From positions 3,966,001-4,030,000 of the forward strand of contig NZ_CP017886.1 in NCBI RefSeq assembly GCF_001874645.1: a stretch of DNA of 64,000 nt. The letters are read 5' to 3'. Positions within the stretch are counted from its first letter, which is position 1. Each line of letters opens with the position of its first letter. A program made the translations under genes and the position numbers. Below, one piece after another: positions 1 through 64,000 of this stretch. This stretch comes from Pseudomonas frederiksbergensis (lineage in GTDB: Bacteria > Pseudomonadota > Gammaproteobacteria > Pseudomonadales > Pseudomonadaceae). The notes below the pieces were generated by a model. It saw only the letters and a list, made by a program, of their open reading frames with translations, was not told the origin of the DNA and did not search any database.

Positions 1-266
1 GCTCGGCCAATAATCAGTTGACCAATCTGCAGATTGCCGACCAGTTGGAGAACCGCGGCATTCTCTATGCGCCGGACTACGTGATCAATTCCGGCGGGTT
101 GATTTATGTCTCGCTCAAACACCGTGGCGAGGCGTTGTCGAACATCACCGCACACCTCTCGAAAATCAGCTCGCGGCTGACTGAAGTTTTCGCCCATGCC
201 CAGGCTGAAAAACGCTCGCCGGCCCGAGTGGCGGATGAGCTGGCAGAGAAAGTGTTGTACCGATGA
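1..266 (+). CDS. Leucine/valine-type amino acid dehydrogenase, C-terminal part
   Basis: This is the last ~88 codons of an NAD-dependent Glu/Leu/Phe/Val dehydrogenase; the 5' part lies outside the window. The visible start of the frame reads SANNQL, the family signature in the Rossmann domain, followed by ILYAPDYVINSGGLI, typical of leucine and phenylalanine dehydrogenases. These enzymes oxidatively deaminate branched-chain or aromatic amino acids to 2-oxo acids. The next genes encode a branched-chain 2-oxoacid dehydrogenase, which would use that product, so a leucine/valine role is inferred from context. About 100 bases separate it from the E1 alpha gene. The exact substrate cannot be read from this fragment. 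Confidence 0.88.
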   Translation, partial: SANNQLTNLQIADQLENRGILYAPDYVINSGGLIYVSLKHRGEALSNITAHLSKISSRLTEVFAHAQAEKRSPARVADELAEKVLYR

Positions 267-367
267 CGGAGTGAGGGCCTTACCCGGTCGACTTGCTCCC
301 TGAGCCTGGCGCCACAAGCGTCGTGCCCGACAACGGCACGCTGACCCGGTGTGCAAGGAGCTGTGCC

Positions 368-1465
368 ATGGCGCATAACAAGGTTGACCTTTCCTGCACC
401 CGCTATTTATCCCCCGACGGCCAGGCATTGAGCGAACTTCCCGCCTGGGCCGACGACTTCAATCTGCTGACCCGCCTCTACCGGCAAATGGTTCTGACCC
501 GACTCTTCGATCAAAAAGCCGTCGCCCTGCAACGTACCGGGCGCATCGGTACTTACGCGCCCACGCTTGGCCAGGAAGCGATCGGCGTGGCTGTCGGCAG
601 CCTGATGCAGCCTGAGGATGTGCTGATCCCGTATTACCGCGACACCGCCGTGCAATTGATGCGCGGGGTGCGCATGGAAGAGATTTTGCTGTACTGGGGC
701 GGCGATGAACGCGGCAGCGACTTTGCCGAGCCGTCGGCGGCCGAGGACTTCCCGATCTGCGTGCCGATCGCCACCCAGGCGCTGCACGCGTGCGGAGTCG
801 CCAGTGCGTTCAAGATTCGCGGCGAACACCGGGTTGCCGTGACCACCTGCGGTGATGGTGCCACCAGCAAGGGCGACTTCCTCGAAGCCTTGAACGTCGC
901 GGGAGCCTGGCAGTTGCCGGTGGTGTTCGTGATCAACAACAATCAGTGGGCGATCTCGGTGCCACGGCGGATTCAGTGCGCGGCGCCGACCCTGGCACAG
1001 AAGGCGATAGGCGCCGGTTTCCATGGCGAGCAGGTTGACGGTAATGACATGCTTGCGGTCTACGACCGGGTGCAAATTGCCCTCGAACGAGCACGCCACG
1101 GTAAAGGCCCGGTCTTGCTGGAGTGCGTGAGTTATCGCCTCGGCGATCACACCACCGCAGACGATGCGACGCGTTATCGCCCGGCCGATGAGGTCAAACA
1201 GGCCTGGCTTGAAGAACCGGTTAAACGCTTGCAACGTTTTCTGGCCGGGCAGGGCGTCTGGAACGAGGGGCGTGAACAGGCGCTGATTGCCGAGTGTCAG
1301 GCGCGGGTGCAGGGCGCTGTGGATCACTTTGATGCGGCGGGCAATCAGTCACCCGAATCGGTGATCGATCACGTGTATGCCCAGTGGCCGGCCGCACTGG
1401 CCGAGCAGCGCGAATGGTTGCTTGAACGAGCGGCGCGGCGTGCAGGAGGGCCCGCCCATGAGTAA
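368..1465 (+). CDS. Branched-chain 2-oxoacid dehydrogenase E1 alpha subunit
   Basis: 365-residue thiamine-diphosphate E1 alpha subunit of a 2-oxoacid dehydrogenase complex, decarboxylating the 2-oxo acid together with E1 beta. The ThDP/Mg motif runs from GDGATSKGDFLEA to NNNQWAIS (about residues 160-190). The open frame extends upstream to 293, but the ATG at 368 has AAGGAG seven bases before it and is chosen. The gene overlaps E1 beta by 8 bases. It lies downstream of an amino acid dehydrogenase, which favours branched-chain 2-oxo acids over pyruvate. Acetoin or pyruvate dehydrogenase-like activity is the alternative. It is shorter than classical Pseudomonas BkdA1 (about 410 residues). Confidence 0.88.
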   Translation: MAHNKVDLSCTRYLSPDGQALSELPAWADDFNLLTRLYRQMVLTRLFDQKAVALQRTGRIGTYAPTLGQEAIGVAVGSLMQPEDVLIPYYRDTAVQLMRGVRMEEILLYWGGDERGSDFAEPSAAEDFPICVPIATQALHACGVASAFKIRGEHRVAVTTCGDGATSKGDFLEALNVAGAWQLPVVFVINNNQWAISVPRRIQCAAPTLAQKAIGAGFHGEQVDGNDMLAVYDRVQIALERARHGKGPVLLECVSYRLGDHTTADDATRYRPADEVKQAWLEEPVKRLQRFLAGQGVWNEGREQALIAECQARVQGAVDHFDAAGNQSPESVIDHVYAQWPAALAEQREWLLERAARRAGGPAHE

Positions 1466-2447
1466 CGGCAAAGTCACGCTGTTGGAGGCGGTCAACCTGG
1501 CGTTGCACCGGGCCATGCGCGAGGACGAAAACGTCATTGTGCTCGGTGAGGATGTCGGCGTGAACGGTGGTGTGTTTCGCGCCACGCTAGGGCTGCGCGA
1601 CAGCTTTGGCTTCAAGCGGGTGATCGATACACCGCTGGCCGAAACCATGCTCGGCGGACTGGTGATTGGCATGGCCGCCCAAGGCTTGAAACCGGTGCTG
1701 GAAATTCAGTTCATGGGCTTCATCTACGCCGCCATGGAGCATCTGGTGTCTCACGCCAGCCGCATGCGCAACCGCACGCGCGGGCGGATCACTTGCCCTA
1801 TGGTGTTGCGCACACCGATGGGCGCGGGGATTCGTGCGCCGGAACATCACAGCGAAAGCACTGAGGCGCTGTTTGCGCATATTCCGGGGTTGCGTGTGTT
1901 GATTCCTTCATCGCCGGCGCGGGCTTATGGCTTGTTGCTGGCGGCCATCGACGATCCGGACCCGGTGGTGTTTCTCGAACCGACGCGGCTCTACCGGATG
2001 AACCCGCAGCCGTTGATCGACGATGGCAAGCGTCTGCCGCTGGACAGCTGTTTCACCTTGCGTGAAGGCAGCGATATCACCCTGATCAGTTGGGGGGCCA
2101 GTGTCTTGGAAACCTTGCAGGCGGCCGATGCGCTGGCGGAACAAGGGATTTCGGCCGAGGTGATCGATGTCGCCTGCATCAAGCCGCTGGACCTCGACAC
2201 GCTGGAGGCGTCGGTGCGCAAGACCGGCCGTTGCGTGATCGTCCATGAAGCGCCACGAACCTGTGGCGTCGGCGCGGAAATCGCCGCCAGCCTCTACGAA
2301 CGTGCTTGGCTGGATTTGCAGGCACCGATCCTGCGGGTGACCGCGCCGGACATTCCGCCACCGCTGTATCGGCAAGAGTTGCTGTACCTGCCAAACGTCG
2401 AAGACATCCTTCACGCCTGCGACAGCGTGCTGCTGCACCACGTCTAA
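1458..2447 (+). CDS. Branched-chain 2-oxoacid dehydrogenase E1 beta subunit
   Basis: 329-residue transketolase-like E1 beta subunit, partner of the preceding E1 alpha. Family features are the start KVTLLEAVNLALHRAM, the segment VLGEDVGVNGGVFRAT, the conserved RTPMGAGIRAPEHHSES and the C-terminal transketolase domain (VIDVACIKPLDLDT). The ATG at 1458 sits 8 bases after AGGAGG inside the 3' end of the E1 alpha gene, so the two are translationally coupled. An ATG at 1377 in the same frame lies upstream within E1 alpha and is not used. The product acts in the cytoplasm as an alpha2beta2 heterotetramer. Confidence 0.9.
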   Translation: MSNGKVTLLEAVNLALHRAMREDENVIVLGEDVGVNGGVFRATLGLRDSFGFKRVIDTPLAETMLGGLVIGMAAQGLKPVLEIQFMGFIYAAMEHLVSHASRMRNRTRGRITCPMVLRTPMGAGIRAPEHHSESTEALFAHIPGLRVLIPSSPARAYGLLLAAIDDPDPVVFLEPTRLYRMNPQPLIDDGKRLPLDSCFTLREGSDITLISWGASVLETLQAADALAEQGISAEVIDVACIKPLDLDTLEASVRKTGRCVIVHEAPRTCGVGAEIAASLYERAWLDLQAPILRVTAPDIPPPLYRQELLYLPNVEDILHACDSVLLHHV

Positions 2448-2475
2448 AGAGGCGCCTGAGGCCCGGGAGGCTGCG

Positions 2476-3585
2476 ATGAAATATTTCAAATTGCCTGACT
2501 TGGGCGAGGGGCTGCAAGAAGCGGAAATCGTCGAATGGCACGTCAAGGTCGGCGATAGGGTGAAGGCCGATCAACTGCTGGTCTCGGTGGAAACCGCCAA
2601 GGCCCTGGTGGATATTCCTGCACCTTACGACGGCGTGGTGGCAAAAACCTACGGCGCCGAAGGCGACATTCTGCATGTCGGCGAACCCTTGCTGGGGTAT
2701 GAAGGCGAGGCGGATGCCGGCACGGTGGTAGGCCGGCTTGAAGATGGCGGCAGCCGTCAGGACGACCGGTTTTTCGTGGGCGCCGCGCCCTCGACCCGCG
2801 AACACATGAGCGCTCGCGCTACCCCGGCGGTGCGGCAACTGGCCCGGCAGTTGGGCGTCGAGTTGAATGGGCTAATCGGGTCCGGCCCCGAGGGGCTGAT
2901 CACCCGCAGCGATGTTGAAAGTGCCTCACAGGCCGAGCGCGACAAATTTGGCGGTGAGAAGCTGCGCGGAGTGCGCCGCAGCATGGCGCTGAACATGGCC
3001 AGGTCCCACGCCGAGGTAGTGCCGGTGACCATTTTCGCCGATGCCGATCTGCATCGCTGGGGCCGTGCGCGTGAGCCGTTGATCCGTTTGGCCAAAGCCA
3101 TGGCGGCAGCCTGTGCCGTGGAGCCGATGCTCAACAGTGGGTTTGATGGCAAGTCCTTGTCGGTCAGGCACCACGACACACTCCATCTGGGCATTGCCGT
3201 CGACACCCCCGACGGTTTGTTCGTGCCGGTGTTGCGCGATGTCGGCAATCGCTCGTCCGCCGATTTGAAAGAAGGCGTAACCCGCTTGCGCGCCGACGTG
3301 CAGGCGCGCTCGATCCCGGCCAGGGAAATGATGGGCGCGACCCTGACCTTGTCAAACTTCGGCACCTTGTTCGGGCGCTATGCCAACCCGGTTGTAGTAC
3401 CGCCGCAAGTGGCGATCCTCGCTGCCGGAGCTATTCGCGACGAACCGGTGGCGATGGGCGGCAAGGTGCTGGTGCACCCGATACTGCCACTGTCGCTGAC
3501 CTTCGATCACCGGGTGGTGACGGGCGGTGAGGCGGCGCGGTTCTTCAAGGTGTTGGTCGAGGCATTGGAACAACCGGACAGTTGA
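2476..3585 (+). CDS. Dihydrolipoamide acyltransferase E2 of the 2-oxoacid dehydrogenase complex
   Basis: 369-residue E2 core enzyme that carries the acyl group on lipoate and passes it to CoA. Domains in order: one lipoyl domain (residues 1-75, lipoyl Lys42 in SVETAKA), a peripheral subunit-binding domain (about 115-150, ATPAVRQLARQLGV), and the acyltransferase domain (about 160-369). The catalytic His is present in FDHRVVTGGEAARFF (His345), but the usual HxxxDG Asp is Thr349; I recall this variant from some E2 subfamilies. It lies 28 bases after E1 beta. No E3 (lipoamide dehydrogenase) gene follows: the next feature is a terminator and an unrelated gene on the other strand, so E3 must be shared from elsewhere. 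Confidence 0.88.
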   Translation: MKYFKLPDLGEGLQEAEIVEWHVKVGDRVKADQLLVSVETAKALVDIPAPYDGVVAKTYGAEGDILHVGEPLLGYEGEADAGTVVGRLEDGGSRQDDRFFVGAAPSTREHMSARATPAVRQLARQLGVELNGLIGSGPEGLITRSDVESASQAERDKFGGEKLRGVRRSMALNMARSHAEVVPVTIFADADLHRWGRAREPLIRLAKAMAAACAVEPMLNSGFDGKSLSVRHHDTLHLGIAVDTPDGLFVPVLRDVGNRSSADLKEGVTRLRADVQARSIPAREMMGATLTLSNFGTLFGRYANPVVVPPQVAILAAGAIRDEPVAMGGKVLVHPILPLSLTFDHRVVTGGEAARFFKVLVEALEQPDS

Positions 3586-3601
3586 AATCCAGGCATGAAA
3601 A

Positions 3602-3628
3602 AGGCCCTGAGTCTGTGACTCAGGGCCT
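3602..3628. terminator. Bidirectional terminator hairpin between the E2 gene and yebG
   Basis: A 12-base perfect stem AGGCCCTGAGTC / GACTCAGGGCCT with a TGT loop. The A run just before it is a T run on the minus strand, so it best serves yebG, but it also closes the dehydrogenase operon. Confidence 0.85.
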
Positions 3629-3646
3629 ATTCAATTCGGGCGTTGC

Positions 3647-3988
3647 TTACTTTGCGGGCTTAGCGGATTTTGCGGGTTTGGCAGGCTCGGCTGATTCAGT
3701 TGGCTCAACGGGCTCAACGGGCTCAACGGTTTCAGCAGGCACGTTGAGCAGTTCGGACAAGGCGTCCGGCTGGCTCTTGAACGCCTTGGCGAACACATCG
3801 CGATTTTTCGCCATGTAGATCCCGGCTTCTTCCACCTGTTGCTCGGTCAGCGACGGAACCGCTTTTTGCAACACTTCAGCCAGCAACTCGGCCAGTTCGA
3901 GCATTTTGTCATGACGGTCAGCTTCGGCTTTATCCATGAACAAGCGCTCCAGATCTCGGCTGCTGCGGTATACCACTTCGACGGCCAT
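3647..3988 (-). CDS. yebG: YebG family DNA damage-inducible protein
   Basis: 113-residue homologue of Escherichia coli YebG, a small SOS-regulon protein of unclear function. The N-terminus MAVEVVYRSSRDLERLFMDK and the following KAEADRHDKMLELAELLAE match the family. The C-terminal ~25 residues are low complexity, with repeated EPV/EPA/AKP units encoded by a short direct DNA repeat (GGCTCAACG units near 3700-3730). E. coli YebG is 96 residues, so the tail accounts for the extra length. A GAGGTGG ribosome site precedes the ATG. A perfect LexA box lies about 45 bases upstream, so damage-inducible expression is well supported. Confidence 0.9.
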   Translation of the reverse strand: MAVEVVYRSSRDLERLFMDKAEADRHDKMLELAELLAEVLQKAVPSLTEQQVEEAGIYMAKNRDVFAKAFKSQPDALSELLNVPAETVEPVEPVEPTESAEPAKPAKSAKPAK

Positions 3989-4031
3989 TCACCACCTCAC
4001 ATGCCTTCACGATAGTTGTCTTTTACGACTA

Positions 4032-4047
4032 CTGTATTTATATACAG
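4032..4047 (-). promoter_or_regulatory. LexA (SOS) box upstream of yebG
   Basis: CTGTATTTATATACAG fits the gammaproteobacterial LexA consensus CTGT-N8-ACAG exactly, with an AT-rich core. It lies 44 bases before the yebG start and explains SOS control of that gene. The rest of the gap from 3989 to 4318 holds this site and the REP hairpin at 4184-4264. Confidence 0.92.
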
Positions 4048-4183
4048 CCAAAAGGATAAGCGAATCCCTGCGCTTTGGGTAGTGGCTTTTTAATGTAGAC
4101 CGGATTCAGGATTTGTCAGGCGGACCGAGTGGCCCAATCGCTGCGTCTGTATCTACACATCTCCAAGTTCCGGTCAGATCACC

Positions 4184-4264
4184 TGTAGCTGCCGCAGGCT
4201 GCGATCTTTTGATCTTCGGCGTCCTTGCAGACGCCAAAAGATCGCAGCCTGCGGCAGCTCCTAC
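4184..4264. repeat. REP doublet (long hairpin)
   Basis: Two inverted REP arms (TGTAGCTGCCGCAGGCTGCG rightward, and its complement ending GGCAGCTCCTAC) flank an inner stem GGCGTC / GACGCC, so the whole element folds as one hairpin of about 80 bases. The left arm lacks the three bases GAG found in other copies (GTAGCTG instead of GTAGGAGCTG). Seven further copies or half-copies occur in the window. Confidence 0.9.
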
Positions 4265-4318
4265 GAGAGATTTGGCGGTCATCAGAGATGTGTAGGTACC
4301 TTTGCCAATCGCTGGTGG

Positions 4319-5023
4319 TTACTGCGCCGCGATGCTGTAACCGTCGAACGCCGTCTGCTGTTGCAGGGCGGTGACGATGGCTTTGCGGGTGGCCGGTTGT
4401 TCGGTGCCGGTAGTGTCGATGAAGGTCTCGCTTGCCAGCTCGGCTTCATCGCCTTCGCCGACGAAGGCAAAACCGAGGAACTCAAAGGCTTCACGGTCGA
4501 CGTTCGGTTTGGAGCGCGGGTTGCGCAGTGGCAGGCTGACGCTGACGCCGTCCTTGCTGATGCTGAACACTTCGATTTCTTTCTTGGCGCGGGCTGCTTT
4601 GCTTTTGCCGGCGCTTGGGTTGCTGATGGCCTGATGGGTCTGGTTCAGCACTTTCAGCGCCAAGCCGTAAACCAGCTCCTGAAAGCTTGGGTCGTCCTTG
4701 AAGCTCGACAGAATCCGGCTGATCGGGAACTTGCTGCTCAGGTCTTCCAGGGCAGCGATATCCGCGGCCTCGGCGTCCTTGAGTTGTTTGAGCTCGCCCA
4801 TCAGTTCGTAGGCTTTGTCGTCGTCGAAGCGGTCATGAGCCTGACGGATGGCCGTGCGCAGCTCGCGAATCTGGTCGCTTTCTTTCGAGGTGTGGAAGGC
4901 GTCCAGGACCATCTCGCTGATGGTTTTGGCCTGCGGCACGTGCTGTGAAAGATTGATGGAGTTTTCGTATTCCGCTTTGGACGACAAGGTGATTACGGAT
5001 TCAGCGGTGTTGGAATCTGGCAT
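4319..5023 (-). CDS. Conserved protein of unknown function
   Basis: 234-residue protein that I do not recognise. Residues 1-130 are predicted mainly helical and charged (ESDQIRELRTAIRQAHDRFD and following). A Lys/Ala-rich linker (AGKSKAARAKKEIEVF) leads to a C-terminal region with repeated hydrophobic-charged pattern and Asp/Glu richness. There is no signal peptide or membrane segment, so it is probably cytoplasmic. It is a single gene between the yebG region and the nitronate monooxygenase gene. The ATG at 5023 is the only plausible start, with a weak ribosome site. The coding pattern resembles its neighbours. A nucleoid-associated role was considered because of the basic linker but is not supported by any motif. 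Confidence 0.75.
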   Translation of the reverse strand: MPDSNTAESVITLSSKAEYENSINLSQHVPQAKTISEMVLDAFHTSKESDQIRELRTAIRQAHDRFDDDKAYELMGELKQLKDAEAADIAALEDLSSKFPISRILSSFKDDPSFQELVYGLALKVLNQTHQAISNPSAGKSKAARAKKEIEVFSISKDGVSVSLPLRNPRSKPNVDREAFEFLGFAFVGEGDEAELASETFIDTTGTEQPATRKAIVTALQQQTAFDGYSIAAQ

Positions 5024-5132
5024 TGAAATTTCACTACTTCTTTAAACAGAATTTGAGACGAGAACAGCATCGGCGTTTTCGGGTCGCCTAATCTATTGGA
5101 CCGCTGCGGTGTTGTCACGGACCAACAGACGA

Positions 5133-6203
5133 TCAGTTCATCTCGGCGACCAGCACTTCAACCATGGCCTTGGCGCTCATTTCCCGCGCCAGTGCAGCAC
5201 CCTGGCCGGCCCACTGCACCGCGAATTCGTTGCAACCCTTGGCGCTGGCGGCGGCGTGCAGGGCTTTGGCGGCGTCGTAGGTCAGGGGGTACGCCGGGCA
5301 TTGCGGTGCGCCAGTGGCATCCAGGTCGGTGATCAGGCGATTGACCATGCCCCGCGCCGGTCGCCCGGAAATCGCGCTGGTGATGCGCGTATGGGCGGCT
5401 TTCGGGCTTTTCAGGTCGGCGCGGTAGCGCGGGTTGGCAGCGGTTTCGGGGCACAGGATAAAGGCGGTGCCCAACTGCGCGCCTTGTGCGCCGAGTGTGA
5501 GCATGGCACTGATCGACTGGCCGTCCATGATCCCGCCTGCGGCGATGATCGGGATCGAACACTGCCGGCTGAGGGTTCTGACCAGCGCCAGGGTGCCGGT
5601 CAGGGCATCCTGTTGCGGGTTGAACACACCGCGATGGCCGCCGGCTTCGACGCCTTGGGCGATGATTGCGTCGAGGCCGGCACGTTCGATCAGTTCGGCT
5701 TCGTATGAATCGGTCGCGGTGGCCAGCAGCACGATGCCGGCCCTCTTCAAGGCATCGATCCAGGACGTCGGCGGCAGACCGAAGTGAAAGCTGACCACGG
5801 CCGGACGTTCGACCAGCAGCAATTCGAGCATGTCCGGGTCATCGAGGAAACTGGTGTAGATCTCATTCAGCGTGGTGGGCGCAGGCACGTCGAACTCGGT
5901 AAACAGCGGTTGCAGATACTTCAGCCAATCGGACTGCAAGGCCTTGTCCGGTTCGGGTGTGCAATGACAGAACAGGTTGACGTTGAAGGGCTTGCAGGTC
6001 AGCGCCCGGGTCTCGGCAATCAGCGCCTTGGCCTGACTGACATTGCTCGCGCCCAACCCGATCGAGCCCAAGGCGCCGGCATTCGACACCGCCGCCGCGA
6101 GTGCCGGTGTAGACACGCCAACCATGGGCGCCTGGATGATCGGATACTGGATGCCGAGCCGTTGCGTCAGCGTCAGGTTTTCAGGGGTGGCGCGCAGATC
6201 CAT
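5133..6203 (-). CDS. Nitronate monooxygenase family flavoprotein
   Basis: 356-residue TIM-barrel FMN enzyme of the NMO/2-nitropropane dioxygenase family, which oxidises alkyl nitronates to aldehydes and nitrite. Evidence: [26 protein letters not shown] near the start (split here as [12 protein letters not shown], then [18 protein letters not shown]), the FNVNLF strand, [10 protein letters not shown] with the conserved His of the active-site region, and the FMN phosphate segments PIIAAGGI and [12 protein letters not shown]. The length matches the family. It lies 30 bases downstream of the FAD/NAD(P)-binding protein gene on the same strand, so the two are probably co-transcribed. Enoyl reductase (FabK-like) members share the fold; the AGGHRG context fits either, so substrate is open. 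Confidence 0.88.
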
Positions 6204-6233
6204 ATCAATGACTCCCGGGTTGAGTTTCAGAGG

Positions 6234-8153
6234 TTAAAGGTGAACGAGCGATCGCGAAGAGTCAGCGACGCTGGCGGTCGGTCTCTTGGTCATTTGCTGC
6301 GCGTTGATCTGCCGGAACAATTCGCCCACGCTGCGTCCGGCGTCCACCAGTGCGGTGGAATTCACGAACGGCCGCGCAACGATGTAGGTATAGAACTTGG
6401 CGCCTTCGCAAAGAGTCCCCAAGGCCCAGGCATTGCTTAGCGGTTTGCCGTTCAGCGGGATGATGTGCAGGCCTTCATCGACATCAATACCGCTGACCTC
6501 CATGCCCTGATTGGTAAACGGACGAACCAGGCCCTTTTCCAGCAAACGATAGAGCAGCGGTGATTTGTCCTGGTTAGGCGACGATTTCGGCACCCGTGCG
6601 CGAATCAGCACATCAGCGCGGAACTCGTGGTCGGGCAGACTCGCGCTTTTGATGGCGAACGAGTACGACGTGCCGTCCATATGCACACGGGTCTCAGGAC
6701 CGAAGCTGACCGTCAGGTAACCCGCACGCATCAGCGCGAGCATTTCTTCGGTGCGTTGCAGTGGCGGACCAACGGCCAGGCGGTTCATCACCGGGACGAA
6801 CTCGTTCATGAAGCGCTTGTGCGACGCGGCCGACAGCGCGCCGAAATCGACCACCCGGCGCAGGTTGTCGCGAATGTCGCGCAGCACATCGCAGGCGGCC
6901 TTGATCGGGTTTTCGCAATTACCCTCTTGCGCCTCGGCCAGGTCTTGCTCCAGATAGTCGGTCAGCCACTGATGGAAGTGTTCCTTGCTGGCCAGAGCGT
7001 TGCGGCTGATGGGGTTGGCCAGCTTGTCCCAGGAAAACTGCGGAATCTGCGGGCAGCATTGACGCAGCACGTTTTCGGCCGCCGGCTTGTCGAGATGGAC
7101 CAGCGTGGAGTCGAGCAACTCGGCGAAGGAACTGCCATGCAACCGGGTGGCATAGGACAAGTAATAGGCATGGGCCATGTCGCGCAGAATCAGCGGGAAG
7201 ATATGACCGTGGAAATCGAGTTCGCCAGGCTTGTGGGTCCGCTTCCATTGATTGATCTGCTCACGGGTCAGGAAGCGTGCCTGGTATTGGCCCGAGACAC
7301 CTTTCTGGTTCACTGCGCGGGCGGCGAACGGAATGCCGCTGCGCGAGAATAGGGCCAGCGACGGTTCTGCGCCGGACGGCTGATAGTTCAACTTGCCGTT
7401 CTCGTCACGCGCGAAGCGGCCACCACGCCCCACGGTCAGCGCGGTGATTGCGTCGATGGCGGTCAGGCCCATGCCTTCGATCGCCACCGAGGCGTCAGGG
7501 GCAATCTCATCCAGTTGCTTGTGGATCGGCAGTGGCCCGGTGACCACGTAGCGCAGATTGGCGTTGTTGAAACGGTGAGTCGCAACAAAGGCGCGACGCT
7601 CGATGTCCTGAGCGTCCGGGTGGTTTTCCGAGTGGCCCGTGGTCAGGAACAGGTAGTCAGCGTTGATCGTTTTACCATTCGTGGTCTGGATGACAAACGA
7701 TTGGGTCGCGGTCTGTTCGATATCGCTGGCCGTGCACGTATGCAGATGCACTTCACAGTGCTGTTCCAGCCGGGCAATCAGGAACGTGAAGACCCAGTTC
7801 AGGTACTCGCCAAAAGCACTGCGTGGCAGGTACGTGTTGGGCCCCAGCGGTAACGGGTGCTTCCAGTTGCCGACGGCCCACTCGTACAGGCTTGGCCCTT
7901 CAATCGACGGCCCGGCATCGACCACGGTCGGGTCCATGAACAGGGTGATTTGCGAGGCGACGGTATTGAGTTGCAGGTAGTCAGGTTGCGCAGAATGGTG
8001 AATGCCTTCGCCCGGTACACCGGGGTCGATGAGATGCACTGCTATATTCTTGTGGTTTTTTTGATCGCAAGCGTAGGCGGTGATTCGTTCGAGCACGTTC
8101 AGACCCCGTGGCCCCATGCCGATAATCGCGATCGCTAGCGTAGCCTGTTGCAT
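6234..8153 (-). CDS. FAD/NAD(P)-binding protein
   Basis: 639-residue cytoplasmic protein with an N-terminal dinucleotide-binding fold (IAIIGMGPRGLNVLERI, residues 8-24) of the type found in the FAD-NAD(P)-binding family; these resemble the N-hydroxylating monooxygenases for ornithine and lysine but lack an assigned reaction. Further nucleotide-binding hints are DYLFLTTGHSENHP and SVAIEGMGLTAIDA in the middle. It is the first gene of an apparent two-gene unit with the nitronate monooxygenase gene, and is divergent from the LysR gene across about 205 bases. An oxidative or nitrogen-related catabolic step is possible, but the reaction is not known. Confidence 0.8.
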   Translation of the reverse strand: MQQATLAIAIIGMGPRGLNVLERITAYACDQKNHKNIAVHLIDPGVPGEGIHHSAQPDYLQLNTVASQITLFMDPTVVDAGPSIEGPSLYEWAVGNWKHPLPLGPNTYLPRSAFGEYLNWVFTFLIARLEQHCEVHLHTCTASDIEQTATQSFVIQTTNGKTINADYLFLTTGHSENHPDAQDIERRAFVATHRFNNANLRYVVTGPLPIHKQLDEIAPDASVAIEGMGLTAIDAITALTVGRGGRFARDENGKLNYQPSGAEPSLALFSRSGIPFAARAVNQKGVSGQYQARFLTREQINQWKRTHKPGELDFHGHIFPLILRDMAHAYYLSYATRLHGSSFAELLDSTLVHLDKPAAENVLRQCCPQIPQFSWDKLANPISRNALASKEHFHQWLTDYLEQDLAEAQEGNCENPIKAACDVLRDIRDNLRRVVDFGALSAASHKRFMNEFVPVMNRLAVGPPLQRTEEMLALMRAGYLTVSFGPETRVHMDGTSYSFAIKSASLPDHEFRADVLIRARVPKSSPNQDKSPLLYRLLEKGLVRPFTNQGMEVSGIDVDEGLHIIPLNGKPLSNAWALGTLCEGAKFYTYIVARPFVNSTALVDAGRSVGELFRQINAQQMTKRPTASVADSSRSLVHL

Positions 8154-8358
8154 CTGCCCAACTCCCTTATTCTTGGCGAGGCGTTACCTCGACGTCTTGC
8201 AAGACCATTCCCAGAATCAGGCGGTGTTCTGCTCAGCGCCACCTCGTATGCGTTTAAAACCGGGGCAGGATACGCAGCGCAAAAATAGCTTTGCCAACGA
8301 TTATCCGAGATACTGCGTATCACTTTTCGAGATGTTCACGTCCAGGGATGGCAGGTCC

Positions 8359-9300
8359 ATGCAGCTCAAATCGCTTCGTATTTTTTTGGCCGTGGCTGAA
8401 ACGGGCAGCTTTGTGGCCGCCGCTGAACGCCTGCACACCGTGCAATCCAACGTCACTGCACATATCAAAAAGCTCGAAGCCGAGTTGGGCGCTCAACTGA
8501 TCGACCGTAATGGCCGGGCGCGTCTCACTTCCGCCGGTCATGCACTTAGTGAGTACGCTGACAGAATTCAGCGAAATCACGACGAGGCTGTGGCCTTTTT
8601 CCGAGGCAGCCAGTCCCTGAGTGGCGAGCTGCGCATCGGCGCGATGGAGACCACCACCGCGTTTCGCTTGCCGGGGATCCTGGCGAGCTTCCACGGCAAA
8701 AATCCTGAAGTCGATCTCAAACTCACCACCGGGCCGACCGCAGATCTGGTCAGGGGATTGGTGGAAGGGCGCTTCGATTGCGTGTTTGTGGCCGGTAAAG
8801 TCGATCATCGGCGGTTCCACCTGTACAAAGCGTTTACCGAGGAGCTGGTGCTGATTTCCTCCCGGCCGCTGGAGAAAATGCCGTCCAAGGAAACCCTGCT
8901 GACGGCAACCTTCCTGGCCTTTCGCCAAGGTTGCAGTTATCGCCACAGCATTGAACTGCTGCTGGCCTCTTGCGGCGTCTCGGCCGTGCGCATCATTGAT
9001 TTCGGCACGCTGGACGCCATGCTCGGTTGCGTCGCGGCGGGCATGGGGTATGCGGTACTGCCAAAGTCCACGGTCGACGCTCAGAAGTCCCGCTTCAACA
9101 TCTATAGCCTCGACTTGCCGGAGCGCTACGCGATCGTCGACACCTATTTCGCCGCGGCGCAGCAGAACACCTGGACGCCGGCCATGGCGTCGTTTTCTGA
9201 AACCGTGTGCGATGCACTGGTGATCACCGATGCACTGGCCAAGGAGCGCTTGCCGATCACCATCGCCCACAGTGATACGGCCCAGCTCGGGAATTTTTAA
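8359..9300 (+). CDS. LysR family transcriptional regulator
   Basis: 313-residue regulator with an N-terminal winged helix-turn-helix (MQLKSLRIFLAVAETGSF, then AAERLHTVQSNVTAHIKKLE) and a C-terminal periplasmic-binding-protein-like effector domain. The frame is open from 8080, but the ATG at 8359 gives the usual LysR N-terminus; the ATG at 8332 would add nine residues. It is divergent from the FAD-protein/nitronate monooxygenase pair, the typical arrangement for a LysR target, and its stop overlaps the start of the downstream transporter gene (TAATG). Either or both could be its targets. The effector is unknown. Confidence 0.9.
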   Translation: MQLKSLRIFLAVAETGSFVAAAERLHTVQSNVTAHIKKLEAELGAQLIDRNGRARLTSAGHALSEYADRIQRNHDEAVAFFRGSQSLSGELRIGAMETTTAFRLPGILASFHGKNPEVDLKLTTGPTADLVRGLVEGRFDCVFVAGKVDHRRFHLYKAFTEELVLISSRPLEKMPSKETLLTATFLAFRQGCSYRHSIELLLASCGVSAVRIIDFGTLDAMLGCVAAGMGYAVLPKSTVDAQKSRFNIYSLDLPERYAIVDTYFAAAQQNTWTPAMASFSETVCDALVITDALAKERLPITIAHSDTAQLGNF

Positions 9301-10655
9301 TGTCCAAGGATGCGCGCGCGCTCCACGCTTGCGTGGCGTCGAAGTGGGGGGCACGCGCCACTGCGCTGGCGGTGATTGCTACGGTGCTGGTGATATGGCT
9401 GATCGCCAAGGTGCTGGTCATTCCTCACCGCGAGGTGGCGGATGCGTTCACTTTCGGCCTGATCGTCGCCGGGTTGGCGTTGACCTTCAGCAGTTGGCTT
9501 GGCAAAACATCTGCACGACTTGGGTTGGGCTTGTTGGTGATCGTCGCTGCGCTCGCCGTCTTCACCACGATGCCTTTCAATCCGGTGCGTGGTGCAGGTT
9601 CGTTTGAAGGGGTGATTTTGCTGTTGCTGGGGATTGGGCAATTGCGCGCTTACCTGGATCGGCAGGACATCAAAGGGCGGATCGAACGGGCGCTCAGCCA
9701 TCCGGCGGTCCGGCGCAGTGCGCGACCGATCTTTCTTCTCTACAGCGCCATGGCGTTTTTCCTGAGCCTGGCAACCGTGCCCATCGTCGGCTCGCTCACC
9801 CGCAGTACCCGCCTGAATCATCTGTACCACTTGCGATTGGCCATGCGTGCGGTGGGGGCGACGATGTTCATTGCGCCGACCACGGCGGGGGCGGCGGCGG
9901 TCAGCGCGATGTTTCCCGAGCTGAGTTGGTCGCAAGCATTGCTCACCGGGTTACCGCTGGCGCTGTTGTGCCTGTTGTTTACCCGCAGCGAGAAAGAGCC
10001 GGCAATTGAATTGGCGCCTGCGGAAAAAGACGGCGCGTCACACGGGCTGATGCTGCCGCTGGCCATCTTCATCAGCGTGATCGTGGTCGGTAAACTGTTG
10101 CTCGGTTACGCCACGGTGACGACGGTCGCGCTGGCGGTTTCCATCACCGGTGCAGTGTCGCTGTTGGTCAAATACGGCATCGCGGAACTGGCCAGGACCA
10201 TCGGTGACGGTTTTCAGCGTTCAAGTGCCGAAATCCTGCTGTTCATCGCCTGCGGAGCGCTACAAGTGGCACTCGGTGCGCCGGAAACCGCGCAGGTGTT
10301 TAGTCCGTTGAGTGGCGACTTCAAATTGTTGTTGAGCTCGGCGCCTGTGCAGCTGCTGTTGATTCTTGGGCTGATGCCGCTGCTGACGATCATTGGTATC
10401 CACCCGATGATCTTGTTCGCCGCAGCGTTCCCGGTCTTCCATCCCATTACTCAACTGCCCGTCACGGTCGAGTATCAGGCGTGGATCGCGATGTTCATGA
10501 TCTCGCAATTGATCTCACCAGTGTCCATCAGCGCGGTAACGGCTGCGGCGTCGGTGAATGAGTCACCCTGGAAGGTCAGTTTTGAAAGCCACGCAATGTT
10601 TGCGCTGGCGTTTGCGTTGGGTGGTTTCCTGTACATGACCGGAATTGCCGGGTAG
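9300..10655 (+). CDS. Multi-spanning inner membrane transporter-like protein
   Basis: 451-residue very hydrophobic protein with roughly ten to twelve membrane segments, starting at residues 21-42 and ending with GGFLYMTGIAG. The arrangement of two hydrophobic halves around a more polar middle (about residues 235-255), with short polar breaks such as APTTAGAAAVSAMFP and ISPVSISAVTAAASVNE in later segments, resembles ion-transporter superfamily permeases (DASS/ArsB type), but I cannot place it in a family. Its ATG overlaps the LysR stop by one base, so translation is coupled with the regulator. A strong terminator follows at 10672. Confidence 0.78.
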   Translation: MSKDARALHACVASKWGARATALAVIATVLVIWLIAKVLVIPHREVADAFTFGLIVAGLALTFSSWLGKTSARLGLGLLVIVAALAVFTTMPFNPVRGAGSFEGVILLLLGIGQLRAYLDRQDIKGRIERALSHPAVRRSARPIFLLYSAMAFFLSLATVPIVGSLTRSTRLNHLYHLRLAMRAVGATMFIAPTTAGAAAVSAMFPELSWSQALLTGLPLALLCLLFTRSEKEPAIELAPAEKDGASHGLMLPLAIFISVIVVGKLLLGYATVTTVALAVSITGAVSLLVKYGIAELARTIGDGFQRSSAEILLFIACGALQVALGAPETAQVFSPLSGDFKLLLSSAPVQLLLILGLMPLLTIIGIHPMILFAAAFPVFHPITQLPVTVEYQAWIAMFMISQLISPVSISAVTAAASVNESPWKVSFESHAMFALAFALGGFLYMTGIAG

Positions 10656-10671
10656 TCGTCACGACGCTGGG

Positions 10672-10706
10672 AAAAGGCCCGCCTTCGCTGTGAAGTGCGG
10701 GCTTTT
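10672..10706. terminator. Intrinsic terminator between convergent genes
   Basis: Stem AAAAGGCCCGCCTTC / GAAGTGCGGGCTTTT with a GCTGT loop and one bulged T, followed by TTTTCTTT. It ends the transporter gene and can also serve the convergent gene at 10709-11221. Confidence 0.88.
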
Positions 10707-10708
10707 CT

Positions 10709-11221
10709 TTAAGCGACGGAAGCGTTTTTGAGTGCCCGCAACGCCATCAACTTGCGGTACAGCGTGGTTGCCCGACCGCAAAAGAGCCCGACCGTAAACC
10801 CCGAGGCTGTGCCGGTGAGCGCCAGCATCTGCACACTGGCCGAGCGTTCCGGGTGAACAGCGGCCTGATAGCCGATGAAGTATTTCACTGCAAAGAACAG
10901 CAGCGAGATGCAGAAGATTTTCCAGCTGCCGGGAACGATCAGGCCTTTGCCGTCGCTGTCCAGTGTCACTCCGCGGTGCGAGAACAGCGCAATCGCCGCC
11001 AGACTGCCCAGCGCGATGCCGGCAATCCAGCTGCCCAGCGCCAACCCGGCATGCTCGTTGTAATTCAGCGAAAAGAACGACCAGAGCGTCAGGATGCCCG
11101 GAGTGATGAGCAGGGAGAGTTCGCTTTCGCGGCTGGGCGTTCTGGCCCTGAGCCCGTAATAACAGACCAACAGGAAAACCCCGTAGACCCACAGTGGCGT
11201 GCCTTGAAGGGTATCGAGCAT
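10709..11221 (-). CDS. Small integral membrane protein (DUF6622-like)
   Basis: 170-residue protein with about four to five hydrophobic helices (LWVYGVFLLVCYYGLRA at the start, then ILTLWSFFSL, IAGIALGSLAAIALF, ISLLFFAVKYFIG and LALTGTASGFTVGLF). The N-terminus is like that of DUF6622 proteins as I remember them; the function is unknown. The ATG at 11221 is preferred over the GTG at 11239, because GCAGG lies at a usable distance from it. It stands alone, convergent with the transporter gene and downstream of the sensor kinase gene on the same strand, with about 90 bases between them. Confidence 0.75.
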   Translation of the reverse strand: MLDTLQGTPLWVYGVFLLVCYYGLRARTPSRESELSLLITPGILTLWSFFSLNYNEHAGLALGSWIAGIALGSLAAIALFSHRGVTLDSDGKGLIVPGSWKIFCISLLFFAVKYFIGYQAAVHPERSASVQMLALTGTASGFTVGLFCGRATTLYRKLMALRALKNASVA

Positions 11222-11311
11222 CAGCGGATACCTGCGCACGATTGATGCAGGGTGGTTGCGTAAAACATGGTCGGCGTCCTTGCTTGAGTGGGTGTCAGGG
11301 AAGCTAGCAGA

Positions 11312-12838
11312 TTATCGCTGGGGCGTATTCAGATTCATCGAGCGAACCGCCAGCGCAGTTGCTGTCTCCTCATCCACCGGTAACGAAAAGCGGAAGGTCG
11401 CGCCTTGGCCCGGCATATCGACCAAGTGAATTTCGCGGCCATGCAGTTGCAGAATCCGGTGCACGATCCGCAAGCCCAAACCGCCGTCGCGGCGCGCACC
11501 GCCGATGTTGAACGGTCGCAGGAACAAGCCTTCGCGCAGTTCTGCGGCGATGCCCGGGCCGCTGTCGCTGACGGTGATCTCGACGAACTTGCCTTGCGGG
11601 ACAAGGCTGATGTCGATTTCCCCGCCATCGGGTGTGTGGCGCAAGGCGTTGTCGAACAGGTTGGTCAGCACGCGCTCGATCAGCCCAAGGTCGGCGCATA
11701 CCGCCGAAACTGTCGGCGCGAAACTCGCCTTGAGTTGCACGTGTCGGGCTTCGGCGGTCAGCTCGAATTTCTGGAAGATGTCCTGCACCAGATCGGTCAG
11801 GGAAAAACGCTCCAGCACCGGCTGGACGAAGCCGTGTTCCAGGCGCACCAGTTCCAGCAGCGATTGCGCCAGGCCGCCGACCTTGCGGCTCTGGTCGAGG
11901 GCGATGCCCAGGTAGCGGCGGCGCTCGGCCGGGGTCAGGCTGGCGTCTTTCAGTGACAGGGTTTCGAGGTAGCCATGCAGCGATGCCAGCGGTGTGCGCA
12001 GGTCGTGGGAGATATTGGCGACCAGCTCACGGCGTTCCTGATCCTGGCGGGTCAGGGAACGCCATTGTTCGCCCAGACGCTTTTGCATCTGCCGGAAGGC
12101 GGCATCGAGCACGGCGATTTCGTCGTGCGTGGCGAGATTGTCCGCTGGGCCTGATGGTGCCGGCGAGGGCGGGGCGACCGGTGCGCCATCAATGTCGAAA
12201 TGCGCGACCGTGTCGGTCAAGCGGCGCAGCGGTCGGGTGATCAGGGTGAACGCTGTGAGACCGGCGATCAGGCACAGCAACGCCACCATCCCGATCGACC
12301 ACAGCGCGGTGTTCAGCGCCACGCTGGTAGCTCCGCGTTCGGCGAAGCGGTCATGTTCCTCGCTGAGCAGCACCACGTAGAGATAGCCAACCTGCTGGCC
12401 GTTGACCTTGAGCGGTGCGGCGCTGAACACCTTGCGTCCGTCAACGCTGCGCGGGTCGTCGCCGAGAATCGGCAGGGCCTCGCCGTTGAGCAAGCGCCGC
12501 ACGGGCGTCAGGTCGACCTGCTCGCGACGCAGGTGGCCTTCGGGCGCCGCATTGCCGACCACCCGGCCACTGCTGTCGAGCAGGTAGACCTCGACACTCG
12601 GGTTCACCAGCATCAACTGGCTGAACAACTCGCGCAGCGCATCGGGTTTCAAGCCATTGGCGTCCATCAACTGGGTGTCGTGGGCGATGTGCTGCGCCAG
12701 ATCCCGGGACAAACCCTGCACCACTTCCAGCTCATGCATGTGGTTGGAGCGCACCTGCATCCACACCGAGGTGCCGCTGCACACCAACAGCAGCAGGGCA
12801 AACACCGCTGACAGGCGCTGGGTGAGTGTCAGTCTCAT
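11312..12838 (-). CDS. Membrane sensor histidine kinase
   Basis: 508-residue kinase. An N-terminal membrane helix (about residues 9-30) is followed by a periplasmic domain (about 31-175), a second helix (about 178-200), HAMP, the HisKA domain with the phosphorylated His in ANISHDLRTPLASLHGYLE, and an HATPase domain with DNALRHTPDGG, DSGPGI and GGLGLRIVHRI. Its ATG overlaps the response-regulator stop by four bases (ATGA). The pair is divergent from the msrB-dipZ-msrA genes, so sensing of envelope oxidation is a reasonable inference, but the signal is not visible in the sequence. Confidence 0.92.
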   Translation of the reverse strand: MRLTLTQRLSAVFALLLLVCSGTSVWMQVRSNHMHELEVVQGLSRDLAQHIAHDTQLMDANGLKPDALRELFSQLMLVNPSVEVYLLDSSGRVVGNAAPEGHLRREQVDLTPVRRLLNGEALPILGDDPRSVDGRKVFSAAPLKVNGQQVGYLYVVLLSEEHDRFAERGATSVALNTALWSIGMVALLCLIAGLTAFTLITRPLRRLTDTVAHFDIDGAPVAPPSPAPSGPADNLATHDEIAVLDAAFRQMQKRLGEQWRSLTRQDQERRELVANISHDLRTPLASLHGYLETLSLKDASLTPAERRRYLGIALDQSRKVGGLAQSLLELVRLEHGFVQPVLERFSLTDLVQDIFQKFELTAEARHVQLKASFAPTVSAVCADLGLIERVLTNLFDNALRHTPDGGEIDISLVPQGKFVEITVSDSGPGIAAELREGLFLRPFNIGGARRDGGLGLRIVHRILQLHGREIHLVDMPGQGATFRFSLPVDEETATALAVRSMNLNTPQR

Positions 12839-13551
12839 GGCTGCTCCTGCGCCGGGGCGAATTTATAGCCACGGCCCCATACCGTGAGAATGCGCACCGG
12901 TTGCGCGGGGTCGGTCTCGATCTTGGCCCGCAGGCGATTGATGTGAGTGTTGACCGTGTGCTCGTAGCCTTCGTGGCTGTAACCCCAGACGGCGTTCAGC
13001 AGGTCCATGCGCGAGAAGACTTTGCCCGGCTGCCGGGCGAAGAAATACAGCAGGTCGAACTCGCGTGGAGTCAGGTCCAGGCGCTTGCCGCCGAGCGACA
13101 CGTCGCGGGTGATCGGGTCGATGAACAGCCCGTCGCTGGTCAGGCTGCCGGCATCCATTTTCAGGTTGCGGGCCATGGCGTCGACTCGTCGCAGCAGGGC
13201 TTTGACCCGCGCCACCAGCTCAAGCATCGAAAACGGTTTGGCCAGGTAATCGTCGGCGCCCAGTTCCAGGCCGAGGATGCGGTGCACTTCGCTCGACCGG
13301 GCGCTGGTGATGATGATCGGCGTGTAACGGGCCATGGCGCGGGCGCGGCGGCAGATTTCCAGGCCGTCGACGCCCGGCAGCATCAGGTCGAGGATCAGTG
13401 CATCCCAGCTGCCTTGTTCGAGCAGGCGCAAGCCTTCGTTGCCATCGGTGCTGTGCACGACCTCGAACTGCTCGTCGCGCAGGTGCAGGCAGATCAGGTC
13501 GGCGATGTGCACATCGTCCTCGACCACCAGAACTCGTTTGGGTTGATCCAT
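12835..13551 (-). CDS. OmpR-family response regulator
   Basis: 238-residue DNA-binding regulator. The receiver domain (residues 1-115) has acidic residues in VVEDDVHIADL, the phospho-Asp in ALILDLMLPGVDG and the Lys in DDYLAKPFSMLEL. The C-terminal winged helix (about 140-235) contains LTPREFDLLYFFARQPG and HTVNTHINRLRAKIE. The open frame extends to 13650, but MDQPKRVLVVEDD starting at 13551 is the standard N-terminus and AGGA lies upstream. It is the first gene of the regulator-kinase operon. The msrB start is about 150 bases away on the opposite strand, a likely target. Confidence 0.93.
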   Translation of the reverse strand: MDQPKRVLVVEDDVHIADLICLHLRDEQFEVVHSTDGNEGLRLLEQGSWDALILDLMLPGVDGLEICRRARAMARYTPIIITSARSSEVHRILGLELGADDYLAKPFSMLELVARVKALLRRVDAMARNLKMDAGSLTSDGLFIDPITRDVSLGGKRLDLTPREFDLLYFFARQPGKVFSRMDLLNAVWGYSHEGYEHTVNTHINRLRAKIETDPAQPVRILTVWGRGYKFAPAQEQP

Positions 13552-13703
13552 TTGGGTTAAATCCTGTTGCGCAGTGAATGCATTGTGCGGGTTTTCCCCT
13601 CGGTGAGTTATCACGAATTGTTTAACTCCACGTGAGGATTTGGCGATCAACTCAAGCCTAGGCTGTGTTCCATGTAAACCACGGCGAATTTAGGGAGACG
13701 GCC

Positions 13704-14222
13704 ATGTTTTCACGGCGACAGATTCTTCTAACGGGCGGCGGGCTGGGCCTTGCGGCGCTGGTTGCCGGTGTATTGCCAAAAATGACCCTGCGTTCGGCGC
13801 TGGTCAGTGAGGCGAGCGCTGCGGAGGCCTTCGAGGTCACTCACAGCGATGCCGAATGGCACGCGATGCTCAGCGCCGAGCAGTACGAAATCCTGCGCAA
13901 GGAGGGCACCGAACGGGCCTACTCCAGCGCACTGAACAATGAACACCGCGACGGCACTTTCGCCTGCGCGGGCTGCAATCTGGCGCTGTTTTCATCGAGC
14001 ACCAAGTTCGACAGCCGTACGGGTTGGCCGAGCTTCTGGGCGCCTTTGGAGCATGCCATCGCGACCCGCGAAGACCGCTCGTTCGGCGTGTTGCGCGAAG
14101 AGGTTCACTGTCGACGTTGTGGCGGGCACTTGGGCCATGTGTTCAATGACGGGCCAAAACCGACCGGTCTACGCTACTGCATGAACGGCCTGGCAATGAC
14201 TTTTGAGCCGCAATCGGCCTGA
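13704..14222 (+). CDS. msrB: Exported peptide-methionine (R)-S-oxide reductase MsrB
   Basis: 172-residue MsrB with an N-terminal export signal (residues 1-36) containing SRRQILL, a near twin-arginine motif, then a hydrophobic stretch and ASAAEAF as probable cleavage region. The catalytic domain has both zinc CxxC pairs (FACAGCNL and VHCRRCGG), the substrate loop TGWPSFW, and the active-site Cys in LRYCMNGLAMTF (the common form is RYCINSAAL). It reduces methionine-R-sulfoxide in proteins, here in the periplasm. AGGGAGA precedes the ATG. It is followed 44 bases later by a DipZ-like electron-transfer protein and then by an exported MsrA. Confidence 0.93.
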   Translation: MFSRRQILLTGGGLGLAALVAGVLPKMTLRSALVSEASAAEAFEVTHSDAEWHAMLSAEQYEILRKEGTERAYSSALNNEHRDGTFACAGCNLALFSSSTKFDSRTGWPSFWAPLEHAIATREDRSFGVLREEVHCRRCGGHLGHVFNDGPKPTGLRYCMNGLAMTFEPQSA

Positions 14223-14266
14223 CACCATGGGCAGGTTTTTTCCTTCACTTCATACAGGTCCTCGTT

Positions 14267-16078
14267 ATGTGGCTTCTGGTCCTCGCTTATCTCGGTGGTG
14301 TGCTGACGATTGTCAGCCCGTGCATTCTGCCAGTACTGCCCTTTGTCTTCGCTCGCACCGGGCAGCCGTTTATCAAGAGTGGCTTGCCGCTGTTGGCGGG
14401 GATGGCGCTGACCTTCGCGCTCGTCGCCTCATTGGCGGCGGTGGGCGGCGGTTGGGTGGTGCAACTCAATCAGTATGGTCGCTGGCTCGCGTTGCTGTTC
14501 GTAGCACTGTTCGGGCTGACGCTGCTGCTGCCGCAACTCGCCGAACGGCTGACTCGACCACTGGTGGCCGCCGGCAGTCGGCTGTCGGAAGTGGCGGGCG
14601 CCGATGCCCGGCCACGTCCCGGTGCTTCGTTTCTGATCGGCGTCGCCACGGGCCTGCTTTGGGCACCGTGCGCCGGGCCGATTCTCGGGCTGGTGCTGAC
14701 CGGCGCGGCGCTGCAAGGGGCCAGCATCGGCACCACCTTGCTGTTGCTGGCTTATGCACTGGGCGCCGCCACTTCCCTCGCGGTCGCCTTGTTGCTGGGC
14801 GGTAAAGTCTTCGCGGCAATGAAACGCTCGATCGGTGCCGGTGAATGGCTGCGCCGTGGTCTTGGTGCGGCGATGCTGGCGGGTGTGGCCGCCATCGCCT
14901 TGGGGCTGGACACCGGGATTCTGGCGCGGGTGTCGACCGCGTCCACCGGTGGGCTTGAACAAGCGTTGGTTGGTCGATTGGCGGGTAAATCACCGGCCAA
15001 CAGCGGGGCGATGATGGCGCAGATCCCGCCGTCCGCGGACGATCAGTCCGGCTCCGGCATGATGGCTGCCGGTGGTGCGATGAAAATGGCCGCCAACGGT
15101 CCCGCGACGCTGCCCGTCGAAGGCAACCTGCCACCGCTGGAGGGCGCCGTGCAGTGGCTCAATTCGCCGCCGCTCAGCGCTCAAGCGTTGAAGGGCAAAG
15201 TGGTGTTGGTGGATTTCTGGACCTACTCCTGCATCAACTGCTTGCGCACCCTGCCGTATGTCAAAGCCTGGGCCGAGAAGTATCGTGACCAGGGCCTGGT
15301 GGTGATCGGCGTGCATGCGCCGGAGTTCGCCTTCGAACGGGATGTGGGCAACGTGACCAAAGCCATGAAGGATCTGGGTATCAACTACCCGGTGGCTATC
15401 GATAACGACTACAAGATCTGGCGTGCTTTCAACAACGAATACTGGCCGGCTCACTATTTTGCCGACGCTCAGGGACGCATTCGTTACCACCATTTTGGTG
15501 AGGGCGACTACGTCGAATCAGAACGGGTGATCCAGCAGCTGTTGCGCGAAGCCGGTGCGGCGAAAGTCGCTGATGGCCTGATCGACGCCAGCGCTCAAGG
15601 TGTGCAACGGGCGCCGGACATGAACGAAGTGCGTTCGCCGGAAACCTACGTCGGCTACCAGCGCTCAGAACATTTCGTGCCTGAGGCGAGCCTCGCGCCC
15701 GACAAGGTTGCCGCGTACAGCGCGCCTGCGACGTTGGGGCTGAATGACTGGACGCTGGACGGTCAATGGAATGTCGGTTCGGAGCGCGCCACATCGGCGG
15801 CCCCGGCCAGTCGCATCGTTTACCGCTTCCATGCCCGTGACCTGCACCTGGTACTGGGCCCCGGCGCCGACGGCAAAGCGGTGCGCTTCAAAGTCATGAT
15901 TGATGGCAAAGCCCCTGGCGATGCTCACGGCACTGACGTCGCACCGGACGGCAGCGGCAACGTCAGCGAACAACGTCTCTACCAGTTGGTGCGCCAACCC
16001 GGCGACGTGGCAGATCGGACCTTCAGCATCGAGTTCCTTGACCCGGGCGTGTCGGCGTATGCGTTTACCTTCGGTTGA
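14267..16078 (+). CDS. DipZ-like fusion of CcdA transporter and thioredoxin domain
   Basis: 603-residue protein. Residues 1-225 form a CcdA-type electron-transfer membrane domain of about six helices, with its paired cysteines in IVSPCILPVLP and LLWAPCAGPILG. After a low-complexity linker (about 240-280) comes a periplasmic TlpA/thioredoxin domain with the active site WTYSCINCLRTLP. The C-terminal ~160 residues match the extra domain of DipZ proteins (start YVGYQRSEHF). Such proteins pass electrons from cytoplasmic thioredoxin across the membrane. Placed between msrB and msrA, it is the probable electron source for both. It is expected to be co-transcribed with msrB. Confidence 0.9.
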   Translation: MWLLVLAYLGGVLTIVSPCILPVLPFVFARTGQPFIKSGLPLLAGMALTFALVASLAAVGGGWVVQLNQYGRWLALLFVALFGLTLLLPQLAERLTRPLVAAGSRLSEVAGADARPRPGASFLIGVATGLLWAPCAGPILGLVLTGAALQGASIGTTLLLLAYALGAATSLAVALLLGGKVFAAMKRSIGAGEWLRRGLGAAMLAGVAAIALGLDTGILARVSTASTGGLEQALVGRLAGKSPANSGAMMAQIPPSADDQSGSGMMAAGGAMKMAANGPATLPVEGNLPPLEGAVQWLNSPPLSAQALKGKVVLVDFWTYSCINCLRTLPYVKAWAEKYRDQGLVVIGVHAPEFAFERDVGNVTKAMKDLGINYPVAIDNDYKIWRAFNNEYWPAHYFADAQGRIRYHHFGEGDYVESERVIQQLLREAGAAKVADGLIDASAQGVQRAPDMNEVRSPETYVGYQRSEHFVPEASLAPDKVAAYSAPATLGLNDWTLDGQWNVGSERATSAAPASRIVYRFHARDLHLVLGPGADGKAVRFKVMIDGKAPGDAHGTDVAPDGSGNVSEQRLYQLVRQPGDVADRTFSIEFLDPGVSAYAFTFG

Positions 16079-16093
16079 TGAGCTTGCGGTCCC

Positions 16094-16131
16094 GTAGGAG
16101 CTGCCGAAGGCTGCGATCTTTGAATTTACTT
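16094..16131 (+). repeat. REP half-element
   Basis: A single arm GTAGGAGCTGCCGAAGGCTG continuing to GCGATCTTTGA, without an inverted partner nearby. It lies between the DipZ-like gene and msrA. Confidence 0.8.
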
Positions 16132-16148
16132 ATGCAGGAGTCGTCACC

Positions 16149-16856
16149 ATGAAAGCCCTTCTCCCTTGGCGCCAGACCCTACTGGGGTTGGCTGTCGCTG
16201 TAGTCGCAGGTCAATGCATGGCCTTTTCATTCGGGGTTGCCGAAGACGCAGTGGCCATCGCACCGCCAGCCCTCGACGAAACGCCCAAGGCCAACAGCGA
16301 GACGGTGGTGTTCGCCGGTGGCTGCTTCTGGGGCGTTCAAGGCGTATTTCAACATGTCAAAGGCGTCAAGAATGCTGTTTCCGGTTACGCCGGAGGCGCA
16401 GCGAACACTGCGCAATACGAGCGCGTCAGCGACGGTGATACGGGCCACGCCGAATCCGTCGAAGTCACTTTCGATCCTGCTCAGGTGAGCTATGGCACCT
16501 TGCTGCAAATCTACTTCTCGGTGGCTCACAACCCCACCGAGCTCAATCGCCAGGGCCCGGACACCGGAACCCAGTATCGTTCAGCGATCTTTGTAGAAAG
16601 TGCCGAGCAACAAAAAGTCGCCCAGGCCTACATCACACAGCTGGATGCAGCGCATTCCTTCAACAAACCGATCGTGACCAAGCTGGAAACCTACAACGGC
16701 TTCTACCCGGCAGAGGCCTACCATCAGAACTTCCTGACGGAGCATCCGACGTATCCCTACATCGTGATCAATGATCTGCCGAAAGTGGCGCAGCTCAAAC
16801 AGCTGTACCCGGAGCGGTATCAGGAGAAACCGGTGTTGGTGAAGGCGGGACTTTAG
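16149..16856 (+). CDS. msrA: Exported peptide-methionine (S)-S-oxide reductase MsrA
   Basis: 235-residue MsrA. Residues 1-25 are a signal peptide (charged start MKALLPWRQ, hydrophobic core, break near GQCMA). The catalytic domain starts at about residue 52 with VVFAGGCFWGVQ, where the Cys is the nucleophile; further family motifs are SGYAGG, GHAESVEV, FSVAHNPTELNRQG-DTGTQYRS and the YHQNFL segment. It reduces methionine-S-sulfoxide and complements the MsrB upstream. A REP half-element lies in the 70-base gap before it. The ATG is preceded by AGGAG. A cytoplasmic MsrA is expected elsewhere in the genome. Confidence 0.93.
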   Translation: MKALLPWRQTLLGLAVAVVAGQCMAFSFGVAEDAVAIAPPALDETPKANSETVVFAGGCFWGVQGVFQHVKGVKNAVSGYAGGAANTAQYERVSDGDTGHAESVEVTFDPAQVSYGTLLQIYFSVAHNPTELNRQGPDTGTQYRSAIFVESAEQQKVAQAYITQLDAAHSFNKPIVTKLETYNGFYPAEAYHQNFLTEHPTYPYIVINDLPKVAQLKQLYPERYQEKPVLVKAGL

Positions 16857-16874
16857 ACAGAAACGGGGGGCTAG

Positions 16875-17372
16875 TCAGGCCACCCCGTTTTCCAGACGTT
16901 TGCCCATTTCGAAAGCGCGAACCTCATAACCCAGTTCTTCGTAAAGGCGTAATGCGGGTTTGTTGAACGCCCATACGGTCAAACGCAAGTCACTGGCGTC
17001 CTGTTCGATGGCCCAGTCTTGAGCCATTTCCATCAGCTTTCGACCAATACCTCGTCCGCGAAATGCATCATCGACGCAAACCGAGCCGACACGGGAAACT
17101 CGTTGCGGCTGCAACAGTGGGCTGTTGAGTAGCGTTACCTGGAGCGTGATAAAACCGATGGCAACACCCGCCTGCTCGGCGAGGAAGGTTGCCTGGTTTT
17201 CACCGTCCAAATAAGGAAGCCAATGGGTTTGGTCCCGATTGAAGTCTTGCGTTTCAGGCGCATAAATATCCGGCCGTTCGCGATGGTGCAGGCTATTGAG
17301 CTGTTGTCCCAGTCCACAAATGCTCAGGAGGTCAGCGACTGTCGCCCGGCGATAACTCAGTGGGGTGTCCAT
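16875..17372 (-). CDS. GNAT family N-acetyltransferase
   Basis: 165-residue acetyltransferase fold. The acetyl-CoA loop is visible as DDAFRGRGIGRKLMEMAQDWA (R/Q-x-x-G-x-G/A motif in RGRGIG), preceded by the beta strand VGSVCV and followed by the C-terminal NKPALRLYEELGYE motif. The substrate is unknown. It is a single gene convergent with msrA, 18 bases away. A bridging terminator is not apparent. Confidence 0.87.
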   Translation of the reverse strand: MDTPLSYRRATVADLLSICGLGQQLNSLHHRERPDIYAPETQDFNRDQTHWLPYLDGENQATFLAEQAGVAIGFITLQVTLLNSPLLQPQRVSRVGSVCVDDAFRGRGIGRKLMEMAQDWAIEQDASDLRLTVWAFNKPALRLYEELGYEVRAFEMGKRLENGVA

Positions 17373-17496
17373 AGTCTTTTGTGATCGTCCTTTTTGAGTT
17401 GACTGTCCGTGGTGTTCAAACTGCAGGAGAACCTACCGTTCTATTGGTTACGCGCATGCTCCATGGCGATGGTAGAGGTTTCAAAACCCAGGCTCA

Positions 17497-18510
17497 TCAA
17501 CCGGAAATCATGTTCTTGCCGATGATCTTCGAGCGATACAACGCCTGATCCGCCCGAGCCAGCAGGCCGGTTTGTTGCTCGTCCTCAAAGCGTTGCGCCA
17601 CGCCAAAGCTCATCGTGACCTGGAAGTCGCCCACCGGTGGCAGGCCCGACAGCTCAAGGCGGATGTTTTCGGCGAGGGCGCGTGCGGCGGCAACGGTGCT
17701 GTTGGGCAGGATCACGATGAACTCATCGCCGCCCCAGCGGGCCAGCAAGTCGCCTTCGCGTACGCAGCGTTTGACGCTTTCGACCACATGCACCAACGCT
17801 GCGTCGCCCAAGGCATGACCGTAATGGTCGTTGATGCATTTGAAGTCATCGATGTCCATGGCGATCAGCGACAGCGGCTGACGAAAACGCTGGGAGCGCT
17901 CGCACTCCAGTGGCAGGGCTTTTTCCAGGAGATAGCGGTTGGCGATCCCGGTCAGGGTGTCGCTTTCTGCCAGTGTGCGGTTCTCGTCCAACTGAGCCTG
18001 TAACTGCTGATTGAGCAGAGACAACTCGCGGGTCCGTTCCTCGACCATCGCTTCGAGGGAATGATTGCGCCGTTCGAGTTGCTCGAGCAGACGCTTCTTG
18101 TCTTCAATGCTGCGGTTCGCCCCGATCATCCGCGCCACTGAGCCATTGGCGTTACGTGCGATCACATGACCGCGATCCTCGATCCAGATGTAGCTGCCAT
18201 CCTGCTTGCGGCAACGGTACTCGGCTTGGTAATGGGGCGAGCGCTGATGCAGGTGGTCATCGAAATGCATCATTACCCGCAGGTAATCGTCAGGATGAAT
18301 CGCACGCTCCCAGGCCAGCACGTTGTTCTCAAGTGCATGAGGTTCGTAGCCGCGCATTTCGTACCAACCGCGATTGCGGTAGACAAACCCGGTGTTGGCG
18401 TTCCAGTCCCAGATCCCGTCGCTGACCAGTGCCAGAATCGCGTGCAGCATGTCTTCATTCAGATCAGTCAGGCTGACCTTCAACGGCTCGATATTGGACG
18501 ACTCAACCAT
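17497..18510 (-). CDS. PAS-containing diguanylate cyclase
   Basis: 337-residue soluble protein. An N-terminal PAS domain with PAC segment (about residues 20-140, including WDWNANTGFVYRNRGWYEMRG split around residue 35) leads through a coiled-coil helix (about 140-170) to a GGDEF domain. The active site is WGGDEFIVIL, and an RxxD inhibitory site (REGD) lies five residues before GGDEF, so feedback inhibition by c-di-GMP is expected. No EAL domain is present. The ATG at 18510 follows GGGAGAG and is chosen over the TTG at 18540. The synthesis of c-di-GMP probably responds to a PAS-bound signal. Confidence 0.92.
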   Translation of the reverse strand: MVESSNIEPLKVSLTDLNEDMLHAILALVSDGIWDWNANTGFVYRNRGWYEMRGYEPHALENNVLAWERAIHPDDYLRVMMHFDDHLHQRSPHYQAEYRCRKQDGSYIWIEDRGHVIARNANGSVARMIGANRSIEDKKRLLEQLERRNHSLEAMVEERTRELSLLNQQLQAQLDENRTLAESDTLTGIANRYLLEKALPLECERSQRFRQPLSLIAMDIDDFKCINDHYGHALGDAALVHVVESVKRCVREGDLLARWGGDEFIVILPNSTVAAARALAENIRLELSGLPPVGDFQVTMSFGVAQRFEDEQQTGLLARADQALYRSKIIGKNMISG

Positions 18511-18641
18511 CACCGCTCTCCCTGCTGCCCTGATCTTCAAGTGGCCGGCCAGTCGTCGAGACTAACTCATGGCACGTTGACACTGTAGCGCCGGGAATCA
18601 AGGGATAGAAGCCTCTTTCGTAGTAATAATGGCGTGCGCGG

Positions 18642-19550
18642 TTAGTTCTGTTTACCCCACATCTGCAACGTAAATTCGACAAAACTGCGCAGCTTCGGCA
18701 AACGGTATCGATCCTGCGCATAGATCAGATTCATCGGGCGTCGGGGCAGTTGATAGTCCTGCATCAGGGCCACCAGTTTCCCTTCCCTAAGGTCTTGATC
18801 CACCAGTGCATCCGGCAGCATCACCACCCCCATTCCGGTGCGCGCCGCCTGGTGCAGACCCGATGAGCTATTGATCAGCATCGGGCCGCTCACCGCCACG
18901 ACGATTTCCCCGTCAGGGCCGCTCAGGCGCCACTGTTTTTCCACCGAGCGCCATTCATCGCCCGCCGGGTAGGCAAAGGCCAGGCAGTCATGATCGGCCA
19001 GGTCCCCCGGCTTTTGCGGTGTGCCACGGCGTGCCAGATACGCCGGCGATGCACACATTGTCAGCGTGTAGTCCTCCAGTGGCCGGGCGATCAGGTTGGA
19101 CGGTTCGCTGTTACCCAGGCGAATCGCAACATCAAAGCCGTTGTCCAGCAGATCAAGGCGTTGATTGGTCAACACCACGTCCAGCTTGACCTGCGGGCAG
19201 CGCAGCACGAATTCGCTTAAGGCCGGCGCCAGGCGTTCTGTGCCGAAGGTCAGCGGGGCAGTAATGCGCAGCGTACCGCTGGGGTCGCCCTGGGTTTGTT
19301 CGGCCAGCCGCTCGGAGTCGGCCACCAGCCCCAGCACCTCAAGACAGCGCTGATAGTAGGTCGAGCCAAATTCGGTCAAGCGCTGACGCCGTGTCGTACG
19401 GTGAAGCAAGCTGACACCCAGGCGTTGCTCCAGTGCTCGCAGGTGATTGCCGACCATGGTGGTCGACATTTCGCACTCCAGGGCGGCGGCGGTCATGCTG
19501 CCAGCCTCGACCACTTTCACGTAAACCGACATCGCCAGCAGTAAGTCCAT
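18642..19550 (-). CDS. LysR family transcriptional regulator
   Basis: 302-residue LysR regulator with the N-terminal winged helix (MDLLLAMSVYVKVVEAGSM, then CEMSTTMVGNHLRALEQRLG and LHRTTRRQRLT) and a C-terminal effector-binding domain (GTLRITAPLTFG onward). It belongs by appearance to the subgroup that regulates nearby metabolic or efflux genes. It starts about 100 bases from, and divergent to, the class III aminotransferase gene at 19653, which is its likely target. The short TTG-extended start at 19556 is not preferred. Confidence 0.9.
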   Translation of the reverse strand: MDLLLAMSVYVKVVEAGSMTAAALECEMSTTMVGNHLRALEQRLGVSLLHRTTRRQRLTEFGSTYYQRCLEVLGLVADSERLAEQTQGDPSGTLRITAPLTFGTERLAPALSEFVLRCPQVKLDVVLTNQRLDLLDNGFDVAIRLGNSEPSNLIARPLEDYTLTMCASPAYLARRGTPQKPGDLADHDCLAFAYPAGDEWRSVEKQWRLSGPDGEIVVAVSGPMLINSSSGLHQAARTGMGVVMLPDALVDQDLREGKLVALMQDYQLPRRPMNLIYAQDRYRLPKLRSFVEFTLQMWGKQN

Positions 19551-19652
19551 TATCAAGCTCAGCTTTAAAATGATTGAAGTATTAAGGTGTTTATCCAGTT
19601 TGGGTGGCTAACGATACTGCAAAAACACCGACTGATGATGGAGCTTGATGTC

Positions 19653-20834
19653 ATGACCGCCGCCTGCCTGATGACCACTTATCAACCCCTGGCCTTGAGC
19701 TTTACCAAAGGGCTCGGCACACGCCTGTGGGATCAGGCCGGTCGTGAGTACCTGGATGCGGTGGCCGGTGTGGCGGTGACCAATGTCGGTCACTCGCACC
19801 CGCGGGTGGTCAGCGCCATCAGCGAACAGGCAGGCCTGTTGCTGCACACCTCCAACCTCTACAGCATCGACTGGCAGCAACGGCTGGCGCACAAGCTGAC
19901 GCAGTTGTCGGGGCTCGACCGGGTGTTCTTCAACAACTCCGGCGCCGAAGCCAATGAAACCGCGCTGAAACTGGCCCGGCTGTACGGTTGGCACAAAGGT
20001 GTCGAGCAGCCGTTGGTGGTGGTCATGGAAAACGCCTTTCATGGCCGGACCCTTGGCACCTTGTCTGCCAGCGATGGCCCAGCAGTCCGTTTAGGTTTTC
20101 AGGGCTTACCGGGGGACTTCATCAAAGTCCCGTTCGGTGATCTCGCCGCGCTGGATAAGGCTCACCAGGCTTACGGCCAGCGCATCGTGGCGGTTTTGAT
20201 GGAGCCGATTCAGGGCGAAAGCGGCGTACAGCTCGCGCCACCCGGCTACCTGAAAGCCTTGCGCGAACTGTGTAATCGGCGCAACTGGCTGCTGATGCTC
20301 GACGAAATCCAGACCGGTATCGGTCGCACCGGGCAATGGTTTGCCTTTCAACACGAAGGCATCGTGCCGGACGTCATGACCCTGGCCAAAGGCTTGGGCA
20401 ACGGAGTCCCCATTGGCGCCTGCCTGGCTCGCGGCAAAGCCGCCGAACTGTTCACGCCGGGCAGCCACGGCAGCACGTTTGGCGGAAACCCGCTGGCGTG
20501 TCGGGTGGGCTGCACTGTATTGGACATCATCGAAGAGCAAGGCTTGCTGGAAAACGCCAAGCGTCAGGGCGAACGTTTGCTCGCACGCTTGCACGCCGAA
20601 CTGGATGGCGAACCGCAAGTGCTGGCGATCCGTGGCCAAGGCTTGATGATCGGCATCGAACTGGCCCAGCCCATTCGTGACCTGACCCTGATCGCTGCGC
20701 GGGATCACGGGCTGCTGATCAACGTGACACGGGGCAAGACCATCCGTTTGCTGCCACCGCTGACCCTTGATGAGCGCGAGGTGGAGATGATTGTGCGGGG
20801 GGTAGTGCGGGCGGTGAGAGGGGCAGAGGGCTGA
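19653..20834 (+). CDS. Class III PLP aminotransferase (acetylornithine aminotransferase-like)
   Basis: 393-residue PLP enzyme related to ArgD. Seen: the [16 protein letters not shown] cofactor loop, FHGRTLG, the PLP-contacting Asp in [15 protein letters not shown] and the Schiff-base Lys in [14 protein letters not shown]. Such enzymes transfer an omega-amino group from acetylornithine or similar diamino acids to 2-oxoglutarate. The ATG at 19653, after GGAG at nine bases, gives the normal ArgD length; the frame opens at 19587. It is divergent from a LysR gene, unlike housekeeping argD in pseudomonads, so a catabolic or accessory paralogue is inferred. Confidence 0.85.
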
Positions 20835-20857
20835 TCGATCTCGCTTGCCCCATTCTC

Positions 20858-20936
20858 GTAGGAGCGGCCGGGAGGTGTTCCGTTTGCCCGCGATGGCAGT
20901 CTCACGGGTGCCATCGCCGGTAAGCCAGGCTCCTAC
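20858..20936. repeat. Second type of intergenic inverted repeat
   Basis: An inverted repeat that begins GTAGGAGCGGCC and ends GGCTCCTAC, with an inner pair CCGCGATGGCA / TGCCATCGCCGG. It differs from the other copies in its inner sequence (CGATGGC instead of CTGCGATC) and so represents another Pseudomonas REP class. Confidence 0.75.
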
Positions 20937-20968
20937 GGTGCGGTGGCGAACGTGATGGTGGCCGGTGC

Positions 20969-21223
20969 TCAGTAGTGGTATCTGCACATCACGATCTGTA
21001 GTTTTTCACCTTCTACTGTGTAGACCAGACGATGCTCAGCAGTGATCCTGCGGGACCAAAAACCGCTAAGGTTATGTTTGAGTGGCTCTGGCTTTCCAGG
21101 GCCTGCGAACGGATCCCGCAGGGTTGCCTTGATCAGCAGGTTGATCCGTTTGAGCCCGGCTTTATCGTTCTGCTGAAACCAGAGGTAGTCGTCCCAGCCT
21201 TCGGGGGTGAACAGAATGTTCAT
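20969..21223 (-). CDS. yoeB: YoeB family toxin (RelE-like ribosome-dependent RNase)
   Basis: 84-residue toxin of the RelE/YoeB fold, which cleaves mRNA in the ribosomal A site. Family features are ILFTPEGWDDYLWFQ at the start, KRINLLIKATLRDPF, the catalytic-region GFWSRRITAEHRLVY with Glu, Arg and His residues, and the C-terminal QIVMCRYHY. Its start overlaps the yefM stop by four bases (ATGA), the usual antitoxin-first order with translational coupling. All expected active-site residues are present, so it is probably functional. Confidence 0.94.
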   Translation of the reverse strand: MNILFTPEGWDDYLWFQQNDKAGLKRINLLIKATLRDPFAGPGKPEPLKHNLSGFWSRRITAEHRLVYTVEGEKLQIVMCRYHY

Positions 21224-21474
21224 TCTTCAATGAGCAGCCTTGGCTTGGTTTTCCCCGCACGCAGGCTGTTGATCGACTTGATCAGACGCTCGGCGTTGGC
21301 CGGAGTACGGAGCAAGTAGGCGGTTTCTTCGAGGGCGTTGTATTCGGCAAGGGAAATCATCACCACCGGTTCCCCTTTTTGCCGGGTTACCAACAGAGGG
21401 GCGCGGTCTTCATTGACTCGATCCATAGTCTCGGAAAGGTGTGCCCGGGCATTGGTGTAATTAATGGTTTGCAT
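21220..21474 (-). CDS. yefM: YefM family antitoxin (Phd/YefM)
   Basis: 84-residue antitoxin: an N-terminal DNA-binding domain (MQTINYTNARAHLSETMDRV, then LLVTRQKGEPVVMISLAEYNA) and a C-terminal toxin-binding tail (LIKSINSLRAGK). It neutralises YoeB and represses the operon. AGGA precedes the ATG by eight bases; the longer frame to 21570 is not used. Confidence 0.94.
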   Translation of the reverse strand: MQTINYTNARAHLSETMDRVNEDRAPLLVTRQKGEPVVMISLAEYNALEETAYLLRTPANAERLIKSINSLRAGKTKPRLLIEE

Positions 21475-21496
21475 CGTATTGTCCTCGCTTGATGCG

Positions 21497-21535
21497 AAAA
21501 CCGTACAGAAATGAGTACGTATTGGCAAGGTGATA
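21497..21535 (-). promoter_or_regulatory. Probable yefM-yoeB promoter and operator
   Basis: On the minus strand a TTGCCA -35-like box and a TACGGT -10-like box are separated by 17 bases. Two GTAC palindromes (21503-21506 and 21515-21518) lie within the spacer and -10 region, resembling the TGTAC half-sites bound by YefM in E. coli. The -10 match is weak. Confidence 0.4.
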
Positions 21536-21663
21536 CCTACGAGTGGTCTTTGTGAGCGGAAGTGGTCCAAAAGCAGCCTCGATTAAACGCTCGCTACAAC
21601 GTTGCCGTCTTCAAGACGTTTCCTTGAAAAGTGTAGGTTTGATCCGAGTAAAAACAGCCTGGC

Positions 21664-22242
21664 TTACTGCCGCAACTTACGCTTGTTCCTCAGATGCAGA
21701 ACCATCGCCACAACCGCAACGACCACCACAACGCCCAGCGCAATCGGTAGCCGGTAAGGCTTGAGGTTGCCGAACAATCGCTCAAGTGCTTCGCCAGCCC
21801 AATAACCACCGGTGACAAACAGCGTGGCCCAGACCATTGCGCCGAACATGTTCAACAGTGAGAAACGCAACGGCGACAGGCCACTGGCACCAATCACCAT
21901 GGGGCCCACCAACCGCATGCCGTACAGAAATCGCACCGAAAAAACCGACGTCGACGGGTAACGCTCGATCAGTCCGGTGACACGCTTGATTTGCGCTTGC
22001 TGGCGTTTGAGACGAGGCAAGAGTCGTGCGCCGAAATAACGACCGCTCCAGAACAGCAACTGATCCCCCAACATTCCGCCAGCGCTGGCCCAGGCGATCA
22101 CCGGCCAGAGCTTCAGCAAATGCTGATGCGCCGCCATGCCGCCCAATATCAGGATGGTTTCGCCTTCCATGACACAGCCAAGGAAAACCGCCCAATAGCC
22201 GTAGGTCGCGAGGAGGTGGTTGAGGTCTATGTGTTCGAACAT
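21664..22242 (-). CDS. DedA family membrane protein
   Basis: 192-residue inner membrane protein of the DedA/VTT family, implicated in lipid (undecaprenyl phosphate or phosphatidylethanolamine) flipping and envelope homeostasis. Family features are the E/GxxxP-like region around VMEGETILILGG, the segment GDQLLFWSGRYFG, the arginine-bearing FSVRFLYGMRLVGPMVIGASG, and a C-terminal membrane helix with a basic tail (LRNKRKLRQ). It has four to five hydrophobic segments. It is a single gene with the VOC gene about 80 bases upstream on the same strand. Confidence 0.9.
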   Translation of the reverse strand: MFEHIDLNHLLATYGYWAVFLGCVMEGETILILGGMAAHQHLLKLWPVIAWASAGGMLGDQLLFWSGRYFGARLLPRLKRQQAQIKRVTGLIERYPSTSVFSVRFLYGMRLVGPMVIGASGLSPLRFSLLNMFGAMVWATLFVTGGYWAGEALERLFGNLKPYRLPIALGVVVVVAVVAMVLHLRNKRKLRQ

Positions 22243-22325
22243 GAACGGTTGGTGACCTTTTGAGCATCATGCTTGCTTGGGCGCTTGGGGCTGCTGTCGG
22301 AGGGTTCCATTTCGACTGTAGCTGC

Positions 22326-22778
22326 TTATCCTGAAAGCGTGGCGCTGGTTTTGTTCGAGGGCGCACGTTCGCCCAGGCTCTCAACCAACCGTAGCAGATA
22401 ACCGTCAGGATCCTGCACCAGCAGCTCACGCTGACCGACCTCTACCGTGCCGGATCGATACCAGGCATCGGCAAACGGGCGAAACAGCGGCCATCCGACG
22501 GCTGTCAGTCGTTGGAGAATCGGTTCGACCTTGTCGACCGTCATCTGAAAATTGATGCCGCGCCCAAACGGCGCTTCCAGGGGGCCGGTCACCCATTGCC
22601 CGTCGAGCGGGTCGTACTGCTCCAGCATGACTTGCACACCGTCGAAGTCGAGGTAGGCAAATCCCTCTTCCGGGCGGTCATACGCGACCCTGAATCCAAC
22701 TAATGTGCTCCAGAAATCCAGGCTTTTCCTGATGTCACCGACCATCAGTTCGGGGACCATTCTGTTCCTTGAAAGCAT
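22326..22778 (-). CDS. VOC family protein, bleomycin-resistance type
   Basis: 150-residue protein of the vicinal oxygen chelate fold, with two beta-alpha-beta modules (MVPELMVGDIRKSLDFWSTL, then QVMLEQYDPLDG; and GINFQMTVDKVEPILQRL, then RELLVQDPDGYLLRL). It most resembles the bleomycin-binding immunity subgroup, which sequesters glycopeptide antibiotics, but glyoxalase-like members look similar. AAGGAGA precedes the ATG at five bases. The resistance function is inferred from resemblance only. Confidence 0.85.
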   Translation of the reverse strand: MLSRNRMVPELMVGDIRKSLDFWSTLVGFRVAYDRPEEGFAYLDFDGVQVMLEQYDPLDGQWVTGPLEAPFGRGINFQMTVDKVEPILQRLTAVGWPLFRPFADAWYRSGTVEVGQRELLVQDPDGYLLRLVESLGERAPSNKTSATLSG

Positions 22779-22806
22779 ACGTCTCCTTAGTGAGCGTCCA
22801 GCCCGA

Positions 22807-23136
22807 TCAATGTGCGTTCAGGATACTGTCTTGATCGTTCTCTCGCTCTACGTGGGAACGATCAATCGGCAAGACTTCCAAAGCGTCACCCCCTTGCACC
22901 AGGGTCTGCGCCTCGCCCTGTTCAATCACCCAGCGCAGCAGGTCGGTCACCGGCACGCGGTGGCTACGTTCGACCCATTGCAGGCCGTCGGGGCTGTAGT
23001 GCTCGATGTAGCGGGTGAGGATCATCTCGCGTTGGTCACTCGACAGCCGCAGGCTGACTTCGCGGCAGTGCAGGTTGGCGTTGGCGTGTTTCACCACACG
23101 TTGTTGCAGGATCAGGGACTGGCGTTCAGAGGTCAT
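22807..23136 (-). CDS. Small protein of unknown function downstream of mlaA
   Basis: 109-residue protein, not recognised. It reads as a soluble protein with DUF-like features, MTSERQSLILQQRVVKHANA at the start and an acidic Asp/Glu-rich end (IDRSHVERENDQDSILNAH). Its ATG lies inside the last codons of mlaA, an 11-base overlap, so the two are probably co-translated. A longer open frame reaches 23229, but no good start supports it. Confidence 0.65.
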   Translation of the reverse strand: MTSERQSLILQQRVVKHANANLHCREVSLRLSSDQREMILTRYIEHYSPDGLQWVERSHRVPVTDLLRWVIEQGEAQTLVQGGDALEVLPIDRSHVERENDQDSILNAH

Positions 23137-23917
23137 CGGTCGGGGCTTCCTGGCAGCGGGACTTTTGCGGTTCGGTGGCGCCTTGTTTGCCTTCCAGCAC
23201 GAAGTTGGCGCGATGCTCGGCGGCGACATCGCGCAGGGCGCTGTAGTAATCGGGCATTGGTTTCAGGCTGTCGGTGAGCGGCAGCAAGGTCGCGCGCTTA
23301 TCAATGACGCTGCCGACCAGGTTGACGGTGGTGAGGGTGCGGACGGTGTCGCTGTTGTTGCCAAAGGGGTTGAAGGCCAGGTCGAGCACCCGCCCGGTGG
23401 CGTCGCGGCTGTTGGCGGTGCCCAGCAGCGGCATTTCAACGATTGGGCCGTTGCCGATGCCCCACACGCCGAAGGTCTGGCCGAAGTCGGCGGTGTGGCG
23501 GGGAATGCCCAGCGGGCCGGAGACATCGATCAGGCCGAGCAGACCGACCGTGGTGTTGACCGTGAAACGCCCCAGGGTATTGACCGAGCGTTGCGGGTTG
23601 CCCTGCAGCAGGTCGTTGATAAACACCTTGGGTTCGCCGAAGTTGCTCGTGAAGTTGTGCACACCCTTTTGAAAAAACTCAGGTGTGTACCGATAGCCGC
23701 GGGCGACGGGGGCCAGGGCGTACTCGTCGACCGTCTGGTTGAAGGCGAAGATCCCACGGTTGACTCGCTCGGCCGGGTCGTACAACGGGTAGCTGACTTT
23801 CGCGCAGGTGACGGTGCTTTCGTCCGGCGTGCGGTTGGTGCATCCGGCGAGGTAAGTCAGGCTCAACAGCAGTGCGGCGTGGCGGGCCAGAGCGGTGGAA
23901 CGCATGGGCGAGGGCAT
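23126..23917 (-). CDS. mlaA: MlaA/VacJ outer membrane lipoprotein
   Basis: 263-residue lipoprotein component of the Mla pathway, which returns mislocated phospholipids from the outer leaflet of the outer membrane with the MlaFEDB and MlaC proteins (genes not in this window). A signal sequence ends in the lipobox LAGC (Cys about residue 26). The body carries the VacJ features YDPAERVNRGIFAFNQ, DLLQGNPQRSVNTLGRFTVN and FGQTFGVWGIGNGP. The ATG at 23917 is chosen; the ATG at 23905 would shorten the signal by four residues. Confidence 0.92.
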   Translation of the reverse strand: MPSPMRSTALARHAALLLSLTYLAGCTNRTPDESTVTCAKVSYPLYDPAERVNRGIFAFNQTVDEYALAPVARGYRYTPEFFQKGVHNFTSNFGEPKVFINDLLQGNPQRSVNTLGRFTVNTTVGLLGLIDVSGPLGIPRHTADFGQTFGVWGIGNGPIVEMPLLGTANSRDATGRVLDLAFNPFGNNSDTVRTLTTVNLVGSVIDKRATLLPLTDSLKPMPDYYSALRDVAAEHRANFVLEGKQGATEPQKSRCQEAPTDDL

Positions 23918-24075
23918 GAGCAAACAGTCTTCGGAAAAAGGAGCCTGATGCTGGCATTCGAGCCTTGCGCAAAGATGTCCGCTTTTTTACCGCGCTGTCG
24001 CTTTGTTACTGGCGTGAAATATATGACGAGCCGCGCCGAATGGTTTTAGATGTGGGATCTTTCAGACCATAAGTG

Positions 24076-24795
24076 ATGCCGCTGGTGAGCAGTCTTTTGA
24101 TCGTGGACGACGACCTTGAGGTCCTCGCGCTGCTGAAGAAGTTTTTTGTGCAACAAGGCTACGCGGTGGAGGTTGCCACCGATGGCGTCTCGTTGTGGGC
24201 GGCCATGGAACGTCAGGCGCCGGACCTGATCATTCTCGACCTGATGCTGCCGGGCGAGAACGGACTGACGCTGTGCCAGCGCCTGCGCCAGCACTACCCG
24301 ACACCGGTGATCATGTTGACCGCCATGGGCGAGTTGAGTGATCGGGTGGTCGGGCTGGAGATGGGCGCCGATGATTACCTGAGCAAACCGTTCGACGCGC
24401 GGGAACTGCTGGCCCGCGTGCGCGCGGTATTGCGCCGGGCCGGGGAAAGCCGACCGCAGACCGGGGAAGCGCCGCGCCCGCTGATCAAATTCGCCGACTG
24501 GCAACTGGACCTCACTCGTCGAGAGCTGCGCTCACCGGATCAGGTGATGATCCCGCTGTCGGCTGGCGAGTTCGACTTGCTGCTGGTGTTTGTCGAGCAT
24601 CCGCAGCGCATCCTCACTCGGGAGTTGCTGCTGGACCTGGCGCGGGGTCGCACGCATGAGGCGTTCGATCGCAGCATCGACGTTCAGGTCAGCCGCTTGC
24701 GGCGCAAGCTGGAATACGACACCAAGCGCCCCGAGATGATTCGTACCGTGCGCAACGGCGGGTATCTGTTCACCCCCAGCGTGACCCGCCAGTGA
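24076..24795 (+). CDS. OmpR-family response regulator
   Basis: 239-residue regulator. The receiver has LLIVDDDLEVLALL, the phospho-Asp in LIILDLMLPGENG and GADDYLSKPFDARELLARV; the winged-helix domain has SAGEFDLLLVFVEHPQRILTR (split at residue 175 or so) and RSIDVQVSRLRRKLEYD. The GTG at 24073 would add only one residue. The stop overlaps the start of the kinase gene by four bases (GTGA). The paired signal is unknown. The mlaA gene is divergent on the other side, about 160 bases away. Confidence 0.93.
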   Translation: MPLVSSLLIVDDDLEVLALLKKFFVQQGYAVEVATDGVSLWAAMERQAPDLIILDLMLPGENGLTLCQRLRQHYPTPVIMLTAMGELSDRVVGLEMGADDYLSKPFDARELLARVRAVLRRAGESRPQTGEAPRPLIKFADWQLDLTRRELRSPDQVMIPLSAGEFDLLLVFVEHPQRILTRELLLDLARGRTHEAFDRSIDVQVSRLRRKLEYDTKRPEMIRTVRNGGYLFTPSVTRQ

Positions 24796-26147
24796 AAAGG
24801 CTCATGGCAGCTTTGCGCCTGCGTCTGCGCCCGCGGGACACGGTGGCGCGCTGGATCGCCCTGACCACCCTCATCGCGATGCTCACATCGCTGGCCTTCA
24901 ACGCATTGTTTATCCAGCTGGCCGGTGTCTGGGCGTATCCACCGCTGGCTGAAACCGGCCTTCTGGAAAAAACCGCTTCAATCACCCGGGTAATCGAAGC
25001 CTCGCAAACGTCGCAGCGCGAACGCCTGGCCGAGGCCGCCAGCGATAGCGCCTTCAGCGTGAGCTGGCATGCCAGCCGTGAGGGCCTGGACTTGCCGGAC
25101 ACTCCCGACGCGGCGTACCGCACCGCCTCACCGGAAGCGCAGCGTCTGTTCAACACACCGACCCGCCGGGTCGAAGCCTATCAACCCGGCGACTGGCCAC
25201 AGAAGAACGGGCATTACGCGTTGCTGATGCAGCTGACGGATGGGTCCTGGCTGATGTTCAGCGCGCCTTCACGCAGCTGGGGGCTGGCGGAAGGGCCGCG
25301 AACCCTGATCGTGATCCTGTTGGTGTTGCTCTCGACCAGCGTCGTCGCGCTGATCGCCACCCGCCGACTGGCCAAACCCTTGCAGCACTTCGCCCAAGGC
25401 GCCCGGCGCTTTGGCGTCGACTTTCGCGCCCCGCCCATCGAACCGGTCGGCCCCCATGAAATCCGTCAGGCGATCCTCGCGTTCAACGCCATGCAGGCCC
25501 AGTTACAGCACTTCATCAAGGACCGCACACAGATGCTCGCCGCCATCTCCCACGACCTGCGCACCCCCCTGACCCGCATGCGCCTGCGTGGCGAATTCAT
25601 CGAAGACCCCGAACAGCAACAACGGCTGTTTCGCGACGTCGACGAAATGCAGGCCATGATCAACTCCGCCCTGGAATTCTTCCGCGACGACGCCCGCCTG
25701 GAACAGGCAACCCAATTCGACCTCGCCGAACTGCTGCAAACCCTGATCGACGACTACCGCGACCAGTCCATCGACATCACCTTCACCGGCCCACCCCGAC
25801 GGGTCTACTTCGGCCGCCCGCTGGGGCTGAAACGGGTTATCACCAATTTGCTGGATAACGCGATCAAATACGCCAGCGAACCGTCGATTGAACTGCGGCA
25901 GGAGGAGGAGCTGGTGGTGGTTCGCGTACTTGACCGTGGGCCGGGGATTCCTGCTGATAGTTACGAACAGGTGTTCGCGCCATTCTTTCGGTTGGAAGGG
26001 TCGCGGAATAAAAGCACGGGGGGAGTGGGGCTGGGGTTGTCGGCGGCGCGGGCGATCGTTCTGGAACATGGCGGCACGCTGACCGTGCGCAACCGCTCAA
26101 GTGGAGGGTTGGAGGCGCGGGTGGTGTTGCCGGTGCAGGAGCATTAG
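24792..26147 (+). CDS. Membrane sensor histidine kinase
   Basis: 451-residue EnvZ-like kinase. Membrane helices flank a periplasmic domain (about residues 40-165), then come HAMP, HisKA with the phospho-His in AAISHDLRTPLTRMRLRGEF, and HATPase with LLDNAIKYASEPS, DRGPGIP and GVGLGLSAARAI. The GTG at 24792 gives a four-base overlap with the regulator stop; an in-frame ATG at 24804 is an alternative. It ends just before the strong hairpin at 26175. Confidence 0.92.
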   Translation: MKRLMAALRLRLRPRDTVARWIALTTLIAMLTSLAFNALFIQLAGVWAYPPLAETGLLEKTASITRVIEASQTSQRERLAEAASDSAFSVSWHASREGLDLPDTPDAAYRTASPEAQRLFNTPTRRVEAYQPGDWPQKNGHYALLMQLTDGSWLMFSAPSRSWGLAEGPRTLIVILLVLLSTSVVALIATRRLAKPLQHFAQGARRFGVDFRAPPIEPVGPHEIRQAILAFNAMQAQLQHFIKDRTQMLAAISHDLRTPLTRMRLRGEFIEDPEQQQRLFRDVDEMQAMINSALEFFRDDARLEQATQFDLAELLQTLIDDYRDQSIDITFTGPPRRVYFGRPLGLKRVITNLLDNAIKYASEPSIELRQEEELVVVRVLDRGPGIPADSYEQVFAPFFRLEGSRNKSTGGVGLGLSAARAIVLEHGGTLTVRNRSSGGLEARVVLPVQEH

Positions 26148-26174
26148 AGAAAATTAATGAGGGGGCTGATTGAA

Positions 26175-26226
26175 CCTCTGGAACACCCCTTGGCCTGTCT
26201 TCACCGGCCAAGGGGCAATCCAGAGG
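26175..26226. terminator. Nested hairpin between the kinase gene and fdsD
   Basis: An outer stem CCTCTGGA / TCCAGAGG surrounds an inner stem CCCCTTGGCC / GGCCAAGGGG. There is no T run on either side, so it is a strong RNA structure at the end of two convergent units, probably a bidirectional 3' end. Confidence 0.6.
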
Positions 26227-26238
26227 GATCGTGTAGAC

Positions 26239-26460
26239 CTACGCCTCCCAGCCCGCCCCGCTGACCGCCGCCTGCACCAGCGGGTGCAAATCTGCCCCCT
26301 GATGCGCGGTCTGCCAGGCCAGCAACTCCTTGCGCATGCCGGGCGTCCAGAACATCTGCAGATGATTGCGCACGCCGAGCACGGCCTGTTGCGGGTCCGG
26401 TTCGCTGGCGAAGTACTGGGCGATCTGGTTGGCCATTTTGATCAGGTTGGCGGTGCTCAT
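26239..26460 (-). CDS. fdsD: Formate dehydrogenase delta subunit FdsD
   Basis: 73-residue delta subunit of the cytoplasmic NAD-dependent formate dehydrogenase. Family features are NLIKMANQIAQYFASEP, the conserved HLQMFWTPGMRKELL and the C-terminal HPLVQAAV. In FdsGBACD-type enzymes the subunit is needed for the active complex. Its ATG overlaps the fdsA stop by four bases; fdsC, which normally lies between them, is absent. Confidence 0.93.
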   Translation of the reverse strand: MSTANLIKMANQIAQYFASEPDPQQAVLGVRNHLQMFWTPGMRKELLAWQTAHQGADLHPLVQAAVSGAGWEA

Positions 26461-29345
26461 CGGCGTACCTCGGCTTTTGTTCCGGCGGCGCGTGCCTGGC
26501 GGCGTTCGTCGAGCAGGTGCTGTTGTTCGTCGCTGAATGCCTGGTAGCGCTTTTGCCACTCGGAAGGGTGGTAGACGCGGCTGACTTCCACGGCGGTGAC
26601 CTTGTACTCCGGACAGTTGGTGGCCCAGTCGGAGTTGTCGGTGGTGATGACGTTGGCCCCCGATTCAGGGAAGTGGAAGGTGGTGTACACCACGCCAGGG
26701 GCCACCCGTTCGGTGATCCGCGCACGCAGTACGGTCTGTCCGGCGCGGCTGCCGATGCCGACCCAGTCACCTTCGTTGATGCCACGGCTCTCGGCGTCGG
26801 TCGGGTGGATTTCCAGGCGGTCTTCGCCGTGCCAGGCGACGTTTTCAGTACGCCGGGTCTGGGCGCCGACGTTGTACTGGCTGAGGATGCGCCCGGTGGT
26901 CAGCAGGAGGGGATAGCGAGTGTTGACCTTTTCCTCGGTGGGTATGTAGCCGGTGAGCATGAACCGCCCCTTGCCGCGCACGAATTCCTCGATGTGCATG
27001 GTCGGCGTGCCGTCCGGTGCCGCAGCGTTGCACGGCCATTGCAGGCTGCCGTGGCGTTCCAGCGCGGCGTAGCTGACGTTGGTGAAAGTCGGTGTCAGGC
27101 TGGCGATTTCATCCATGATGTCTGACGGGTGCTGGTAGTTCATCGGATAGCCCAAGGCGTTGGCCAGGGCCACTGTGCCTTCCCAGTCGGCCTTGCCACC
27201 CAACGGTTCCATGACTTTGCGCACCCGGGAGATGCGCCGCTCGGCGTTGGTGAAGGTGCCGTCTTTTTCCAGGAACGAGCTGCCCGGGAGGAACACGTGG
27301 GCGAACTTGGCGGTTTCGTTGAGGAAAATATCCTGCACCACCACGCATTCCATGGCCGACAGGGCTGCGGTGACGTGCTGGGTATTGGGGTCGCTCTGGG
27401 CGATGTCTTCGCCCTGGCAATACAGGCCCTTAAAGCTGCCGCCCAAGGCGGCCTCGAACATGTTGGGGATGCGCAGGCCCGGGTCGGGTTGCAGGGTGAC
27501 GTGCCAGGCCTGTTCGAACTGCGCCCGTACCACTTCGTTGGAGATGTGCCGGTAGCCGGGCAGTTCGTGGGGGAAGGAGCCCATGTCGCAGGAGCCCTGA
27601 ACGTTGTTCTGCCCGCGCAGCGGGTTCACGCCCACGCCTTCGCGGCCGATGTTGCCCGTGGCCATGGCCAGGTTGGCGATGCCCATGACCGCGGTGCTGC
27701 CCTGGCTGTGCTCGGTGACGCCCAGACCGTAGTAGATCGCCGCATTGCCGCCGGTGGCATACAGACGGGCGGCGGCACGGATGTCGGCAGCGGCGACGCC
27801 GCAGATGTCGCCAAGGACTTCCGGCGAGTTTTCCGCGCGGCTGACGAACTCGCTCCAGCGGGCGAAATCGCTGCCCTCGCAACGGGCGTCGATAAAGGCC
27901 TGGTTGAGCAGGCCTTCGGTGACGATGACATGGGCCAAGGCGTTGAGCATGGCGACGTTGGTGCCCGGGCGCAGGGCCAGGTGCAGTTCGGCGCGGGCAT
28001 GCACCGAGTCCACCAGATCAATGCGTCGAGGGTCGATGACGATCAGCCGCGCGCCTTCACGCAGGCGGCGTTTGAGCTGGGAGGCGAACACCGGGTGGGC
28101 GTCGCTGGGGTTGGCGCCCATCACCAGGATCACGTCGGCCTGCATCACCGAGTCGAAACTCTGGGTGCCGGCGGACTCGCCCAGGGTTTGTTTCAGGCCA
28201 TAGCCGGTCGGCGAGTGGCAGACCCGCGCACAGGTGTCGACGTTGTTGTTGCCGAAGGCGGCGCGCACCAGTTTTTGCACCAGGTAGGTTTCTTCGTTGG
28301 TGCAGCGGCTGGACGTGATGCCACCAATGGAGTCGCGGCCGTATGTTTGCTGCAGTCGGCGGAACTCGCTGGCGGCGTAGGTCACCGCTTCATCCCAGCT
28401 GACTTCCTGCCAAGGGTCGTTGATGTGCTTGCGGATCATCGGCTTGGTGATGCGATCCGGGTGGGTGGCGTAGCCCCAGGCAAAGCGTCCTTTGACGCAC
28501 GAGTGGCCGTGGTTGGCCTGGCCGTTCTTGTCGGGAACCATGCGCACCAGTTGGTCGCCTTTCATCTCGGCGCGGAACGAGCAGCCTACGCCGCAATAGG
28601 CGCAGGTGGTGATCACGCTGCGTTCGGGCTGACCCAGTTCGACCACGCTTTTTTCCATCAGGGTCGCGGTGGGGCAGGCTTGCACACAGGCGCCGCAGGA
28701 CACGCATTCCGAGTCGAGGAAGTTCTCGCCACCGGCGGCCGCGACCCGGGATTCGAAACCGCGCCCGGTAATGGTCAGGGCAAAGGTGCCCTGGGTTTCT
28801 TCGCAGGCGCGCACGCAGCGGTTGCAGACGATGCACTTGCTCGGGTCGTAGTCGAAGTAGGGGTTGGAAGTGTCCTTCAGGTCGGCCAGATGGTTCTCGC
28901 CTGCATAGCCGTAACGCACCTCCCGCAGGCCGACCTGGCCGGCGACGGTTTGCAGCTCGCAGTTGCCGTTGGCCGAGCAAGTCAGGCAGTCCAGCGGGTG
29001 ATCGGAAATGTACAGTTCCATGACGTTGCGGCGCAGGGTGGCGAGCTTCGGCGTCTGGGTGTGCACGCTCATGCCTTCGCTGACCGGCGTGGTGCAGGAC
29101 GCCGGGTAGCCGCGCATGCCGTCGATCTCCACCAGGCACATGCGGCAGGAGCCGAAGGCTTCCAGGCTGTCGGTGGCACACAGTTTGGGAATGGTGGTGC
29201 CCAGCAGCGCGGCGGCGCGCATCACCGAGGTCCCTTCGGGCACGCTGATGCTGCGGCCGTCGATGTTCAGGGTGACCTGCACCTGGCTGTCGCGGGCGGG
29301 GGTGCCGAGGTCGATATCGGTATTCGGGTCGAAGAGCGTGATCAT
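26457..29345 (-). CDS. fdsA: NAD-dependent formate dehydrogenase alpha subunit FdsA (Mo-bis-MGD)
   Basis: 962-residue catalytic subunit, close to the length of characterised FdsA (about 960). The N-terminus has a [2Fe-2S] domain (FGSCRMCLVEIDGMRG), a His/Cys [4Fe-4S] site (SDHPLDCLTCSANGNCEL) and two ferredoxin-type clusters (CIVCNRCVRACE and CVSCGACVQACPTA). The Mo domain begins with CAYCGVGC and contains the Mo-ligand Cys in NVDTCARVCHSPTG, so it is a Cys rather than a selenocysteine enzyme. It oxidises formate to CO2 and passes electrons to the beta/gamma subunits and NAD. It overlaps fdsB by four bases. Confidence 0.95.
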   Translation of the reverse strand: MITLFDPNTDIDLGTPARDSQVQVTLNIDGRSISVPEGTSVMRAAALLGTTIPKLCATDSLEAFGSCRMCLVEIDGMRGYPASCTTPVSEGMSVHTQTPKLATLRRNVMELYISDHPLDCLTCSANGNCELQTVAGQVGLREVRYGYAGENHLADLKDTSNPYFDYDPSKCIVCNRCVRACEETQGTFALTITGRGFESRVAAAGGENFLDSECVSCGACVQACPTATLMEKSVVELGQPERSVITTCAYCGVGCSFRAEMKGDQLVRMVPDKNGQANHGHSCVKGRFAWGYATHPDRITKPMIRKHINDPWQEVSWDEAVTYAASEFRRLQQTYGRDSIGGITSSRCTNEETYLVQKLVRAAFGNNNVDTCARVCHSPTGYGLKQTLGESAGTQSFDSVMQADVILVMGANPSDAHPVFASQLKRRLREGARLIVIDPRRIDLVDSVHARAELHLALRPGTNVAMLNALAHVIVTEGLLNQAFIDARCEGSDFARWSEFVSRAENSPEVLGDICGVAAADIRAAARLYATGGNAAIYYGLGVTEHSQGSTAVMGIANLAMATGNIGREGVGVNPLRGQNNVQGSCDMGSFPHELPGYRHISNEVVRAQFEQAWHVTLQPDPGLRIPNMFEAALGGSFKGLYCQGEDIAQSDPNTQHVTAALSAMECVVVQDIFLNETAKFAHVFLPGSSFLEKDGTFTNAERRISRVRKVMEPLGGKADWEGTVALANALGYPMNYQHPSDIMDEIASLTPTFTNVSYAALERHGSLQWPCNAAAPDGTPTMHIEEFVRGKGRFMLTGYIPTEEKVNTRYPLLLTTGRILSQYNVGAQTRRTENVAWHGEDRLEIHPTDAESRGINEGDWVGIGSRAGQTVLRARITERVAPGVVYTTFHFPESGANVITTDNSDWATNCPEYKVTAVEVSRVYHPSEWQKRYQAFSDEQQHLLDERRQARAAGTKAEVRR

Positions 29346-30901
29346 TGGTCGGCCTCCAAGGCTTGTAGACCGAAGTCGGCGGGGAAGTACTTGAGGGCGC
29401 TCGCCACCGGATAAGAGGTCATACCGCCCAACGCACACAGCGAACCGTATTGCAGGGTGTCGCACAGGTCCTTGAGGATGATCACCTGCTCATCGCGACC
29501 GCTCTGGTCAGGCGCGGCCAGCAGCCGGTCGATCACCTCCACGCCTCGGGTCGAGCCGATGCGGCAGGGAGTGCATTTGCCACAGGATTCCTCGGCGCAA
29601 AACTGCATCGCGAAGCGCGCCATGCGGGCCATGTCCAGGCTGTCGTCAGCCACCACCACGCCACCGTGACCGAGCATGGCGCCGATGGCAGCGAACGCTT
29701 CGTAATCCAGCGGCGTGTCGAATTGCCCTGGCGGCACCCAGGCGCCGAGCGGGCCGCCCACCTGGGCGGCCTTCAGCGGTCGGCCACTGGCGGTACCACC
29801 GCCGTAGTCTTCCACCAGTTCCCGCAGGGTCAGGCCAAAGGCCCGTTCCACCAGGCCGCCGTGACGAATATTGCCCGCCAGCTGGAAAGGCATGGTGCCC
29901 AGGGAGCGGCCCATGCCGTAATCGCGATAGAACGGCGCGCCCTTGGCCAGAATCAGCGGCACCGAGGCCAGGGTCAGCACGTTGTGCACCAGGGTCGGCA
30001 GGCCGAACAGCCCCTGTAAGGCGGGGATGGGTGGCTTGGCGCGGACGATCCCGCGCTTGCCTTCGAGAGAGTCCAGCAGCGCGGTTTCCTCACCGCAGAT
30101 GTAAGCGCCGGCACCGACGCGCACTTCCATATCGAAGGCCTGGCCGCTGCCGCCGACATTGGCGCCGAGGTAACCGTTGGACCGGGCAATATTCAGCGCC
30201 TCACGCAGGGTTGCCACGGCCTGTGGATATTCCGAGCGCACGTAGATGTAGCCGTAGCTGGCTCCGACAGTGAGACCGGCAATGGCCATGCCTTCGATCA
30301 GCAGGAAGGGGTCGCCTTCCATCAACATGCGATCGGCGAAAGTGCCGGAGTCGCCTTCGTCGGCGTTGCACACAATGTATTTCTGCGCCGCCTGAGTGCC
30401 ACGCACCGTGCGCCATTTGATCCCGGCCGGGAAGGCTGCGCCGCCACGGCCACGCAGGCCCGAATCGAATACGGCGGTCGCGGTCTGCTCGCCGCCCAGG
30501 GCGATGGCCTGGGTCAAGCCTTCGAAGCCGCCGTGGGCCCGGTAATCTTCCAGGGACAGCGGCCGGGTAATGCCGGCGCGGGCGAACAGCAGGCGTTGTT
30601 GAGTCTTCAGATAAGGCAATTGCTCCACCAGGCCCAAGGCCAGTGGATGGGTAGACGGCTCGCCTTGCAGCGCCTCGAGCAGGGACGGCACATCGGCAGC
30701 GGTCAGCGGGCCGAAGCCGATACGGCCTTGCGGGCTGTCCATTTCCAGCAGCGGTTCCAGCCAGTACAGGCCGCGAGAGCTGGTGCGTTGCACGTCCAGC
30801 GGCAGATTGCGTTCCCGGGCCTGAGTGGCCAGGGCTGTGGCCACCTCATCGGCACCCACGGCACGGGCAAGCGAATCACAGGGCAGATAGAGACTCGGCA
30901 T
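29342..30901 (-). CDS. fdsB: Formate dehydrogenase beta subunit FdsB (FMN, NADH-binding)
   Basis: 519-residue diaphorase subunit homologous to NuoF. The NADH site is GLRGRGGAAFPAGIKW, and FMN binding is indicated by CNADEGDSGTFADR and GAYICGEETALLDSLEGKRG; the [4Fe-4S] cluster motif near the C-terminus is ESCGKCTPCRIGSTRG. Residues 1-120 form the NuoE-like/thioredoxin-like N-terminal part seen in FdsB. It transfers electrons from the alpha subunit to NAD+. The start overlaps the fdsG stop by one base (TGATG). Confidence 0.95.
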   Translation of the reverse strand: MPSLYLPCDSLARAVGADEVATALATQARERNLPLDVQRTSSRGLYWLEPLLEMDSPQGRIGFGPLTAADVPSLLEALQGEPSTHPLALGLVEQLPYLKTQQRLLFARAGITRPLSLEDYRAHGGFEGLTQAIALGGEQTATAVFDSGLRGRGGAAFPAGIKWRTVRGTQAAQKYIVCNADEGDSGTFADRMLMEGDPFLLIEGMAIAGLTVGASYGYIYVRSEYPQAVATLREALNIARSNGYLGANVGGSGQAFDMEVRVGAGAYICGEETALLDSLEGKRGIVRAKPPIPALQGLFGLPTLVHNVLTLASVPLILAKGAPFYRDYGMGRSLGTMPFQLAGNIRHGGLVERAFGLTLRELVEDYGGGTASGRPLKAAQVGGPLGAWVPPGQFDTPLDYEAFAAIGAMLGHGGVVVADDSLDMARMARFAMQFCAEESCGKCTPCRIGSTRGVEVIDRLLAAPDQSGRDEQVIILKDLCDTLQYGSLCALGGMTSYPVASALKYFPADFGLQALEADQ

Positions 30902-31377
30902 CACGCGTCCTCCTGGCAAGCGTCGAGCAGGGCATTCAGGCGCTCGGCGCTGAGCCGCGCATGCACCTGGCCATCCAGCTCCAGAGCGGGCGAGCAGGCG
31001 CAGGCGCCGAGGCAATACACCGGGCGCAGACTGATGTTGCCGTCGGCGCTGCGGCCGTGGTCGTCCAGTTGCAGGCGTTCGCGCAACTGCGCGGCGAGCT
31101 GCTCGGCGCCGCGGCTCTGGCAGGACTCGGCCCGGCACAGACGCAGGATATGCCGGGCTGGCGGTGCGGTGCGGAAGTCATGGTAGAAGCTGATCACCCC
31201 GCGAACCTCGGCCTGACTCAGGTTGAGGGCGTGGGCAATCTCGGGGATGGCGGCATCGGGAATGTAACCGATGCCCTCCTGAATCTCATGAAGGATCGGC
31301 AACAGTGCGCCGGGCGAACCCTTGTGGCGCGCCAGCAGGCTGTTGACCATAGACAGGTGCAACATCTCATCAGGCAT
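30901..31377 (-). CDS. fdsG: Formate dehydrogenase gamma subunit FdsG ([2Fe-2S])
   Basis: 158-residue NuoE-like subunit with a thioredoxin-fold [2Fe-2S] domain. The four cysteine ligands are in LRLCRAESCQSRGAE and VYCLGACACSPAL. The N-terminus has the NuoE helix (GALLPILHEIQEGIGYIPDA). It is the first gene of the operon; the ATG at 31377 follows AGGA at eight bases. A LysR-type fdsR often lies next to this operon in other bacteria, but it is not present here. Confidence 0.93.
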   Translation of the reverse strand: MPDEMLHLSMVNSLLARHKGSPGALLPILHEIQEGIGYIPDAAIPEIAHALNLSQAEVRGVISFYHDFRTAPPARHILRLCRAESCQSRGAEQLAAQLRERLQLDDHGRSADGNISLRPVYCLGACACSPALELDGQVHARLSAERLNALLDACQEDA

Positions 31378-32022
31378 ACAGCATTCCTCACGGTCACGGA
31401 CACACCAGGCGGTTGTCGGTTGTCCGAAAAGTGTCGGCTGCGGCACTCACACCACGTCACGGTATCGTGGCATTTTCAGGCCGTTGGCCAGGCACCCTGA
31501 GCGGGCATCTTGTTGGGCCCGGTGCGGTCTTTGCCGCACCTGTTCAGGGCATATACGGCAGCTTGCCACGCTGCCTTTGAATCATCTGCACCAAAGCGAC
31601 GTGTTTGGTTCTGCCTACGACTATCCATTAAGTCTAGATGCGTGTGGCACGGGGCGTTCACTCACTGGACTAATGCCCGGAGGGCTTGTCGATGGGTGAT
31701 GTATAGCAAGTGTTACAGGTAAGAAAAAGCATCAGATCCGTGGGCAATTCTACGGAGCAGAACTGCACTATTGCGCATTTCTCCGATTTCAAATCGGGGT
31801 ATTGCTGGTGATACCTGTTCCTGTATTCCTGCCGGTTTCGAGGTCTTACTCTGCAAGGTGTTTCCCTTGTGGATCGTACATTTCAACCGCACCGTGATGA
31901 CTAGCCAACACTTCGCCGAGGGGCACGTTGCGGATGGCATGGAGCAGGGTTTGATCCAGGGTTGTCACCGCTGAGGCGTAAGCGCATCGGACGGTCCCTC
32001 CGACGCTGCGGTTATTGGTTCG
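31378..32022. other. Gap between fdsG and the bacteriocin region
   Basis: No confident gene. Seen here: the upstream region of fdsG; a hairpin GGTGCGG / CCGCACC at 31521-31540; a short palindrome CCGATTTCAAATCGG at 31783-31797; and the decayed toxin-tip fragment at 31846-31968 (listed separately). Several 60-75-codon open frames exist but have no supporting ribosome site or recognisable product. Confidence 0.6.
31846..31968 (-). pseudogene. Orphan fragment of a colicin E3-type rRNase tip
   Basis: On the minus strand a 40-codon frame starting at a GTG with no clear ribosome site ends in SHHGAVEMYDPQGKHLAE, then TAA. The matching stretch in the bacteriocin at 32271-33392 is SQHGAVEMYDKQGKHLGEF, and after the stop the frame continues DLETG where the intact toxin has DPVTG. 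The reading is a second toxin-tip remnant cut by a stop at the Phe/Tyr position and beyond the immunity gene. The first 22 residues do not match the E3 domain. It is too short to be called as a normal gene. Confidence 0.6.
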
Positions 32023-32262
32023 CTAAGCTTCAACACCGATGAATAGCTTTAAATGGGTTGGAAGCGATTGCCCGATGATTTTTGATATTTGCGCGGCTTG
32101 CTCATCCGCCAGCAGCCACTCCCCTTCTGCCATCGCATTAAGATTTCTATGACCTAGGAGTTGTACGATTTCATCGTTAAAGGAACCATCCAGATCAAGT
32201 TCAAAATGGAGGGAGTCGTCTTCAGCACTGTCAGGCAGGAATCCACTGATACAGAGATACAT
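32023..32262 (-). CDS. Immunity protein for the E3-type bacteriocin
   Basis: 79-residue acidic protein (ESDSAEDDSLHFELDLDG-like start, precisely FLPDSAEDDSLHFELDLDG) that resembles pyocin S6 family immunity proteins as I remember them, with a C-terminal LPTHLKLFIGVEA. It should bind and block the rRNase tip of the toxin encoded just upstream. AGGAG, overlapping the TAG stop of the toxin gene, lies at a normal distance from the ATG, eight bases after the toxin stop. The base composition is visibly more AT-rich than the neighbours, in line with acquisition by transfer. Confidence 0.8.
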   Translation of the reverse strand: MYLCISGFLPDSAEDDSLHFELDLDGSFNDEIVQLLGHRNLNAMAEGEWLLADEQAAQISKIIGQSLPTHLKLFIGVEA

Positions 32263-32270
32263 AAATACTC

Positions 32271-33392
32271 CTATTTTTCTACGTTCCGGCCGGGTTTGGC
32301 GGGTTTGGTTTGCTCGCCGGTAACCGGGTCAAACTCACCTAAATGCTTTCCCTGTTTGTCGTACATCTCAACCGCTCCGTGCTGGCTATCCCACTCATAA
32401 ATCCGCCCCTTTCCATCCTTCCAGCGTCTACGAGCCCCGCCGCCGCCCTGTACTCTCGTTTTAAAATCGACTTTGACCGCGTCAGGAAAGGCCGCCAGAC
32501 CTTTTGGCGCAGGGTGGAAGCTGTGATCGCCGCCTAGAGGCCGCGAGAACACCAGATACAACGAACTCAGGCCAGAGTCTGCCGGAAAAACCAGAATGCA
32601 GTCCTTGGTCTCTATGTCGTCCCCTGTCGGATAGCCCTCGATCTGGGAGTCTGTTCCTTCCGGGATCGGGTGTACGAGAATAGGGTCTTGGCTGTGGCTG
32701 GCGTCAGGGTGGACCAAGGGCGGTATGCCTGATCGTCCTCTAGGTGTCCAAAGAATGGTGGCCCCGTTTAACTCTGCTTCTATCGCGGTTCTGGTGGCGT
32801 TCCACTTGGCCTGAACCGTACGCACGGTGTCATCCCCTGAGGGGCCGGTATGGATGCCGTAAATCTGTAGCACGCCCTCAACATCGCGACGGAACTGAAA
32901 GCGCACGCGGGTCGGAGCTCGGGTCATACTGCGTAGCTGATCGTCGGTATAGAGTGTGCCGTCGCCCATTTTGGTCGGGAGCATGCCCAGCACAAACACG
33001 CCGGCAGGATTGCCGCGCAATGCCCAGGTGAATCCCTTTTGCAGGATGCCGCCACCGGCTATGCGCCCCAGTACCGCGTCGAAGCCTAGAGCGAGTCCGG
33101 CAGCTTGTGCCGCCGACGGGACAAGCATTGACCCAGCCAGCATGACCTTACCAAAGTTTGAGGCGGGCATGGTGTTGCTACCGGCGTGAGTACTCCCCCA
33201 GTTTTCAGGAGTGCAGCACTTGGCAAAGACTGGGTCTGAACGCTCCTTGGGAATTGGCCATTCATCTTTGGGGATGTATTCCCGCTCTGGCTCAGGGGGC
33301 GGATTCCAGGCGGCCCACGAGGCACCACCGTTCGGACGTTTCCGGCTCCAAATGTCGTTGAAAGGATCTTTTTTCTGTTTGTCCTTGGTCAT
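32271..33392 (-). CDS. S-type pyocin-like bacteriocin with colicin E3-type 16S rRNase tip
   Basis: 373-residue protein. A Pro-rich N-terminus (about 1-55), VFAKCC, and a hydrophobic stretch (about 70-125, ASNFGKVMLAGSMLVPSAAQ) lead to a Pyocin_S domain (about 135-285; TRVRFQFRRDVEGVLQIYG, CILVFPADSGLSSLYLVF). The tip (about 290-373) matches the colicin E3 cytotoxic domain: HPAPKG, GGGARRRWKDGKGRIYEWDSQHG, GKHLGEFDPVTG. E3 catalytic Asp510, His513, Glu517 and Arg545 correspond to residues in YEWDSQHGAVEMY and PGRNVEK. Compared with typical S pyocins (600-800 residues) a receptor-binding part is missing. It is paired with the immunity gene. The frame extends to 33557, but AGGG precedes the ATG at 33392. 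Confidence 0.9.
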   Translation of the reverse strand: MTKDKQKKDPFNDIWSRKRPNGGASWAAWNPPPEPEREYIPKDEWPIPKERSDPVFAKCCTPENWGSTHAGSNTMPASNFGKVMLAGSMLVPSAAQAAGLALGFDAVLGRIAGGGILQKGFTWALRGNPAGVFVLGMLPTKMGDGTLYTDDQLRSMTRAPTRVRFQFRRDVEGVLQIYGIHTGPSGDDTVRTVQAKWNATRTAIEAELNGATILWTPRGRSGIPPLVHPDASHSQDPILVHPIPEGTDSQIEGYPTGDDIETKDCILVFPADSGLSSLYLVFSRPLGGDHSFHPAPKGLAAFPDAVKVDFKTRVQGGGGARRRWKDGKGRIYEWDSQHGAVEMYDKQGKHLGEFDPVTGEQTKPAKPGRNVEK

Positions 33393-33427
33393 GACAATCC
33401 CTGTGTGACTTCGTCTCGAGACAGGAG

Positions 33428-33463
33428 ATTGTCGATCAGCTCGCTTCCCAGTCAATTTGACTC
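33428..33463 (-). promoter_or_regulatory. Candidate promoter of the bacteriocin gene
   Basis: On the minus strand TTGACT and GACAAT are separated by 16 bases, and the -35 box is half of the palindrome AGTCAATTTGACT. No LexA box or clear PrtN site was seen upstream, so this operon does not show the usual SOS signature. Confidence 0.3.
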
Positions 33464-33669
33464 GGTAACCTAAAGTTTCAGACTTTGGATAAAACGCTAT
33501 CTGTCCCGTATTTCTCCCCGTCCTAGGACATTTCCCGCAATTCGTAGCGCCTTTCATGAACTGGCGAGTAACGTTCCAGGAAGATAATCTCCTGTCTTCG
33601 CAGCAGCCGAGCGGACGGTTTTGACAGACCGAAAAAACGCAGGGATCCTGAAAATCCTGGAGATTCCTT

Positions 33670-34053
33670 ATGAAAAAAACTACCCGAAATCCACTTGAAA
33701 CCCCGTCGCTCTCAACACCAGAAGACCTCGATCCAATAGAACTCTCCGAAACCGCCCAACGCGCCGTCAGTGCCCGTTTGCGTAACCCCAGTCACCCTGA
33801 TCCCGTCAGCCATGTATTCACCATCGTCCCCGACGTAGACACGCCAACCTTACTGGTCCACGCCAGCGAAACCCTCGCCTCGATCAACGCCATGACCACC
33901 GACCTGGCGTTCGAACTCGAAGGCTCGCGGCGCAATGTGGCACTGGCGATGCAACAGTTGACCGTGTTGGCGGAGTTGTTGGTAAACCGAGCGCTAGACC
34001 ACCTCGACCAGCCCGATGGCACAGGTGAGAGTCAGCCCACCGTCCACCACTGA
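33670..34053 (+). CDS. DUF6124 family protein
   Basis: 127-residue protein matching the Pseudomonas DUF6124 family as I recall it: a Pro-rich start, VFTIVPDVDTPTLLVHASET, then ASINAMTTDLAFELEGSRRN and the conserved LLVNRALDHLDQ end. It is divergent from the bacteriocin gene across about 280 bases. A GGAG site lies eight bases before the ATG. There is no signal or membrane segment; the function is unknown. Confidence 0.82.
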   Translation: MKKTTRNPLETPSLSTPEDLDPIELSETAQRAVSARLRNPSHPDPVSHVFTIVPDVDTPTLLVHASETLASINAMTTDLAFELEGSRRNVALAMQQLTVLAELLVNRALDHLDQPDGTGESQPTVHH

Positions 34054-34087
34054 GTGGCCGCGCTCGTTTACCCAATGGAGGTTTGTC

Positions 34088-34345
34088 ATGGATCGATACA
34101 TGCCAGTCACCGGCATTGACTGCACCGTCCCGTCACTGCTGATCGATACCCAAGCGCCACTCGACGTACTGCACGAAACCGCCGCCTACCGCATCCGCAC
34201 CGCGACCTAATTGTTGGAGAACATTGCTGTGGGCGAGGGTATTCACAGTGAACTGGCACGGGTGCTGGTGACTTCACTGCGCGATGGCTGCGATTTGCTG
34301 GACGTGGTTGGGCGACGATTGCAGGCGCAGGTGCTGTTGGTATGA
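34088..34345 (+). pseudogene. Small gene split by an in-frame stop (DUF3077-like by appearance)
   Basis: An ATG at 34088 after GGAGG encodes 40 residues (ending YRIRTAT) up to TAA at 34208-34210. Reading through it, the same frame continues 44 codons (LLENIAVGEGIHSELARVL and following) to TGA at 34343-34345. A single C-to-T change (CAA to TAA) would explain the break. The product would be 85 residues and looks like the small proteins that accompany DUF6124 genes. A strong terminator follows directly at 34347. Confidence 0.6.
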
Positions 34346-34346
34346 A

Positions 34347-34377
34347 AAATGGGCGACCTTGTTCAGGTCGCCCATTT
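34347..34377 (+). terminator. Intrinsic terminator
   Basis: A 13-base perfect stem AAATGGGCGACCT / AGGTCGCCCATTT with a TGTTC loop, directly after the interrupted gene. Confidence 0.88.
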
Positions 34378-34390
34378 CAAGTTTGAGCAG

Positions 34391-34600
34391 GAAAAGGGAG
34401 GGGCAGATTACGTTTTACTCACACCCGTAATCGTGGTCTGTCACGTATTCCCCTGTGGCCACCCGTACCGTTACCGTGCTCTCGCGGACTTTAGTGATCG
34501 GGTAAAGCTGGAGATCGCGAGATGTATGTCATCTTAAAAAGACAGGGACAGATCACGTTTTCTCACACCCATAATCGTTGTCGTTCTCTGTATTTCCCGA
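34391..34600. repeat. Imperfect direct repeat of about 62 bases in a gene-free stretch
   Basis: 34391-34453 and 34538-34600 are similar: GGGGCAGATTACGTTTTACT versus GGGACAGATCACGTTTTCT, then TCACACCCGTAATCGTGGTC versus TCACACCCATAATCGTTGTC. The gap from 34378 to 34762 otherwise holds the REP half-copy at 34601-34633 and nothing coding that I can support. Such stretches often border REP elements in pseudomonads. Confidence 0.6.
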
Positions 34601-34633
34601 GATCAAAAGATCGCAGCCTTCGGCAGCTCCTAC
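34601..34633 (-). repeat. REP half-element
   Basis: A single arm GATCAAAAGATCGCAGCCTT continuing to CGGCAGCTCCTAC, beside the duplicated segment. Confidence 0.85.
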
Positions 34634-34762
34634 CGGGGTGACGGTGGGATTGAGAGAAAAGGGGACAGAGAAAAGGGCAGAGGTCCATTTTCATTTCAGC
34701 CAAACCTCTGCCCAGTATCAGTCGGTGTAAAGGGGCACCAAACTTGCCCCCAACCCGATCAT

Positions 34763-35092
34763 TCACTGAATATCTTTCAAGTAATCCTTAAGCGCTATGA
34801 GCGGGGCGTCAAGTTGCTCCAGCGTCTGCGCCGCGCTGAAATCAACCGACAATCTATCCAGTTCTCGACCCAGTGGCGTACCAGCCCCACCTATCGCCTC
34901 AAGCGCCAGCCCCACGCATTCAGCCACTTTGACCTTGATAGTCGTGACGTCACCTCTGCGTATCAGCAAGCCGAATACCTCCCTCTCATAATCGCTCATC
35001 ATCAGGTCGTCGCGCAGGATCGGGCTTTGACCTTCCGTTTCGTAAGCGAGCTTGAGGGAGAAGAGGGCGACTGTTTCCAGTGGCAATTCCAT
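34763..35092 (-). CDS. Small protein of unknown function
   Basis: 109-residue acidic, mainly helical protein, not recognised (starts MELPLETVALFSLKLAYETE). The ATG at 35092 has AGGA at eight bases; the longer frame to 35140 is not supported by a start. No signal or membrane segment. It lies between two REP arms and next to the tRNA gene. It could be a stress or regulator-associated protein, but nothing in the sequence says so. Confidence 0.6.
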   Translation of the reverse strand: MELPLETVALFSLKLAYETEGQSPILRDDLMMSDYEREVFGLLIRRGDVTTIKVKVAECVGLALEAIGGAGTPLGRELDRLSVDFSAAQTLEQLDAPLIALKDYLKDIQ

Positions 35093-35134
35093 GGGGGAAT
35101 CCTTGAGAAATTTCCTGCCGGGTGAGGATTTTAA

Positions 35135-35167
35135 GATCAAAAGATCGCAGCCTTCGGCAGCTCCTAC
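35135..35167 (-). repeat. REP half-element
   Basis: A single arm identical to the 34601 copy (GATCAAAAGATCG to CAGCTCCTAC), 43 bases upstream of the start at 35092. Confidence 0.85.
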
Positions 35168-35205
35168 GGAGGGGGAGGCTGGCTCACTTTTCTATAGGCG
35201 AAAAA

Positions 35206-35230
35206 AAAGGCCTTGCTAAGCAAGACCTTT
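35206..35230 (-). terminator. Terminator of the tRNA-Leu gene
   Basis: AAAGGCCTTGC / GCAAGACCTTT around a TAA loop, with a run of A before it that gives T's on the minus strand. It lies eight bases past the CCA end of the tRNA. Confidence 0.85.
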
Positions 35231-35238
35231 CTTAATTT

Positions 35239-35323
35239 TGGTGCCCCGAGGGAGACTCGAACTCCCACTCCTTTCGAAAACGGATTTTGAATCCGCCGCG
35301 TCTACCAATTCCGCCATCAGGGC
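35239..35323 (-). tRNA. tRNA-Leu, anticodon CAA
   Basis: An 85-base class II tRNA with encoded CCA. The acceptor stem pairs GCCCTGA with TCGGGGC, the anticodon loop TTCAAAA carries CAA, and a long variable arm follows. It reads UUG codons. The D-arm GGCGGAATTGGTAGACGC and the T-arm GGGAGTTCGAGTCTCCC are normal. Confidence 0.97.
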
Positions 35324-35430
35324 TTAATGGCCGCGGAGTATAGAGAGGTGATAACCGTTGGTCAATCAGGTACATGGAGAATTTTTGATTATTCCGCTAG
35401 ACTTCCCGGCCCTGCTAGACGAACCCCATC

Positions 35431-37610
<2,180 letters not shown>

Positions 37611-37653
37611 GTTTTCTGACCCCAAGATTCAACATTTGCAACTGGAGTGCTAA

Positions 37654-37989
37654 ATGAGCTTTTTTATCTCTAATGCCATGGCTGATGCTGCTGCCCCTGC
37701 GGCAGGCCCGATGGGCGGCGGCTTTGAGTGGATTTTCCTGGTCGGCTTCCTGGTCATCTTCTACCTGATGATCTGGCGTCCACAGGCCAAGCGCGCCAAA
37801 GAGCAGAAGAACCTGCTGAGCAGCCTGCAGAAAGGCGACGAAGTTGTGACCACCGGTGGTATCGCCGGCAAGATCACTAAAGTGGCAGATGATTTCGTTG
37901 TTCTGGAAGTTTCCGACACGGTCGAAATGAAATTCCAAAAGGGCGCCATCGCCGCCACGCTGCCAAAAGGCACGCTAAAAGCGATCTAA
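37654..37989 (+). CDS. yajC: Preprotein translocase accessory subunit YajC
   Basis: 111-residue inner membrane protein. A short periplasmic N-terminus is followed by one membrane helix (about residues 24-45, FLVGFLVIFYLMIW) and a cytoplasmic domain (KRAKEQKNLLSSLQKGDEVV, then GGIAGKITKV). It associates with SecDF. TGGAGTG precedes the ATG. The terminal KGTLKAI is typical. Confidence 0.95.
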   Translation: MSFFISNAMADAAAPAAGPMGGGFEWIFLVGFLVIFYLMIWRPQAKRAKEQKNLLSSLQKGDEVVTTGGIAGKITKVADDFVVLEVSDTVEMKFQKGAIAATLPKGTLKAI

Positions 37990-38052
37990 GTTCCAACTTC
38001 TACTCAATCGACGGGGCGCGCAAGGCGCCCCGCGTCATAAGCGGGCGGCGTG

Positions 38053-39921
38053 ATGCTGAACAAATACCCTCTGTGGAAATACATTCTGATCCTGGCGGTG
38101 CTGGCGGTCGGTCTGATTTATTCCGCTCCCAATCTTTATCCTGACGATCCGGCCATTCAGGTCAGCGGTGCAAGTACTGCGCTGCAGGTTAATCAGGCGG
38201 ATCTGGATCGTGTGAGCAAAGCGCTCAATGACGCCGGGATCAACGTCAAGGCGGCCACTCTTTCGGCCAATGGCAAGGGCGGTTTGGTGCGCCTGACCAA
38301 GGCTGAAGACCAGCTGCCAGCCAAAGACGTGGTGCGCAAGGCACTGGGTGATGACTACGTCGTCGCGCTGAACCTGGCACAAACGACCCCGCAGTGGCTG
38401 CGTGCCCTCGGCGCGCACCCGATGAAGCTGGGCCTGGACTTGTCCGGTGGTGTGCACTTCCTGCTCGAAGTGGACATGGACAAAGCCCTCGACGCCCGCC
38501 TGAAAGTCTACGAAGGCGACGTCAAGAGCCTGTTGCGTAAAGAGCGTCTGCGCTATCGCAGCCTGCCGCAACTCAATGGCGCCATTCAGCTGGGTTTCAG
38601 TGATGAAGCTTCCCGCGAAGAGGCCCGTGCGCTGATCCGCAAGAACTTCAACGATTTCGACATTGTTCCGGCCGACCTCAATGGTCAGGCGGTACTGCGT
38701 CTGGCGATGACCCCGGCCAAGCTGGCGGAAATCCGCGAATACTCCATCAAGCAGAACTTGACCACGGTGCGTAACCGCGTCAACGAGCTGGGTGTTGCCG
38801 AGCCTATCGTTCAACGCCAGGGTGCCAACCGCATCGTGGTTGAGCTGCCAGGCGTGCAAGACACTGCCGAAGCCAAGCGTATCCTCGGCAAGACGGCCAA
38901 CCTCGAGTTCCGTCTGGCGGCTGAGCCGGGTGCTTCGAAAGCCACTTCCGAGACCTTCGAGTTCCGTGAGGGCAAGCGTCCTCCTGCGCAAATCGAGCGT
39001 GGCCTGATCATCACGGGCGACCAGGTGACTGACGCCAAGGCTGGTTTCGGCGAGCACGGTACGCCGGAAGTGAACATTCGTCTGGACGGTCACGGCGGTG
39101 AGCTGATGAACCGTGCGACGCGTTCCAACGTCGGTCGCAGCATGGCGGTGATTTTCATCGAGCAGCGCCCGGTGACGACTTACGTCAAGCAAATGGTTAA
39201 CGGCGTCGAGAAAGACGTGCCGGTTCAGACCTTCAAGGAAGAGAAGAAGATCATCAGCCTGGCGACCATTCAGTCGCCGCTGGGTGCTCAGTTCCGCATC
39301 ACTGGCCTGAACGGTCAGGGCGAGTCCTCGGAGCTGGCCTTGCTGCTGCGCGCGGGTGGTCTGGCGGCACCGATGTACTTTGCTGAAGAGCGCACAATCG
39401 GTCCAAGCCTGGGTGCTGACAACATCACCAAGGGTGTCGATGCGTCGCTGTGGGGCATGCTGTTCGTTTCGCTGTTCATCATGGCCATCTACCGCTTCTT
39501 CGGCGTGATCGCCACGGTTGCGCTGTCGGTGAACATGGTGCTGCTGCTGGCCTTGATGTCTCTGCTGGGGGCAACGCTGACCCTGCCAGGTATCGCCGGT
39601 ATCGTATTGACCATGGGCATGGCGGTCGACGCCAACGTACTGATCTTCTCGCGGATACGTGAAGAGATCGCGGCCGGCATGACGGTGCAGCGGGCAATCA
39701 ACGAAGGCTTCGGCCGGGCATTTACTGCGATTCTCGACGCCAACCTGACCACCCTGTTGGTCGGCGGCATCCTCTTTGCCATGGGCACCGGCCCGGTGAA
39801 GGGCTTCGCAGTGACCATGTCCCTCGGGATCTTTACCTCGATGTTCACGGCCATCATGGTGACCCGCGCGATGGTCAACCTGATCTTCGGCGGTCGTGAC
39901 TTCAAGAAGTTGTGGATTTAA
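38053..39921 (+). CDS. secD: Protein translocase subunit SecD
   Basis: 622-residue membrane protein; SecDF couples the proton gradient to late steps of Sec export. An N-terminal helix (about 9-27) is followed by the large periplasmic region with the D1 motif GLDLSGGVHFLLEV, then five further helices near the C-terminus including GIVLTMGMAVDANVLIFSRI, with the conserved Asp of D4. The GTG at 38050 adds only one residue. It is 63 bases past yajC. Confidence 0.97.
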   Translation: MLNKYPLWKYILILAVLAVGLIYSAPNLYPDDPAIQVSGASTALQVNQADLDRVSKALNDAGINVKAATLSANGKGGLVRLTKAEDQLPAKDVVRKALGDDYVVALNLAQTTPQWLRALGAHPMKLGLDLSGGVHFLLEVDMDKALDARLKVYEGDVKSLLRKERLRYRSLPQLNGAIQLGFSDEASREEARALIRKNFNDFDIVPADLNGQAVLRLAMTPAKLAEIREYSIKQNLTTVRNRVNELGVAEPIVQRQGANRIVVELPGVQDTAEAKRILGKTANLEFRLAAEPGASKATSETFEFREGKRPPAQIERGLIITGDQVTDAKAGFGEHGTPEVNIRLDGHGGELMNRATRSNVGRSMAVIFIEQRPVTTYVKQMVNGVEKDVPVQTFKEEKKIISLATIQSPLGAQFRITGLNGQGESSELALLLRAGGLAAPMYFAEERTIGPSLGADNITKGVDASLWGMLFVSLFIMAIYRFFGVIATVALSVNMVLLLALMSLLGATLTLPGIAGIVLTMGMAVDANVLIFSRIREEIAAGMTVQRAINEGFGRAFTAILDANLTTLLVGGILFAMGTGPVKGFAVTMSLGIFTSMFTAIMVTRAMVNLIFGGRDFKKLWI

Positions 39922-39930
39922 GGGGCTGCC

Positions 39931-40845
39931 ATGTTACGTACTATCAACTTCATGGGCGTTCGCAACGTTGCGTTCGGCGTCACATTGTTCCTTACCGCTC
40001 TGGCGTTGTTCAGCTGCTTCCACAAGGGCATGAACTACGGTCTGGACTTCACCGGCGGTACGCTCATCGAGCTGACCTACGAGCGTCCGGCCGACGTCAT
40101 GAAAGTTCGCTCCCAGCTGACTGAGGCGGGTTATCACGAAGCGATCGTTCAGAGCTTCGGCGCTACCACCGATTTGCTGGTGCGTATGCCTGGCGAAGAC
40201 CCGCAACTGGGTCACCAGGTAGCTGAAGCGCTGCAGAAAGTCGGCGGCGACAACGCGGCTGTGGTCAAGCGCGTCGAGTTCGTGGGCCCGCAGGTCGGTG
40301 AAGAGCTGCGCGACCAGGGCGGCCTCGGCATGCTGATGGCGCTGGGCGGCATTCTGATCTACCTGGCTTTCCGCTTTCAGTGGAAGTTCGCGGTCGGTGC
40401 GATTGTCTCGCTGATCCACGACGTGATCGTGACCGTGGGTATCCTGTCGTTTTTCCAGATCACCTTCGACCTGACGGTGCTGGCGGCGGTGCTGGCGATC
40501 ATCGGTTACTCGCTCAACGACACCATCGTGGTATTCGACCGGGTTCGTGAGAACTTCCGCGTGCTGCGCAAGGCCAGCCTGATCGAGAACATCAACATCT
40601 CGACCACGCAAACCCTGCTGCGGACGATGGCGACGTCGATCTCTACCTTGCTGGCGATCTCCGCGCTGCTGTTCTTCGGTGGTGACAACCTGTTCGGCTT
40701 CTCCATTGCGCTGTTTATCGGTGTTCTGGCGGGTACTTACTCGTCGATCTACATCGCCAACGTGGTGCTGATCTGGCTGAACCTGAGCAGCGAGGATCTG
40801 ATTCCTCCTGCCAATACCGAGAAGGAAGTGGACGACCGTCCTTAA
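39931..40845 (+). CDS. secF: Protein translocase subunit SecF
   Basis: 304-residue partner of SecD with six membrane helices. The SecD/F signature GLDFTGGTLIEL is near residue 35, and YSLNDTIVVFDRVRENF lies in the cytoplasmic loop with the conserved Asp. It follows secD by nine bases, and the operon ends in the terminator at 40872. Confidence 0.97.
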   Translation: MLRTINFMGVRNVAFGVTLFLTALALFSCFHKGMNYGLDFTGGTLIELTYERPADVMKVRSQLTEAGYHEAIVQSFGATTDLLVRMPGEDPQLGHQVAEALQKVGGDNAAVVKRVEFVGPQVGEELRDQGGLGMLMALGGILIYLAFRFQWKFAVGAIVSLIHDVIVTVGILSFFQITFDLTVLAAVLAIIGYSLNDTIVVFDRVRENFRVLRKASLIENINISTTQTLLRTMATSISTLLAISALLFFGGDNLFGFSIALFIGVLAGTYSSIYIANVVLIWLNLSSEDLIPPANTEKEVDDRP

Positions 40846-40871
40846 GACGTCATTCCTCCTGTTTATACCCA

Positions 40872-40904
40872 AAAGGCGCGAGTATTGAACTCGCGCCTTT
40901 TTTT
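40872..40904 (+). terminator. Terminator of the yajC-secDF operon
   Basis: Perfect stem AAAGGCGCGAGT / ACTCGCGCCTTT, ATTGA loop, followed by TTTT. Confidence 0.92.
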
Positions 40905-40963
40905 ATGCTCCAAGGCTGGGAGAAGCGCGGGCATGTCCCGCATGTGATGGTCAGGAGGTTCAT

Positions 40964-41515
40964 GTGAACAAGTCGTTACTGGTTGGTGCGGTATTGGGTG
41001 CTGTCGGTGTCACTGCCGGAGGCGCTGTTGCCACCTACAGCCTGGTAAAAAGCGGCGGCCCTGAGTATGCGCAAGTACTGGCAGTTGATCCGGTCAAAAC
41101 ACAGATCAAGACTCCGCGTGAAGTGTGCAGGGAGGTGCCTGTTACCCGGCAGGCGCCGGTAAAAGACGAGCATCAGATCCTCGGTACGGTACTCGGTGCG
41201 GTCGGCGGTGGTCTGTTGGGCAATATGGTCGGTGGCGGTAATGGCAAGAAGCTCGCCACCGTGGCGGGTGCGGTTGGCGGCGGTTATGCCGGTAACAAGG
41301 TGCAGGAGCACATGCAGAACGGTGATACCACCACCACGATGCAAAGGCGTTGCGAAACGGTCAATGACGTCAGCGACAAGCTCGTAGGCTATGACGTTCG
41401 GTATTCGCTGGGCGGCAAGGAAGGCAAGGTGCGGATGGATCGTGATCCGGGCAATCAGATTCCGGTCGACAAGGACGGTCATCTGATCCTGGGACAGAAC
41501 GAACCGGCGAAGTGA
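40964..41515 (+). CDS. Glycine zipper 2TM domain protein (17 kDa surface antigen-like)
   Basis: 183-residue protein with an N-terminal hydrophobic anchor or signal (about 4-28), a basic/Cys segment (REVCREVPVTR), a glycine zipper (ILGTVLGAVGGGLLGNMVGG, about 72-91; AGAVGGGYAGNKV after) and a soluble C-terminal domain. Such domains sit at the envelope. Whether it is a membrane-anchored or outer-membrane protein is not settled; no lipobox is visible. The start is a GTG after AGGAGG. It is a single gene. Confidence 0.85.
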   Translation: MNKSLLVGAVLGAVGVTAGGAVATYSLVKSGGPEYAQVLAVDPVKTQIKTPREVCREVPVTRQAPVKDEHQILGTVLGAVGGGLLGNMVGGGNGKKLATVAGAVGGGYAGNKVQEHMQNGDTTTTMQRRCETVNDVSDKLVGYDVRYSLGGKEGKVRMDRDPGNQIPVDKDGHLILGQNEPAK

Positions 41516-41576
41516 TGTTGAGCTGATTGTCAAATTTTCAAAAAAGCCGGAGGCTTTCGGCGCGTAGAGGATCGCC

Positions 41577-41650
41577 AAGATCGCAGCCTGCGGCAGCTCC
41601 TACGCCGAGCAGTCGAATCCGTAGGAGCTGCCGCAGGCTGCGATCCTTTG
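41577..41650. repeat. REP doublet, reverse arrangement
   Basis: A left arm ending in CAGCTCCTAC (41577-41603) and a right arm starting GTAGGAGCTGCC (41621-41650) point away from each other, the reverse of the arrangement at 4184 and 44246. Confidence 0.9.
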
Positions 41651-41685
41651 GGGGTGTGGTGTTTTCGAGATCAAATTTCAGGCAT

Positions 41686-41714
41686 AAAAAAAGCACCCCG
41701 AAGGGTGCTTTTTT
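41686..41714. terminator. Bidirectional terminator between the 17 kDa-like gene and suhB
   Basis: AAAAAAGCACCC / GGGTGCTTTTTT around CGAA, with A and T runs on both sides. Confidence 0.9.
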
Positions 41715-41725
41715 GTGCCTGGCGC

Positions 41726-42541
41726 TTAGCGTTTCAGCGAGGCTGGCAGGTGCGGCTGGATGGCCGTCAGTACTGCTTTGAAACATTTGGTGTTACCAGC
41801 AACGACGTGGCCTTTTTCAAGGAAGTCGTGACCGCCGGTGAAGTCGCTCACCAGGCCGCCAGCTTCCTGAATCAGCAGGGCGCCTGCTGCCATGTCCCAC
41901 TCGGACAGGCCCGACTCCCAAAATGCGTCGAAACGGCCGGCAGCTACGTAGGCCAGGTCCAGGCTCGCCGAGCCGGCGCGACGGATGCCGGCGGTCTGGC
42001 CAACCAGGGCGCGGAACATGCCCAGGTAGTTGTCGAGGTTGTCCATCTGGTCGTCACGGAACGGGAAGCCGGTACCCAGCAGGGCGCCGTCCAGGCTGGT
42101 GCGGCCGCTGACGCGCAGGCGACGACCGTTCAGTTGAGCGCCACGACCACGGCTGGCGGTGAATTCTTCCTGGCGAACCGGGTCCAGAACAACAGCGTGC
42201 TCCAGGCGACCGCGATATTTGCAGGCGATGCTGACAGCGAAGTGAGGAATGCCGCGCAGGAAGTTGGTGGTGCCGTCCAGTGGATCGATGATCCACAGGT
42301 AGTCTTCGCCTTCGCCGCTGCCAGCGTGCATGCCGGTTTCTTCACCGAGAATGCCGTGAGTCGGGTAGGCCTTGCGCAGCGCGTCGATGATTTTCTGTTC
42401 GGCAGCGCGATCCACTTCGGACACATAGTCCTTGGCGTCTTTTTCGTCGACCTTGATGGTATCCAGGCGCTCGATGGAGCGGAAGATCAATTCACTGGCG
42501 CTGCGGGCGGCGCGCAGCGCGATATTCAGCATGGGCTGCAT
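41726..42541 (-). CDS. suhB: Inositol-1-monophosphatase SuhB
   Basis: 271-residue Mg-dependent phosphatase of the IMPase fold. Metal-binding motifs: GEETG (PTHGILGEETGMHAG), WIIDPLDGTTNFLRGIPHF and, near the C-terminus, WDMAAGALLIQEAGG. In gammaproteobacteria SuhB also acts as part of the rRNA antitermination complex with NusA; this second role is family knowledge. It is divergent from trmJ, with about 145 bases between them. Confidence 0.95.
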   Translation of the reverse strand: MQPMLNIALRAARSASELIFRSIERLDTIKVDEKDAKDYVSEVDRAAEQKIIDALRKAYPTHGILGEETGMHAGSGEGEDYLWIIDPLDGTTNFLRGIPHFAVSIACKYRGRLEHAVVLDPVRQEEFTASRGRGAQLNGRRLRVSGRTSLDGALLGTGFPFRDDQMDNLDNYLGMFRALVGQTAGIRRAGSASLDLAYVAAGRFDAFWESGLSEWDMAAGALLIQEAGGLVSDFTGGHDFLEKGHVVAGNTKCFKAVLTAIQPHLPASLKR

Positions 42542-42686
42542 GGATGTGTCACCTAAGGTTGTTAAAGAAAGCCGAGCATTCTATCAGAAAGTTTCTACAG
42601 GTGAAGGACGACGTTCGCTTTCATAGCTTAACGGTAGGATGCTCTGTAAGATTTGCTCCCCATTTCCCTGTCAGAGAGCACCTCCC

Positions 42687-43457
42687 TTGCTGCAGAACAT
42701 TCGTGTCGTCCTGGTCAATACCAGCCATCCGGGGAATATCGGAGGGGCTGCGCGTGCCATGAAGAACATGGGCCTGTCGCGACTGGTGCTGGTCGAGCCG
42801 CGCTTGTTTCCGCATCACGAGGCGGATGCACGGGCCTCCGGTGCCGGTGACATCCTGGAAAACGCCCAAGTCGTCGCCACGCTGGAAGATGCGCTGGTCG
42901 GCTGCAATCTGGTGCTGGGCACCAGCGCTCGTGACCGTCGTATCCCTTGGCCGCTGCTCGATCCTCGTGAATGCGGGGTGAAGGTGGTTGAGGAGGCGGC
43001 GCAAGGCGCCGAGATTGCTTTGGTATTTGGCCGTGAAGATTCCGGCCTGACCAATGAAGAGTTGCAGCGATGTCATTATCACGTGCACATCCCGTCAGAC
43101 CCTGAGTTCAGTTCGCTGAACCTTGGGGCGGCGGTGCAGGTGTTGAGCTATGAAGTGCGCATGTCCTGGCTGGCGGCCGAAGGTCAGCCGAGCAAGGTCG
43201 AGAAGGATGAAGTGGCGTCCACCAAAAGTGGTGAACTGGCGACCATGGATGAGTTGGAGCGATTCTATGAGCACCTGGAGCAAACGCTGGTGGCCATCGA
43301 GTTTCTTGATCCGGAAAAACCACGGCACTTGATGGCGCGCCTGCGTCGGTTGTACGGACGAAGCTCGGTCAGCCGGGCGGAAATGAATATTTTGCGTGGC
43401 ATCCTCACGGAAACCCAAAAAGCGGCCCGTGGTGAGCTTCTTAAGCGGAAGGATTAA
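42687..43457 (+). CDS. trmJ: tRNA (cytidine/uridine-32-2'-O)-methyltransferase TrmJ
   Basis: 256-residue SPOUT methyltransferase that modifies position 32 in several tRNAs. Features: [20 protein letters not shown] at the start, [18 protein letters not shown], and the knot motif [16 protein letters not shown] with [14 protein letters not shown]. The start is the TTG at 42687 ([10 protein letters not shown]), in agreement with the family; the frame opens at 42639. It is the first gene of the trmJ-cysE pair, overlapping cysE by one base. Confidence 0.93.
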
Positions 43458-44236
43458 TGATGTTCGAGCGTTTGCGTGAAGATATCCAGAGCGTTTTCCA
43501 CCGTGACCCGGCGGCACGTAATGCGTTTGAGGTGCTGACCTGCTATCCGGGCATGCACGCCATCTGGATTCATCGACTGTCTGCTGCTCTATGGGGCATG
43601 GGCTGGAAATGGCTGGCGCGGTTGGTGTCGAACTTCGGTCGCTGGTTGACCGGGATCGAGATTCATCCGGGCGCCAAGGTGGGGCGGCGTTTCTTTATTG
43701 ACCACGGCATGGGCATTGTCATCGGCGAAACCGCTGAAATCGGCAATGACGTGACGCTGTATCAGGGCGTGACCCTTGGCGGTACCAGTTGGAACAAAGG
43801 CAAGCGCCATCCGACGCTGGAAGACGGTGTGGTGGTCGGGGCGGGCGCCAAGGTGTTGGGTCCGTTCACTGTGGGTGCTGGTGCCAAGGTGGGTTCCAAT
43901 GCGGTGGTGACCAAGGCTGTGCCGGCAGGGGCGACAGTGGTCGGGATTCCCGGGCGGATTATCGTCAAGTCCGATGATGAGCTGGAGGCCAAGCGCAAGG
44001 CCATGGCCGAGAAGATTGGTTTTGATGCCTATGGTGTCGGTGAAGACATGCCGGACCCGGTGGCGCGTGCCATCGGTCAGTTGCTGGATCACTTGCAAGC
44101 GGTCGATAGTCGACTGGAAGGCATGTGCGGTGCGCTCAAGGATCTGGGCAGCCCTTACTGTGCCAAAGACTTGCCTGAGCTGCGCGAAGAAGACTTCGCC
44201 TGTGTAAAAGACAAGGATGAAAGCCAGGCCAACTGA
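43457..44236 (+). CDS. cysE: Serine O-acetyltransferase CysE
   Basis: 259-residue cytoplasmic enzyme that acetylates serine for cysteine synthesis. An N-terminal helical domain (about 1-60) is followed by the left-handed beta-helix (about 65-175) with the active-site segment [18 protein letters not shown] and the C-terminal region after [13 protein letters not shown]. It belongs to the shorter, cytoplasmic type common next to iscR. The TAATG overlap with trmJ couples translation; an ATG at 43460 is an alternative. Cysteine supply just before the IscS cysteine desulfurase genes makes functional sense. Confidence 0.93.
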
Positions 44237-44245
44237 GTGCCCGGC

Positions 44246-44319
44246 GTAGGAGCTGCCGAAGGCTGCGATCTTTTGATCTTCTAAATCTTGAAAAGATCGC
44301 AGCCTTCGGCAGCTCCTAC
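44246..44319. repeat. REP doublet
   Basis: Two inverted arms: GTAGGAGCTGCCGAAGGCTG rightward and its complement ending GCAGCTCCTAC. It is immediately followed by the hexanucleotide array. Confidence 0.9.
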
Positions 44320-44355
44320 AGATCCAGATCCAGATCCAGATCCAGATCCAGATCC
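44320..44355. repeat. Hexanucleotide tandem array (AGATCC)6
   Basis: Six uninterrupted copies of AGATCC directly follow the REP doublet and precede the iscR promoter region by about 80 bases. Copy number could vary between strains by slippage. Confidence 0.95.
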
Positions 44356-44437
44356 GGCCGGCATATCGAACTGCGTGCGGCGGGTGTGCTATTGCGCCAC
44401 AGATGCTGCTATCATTTGCGCGCTCTTTTGCGGGTAA

Positions 44438-44493
44438 ACCTGACTAAAGTACTAGGTCTTAAAGTTGACTTAAATACTCGGGAATTGCATACT
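44438..44493 (+). promoter_or_regulatory. isc operon promoter with two IscR-type boxes
   Basis: ACCTGACTAAAGTACTAGG (44438-44456) and GTTGACTTAAATACTCGGG (44464-44482) resemble type 1 IscR sites, which bind [2Fe-2S]-IscR. The second overlaps a TTGACT -35 box, with CATACT as -10 after 17 bases (44488-44493). The arrangement fits the known autorepression of isc by IscR. Confidence 0.82.
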
Positions 44494-44526
44494 CGCCTCC
44501 ATTCCGAAACTCCGTGGTAATTGTCC

Positions 44527-45018
44527 ATGCGACTGACTACTAAAGGCCGATACGCGGTCACCGCCATGCTTGATCTGGCGTTGCACGCGCAGCACGGGCC
44601 GGTGTCCCTGGCCGATATCTCTGAGCGCCAAGGCATTTCCCTGTCCTACCTTGAACAGCTTTTCGCCAAGTTGCGCCGCAGCAATCTGGTTTCCAGTGTC
44701 CGTGGACCAGGCGGTGGCTACCAGCTATCGCGTGACATGCAGGGCATCCAGGTCGCTCAGGTGATCGATGCGGTCAACGAATCGGTCGATGCAACCAAAT
44801 GCCAGGGCCTGGGTGATTGCCATGGTGGCGACACCTGCCTGACCCACCACTTGTGGTGTGATCTAAGCCTGCAAATCCACGAATTTCTGAGCGGTATCAG
44901 CTTGGCTGACCTTGTCACTCGCCGTGAGGTACAAGAAGTAGCCCAGCGTCAGGACCAGCGTCGTTGCAACAGCAAGACACCGAGTCTGGACAAGATTGAA
45001 GCGTCCGCCGTCGAATGA
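44527..45018 (+). CDS. iscR: Fe-S-responsive Rrf2 family regulator IscR
   Basis: 163-residue repressor. The winged helix is [20 protein letters not shown] to [16 protein letters not shown]; the cluster Cys residues are in [14 protein letters not shown] (three Cys, as required), followed by the helix [18 protein letters not shown]. The upstream TTG would add two residues; the ATG at 44527 is used. It represses its own operon when it carries [2Fe-2S]. Confidence 0.97.
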
Positions 45019-45068
45019 CAGCCAAAGAGCTAGCGGCACGCCAGCCAGCCTGATTTAGGAGAGAGTCC

Positions 45069-46283
45069 ATGAAATTGCCGATTTACCTTGATTACTCTGC
45101 GACCACCCCGGTTGATCCGCGTGTCGCGCAAAAGATGAGTGAATGCCTGCTGGTCGACGGAAACTTCGGTAACCCGGCGTCCCGCTCCCACGTGTTCGGC
45201 TGGAAAGCCGAAGAATCGGTCGAAAACGCTCGCCGCCAGGTCGCTGACCTGGTCAACGCCGACCCGCGTGAAATCGTCTGGACCTCCGGTGCCACCGAGT
45301 CCGACAACCTGGCAATCAAGGGTGTCGCGCATTTCTATAGCACCAAAGGCAAGCACCTGATCACCACCAAGATCGAACACAAGGCTGTCCTCGACACCAT
45401 GCGCCAACTGGAGCGCGAAGGTTTTGAAGTCACCTACCTCGATCCTCGTGAAGACGGTCTGGTGACGCCTGAGATGATCGAAGCTGCACTGCGCGATGAC
45501 ACCATCCTGGTGTCGGTCATGCACGTGAACAACGAAATCGGCACGATCAACGACATCGCAGCCATCGGCGAGCTGACCCGCTCCAAGGGCATCCTGTTTC
45601 ACGTCGACGCTGCGCAGTCCACCGGCAAGGTCGAGATCGACCTGCAAAAGCTGAAGGTCGATCTGATGTCCTTCTCGGCTCACAAAACCTACGGCCCTAA
45701 AGGCATCGGCGCGCTGTACGTAAGCCGCAAGCCGCGTGTTCGCCTTGAAGCGACCATGCACGGCGGCGGTCACGAGCGCGGCATGCGTTCCGGCACCCTG
45801 GCCACCCACCAGATCGTTGGCATGGGCGAAGCGTTCCGTGTGGCCAAGGAAGACATGGCTGCCGAAAACGTCCGTATCAAAGCCTTGAGCGACCGTTTCT
45901 TCAAGCAGGTCGAAGGCCTCGAAGAGCTGTACGTCAACGGCAGCCTGACGGCCCGCGTTCCGCACAACCTGAACCTGAGCTTCAACTACGTTGAAGGCGA
46001 GTCGCTGATCATGGCGCTCAAGGATCTGGCGGTATCATCCGGTTCGGCCTGCACCTCGGCGTCCCTTGAGCCTTCGTACGTACTGCGCGCCCTGGGCCGC
46101 AACGACGAACTGGCACACAGCTCGATTCGCTTTACCTTCGGCCGCTTCTCCACTGAAGAAGAAATCGATTATGCCGCGCAGAAAGTCTGCGAGGCCGTCA
46201 CCAAGCTGCGCGCTCTGTCGCCGCTGTGGGACATGTACAAAGACGGCGTCGACATTTCGAAGATCGAGTGGGCGGCACACTAA
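45069..46283 (+). CDS. iscS: Cysteine desulfurase IscS
   Basis: 404-residue class V PLP enzyme that gives sulfur for clusters and thiolation. The N-terminus is [19 protein letters not shown]; the PLP Lys is in [16 protein letters not shown]; the active-site loop Cys is in [28 protein letters not shown] precedes the ATG. It is 50 bases after iscR. Confidence 0.98.
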
Positions 46284-46377
46284 CGAATTAAGTCGCCGCA
46301 CACGGGCTCTGCAAGGTGTATTGAAAAGTTGGCTTGCAGAGCCCAAAGAGCGACTATCTGATGAGTGAGGAATAATC

Positions 46378-46764
46378 ATGGCTTACAGCGAAAAGGTCAT
46401 CGACCACTACGAGAACCCGCGTAACGTCGGCAAGATGGACGCGGAAGATCCTGATGTCGGCACCGGCATGGTCGGCGCTCCGGCGTGCGGCGACGTTATG
46501 CGCCTGCAAATCAAGGTCAACGAGCAGGGCATCATCGAAGACGCCAAGTTCAAGACCTACGGCTGCGGCTCTGCCATTGCTTCCAGCTCCCTCGCTACCG
46601 AGTGGATGAAGGGCAAGACTCTGGATGAAGCAGAGACCATCAAGAACACCCAGCTGGCTGAAGAACTGGCCTTGCCGCCAGTGAAAATCCACTGCTCGGT
46701 ACTCGCGGAAGACGCCATCAAGGCGGCCGTTCGCGATTACAAGCAGAAAAAAGGCTTGATCTGA
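46378..46764 (+). CDS. iscU: Fe-S scaffold protein IscU
   Basis: 128-residue scaffold with three conserved Cys ([29 protein letters not shown]), the Asp in DVMRL and the chaperone motif LPPVK recognised by HscA. It is 94 bases after iscS and has a good RBS (AGGAATAATC). Confidence 0.98.
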
Positions 46765-46798
46765 CTTTCAAGATTTGGCGACGAGTAAGGAGTCACCG

Positions 46799-47122
46799 AT
46801 GGCTATCAGCATGACAGAAGCGGCTGCTCAGCACGTGCGACGCTCCCTCGACGGGCGCGGCAAGGGTGATGGGATTCGTCTGGGTGTTCGCACCACGGGC
46901 TGTTCCGGCCTTGCCTACGTGCTGGAGTTTGTCGATGAGGTAGGGGCGGACGATCAGGTATTCGTCAGTCACGGCGAGAAAGTGATCATCGATCCGAAAA
47001 GCCTGGCTTACCTGGACGGCACCGAGCTCGATTTCGTCAAGGAAGGGTTGAACGAAGGCTTCAAGTTCAATAATCCCAACGTGCGCGGTGAGTGTGGCTG
47101 CGGCGAAAGCTTCAACATCTGA
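46799..47122 (+). CDS. iscA: A-type Fe-S carrier protein IscA
   Basis: 107-residue A-type carrier with the three Cys in [10 protein letters not shown] and [10 protein letters not shown]. The ATG at 46799 follows AAGGAG; the frame opens at 46775. It hands clusters to target proteins. Confidence 0.97.
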
Positions 47123-47130
47123 GGCTGCTC

Positions 47131-47651
47131 GTGGGTACTCCTTGTCATTTCGCTTTATTTGAGCTGCAACCGAGCTTCACTCTGGATCTCGATCAGCTGG
47201 CTACGCGCTACCGTGAGTTGGCGCGCGGCGTTCATCCAGACCGCTTTGCTGATGCTTCCGAGCGTGAGCAACGGCTGGCGCTAGAGCAATCCGCGAGCCT
47301 CAACGAGGCCTACCAGACGCTCAAAAATCCCCCCAAACGCGCGCGTTACCTGCTCGCCATGGGGGGCGCGAGCTGCCGCTGGAGGTCACGGTGCATGATC
47401 CGGAATTTCTTCTGCAGCAGATGCAATGGCGTGAAGAGCTCGAAGACCTGCAAGACAGTGCCGATCTGGCCGGGATTGTGGTATTCAAGCGCCGCCTGAA
47501 GGTCGCTCAGGATGAACTGAACGAAAGCTTCGCAGCTTGCTGGAATGATGCGGCGCAACGTGAACAGGCTGAACGCCTGATGCGGCGCATGCAGTTCCTC
47601 GACAAGCTCACCTACGAAGTGCGCCAGTTAGAAGAGCGCCTCGACGATTAA
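47131..47651 (+). pseudogene. hscB: Co-chaperone HscB, frameshifted in a G run
   Basis: HscB is the J-domain partner of HscA. The frame from the GTG at 47131 ([20 protein letters not shown]) has the J-domain [10 protein letters not shown] and runs to LLAMGG, then goes out of frame with a non-HscB sequence until 47499. The rest of Hsc[21 protein letters not shown] to the end LEERLDD, continues in another frame to 47651. The break is at ATGGGGGGCGCGAG (six G at 47361-47366); with seven G the frame reads [15 protein letters not shown] and gives 173 residues, the normal HscB length. The cause may be a real mutation or a base error in a homopolymer. Confidence 0.9.
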
Positions 47652-47702
47652 CCCAGTGCCGCCTCGGTCGCACGCCTGATATACAGATAAGTCCTGATAA
47701 CG

Positions 47703-49565
47703 ATGGCCCTACTGCAGATCGCCGAACCCGGCCAAAGTCCTCAACCGCACCAGCGTCGTCTGGCTGTGGGGATCGACTTGGGCACTACCAATTCGCTGGT
47801 CGCTGCGCTGCGCAGTGGTCTTTCCGAGCCACTGGCCGACGCTGACGGGCAGGTCATTCTGCCGTCTGCGGTGCGCTATCACGCTGACCGTGTCGAGGTC
47901 GGCGAGTCCGCCAAACTGGCAGCGGCTACCGATCCGCTGAACACGGTGTTGTCGGTCAAGCGCTTGATGGGTCGTGGTCTGTCCGACGTCAAGCAATTGG
48001 GCGAGCAGTTGCCGTACCGCTTTGTCGATGGCGAGTCGCACATGCCGTTCATCGACACCGTGCAAGGGCCGAAAAGTCCGGTCGAAGTGTCCGCCGATAT
48101 CCTCAAGGTGCTGCGTCAGCGCGCCGAGTTGACGCTGGGCGGCGAACTGGTTGGCGCGGTGATCACCGTTCCGGCTTATTTCGATGACGCACAGCGCCAG
48201 GCAACCAAGGATGCGGCCAAGCTGGCCGGCCTGAACGTGCTGCGTTTGCTCAATGAGCCAACCGCTGCGGCGGTGGCTTATGGTCTGGACCAACACGCCG
48301 AAGGGCTGGTTGCCATTTACGACCTGGGCGGCGGCACCTTCGATATTTCGATTCTGCGTCTGACCGGCGGCGTATTTGAAGTGCTGGCAACCGGTGGCGA
48401 CAGCGCCCTGGGCGGTGATGACTTCGATCACGCGATTGCTGGCTGGATCATCGAGAGCGCGGGTTTGTCCGCTGATCTCGATCCAGGTGCGCAACGTCAT
48501 CTGCTGCAAACCGCCTGCGCGGCCAAAGAAGCCCTGACTCATGCGGCGACGGTTGAAGTTGCCTATGGTGACTGGAAATCCGCGCTGACCCGCGAAGCCT
48601 TTGATGCGCTGATCGAGCCGATGGTTGCTCGCAGCCTGAAAGCCTGCCGTCGCGCTGTGCGTGATTCCGGTATCGAGTTGGAAGACGTGAAAGCGGTGGT
48701 GATGGTCGGCGGTTCGACCCGCGTGCCGCGTGTTCGCGACGCCGTAGCTGAGGCCTTTGGTCGTCAGCCGTTGACCGAGATCGATCCGGATCAAGTGGTG
48801 GCGATTGGCGCTGCGATCCAGGCCGATACCTTGGCGGGCAACAAGCGCGATGGCGGCGAGTTGCTGCTGCTCGACGTGATTCCGTTGTCCCTGGGGCTGG
48901 AAACCATGGGTGGCCTGATGGAGAAGGTGATTCCGCGTAACACCACGATCCCTGTCGCCCGCGCTCAAGACTTCACGACCTATAAAGATGGTCAGTCGGC
49001 CATGATGATTCATGTGCTGCAGGGCGAGCGCGAGCTGATCAGCGATTGCCGTTCCCTGGCGCGCTTCGAATTGCGCGGCATTCCAGCCATGGTGGCGGGT
49101 GCGGCGAAGATTCGCGTGACCTTCCAGGTCGATGCTGACGGTCTGCTCAGTGTTGCGGCCCGTGAACTGGGTTCGGGCGTTGAAGCCAGTATCCAGGTCA
49201 AGCCGTCCTACGGTCTGACCGACGGCGAAATCGCCCGCATGCTCAAGGATTCGTTCCAGCACGCCAACGACGACAAGGTCGCCCGTGTACTGCGTGAGCA
49301 GCAAGTCGATGCCCAGCGTTTGATCGAAGCGGTGCAGGGCGCCCTCGATGTCGACGGCGAGCGTCTGCTCGACGCCGAAGAGCGCATGGTCATCGAGTTG
49401 CAGATGCAGGAACTGACCGAATTGATGAAAGGCACCGATGGCTACGCCATCGAGCAGCAGACCAAGCGTCTGTCGCAAGTGACCGATGCCTTTGCTGCCC
49501 GCCGCCTGGACTCGACGGTGAAAGCCGCTCTGGCGGGGCGCAACCTGAATGAAATCGAGGAATAA
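47703..49565 (+). CDS. hscA: Fe-S assembly Hsp70 chaperone HscA
   Basis: 620-residue Hsp70 dedicated to IscU. The ATPase domain begins at [16 protein letters not shown] and includes [30 protein letters not shown] and the phosphate motif [13 protein letters not shown]. The substrate domain ends with the Gln/Leu-rich helices. It follows hscB by about 50 bases. Confidence 0.97.
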
Positions 49566-49568
49566 CTG

Positions 49569-49910
49569 ATGCCGCAGATCATTTTTCTGCCACACGCCGA
49601 GCATTGCCCGGACGGTATGGTTGTAGAGGCTGAGACCGGCAAGTCCATTCTTGAAGTGGCCCACGACAACCATATCGAGATCGAGAGCGCCTGCGGCGGC
49701 GTTTGTGCCTGCACCACCTGTCACTGCATCATTCGCGAAGGCTTCGACTCGCTGAATGAGGCCGATGAGCTGGAAGAGGACTATCTTGATCGGGCCTGGG
49801 GTCTGGAAGCTCAATCGCGCCTGACCTGCCAGGCAGTCGTCGGGACTGAAGACCTGACCGTCGAAATTCCTAAATACTCGCTCAACCATGCAGCCGAAGC
49901 GCCGCATTGA
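49569..49910 (+). CDS. fdx: [2Fe-2S] ferredoxin Fdx
   Basis: 113-residue ferredoxin of the adrenodoxin type used in Fe-S assembly. Cluster Cys are ACGGVCACTTCHC and SRLTCQAVV. It is three bases after hscA. Confidence 0.97.
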   Translation: MPQIIFLPHAEHCPDGMVVEAETGKSILEVAHDNHIEIESACGGVCACTTCHCIIREGFDSLNEADELEEDYLDRAWGLEAQSRLTCQAVVGTEDLTVEIPKYSLNHAAEAPH

Positions 49911-49924
49911 TTCAAGGAACTGTC

Positions 49925-50125
49925 ATGAGTCTTAAATGGGTTGATGTGCTGGAAATCGCGATCCAGCTGGCTGAAAGCAAGCCGGATGTGGATCCGCGTT
50001 ACGTGAACTTCGTCGATCTGCACCAATGGGTGCTGGCGTTGCCGGAGTTCAATGATGACGCTGCTCGCGGTGGCGAGAAGGTGCTTGAAGCCATTCAAGC
50101 GGCCTGGATCGAAGAAGCCGACTGA
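49925..50125 (+). CDS. iscX: Fe-S assembly protein IscX
   Basis: 66-residue acidic IscX (LKWVDVLEIAIQLAESKPDV and DPRYVNFVDLHQWV), which binds IscS and iron and modulates the desulfurase. The last gene of the isc operon; the ATG at 49925 is used, the frame opens at 49907. Confidence 0.95.
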   Translation: MSLKWVDVLEIAIQLAESKPDVDPRYVNFVDLHQWVLALPEFNDDAARGGEKVLEAIQAAWIEEAD

Positions 50126-50141
50126 ACGCACCGTACGCCGT

Positions 50142-50179
50142 TAGGCAATACCAAAGAACCCGCGTATAATTCGCGGGTT
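50142..50179 (+). promoter_or_regulatory. ndk promoter overlapping a hairpin
   Basis: TAGGCA (50142-50147) and TATAAT (50165-50170) are 17 bases apart. The -10 box is the loop of the perfect hairpin AACCCGCG / CGCGGGTT (50157-50179), with AATTTTT after it. The same sequence can therefore end isc transcription and start ndk. Confidence 0.6.
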
Positions 50180-50215
50180 TAATTTTTCGCAAATTACCGT
50201 TTCTGGAGTTACACC

Positions 50216-50641
50216 ATGGCTGTTCAACGTACTTTCTCCATCATCAAGCCTGACGCAGTTGCAAAAAACGTTATCGGCGAGATCACCACTCGTTTCGAAA
50301 AAGCTGGCCTGCGCGTTGTAGCTTCGAAACTGAAGCAACTGTCCAAAGCCGAAGCTGAAGGCTTCTACGCTGAGCACAGCGCTCGTGGTTTCTTCGGCGA
50401 CCTGGTTGCTTTCATGATCTCCGGTCCGGTTGTTGTTCAGGTTCTGGAAGGCGAAAACGCTATCGCTCTGAACCGTGAGCTGATGGGCGCTACCAACCCT
50501 AAAGAAGCTGCTGCCGGCACCATCCGCGCTGACTTCGCTGATTCCATCGACGCCAACGCTGTGCACGGTTCGGACTCCGAAGCCGCTGCTGCTCGCGAAA
50601 TCTCGTACTTCTTCGCAGCTACTGAAGTAACCACTCGCTAA
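50216..50641 (+). CDS. ndk: Nucleoside diphosphate kinase
   Basis: 141-residue Ndk that balances NTP pools. The N-terminus is [19 protein letters not shown]; the catalytic His is in [16 protein letters not shown]. Normal length for the family. CTGGAG precedes the ATG. It has its own promoter, and the codon choice looks like that of a well-expressed gene. Confidence 0.98.
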
Positions 50642-50669
50642 GCATTGGCTTGAGAGTGAAGGTGAATCC

Positions 50670-51818
50670 ATGACTACATCGACTGTTAAAACTAACCTGC
50701 TGGGTCTGACTCAGCTGGAAATGGAAAAATTCTTCGACTCAATCGGGGAGAAGCGTTTCCGTGCCGGTCAGGTAATGAAGTGGATTCACCACCTTGGCGT
50801 CGATGATTTCGACGCCATGACGAACGTCAGCAAGGCCTTGCGCGACAAGCTCAAGGTTATTGCCGAAGTTCGCGGCCCCGAAGTGGTCAGCGAGGACATC
50901 TCCAGCGACGGCACCCGTAAGTGGGTGGTGCGCGTGGCGTCCGGCAGCTGCGTCGAGACCGTCTACATTCCCCAGGGCAAGCGCGGCACTTTGTGCGTTT
51001 CGTCCCAGGCAGGCTGTGCCCTGGATTGCAGTTTCTGCTCCACCGGCAAGCAAGGTTTCAACAGCAACCTTACCGCCGCCGAAGTCATCGGCCAGGTGTG
51101 GATTGCCAATAAATCGTTCGGCAGCATCCCGGCAACCGCCGACCGTGCCATCACCAACGTGGTGATGATGGGCATGGGTGAGCCGCTGCTGAACTTCGAC
51201 AACGTCGTTGCCGCCATGCACCTGATGATGGACGACCTGGGCTATGGCATCTCCAAGCGCCGTGTGACCCTGTCGACCTCCGGCGTGGTGCCGATGATCG
51301 ATGAGCTGTCCAAGCACATCGACGTTTCCCTGGCGTTGTCCCTGCACGCACCGAACGATGCGCTGCGTAACCAGCTGGTACCGATCAACAAGAAGTACCC
51401 GCTGAAAATGCTCCTCGAATCCTGCCGCCGCTACATGTCGTCCCTGGGCGAAAAGCGCGTGCTGACCATCGAGTACACCTTGCTCAAGGACATCAATGAC
51501 AAGGTCGAGCATGCGGTTGAAATGATCGAGTTGCTCAAGGACACGCCTTGCAAGATCAACCTGATCCCGTTCAACCCGTTCCCCCATTCCGGTTACGAGC
51601 GGCCGAGCAACAACGCCATCCGTCGTTTCCAGGATCAACTTCATCACGCTGGCTTCAATGTCACCGTGCGCACCACCCGTGGCGAAGATATCGACGCCGC
51701 GTGTGGCCAATTGGTAGGACAGGTGCTGGATCGCACCCGTCGTAGCGAACGTTATATCGCCGTGCGTGAGTTGAGCGCCGACAACGATATGCCGCAAGAC
51801 GCTGCGAATCGTACGTAA
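50670..51818 (+). CDS. rlmN: Dual-specificity rRNA/tRNA (adenine-C2)-methyltransferase RlmN
   Basis: 382-residue radical SAM enzyme. Cluster motif [15 protein letters not shown]; the methylated Cys of the mechanism is in the C-terminal [19 protein letters not shown]. It methylates A2503 of 23S rRNA and A37 of tRNAs. GAAGGTGAATCC precedes the ATG. Confidence 0.97.
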
Positions 51819-51830
51819 GAGAGGATCTCT

Positions 51831-52589
51831 ATGTCACTGCGCCTAGCGCTGCTTCTGCTGTTCGCCAGTCTGTCGGCTGGCTGTGTTCTGTCGGGTGATT
51901 TCAATCCGATGAAAACCAGCAAGGGGCGCGATGAGGCGCGTGCTGCTTATGTGCAGCTGGGTGTAGGGTATCTGCAGCAAGGCATGACCGAGCGGGCGAA
52001 AGTCCCGCTGAAGAAGGCCCTCGAACTGGATAGCTCCGACCCGGATGCCAACGCAGCGTTGGGCCTGGTGTTTCAGGCCGAGATGGAACCCGAGCTCGCT
52101 GATCAGCATTTTCGCAAGGCACTGTCCGGTCGTCCCGGCGATGCACGCATTCTGAACAACTACGGCAGTTTTCTCTTTGAAGAGAAACGTTACAAGGAAG
52201 CGTACGAGCGCTTTGAACAAGCGGCTGCCGATAGCCTTTATCCTGAGCGTTCACGGGTTTTCGAGAATCTCGGCATGACGGCTTCGATGCTCGGTCAGCG
52301 TGATTTGGCTCGCCAGCAGCTGGAAAAAGCCCTGCGCCTGAACCGCCAACAGCCACGAGCGTTGCTGGAAATGGCTGAGTTGTCGTACGAAGACAGGCAT
52401 TATGTGCCCGCGCGTGACTATTACGATCGTTTTAGCCTGCTCGCCGAGCAAAATGCACGTAGTCTATTGCTCGGCGTTCGGCTGGCAGGCGTGTTCGAAG
52501 ATCGCGACAAGGCTGCCAGTTTGGGCCTGCAATTAAAACGACTCTATCCCGGTACGCCGGAATATCAGCAATACCTGTCGGAGCAATGA
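51831..52589 (+). CDS. pilF: Type IV pilus biogenesis/stability lipoprotein PilF (PilW)
   Basis: 252-residue lipoprotein with lipobox LSAGC (Cys18) and at least four TPR motifs (AYVQLGVGYLQQGMTERAK, then the units starting at about residues 70, 105 and 140). It assists multimerisation of the PilQ secretin. It overlaps rodZ by four bases. Confidence 0.95.
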   Translation: MSLRLALLLLFASLSAGCVLSGDFNPMKTSKGRDEARAAYVQLGVGYLQQGMTERAKVPLKKALELDSSDPDANAALGLVFQAEMEPELADQHFRKALSGRPGDARILNNYGSFLFEEKRYKEAYERFEQAAADSLYPERSRVFENLGMTASMLGQRDLARQQLEKALRLNRQQPRALLEMAELSYEDRHYVPARDYYDRFSLLAEQNARSLLLGVRLAGVFEDRDKAASLGLQLKRLYPGTPEYQQYLSEQ

Positions 52590-53623
52590 TGAAAGCGGCG
52601 CATCCAGAAGTTGTAGCAGCGACTCGCGTAAACCCCGGAGAGACCCTGCGTCAGGCCCGCGAAGGCAATGGTTGGTCGCTGGCGGAAGTGGCGCTCAAGC
52701 TCAATCTCACCGTGAATTCCCTGAGCAATCTGGAAAACGGCGCTTTCGACAAGTTGCCAGGGCATACCTTTGCTCGCGGCTATATCCGCGCTTACGCCAA
52801 ATTGCTTGGCATGGACCAGGCCGTTCTGGTTCAGCAGTTCGACCAGCACACCGGCACCGATTCCCAGGGCAGCAACGTGCACAGCCTTGGGCGTATCGAA
52901 GAGCCATCGCGGGTTTCCCACACCATTTTGCGAATCGTCAGCCTGTTGCTGCTGATTGCCGTGGTGGGTGGCGGTTTTGTCTGGTGGCAGGATCAAACCT
53001 CGTTGCGCACCAAGGACCTGATTGGTCTGAGCCCTGAACACGTTGAAGTCGAAGGCGCCGATGGCACCACGCAGATCCATCCGCTCGACGAGCCGGAAGA
53101 TCAGGCCGTTGTAGAAGGTCAGAACGAAGCCGCGACGCCTCTGGCATTGCCTGAAGGCCCGGCCACTGCCGAAGTTCAGGCAAATGTTGAAGCGCCGACT
53201 CCGGCCGCTCCGGTAGCCCCTGTGGTTGCGCCAATGGCCCCCGTCGTTGTGCCGACAGCGCGCACTGCTCCAGCCCCCATTGTTGCAACACCTGCGGCAC
53301 CGGTCGCGGCTGTTGCGCCAGCGCCGGTCGTGGCCGCCGCTCCGGTTGCTGCATCCGCCACTCCGGCCGCTCCGGTTGCCGGCGCGGGCCAGGTGCGGAT
53401 TCAGTTCTCTGCCAACTGCTGGACGCAAGTCACCGATGGCAACGGCAAAGTGCTGTTGAGCGGTCTCAAGCGTAAAGGCGAAACCGCCGACGTCAGTGGC
53501 AAACCACCGTTTGCAGTACGCCTGGGCTATGCCCGTGGCGCGCAGGTCAGCTACAACGGGCAAGTGGTCGATGTAGCTCCGTTCACCAGTGGCGAGACTG
53601 CTCGCCTGAAGTTGGGTCAATAA
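52586..53623 (+). CDS. rodZ: Cytoskeletal protein RodZ
   Basis: 345-residue protein: a cytoplasmic helix-turn-helix domain (about 18-85; LRQAREGNGWSLAEVALKLN), one membrane helix (about 115-135, IVSLLLLIAVVGGGFVWW), an Ala/Pro/Val-rich periplasmic linker (about 190-265) and a C-terminal DUF4115 domain (VRIQFSANCWTQVTDGNGK). It links MreB to the membrane and controls rod shape. The long APVAP-type linker is low complexity and may vary in length. Confidence 0.95.
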   Translation: MMKAAHPEVVAATRVNPGETLRQAREGNGWSLAEVALKLNLTVNSLSNLENGAFDKLPGHTFARGYIRAYAKLLGMDQAVLVQQFDQHTGTDSQGSNVHSLGRIEEPSRVSHTILRIVSLLLLIAVVGGGFVWWQDQTSLRTKDLIGLSPEHVEVEGADGTTQIHPLDEPEDQAVVEGQNEAATPLALPEGPATAEVQANVEAPTPAAPVAPVVAPMAPVVVPTARTAPAPIVATPAAPVAAVAPAPVVAAAPVAASATPAAPVAGAGQVRIQFSANCWTQVTDGNGKVLLSGLKRKGETADVSGKPPFAVRLGYARGAQVSYNGQVVDVAPFTSGETARLKLGQ

Positions 53624-53626
53624 GTC

Positions 53627-54736
53627 ATGCACGGCGAATCTCCAATCAAACGTCGCGAATCCCGCAAGATCTGGGTTGGTTCGGTACCGGTGGGCGGTGA
53701 TGCGCCTATTGCTGTACAGAGCATGACCAACAGCGACACCAATGACGTTGCCGCCACCGTGGCCCAGATCAATCGTCTGGAAGCGGCCGGTGTCGATATC
53801 GTGCGGATCTCCGTTCCGGATATGGACGCTGCCGAAGCCTTCGGTCGGATCAAGCAACTGGTCAAGGTGCCGTTGGTTGCCGACATTCATTTCGACTACA
53901 AGATCGCTCTGCGCGTGGCCGAACTGGGCGTCGATTGCCTGCGGATCAACCCGGGTAACATCGGTCGTGAAGACCGTGTGCGCGCGGTAGTCGATGCCGC
54001 CCGTGATCGCGGGATTCCGATCCGTATCGGCGTCAACGCCGGTTCCCTGGAAAAAGACCTGCAAAAGAAATACGGCGAACCGACACCGGCCGCGCTGGTC
54101 GAGTCGGCCCTGCGCCATGTCGAGCACCTTGAGCGCCTGAACTTCCAGGACTTCAAGGTCAGCGTGAAGGCTTCCGACGTGTTCATGGCTGTCGAAGCCT
54201 ATCGTCTGCTGGCCAAGGAAATCGTGCAGCCATTGCACCTGGGCATCACTGAAGCCGGTGGTTTGCGTTCAGGCACAGTGAAATCCGCCGTGGGCCTCGG
54301 TATGCTGCTCGCCGAAGGGATTGGCGATACTATTCGCATCTCGTTGGCGGCTGACCCGGTCGAGGAAGTGAAAGTCGGCTACGACATTCTCAAATCCCTG
54401 CACCTGCGTTCCCGTGGCATCAACTTCATCGCCTGCCCGAGCTGCTCGCGGCAGAACTTCGATGTGGTGAAAACCATGAACGAACTGGAAGGGCGCCTCG
54501 AAGATCTGCTGGTGCCGCTGGATGTTGCAGTGATCGGTTGCGTGGTCAACGGCCCCGGCGAAGCCAAAGAGGCCCATATCGGCCTGACTGGCGGTACGCC
54601 GAACCTGATTTACATCGACGGCAAGCCGTCGCAGAAACTGACGAATGACAATCTGGTGGATGAGCTGGAAAGGCTGATCCGCCAGAAAGCGGCCGAAAAG
54701 GTCGAAGCCGACGCCGCCGTTATCGCGCGTGGCTGA
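53627..54736 (+). CDS. ispG: 4-hydroxy-3-methylbut-2-enyl diphosphate synthase IspG (GcpE)
   Basis: 369-residue [4Fe-4S] enzyme of the MEP isoprenoid pathway. TIM-barrel start ([20 protein letters not shown]) and cluster Cys in [12 protein letters not shown] and [12 protein letters not shown], followed by [12 protein letters not shown]. It sits three bases after rodZ, the common order. Confidence 0.98.
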
Positions 54737-54773
54737 GCCCGACTAAAGAGCCGAACGAATTTAAGGATTTATA

Positions 54774-56063
54774 GTGAGCAAGTCTCTGCAAGCCATTCGT
54801 GGCATGAACGACATCCTGCCCGAACAGACCCCGCTGTGGCGTCATTTCGAGGGCACCGTTTCGCGTCTGCTGGATAACTACGGTTACAAGCAGATTCGCA
54901 TGCCGATCGTCGAGTTCACCGAGCTGTTCAAACGCTCCATCGGTGAAGTGACCGACATCGTCGAAAAAGAGATGTACACCTTCGACGACCGTAACGGCGA
55001 CTCGCTGACCCTGCGCCCTGAAGGCACGGCGGCGTGTGTGCGTGCAGTGCTTGAGCACGGCATCACCGGCGGTGGCCAGGTGCAAAAACTCTGGTACATC
55101 GGCCCGATGTTCCGCCACGAACGTCCGCAAAAAGGCCGTTATCGTCAGTTCCATCAGATCGGTTGCGAAGTCTTCAACCTTGATGGTCCGGACATCGATG
55201 CCGAACTGATCGTGCTGACCTGGCGCCTGTGGGGCGAGCTGGGCATCCGTGACGCGGTCAAGCTCGAACTCAACAGCCTGGGCACCAGCGAATCTCGCGG
55301 TCGTTATCGCGAAGCGCTGGTGGAGTACCTGACGGCACGTCTGGACCAACTGGACGAAGACAGCCAGCGCCGCCTGAAAACCAACCCGCTGCGGGTGCTG
55401 GATACCAAGAACGCCGATACCCAGGCGGCGCTGGTCGATGCACCGAAGATGGCTGACTACCTCGACGAAGAGTCCCGCACTCACTTCGAGGGCCTGAAGG
55501 CGCGTCTGGATGCTGCCGGCATTCCTTATGTGATCAACCCGAAGCTGGTGCGTGGGCTGGATTACTACAGCAAGACCGTATTCGAATGGGTCACCGACAA
55601 GCTCGGCGCCCAGGGCACTGTCTGCGCGGGCGGCCGTTACGATGGTCTGGTCGAGCAGATGGGCGGCAAGCCGACCCCGGGCGTTGGTTTCGCCATGGGC
55701 ATCGAGCGTCTGGTGCTGCTGCTCGAAACCCTGGAGCAGATCCCGGAAGAAATCTCCCGGCAGGTCGATGTCTACCTCTGCGCCTTCGGTGAAGCCGCCG
55801 AGTTGGCAGCGCTGACACTGAGCGAGCGGGTTCGTGATCAGCTGCCAAACCTGCGTCTGCAGATCAATGCCGGCGCGGGCAGCTTCAAAAGTCAGTTCAA
55901 GAAGGCCGACAAGAGCGGTGCGCTGTACGCATTGATCCTCGGTGACGACGAAATGGCCCAGCAAGTGGTAGGTTTCAAACCTCTGCGTGGCCAGGGCGAA
56001 CAACAAAGCATTGCCTGGGATGCGCTTGCCGCTCACCTGGCCACCTGCGTCGTGCAGGGTTGA
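54774..56063 (+). CDS. hisS: Histidyl-tRNA synthetase
   Basis: 429-residue class II synthetase. Motif 1 region ([20 protein letters not shown]), motif 2 ([20 protein letters not shown]), the histidine-specific [13 protein letters not shown] and [14 protein letters not shown], and motif 3 [11 protein letters not shown]; the C-terminal anticodon domain starts at about 335. GTG start at 54774 after AAGGA. Confidence 0.98.
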
Positions 56064-56103
56064 AGCTGTCAAACAGCCGATTTAGCGAATAAGGAGTATT
56101 GGG

Positions 56104-56745
56104 GTGTCGAGTACCGAAGACGAACATCTGGCGGAATTCAAAGACTGGTGGCAGCGTAACGGCAAACCTCTCGTAACCGGCGGCCTGTTGGCGCTGGTCA
56201 TCGTGTTCGGCTGGCAGGCGTTTCACAAGTATCAGAGCAATCAGTCGCAAGGCGCCTCGATGCTTTATCAGCAACTGCTGGAAACCACGCTGACCCCGGA
56301 TGGCAAGCCTGACACGGCCCGTGTAGCGGACCTCGCCAGCAAGCTCAACAGCGAGTTCGGTGGCACGGCTTACGCACAATATGGCAGCCTGTTCGTGGCG
56401 AAAGTTGCGGTCGACAGCGGCAAGCTGGATGACGCTGCAAGCGAGCTCAAGGCGGTGGCTGACAAACCCGTCAATCCGGCTCTGGGCGAAGTGGCGCGTC
56501 AACGTCTGGCTCAGGTCCTGGCCGCACAGAACAAGGCTGACGAAGCTCTGAAACTGCTCGAAGGTGATGCCGATCAGGCATTCCTGGCCACTCGCGAAGA
56601 ACTCAAGGGTGACCTGCTGGTCCAGTTGGGTCGTACCGATGAAGCCCATGCTGCTTATCAAAAAGCCAAGGCTGCGCTGTCGGATGAAGCGGCGGTCGGT
56701 GGCTTACAAATCAAGCTGGACGACCTGGCCAAAGGGGATGCGTGA
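56104..56745 (+). CDS. Ancillary SecYEG translocon subunit YfgM
   Basis: 213-residue protein with an N-terminal cytoplasmic stretch, one membrane helix (about 20-37, LVTGGLLALVIVFGW) and a periplasmic TPR-type domain. YfgM interacts with the translocon and PpiD (family knowledge). GTG start after AAGGAG. It is followed one base after its stop by bamB. Confidence 0.93.
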   Translation: MSSTEDEHLAEFKDWWQRNGKPLVTGGLLALVIVFGWQAFHKYQSNQSQGASMLYQQLLETTLTPDGKPDTARVADLASKLNSEFGGTAYAQYGSLFVAKVAVDSGKLDDAASELKAVADKPVNPALGEVARQRLAQVLAAQNKADEALKLLEGDADQAFLATREELKGDLLVQLGRTDEAHAAYQKAKAALSDEAAVGGLQIKLDDLAKGDA

Positions 56746-56746
56746 C

Positions 56747-57889
56747 GTGATCCGTTGGAAACATGCAGCATTGCTGGCTCTGGCCATTCTGGCCGCGGGT
56801 TGCAGCAGCAACAGCAAAAAAGAATTGCCGCCGGCTGAACTGGTCAACTTCAAAGAAGAAGTGGTCCTGCAAAAGCAGTGGAGTCGTTCGGTCGGTAACG
56901 GTCAGGGCGATATCTACAACATGCTGGTGCCAGCCATCGATGGCAACACCCTCTATGCTGCCGACTCCAAAGGCATCGTGATGGCGCTGGATCGCATGAA
57001 CGGCGACGTCAAATGGAAGAAAGATCTTGAGTTGCCTGTCTCCGGCGCCGTTGGCGTGGGTTACGGTCTGGTCATGATCGGTACGCTCAAAGGCGAAGTG
57101 ATTGCACTGGATGCAAGCTCCGGTGAAGAGAAATGGCGCGCTCGCGTGTCCAGCGAAGTGCTCGCACCGCCTGCGAACAACGGTGATGTGGTGGTGGTGC
57201 AAACCCAGGACGATCGTCTGATCGGCCTGGATGCCTCCACCGGCAACCAGCGCTGGTTGTATGACAGCACTCCAGCGGTACTGACCCTGCGCGGCACCAG
57301 TGCGCCGATCGTCACCAACCGCCTGGCGATTGCCGGTCTGTCGACCGGTAAAGTGGTAGCGCTGGATATTTCCAACGGCGTGCCGGTCTGGGAACAGCGC
57401 ATTGCGATTCCACAGGGTCGCTCGGAGCTGGAACGCGTGGTCGATATCGACGGCGGCCTGCTGCTGTCTGGCGACAAGATTTATGTCGCCAGCTATCAGG
57501 GGCGCGTTGCGGCCCTGGACCTGCAAAGCGGTCGTCAGCTCTGGCAGCGTGATGCTTCCAGCTATGCCGGTGTCGCTCAAGGTTTCGGCAGCGTCTACAT
57601 CAGCCTGTCTTCGGGTACTGTTGAAGGCATCGACGAGCGTTCGACCACCTCTTTGTGGAGTAACGACTCGCTGGCCCGCCGTCAACTGTCGGCACCGGAA
57701 GTGTTCTCCAGCTACGTTGCAGTCGGTGACCTGGAAGGTTACCTGCACCTGCTGAGTCAGGTGGACGGTCGATTCGTTGGCCGTGAGCGCATCGACAGCG
57801 ACGGCCTTCGTGCCCGTCCGCTGGTGGTGGGTGACATGATTTACGTGTTTGGCAACAGTGGCAAACTGGAAGCCCTGACCATCAAGTAA
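56747..57889 (+). CDS. bamB: Outer membrane assembly lipoprotein BamB
   Basis: 380-residue lipoprotein of the BAM complex. The GTG at 56747 gives MIRWKHAALLALAILAAGC with the lipid Cys19, and AAGGGGA lies at a suitable distance; the ATG at 56738 is too near to that site. The body is an eight-bladed beta-propeller with repeated blades such as GVGYGLVMIGTLKGEVIAL and KIYVASYQGRVAALD. It helps fold outer membrane proteins. Confidence 0.95.
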   Translation: MIRWKHAALLALAILAAGCSSNSKKELPPAELVNFKEEVVLQKQWSRSVGNGQGDIYNMLVPAIDGNTLYAADSKGIVMALDRMNGDVKWKKDLELPVSGAVGVGYGLVMIGTLKGEVIALDASSGEEKWRARVSSEVLAPPANNGDVVVVQTQDDRLIGLDASTGNQRWLYDSTPAVLTLRGTSAPIVTNRLAIAGLSTGKVVALDISNGVPVWEQRIAIPQGRSELERVVDIDGGLLLSGDKIYVASYQGRVAALDLQSGRQLWQRDASSYAGVAQGFGSVYISLSSGTVEGIDERSTTSLWSNDSLARRQLSAPEVFSSYVAVGDLEGYLHLLSQVDGRFVGRERIDSDGLRARPLVVGDMIYVFGNSGKLEALTIK

Positions 57890-57896
57890 CATTTTC

Positions 57897-58018
57897 CCTA
57901 AAGGAGCCGAGCGAAGATCAGGCAAGGCAAAAATCAGCGAGAGAGCGGAGTTGACTTTAGTCAATGAGCATCTCGAGCTGATTTTTAACGCAGCATGATC
58001 GAGCGCAGGCCCTTTAGC
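57897..58018. repeat. Long imperfect inverted repeat between bamB and der
   Basis: CTAAAGG at the left pairs with CCTTTAG at the right (58009-58015), and inner parts AAAATCAGC / GCTGATTTTT and TTGACT / AGTCAA also pair around the centre (about 57962). The element can fold into a single hairpin of about 120 bases with bulges. It has no coding frame and only one copy in the window. Confidence 0.6.
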
Positions 58019-58022
58019 TATG

Positions 58023-58117
58023 CTTGGGGTTAGTTCCCCAAGCGGCCCCGTTCTACGGGGCTCGCAGCGCTTACAGGCGCTGCCCCGAGCACCAGCCGCT
58101 GCCTCGCAGCGGCTTTT
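58023..58117 (+). terminator. Four consecutive hairpins ahead of der, the last a terminator
   Basis: CTTGGGG / CCCCAAG, GCCCCG / CGGGGC, AGCGC / GCGCT, and AGCCGCTGC / GCAGCGGCT followed by TTTT. The last is an intrinsic terminator by shape, 33 bases upstream of the der start. Confidence 0.7.
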
Positions 58118-58149
58118 GTATTTTCTGAAATAACGAAGTGGAGAGCCGC

Positions 58150-59619
58150 ATGGTTCCCGTAATCGCCCTGGTGGGCCGACCGAACGTCGGCAAGTCCACC
58201 TTGTTCAACCGCCTGACCAGGACTCGTGACGCCATCGTTGGCGACTTGTCCGGTCTGACCCGTGATCGCCAATACGGTGAGGCCAAGTGGCAAGGGCGTT
58301 CCTACATTTTGGTCGACACCGGCGGTATCTCCGGTGACGAACACGGTATGGACGAAAAAATGGCCGAGCAGTCGCTGCTGGCCATTGAAGAAGCGGATGT
58401 CGTTCTGTTCCTGGTAGATGCCAAAGCCGGTTTCACCGCGGCCGACCAGATGATCGCCGAGCACTTGCGCAAGCGTAACAAGCGTTCTTACGTGGTTGCC
58501 AACAAGGTCGACAACATCGACCCTGAAATGGCCCGCGCCGAGTTCGCCCCGCTGGGCATGGGGCACGCGATCCCGATCGCCGGTGCCCACGGTCGTGGCA
58601 TCACCCAGATGCTGGAAATCGCCCTGAGCGACTTCCCTAAAGACAACGAAGAGCCGGAAGACGGCGAAGAAGAGATCGTTGCCGAAGGCGAGGAAGCCAA
58701 GCGCATTCCTGGTCCGAGCGAAAAAGACGGTATCAAGATCGCTATCATTGGCCGCCCGAACGTCGGCAAGTCGACCTTGGTCAACCGCATGCTCGGTGAA
58801 GACCGGGTAATCGTCTATGACCAACCCGGCACCACCCGCGACAGTATCTACATCCCGTTCGAACGTAACGACGAGAAGTACACGCTGATCGACACCGCGG
58901 GTGTGCGCAAGCGCGGCAAGATCCACGAAGAAGTCGAAAAATTCTCCGTGGTCAAAACCCTGCAAGCAATCAAAGACGCCAACGTGGTGATCTTCGTGAT
59001 GGACGCCCGCGAAGGTGTGGTGGACCACGACCTCAACCTGCTGGGCTTCGCCCTGGAAGCGGGTCGTGCGTTGGTGATCGCGATCAACAAGTGGGATGGC
59101 ATGACGCCGAGCGAGCGCGACTTCGTGAAGGTCGAGCTGCAACGTCGGCTGTTCTTCGTCGACTTCGCTGATATCCACTTCATCTCGGCCCTGCACGGTA
59201 CGGGCGTGGGCAACCTCTACGCGTCGGTGCAGAACTCGTTCAAGTCCGCAGTCACCCGCTGGCCGACCAACCGCCTGACCCAGATTCTGGAAGATGCGGT
59301 CGGTGAGCACGCGCCACCGATGGTCAACAACCGCCGGATCAAGCTGCGTTATGCCCACTTGGGTGGCGCGAACCCGCCGATCATCGTGATCCACGGTAAC
59401 CAGGTCGAGAAGGTTCCAAAGTCTTACGTCCGTTACCTGGAAAACACTTACCGTCGCGTCTTGAAGCTGGTCGGTACGCCGATCCGCATCGAGTTCAAAG
59501 GCGGTGAGAACCCGTACGAAGGCAACAAGAACACGCTCACCGACCGTCAGGTCAACAAGAAGCGCCGCTTGATGACGCACCACAAGAAAGCCGACAAGAA
59601 GCGCCGCGACAAGCGTTGA
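58150..59619 (+). CDS. der: Ribosome-associated GTPase Der (EngA)
   Basis: 489-residue double GTPase needed for 50S subunit maturation. G1 motifs are [17 protein letters not shown] (residues 6-22) and [17 protein letters not shown] (about 199-215); each has DTGG/DTAG and NKVD/NKWD motifs. An acidic linker lies between. The KH-like domain at the end (about 375-489) has a basic tail. The ATG at 58150 follows GGAGAG; the upstream GTG is not needed. Confidence 0.98.
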
Positions 59620-59630
59620 TTGTTGCTTTT

Positions 59631-59703
59631 GTAGGAGCCTGCGATCTTTTGATTTCGGGGCGGTGTGATCGCTGGAAAGATCGCAGCCTGCGGCAGCTCC
59701 TAC
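59631..59703. repeat. REP doublet with a shortened left arm
   Basis: The right arm is complete (AAAGATCGCAGCCTGCGGCA to CTCCTAC), but the left arm is GTAGGAGCCTGCGATC, with ten bases missing compared with other copies. This would destabilise the pairing. Confidence 0.85.
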
Positions 59704-59821
59704 AGGGGTAGGTCATAAAAAGGGTGCTCAACAGAGCGCCCTTTTTCGTGTCTGGCGTTTGAGCTATCCTCGGGTTCTCCCGCGCCGCCGTTAGAGCCGG
59801 GTGTTCAGTAGGGAATCACCG

Positions 59822-60970
59822 ATGATCACCAGCAAGCTGCCGAATGTCGGCATCACTATCTTCACCCAAATGTCTCAGCTCGCGGCTTCGAGCGGCGCGC
59901 TCAACCTGTCCCAGGGTTTCCCCGATTTCGATGCTCCGCAAGCCTTGTGCGATGCGGTCGGTCGGCACATTGCCAATGGCCATAACCAGTACTCACCGAT
60001 GACCGGCCTGCCGGCGCTGCGCCAGCAAGTGGCGGCGAAGATCGCTCGCAGTTATGGGGTGAGCGTCAATGCCGATACCGAGGTGACCATCACGCCCGGC
60101 GCGACCCAGGCAATCTTCTGCGCCATTCAAGCGGTTATCCACAGCGGTGACGAAGTGATTGTCTTCGATCCGGCCTACGACAGTTATGAGCCTTCGGTGG
60201 CGCTGGCCGGCGGTCGTTGCGTGCATGTGCCGTTGGGGGGGAAGGATTTCGCCATCGACTTCCAGAAGCTCGGCGAAGCGCTAAGCCCGCGCACGCGAAT
60301 GATCATCCTCAACTCGCCGCACAACCCGAGTGGTGCGCTGATCTCGCGCGCCGAGCTGGATCAGTTGGCGGCATTGATTCGAGACCGCGATATCTATGTG
60401 ATCAGCGACGAGGTGTATGAACACCTGGTGTTTGACGGCGTAGCGCATGCCAGCGTGTTGGCCCATGAAGAGCTGTATCGGCGCGCCTTCGTGGTCAGTT
60501 CCTTTGGCAAGACCTATCACGTCACTGGCTGGAAGACCGGCTACGTGGTCGCGCCACCGGCGCTGACAGAAGAGCTGCGCAAGGTGCATCAATACGTCAG
60601 TTTCTGCGGTGTGACCCCGTTGCAGTACGCGCTGGCCGACTTCATGGCCGAGCATCCGGAACATGTCGAAGAGTTGCCGGGTTTCTATCAGGCCAAGCGT
60701 GATCTGTTCTGCGATTTGCTGGCGCCTTCGCGGTTCAGCTTTACCAAGGTCACCGGGACCTATTTCCAGTTGCTCGACTATTCGCAGATCCGCCCGGACC
60801 TGAACGATGTCGAGATGGCCAGGTGGATGACTCGCGAGCATGGCGTGGCGGCGATCCCGATTTCGGTGTTCTACCAGAACCCGCTACAGGAACAGCGTCT
60901 GGTACGCCTGTGTTTTGCCAAGCGTGAGGAGACGCTGCGTCAGGCAGCGGAAAAACTATGCGCGATCTGA
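59822..60970 (+). CDS. Methionine/glutamine aminotransferase (YbdL-like)
   Basis: 382-residue class I/II PLP aminotransferase. N-terminus ITSKLPNVGITIFTQMSQL with ALNLSQGFPDFD; PLP Lys in SSFGKTYHVTGWKTGY; ILNSPHNPSGALI. It is very like E. coli YbdL, which prefers methionine with 2-oxo acids. The next gene, overlapping by 13 bases, is an omega-amidase; the two can regenerate methionine from 2-oxo-4-methylthiobutyrate. Confidence 0.92.
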   Translation: MITSKLPNVGITIFTQMSQLAASSGALNLSQGFPDFDAPQALCDAVGRHIANGHNQYSPMTGLPALRQQVAAKIARSYGVSVNADTEVTITPGATQAIFCAIQAVIHSGDEVIVFDPAYDSYEPSVALAGGRCVHVPLGGKDFAIDFQKLGEALSPRTRMIILNSPHNPSGALISRAELDQLAALIRDRDIYVISDEVYEHLVFDGVAHASVLAHEELYRRAFVVSSFGKTYHVTGWKTGYVVAPPALTEELRKVHQYVSFCGVTPLQYALADFMAEHPEHVEELPGFYQAKRDLFCDLLAPSRFSFTKVTGTYFQLLDYSQIRPDLNDVEMARWMTREHGVAAIPISVFYQNPLQEQRLVRLCFAKREETLRQAAEKLCAI

Positions 60971-61749
60971 CCGCCTTGCCCAATCTGAACATTGCGTTGA
61001 TCCAGACCACGTTGGCCTGGCATGACCGTCAGACCAACCTCAAGCATTTCGAGCTGTTGCTGGAACAGGCGCGGGGCTCGGACCTGATCATCCTGCCGGA
61101 GATGTTCACCACCGGTTTTTCCATGGAGTCGCAAACCCTCGCCGAAGCGGAAAACGGCCCGACCAGCAAATGGTTGCGAGTGCAGGCCGCCAAACTTGAT
61201 GCGGTGATTACCGGCAGCGTGATTGTCCAGGCCGCCGATGGCAGCCATCGTAATCGACTGTTGTGGGCGCGCCCGGACGGTGAGGTCTTGCATTACGACA
61301 AGCGTCACCTGTTTCGCATGGCTGGCGAGCACAAACATTACACTGCAGGTGAGTGTCAGGTGCAGTTCGAGCTCAAGGGTTGGCGGGTGCGCCCGCTGAT
61401 TTGCTACGACCTGCGCTTCCCGGTGTGGAGCCGCGATGCGCAAGACACCGACCTGCTGCTGTACACCGCTAACTGGCCGGGTGCCCGGCGTCAGCACTGG
61501 AACCGTTTGCTGCCGGCGCGGGCCATCGAAAACCTTTGCTATGTCGCCGCGGTGAACCGGATTGGCACCGACGGCAAGGGCTTTGCTTATACCGGCGATA
61601 GCCAGGTGCTGGATTTCCAGGGCGAGACGTTGCTCAGTGCCGGTGAGGCTGATGGGGTGTTTCAGGTTGTTCTGAACGCTGCGGAGTTGGCGGCGTATCG
61701 CACACGGTTCCCGGCGAATCTGGATGCCGATACCTTCGAACTCACCTGA
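60958..61749 (+). CDS. Omega-amidase (nitrilase superfamily, YafV-like)
   Basis: 263-residue nitrilase-fold hydrolase. The catalytic triad is visible: Glu in LIILPEMFTTGF, Lys in HYDKRHLFRM and Cys in PLICYDLRFPVW. It hydrolyses 2-oxoglutaramate or 2-oxosuccinamate. Its ATG overlaps the end of the aminotransferase gene by 13 bases, so coupled expression is clear. Confidence 0.93.
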   Translation: MRDLTALPNLNIALIQTTLAWHDRQTNLKHFELLLEQARGSDLIILPEMFTTGFSMESQTLAEAENGPTSKWLRVQAAKLDAVITGSVIVQAADGSHRNRLLWARPDGEVLHYDKRHLFRMAGEHKHYTAGECQVQFELKGWRVRPLICYDLRFPVWSRDAQDTDLLLYTANWPGARRQHWNRLLPARAIENLCYVAAVNRIGTDGKGFAYTGDSQVLDFQGETLLSAGEADGVFQVVLNAAELAAYRTRFPANLDADTFELT

Positions 61750-61764
61750 AATCCGGGTGGTCCG

Positions 61765-61844
61765 AAAAGATCGCAGCCTGCGGCAGCTCCTGCATTGGAA
61801 TGCAATCCCCCGTAGGAGCTGCCGCAGGCTGCGATCTTTTGATC
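61765..61844. repeat. REP doublet, reverse arrangement
   Basis: A left arm (61765-61793) ending CAGCTCCTGC with one changed base and a right arm starting GTAGGAGCTGCC (61812-61844) point away from each other, as at 41577. Confidence 0.88.
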
Positions 61845-61862
61845 CTCCAATAGCACCCACAA

Positions 61863-61896
61863 AAAAGGCCCCGAGGTTTGCACCTCGGGGCCTTTT
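61863..61896 (-). terminator. leuA terminator
   Basis: AAAAGGCCCCGAGGT / ACCTCGGGGCCTTTT with a TTGC loop; symmetric, so usable from both strands. Confidence 0.92.
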
Positions 61897-61910
61897 GCGT
61901 TGTGCACGCG

Positions 61911-63590
61911 TTACGCCGCTTTCGCTTCCGGCTGGCTCAAGGAGCGGTTCAGCGCACTGAACAGGGCCTTGAAGCTGGCGGTGGTGATGTTTTCATCGAT
62001 ACCCACGCCATGCACCGCACGTTCACCGTTCACTCGCAGTTCAATGTAGGCCGCAGCCTTGGCATTGGTGCCTGCGCCGATCGCGTGTTCGTTGTAGTCC
62101 ATGATTTCTACCGGGATTGGCAGGCCGGCCACCAGTGCTTCCAGGGCGCCGTTGCCCTTGCCACGCCAGTGCAGATTGGTTTCGCCTTGGCCTTTGCTGG
62201 AGACTTCCACTTCGACGGCGCTGTGACCGTTTTCTTCCTGCAGACGGTGGCTGACCAGTGCGTACGGCGTGTTGGCCTGCAAGTACTCGCTGTGAAGCAG
62301 CGCGTGGATCTGCTGGGCAGTCATCTCGAGGCCCAGGCGATCGGTCTCGCGTTGTACCACCTGGCTGAACTCGATCTGCATGCGACGCGGCAAGTTGATG
62401 CCGTATTCCTGTTCCAGCAGGTAAGCGATACCGCCCTTGCCCGACTGGCTGTTGACGCGAATCACCGCCTCGTAGCTGCGGCCGATGTCGGCCGGGTCGA
62501 TCGGCAAGTACGGCACTTCCCACAGCTCGTCCGGTTTCTGCTGGGCGAAGCCCTTGCGGATGGCGTCCTGGTGCGAGCCGGAGAACGCGGTGTGAACCAG
62601 GTCCCCGACGTACGGGTGACGTGGGTGCACCGGAATCTGGTTGCACTCTTCAACGACTTTACGCACGCCGTCGATGTCGGAGAAATCCAGCTCAGGGTCA
62701 ACACCCTGGGTGTAGAGGTTCAAGGCCACGGTGACCAGGTCGACGTTACCGGTACGCTCGCCGTTGCCGAACAGGCAGCCTTCGACGCGGTCGGCGCCAG
62801 CCATCAGGCCCAGCTCGGTGGCCGCAACGCCAGTGCCACGGTCGTTGTGGGTGTGCAGGCTGATGATCACGCTGTCACGACGATTGATGTGACGGCCGAA
62901 CCACTCGATCTGGTCAGCGTAGATGTTTGGTGTGGCGCATTCGACGGTGGCCGGCAGGTTGAGGATCACCTTGTGCGCAGGCGTCGGGTTCCAGACCTCG
63001 ATCACCGCGTCGCAGACTTCCTTGGCGAATTCCAGCTCAGTGGCGCTGAAGGTCTCTGGCGAGTATTCGAAGGTCCACTCGGTTTGCGGCTGCTTGGCGG
63101 CATATTTGACGAACAGCTTGGCGGCGTTCACGGCGATGGCCTTGATCCCGTCCTTGTCCTGATTGAAGACAATCCGGCGGAAGGAAGGGGAGGTCGCGTT
63201 GTAGAGGTGAACGATGGCTTTTTTCGCGCCACGAAGGGATTCGAAAGTCCGTTCGATCAGGTCTTCACGGCCCTGGGTCAGCACCTGAATGGTGGTGTCG
63301 TCCGGGATGTGGCCGCCTTCGATCAGGGTCCGCACGAAGTCGAAGTCGGTTTGCGAAGCCGCCGGGAAGGAGGCTTCGATTTCTTTCACGCCCACAGCGA
63401 CCAGGGTTTTCCAGAAACGCAGCTTTTTCACTGCGTCCATTGGCTCGATCAGCGACTGGTTACCATCGCGCAAGTCGGAGCTGCACCAGATCGGCGCGGC
63501 AGTGATGGTCTTCGATGGCCAGGTGCGATCCGGAATGTCGATAGTCGGGAAAGCGCGGTATTTCGAAGACGGGTCTTTGAGCATGCTCAT
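61911..63590 (-). CDS. leuA: 2-isopropylmalate synthase LeuA
   Basis: 559-residue enzyme of the first leucine-specific step, condensing acetyl-CoA with 2-oxoisovalerate. TIM barrel: [54 protein letters not shown]. The regulatory C-terminal domain follows (about 430-559). It is the longer LeuA type 2. The ATG at 63590 follows AAGGATTTCCTG. A leader ORF lies 90 bases upstream. Confidence 0.97.
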
Positions 63591-63680
63591 CAGGAAATCC
63601 TTATGGTTGTGGCCGAAAAGAGGCGGCCTGCCGGTGAATCAAAAATGCGTTGGATAAAGCGTGGGGCGAGGCACCGCGAT

Positions 63681-63758
63681 TCAGCCCGGCAGTCGTGCGC
63701 TGACGAGGCACAGGCTGCGGTGCTGGCGGAGCTGAATGAGGGTGTGAGAAGTTTTCAT
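63681..63758 (-). CDS. Short leader ORF upstream of leuA
   Basis: 25 codons, MKTSHTLIQLRQHRSLCLVS and ARLPG, then TGA, with AGGG eight bases before the ATG. Five Leu codons, four of them CTC or CTG, lie in it. Its position, size and Leu content suggest a leader peptide that could couple translation to leuA expression. I saw no clear antiterminator/terminator pair, although a GGCCG / CGGCC hairpin lies between it and leuA (near 63613-63630). Confidence 0.5.
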   Translation of the reverse strand: MKTSHTLIQLRQHRSLCLVSARLPG

Positions 63759-63921
63759 GCCTTCAACCCTAACCGCGAGGGTGGAAGATGGCAAGCAGTC
63801 GAAAAACTTTGAGAGAAATACCCGAAAAACCTTTTTTGGCGAGATTTTATCTTCGGTTTAGTTGAAATTGTTTGTGGCGATTGCGCAGACCGTTCGTCAT
63901 GCGCAATCCATGTCGGGGCGT

Positions 63922-64000
63922 TTATGGCTGAAATGCGCCGATGAAAATCGCCGGGTCCACACGGGCATCGTTCAGGCTGACGTTCCAGTGCATGTGCGGC
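63922..64000 (-). CDS. LytM/M23 family peptidase, C-terminal end
   Basis: The last 25 codons of a zinc peptidase that acts on peptidoglycan. The frame reads PHMHWNVSLNDARVDPAIFI, with the HxH metal motif and the typical VDP end of the M23 domain. The rest lies beyond the window. The gap from 63591 to 63921 holds the leuA leader region and, presumably, its promoter. Confidence 0.88.
   Translation of the reverse strand, partial: PHMHWNVSLNDARVDPAIFIGAFQP

Follow-up and report, generated by a model that had tools for sequence, protein, structure and literature searches.

The window analysed here, the whole stretch of 64,000 nucleotides from Pseudomonas frederiksbergensis, carries on its minus strand a gene for a compact rRNase toxin of 373 residues (32271..33392) in which ORF reading, Pfam and phmmer delineate a front end that we call class A, a translocation (T) domain and a colicin E3-type tip. 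In the ORF reading of the window the stop codon lies at 32271, and our choice of start codon is supported by homologues with the same start in an alignment of 121 sequences. Pfam places Pyocin_S (PF06958) at residues 150-281 (6.9e-31, 108 bits, cut-off 22.5) and the Cytotoxic family of E3 rRNases (PF09000) at residues 293-372 (4e-34, 117 bits, cut-off 22); it detects no PAAR domain, and neither Pfam nor NCBIfam gives the front any further domain. An earlier note on this DNA had described a compact toxin with a Pyocin_S-like middle and an E3-type tip, and ORF, Pfam and phmmer results all agree with that description.

Residues 289-373 (32274..32528, minus strand) were assigned to a colicin E3-type 16S rRNase tip by Pfam, fold search and phmmer, the last of which aligns them to colicin E3 at 1e-17. 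With the register to colicin E3 numbering counted by hand, D335, H338, E342 and R369 of the toxin correspond to D510, H513, E517 and R545 of colicin E3, R321 and R323 correspond to R495 and R497, and E515 is replaced by A340 (the list and roles of the catalytic residues are those of PMC4905994). The Asp, His, Glu and Arg previously assigned to the E3 catalytic set are thus kept. Next comes a gene for an immunity protein of 79 residues (32023..32262, minus strand), which matches NF040643, 'pyocin S6 family toxin immunity protein', with 114.3 bits against a cut-off of 30. The AGGAG upstream of its ATG, read from the sequence, overlaps the toxin stop, so that the immunity-like gene with its ribosome site on the toxin stop was also correctly recognised at the outset. 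Downstream of the immunity gene lies a remnant of a second E3-type tip (31822..31902, minus strand; 27 residues, 70% identity), with no second immunity gene recognised beside it. Relatives carry arrays of four (L016) and three (L008) S6-type immunity genes, and at another locus (L027) a partial, orphan tip is followed by an immunity gene. There is precedent for such an arrangement in PAO1, where an orphan S6 immunity gene is accompanied by a toxin remnant (PMC4905994). Two more small protein families accompany relatives of the toxin. One, of about 161 residues (example ORF L062_14), lies beside 14 distant loci (L050-L052, L054, L056-L058, L060 and L062-L067) and possibly encodes immunity. The other, of about 86 residues, occurs in 24 copies in 13 of the loci L030-L059, where it forms immunity arrays beside DNase-tipped versions, and we take it to resemble colicin DNase immunity proteins.

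Residues 82-287 (32532..33149, minus strand), which include the Pyocin_S match, were assigned to a globular colicin-type T domain by Pfam, predicted structure and fold search. The predicted structure matches the T domains of colicins E3, E9, E7, B and D, as well as 3mfb, and has no viral fold match at E <= 0.001; the fold search bears on residues 82-287, residues 1-81 being barely covered, and the model was built from 86 aligned sequences (pLDDT 70.4, versus 44.5 from 24 sequences). The Pyocin_S domain has been described as an inner-membrane-translocation domain (PMC9040868). The earlier note had supposed that both the receptor-binding and the translocation part were missing; Pfam and the predicted structure confirm the former, but the latter does not stand, since residues 82-287 of the model form a globular T domain. 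With residues 1-48 mostly disordered, the T domain starting at 82 and the tip at 289, no usual receptor domain fits, a layout that would accommodate at most a short receptor epitope within the tail. In the model the order is disordered tail, T domain and rRNase, and of the colicin parts only the receptor domain is gone. The tail is also shorter than in colicins.

The front end consists of a Trp/Pro-rich tail (residues 1-51, SWAAWNPPPEP...EWPxPK; 33240..33392, minus strand), predicted to be disordered from its pLDDT (mostly under 50 across residues 1-48), and a segment (residues 52-71; 33180..33239, minus strand) that bears the motif F56-A-K58-C59-C60 in the alignment of relatives. Reading the tail as a signal peptide was rejected, as no hydrophobic stretch was found in it. 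In the alignment of 121 sequences W26 and P46 are conserved at 100% and W45 at 98%; among 14 class A genes (residues 1-284) dN/dS is about 0.26 for the tail versus 0.21 for the Pyocin_S region, with dS near saturation, and the tip gives 0.07 from only 4 usable pairs. Judged by these comparisons, the tail is evolving under constraint, conserved rather than diversified. All 86 aligned relatives have F56 and K58, and exactly two cysteines surround the F-x-K motif in 291 of 315 proteins, the remainder having none (6), one (15) or three (3); these proteins are related and redundant, and no probability is attached to the count. One cysteine is nearly always C60 and its partner is found at seven different offsets, the window toxin having neighbouring C59-C60. 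Because the partner moves and both cysteines are lost together, the pairing suggests that they form a disulfide around F-x-K.

A search with toxin residues 1-149 returned 188 proteins; among the 120 listed, named ones are nearly all from Pseudomonas and most end in an E3 tip or in PF21431, with a few ending in neither. The front of a second compact E3 toxin in the same genome (L004) returned 868 proteins, 120 of them listed. This genome has four Pyocin_S genes, one for a large S-type pyocin (689-codon frame) and three, including that of the window toxin, for compact proteins. By eye, from the N-termini of fetched loci and match ranges, we assigned the fronts found on one cassette to six classes: (A) the Trp/Pro-rich tail of the window toxin; (B) a 'MRLIR' module of about 75 residues; (C) a Cys-rich module; (D) PAAR; (E) 'GDGHH...TELAERDARQ' and (F) the type in L004. 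The shared cassette is the F-x-K motif with its paired cysteine, the T domain and an exchangeable nuclease, to which several alternative front ends are attached. PAAR (PF05488) was detected in all five class D proteins submitted to Pfam, four above the gathering score and one below, and because of this front those members look like T6SS effectors. The idea that front module B also serves other toxins was set aside: among the 19 proteins found to carry it (E <= 0.001), those whose domains had been precomputed show Pyocin_S and/or the E3 tip beside it and nothing else. Broken homologues of the toxin also occur (e.g. L018, L043, L046 and L082).

Toxin and immunity gene lie in a stretch of lower GC content (0.51-0.60, versus 0.61-0.68 on either side), about 2 kb from a tRNA (35242-35323), and Rfam finds nothing besides this tRNA over 30000-36000. 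A divergent DUF6124 gene (33670..34053, plus strand; Pfam) lies next to the toxin. Of the genome's three compact toxins, two have such a divergent DUF6124 gene, the second gene (L003:3016-3396) lying beside an HNH compact toxin; the genome has 18 DUF6124 matches, 2 of them beside compact toxins, and we rejected DUF6124 as a toxin partner because it is near few relatives and the linkage is not general. A role in anti-phage defence was dismissed as well, since PADLOC matches were found only at E > 0.02.

T6SS genes were sought near the family using 21 seeds (VgrG, PAAR, adaptor, sheath, baseplate, Hcp and others) taken from the genome's own clusters, 20 of which find its own second cluster. The genome's second contig (371 kb) has a large T6SS cluster of its own, with a gene content much like that of the chromosomal one. 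Across 121 fetched loci, representing about 100 distinct places and mostly covering 8-10 kb on each side, the seeds matched in two places only: an Hcp piece lies at the extreme edge of L055, some 8 kb away from a toxin gene that is itself broken, and a stretch resembling a sigma54 activator lies near L020. With nothing else matched, close linkage of the family to T6SS genes was rejected. The PAAR versions are equally unlinked, however, and the absence of linkage therefore cannot be used against T6SS delivery; orphan T6SS effectors are documented for RIX (PMC10435454).

TssB was found in 222 of 249 Pseudomonas genomes searched (one per species, but not independent). The 19 genomes with an apparently whole class A gene (leaving out G184, with a short start, and G116, G112, G237, G098, G165 and G084, with broken or partial genes) are TssB-positive in 17 cases, versus 205 of the 230 others (p = 1.0), and have a mean of 1.47 TssB copies versus 1.80. 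For the PAAR class the corresponding figures are 10 of 10 and 3.5 copies versus 1.7 (p = 1e-4), without G009, which has no open frame with the motif (with it, 11 of 11 and a mean of 3.36). Class C genomes, three only, have many TssB copies (4.7), and 3 of 4 class B genomes are TssB-positive. For the whole family (E < 1e-20; counted by hand, including PAAR versions and the frame-broken gene of G151), matches are present in 114 of 222 TssB-positive versus 5 of 27 TssB-negative genomes (p = 0.002), and among genomes of at least 5.5 Mb in 109 of 177 versus 4 of 10 (p = 0.20). Judged by these TssB counts, the wider family tends to occur in genomes with a T6SS, possibly as an effect of genome size, and class A does not. 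Eleven TssB-negative genomes have any match; all lack TssC, and 10 of the 11 keep Hcp matches. Intact class A genes are present in three lineages without a TssB or TssC match: (i) G128, a genome 100% complete in 2 contigs with no Hcp match, whose class A protein begins like P0011, named P. mohnii; (ii) P. lundensis L1802 (G106 and G262, one genome) and (iii) Pseudomonas sp. BBP2017 (G253). The latter two are also the only ones lacking both TssB and TssC among 41 named genomes with class A or B loci, a set from which L048 was left out and in which some genomes hold a broken gene (e.g. L018, L043 and L046); P. fluorescens PS662 has a TssB fragment only, yet TssC is present. Other compact classes are intact in TssB-negative G063 and G087. 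For RIX, a proven orphan T6SS tag, 97.7% of the genomes that carry it are reported to have a T6SS (PMC10435454), and if T6SS absence occurred at that rate (2.3%), at least two such cases among 19 class A genomes would be expected with p = 0.07, which is suggestive but not decisive.

We are confident of the toxic mechanism. The protein would be a polymorphic toxin with its own immunity protein, used against other bacteria; once inside the target, the T domain would carry the tip across the inner membrane, a step for which the Pyocin_S domain of pyocin G works together with FtsH, and the tip would cut 16S rRNA at the E3 site, the immunity protein protecting the producer. How the toxin crosses the outer membrane of the target is a more balanced question. 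In our working model a T6SS would take it across, the tail serving as an orphan cargo tag where relatives use a PAAR domain, and we give this an even chance. In its favor are the PAAR fusions of the same cassette and the fact that no import epitope could be recognised; against it are the intact class A genes of three sheath-free lineages and the lack of any association of class A with T6SS. The suggestion in the earlier note that the N-terminus acts as a delivery adaptor accordingly survives in part: the front is exchangeable and homologues fuse the same cassette to PAAR, as the T6SS idea predicts, but class A persists intact without T6SS sheath genes.

Those sheath-free lineages, like the missing T6SS association of class A, speak for a diffusible, receptor-less bacteriocin released by lysis, whose tail and F-x-K-x-C element would attach to a surface protein such as a porin and which would enter directly as a minimal tail-T domain-nuclease protein. 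We take this reading seriously while rating it less likely than not. The colicin-like T domain and the immunity family, which is that of pyocin S6, fit it, a 2012 paper classed proteins of this domain content as bacteriocins (PMC3390384), and a predicted disordered N-terminus is found in 5 of the 8 bacteriocin groups of PMC5536347. On the other hand, a receptor domain is lacking and two simple TolB/TonB box patterns gave no match in the first 80 residues of 240 relatives (120 of class A and 120 from the L004 search), although unusual boxes would escape such patterns and the search had no known-bacteriocin control. The conservation of the tail also counts against this reading, and no recurrent lysis gene was seen by eye among the 45 largest neighbour clusters listed. 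Nor was a LexA-type box (CTGT-N8-ACAG, at most 1 mismatch allowed) found ahead of the toxin gene in the window, as the earlier note had remarked, and for 22 class A loci (labelled by script, the labels of L064 and L159 being doubtful) the best match within the upstream DNA, at most 400 bp per locus, always has at least 2 mismatches, with a weak control in large pyocins for which little upstream DNA was available. A perfect LexA-type palindrome, CTGTATTTATATACAG, does occur in the window at 4032-4047, far from the toxin and 44 bp upstream of a 113-residue ORF (3647-3988, minus strand).

The remnant tip downstream of the immunity gene, the multiple immunity genes at several loci, the orphan tip with immunity gene at L027, the broken homologues and the low-GC setting could instead indicate a decayed or reservoir module, that is, a toxin without a current delivery route in its own strain whose remaining role would be immunity, or tip exchange by recombination. 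We consider this improbable in view of the intact toxin ORF, the conserved catalytic residues and the low dN/dS of both the front part and the tip, the latter from only 4 pairs. Delivery by another contractile particle (a tailocin or extracellular injection system) or by contact-dependent inhibition seems very improbable, as the protein is short and without CdiA-type parts and no tailocin genes were recognised by eye among the same 45 neighbour clusters.

Bringing T6SS cargo and direct entry together, we tentatively raise the possibility, which we regard as doubtful, that class A fronts represent a delivery module not yet described, through which the T-domain-nuclease cassette becomes interchangeable between T6SS (PAAR) and a T6SS-independent route; the F-x-K loop, stapled by a disulfide, would then be the docking element that both routes share in the envelope of the target. 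Whichever route applies, the toxin amounts to a natural dissection of a colicin, with tail, T domain and nuclease present and the receptor part removed. Setting class A against the PAAR class inside a single genus would reveal what a carrier must supply for the T domain, and would tell if the numerous plant and soil Pseudomonas proteins annotated as S-type pyocins are truly diffusible.

This large Pseudomonas family probably corresponds to group 'N1', bacteriocins that Loper et al. (2012, PMC3390384) predicted in the P. fluorescens group, an identity that we infer from domain content. As in the toxin family, N1 proteins combine PF06958 with an E3-type (PF09000) or DNase tip, a combination thus in print for this group since 2012, and have variable front parts and often linked immunity genes. 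That paper speaks of variable receptor-binding domains, whereas class A has a tail of about 50 residues and part of the family has PAAR fronts. Pyocin S6 shares with the window toxin the Pyocin_S domain, E3-type rRNase tip and immunity family, but it has 571 residues, an S1-type receptor-binding domain and a P-box (PMC4905994), and the window toxin has no receptor domain; with colicin E3 at 551 residues (PMC4905994), the size of 600 or more that the earlier note gave for S pyocins and E colicins was too strict. Pyocin_S was in print as a part of T6SS effectors by 2022 (PMC9602870, PMC9040868). In the MIX-type T6SS DNase effector VPA1263 (NF047924; PMC9602870), the model region around Pyocin_S aligns with toxin residues 76-284, although the toxin's score is 85 bits (whole-protein cut-off 900), neither MIX nor LysM was found in it and its tip is different. 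YPK_0952, a PAAR and pyocin T6SS effector (PMC11237486), has the same architecture as the PAAR versions of the family; the window toxin differs from it in being without PAAR and in having an rRNase rather than a DNase tip. The F-x-K-x-C element and the PAAR/tail swap on one cassette were not found in the open-access literature, which misses most subscription papers, and 'VFAKSC' had no match in the text of open-access papers, a search that sequences inside figures escape. Colicin E3 (2b5u, 1jch and 1e44) shares the T-domain core fold and the rRNase tip with the window toxin, which is without its receptor domain, shows no simple TolB box, and has instead the F-x-K-x-C element and immunity of the S6 family.
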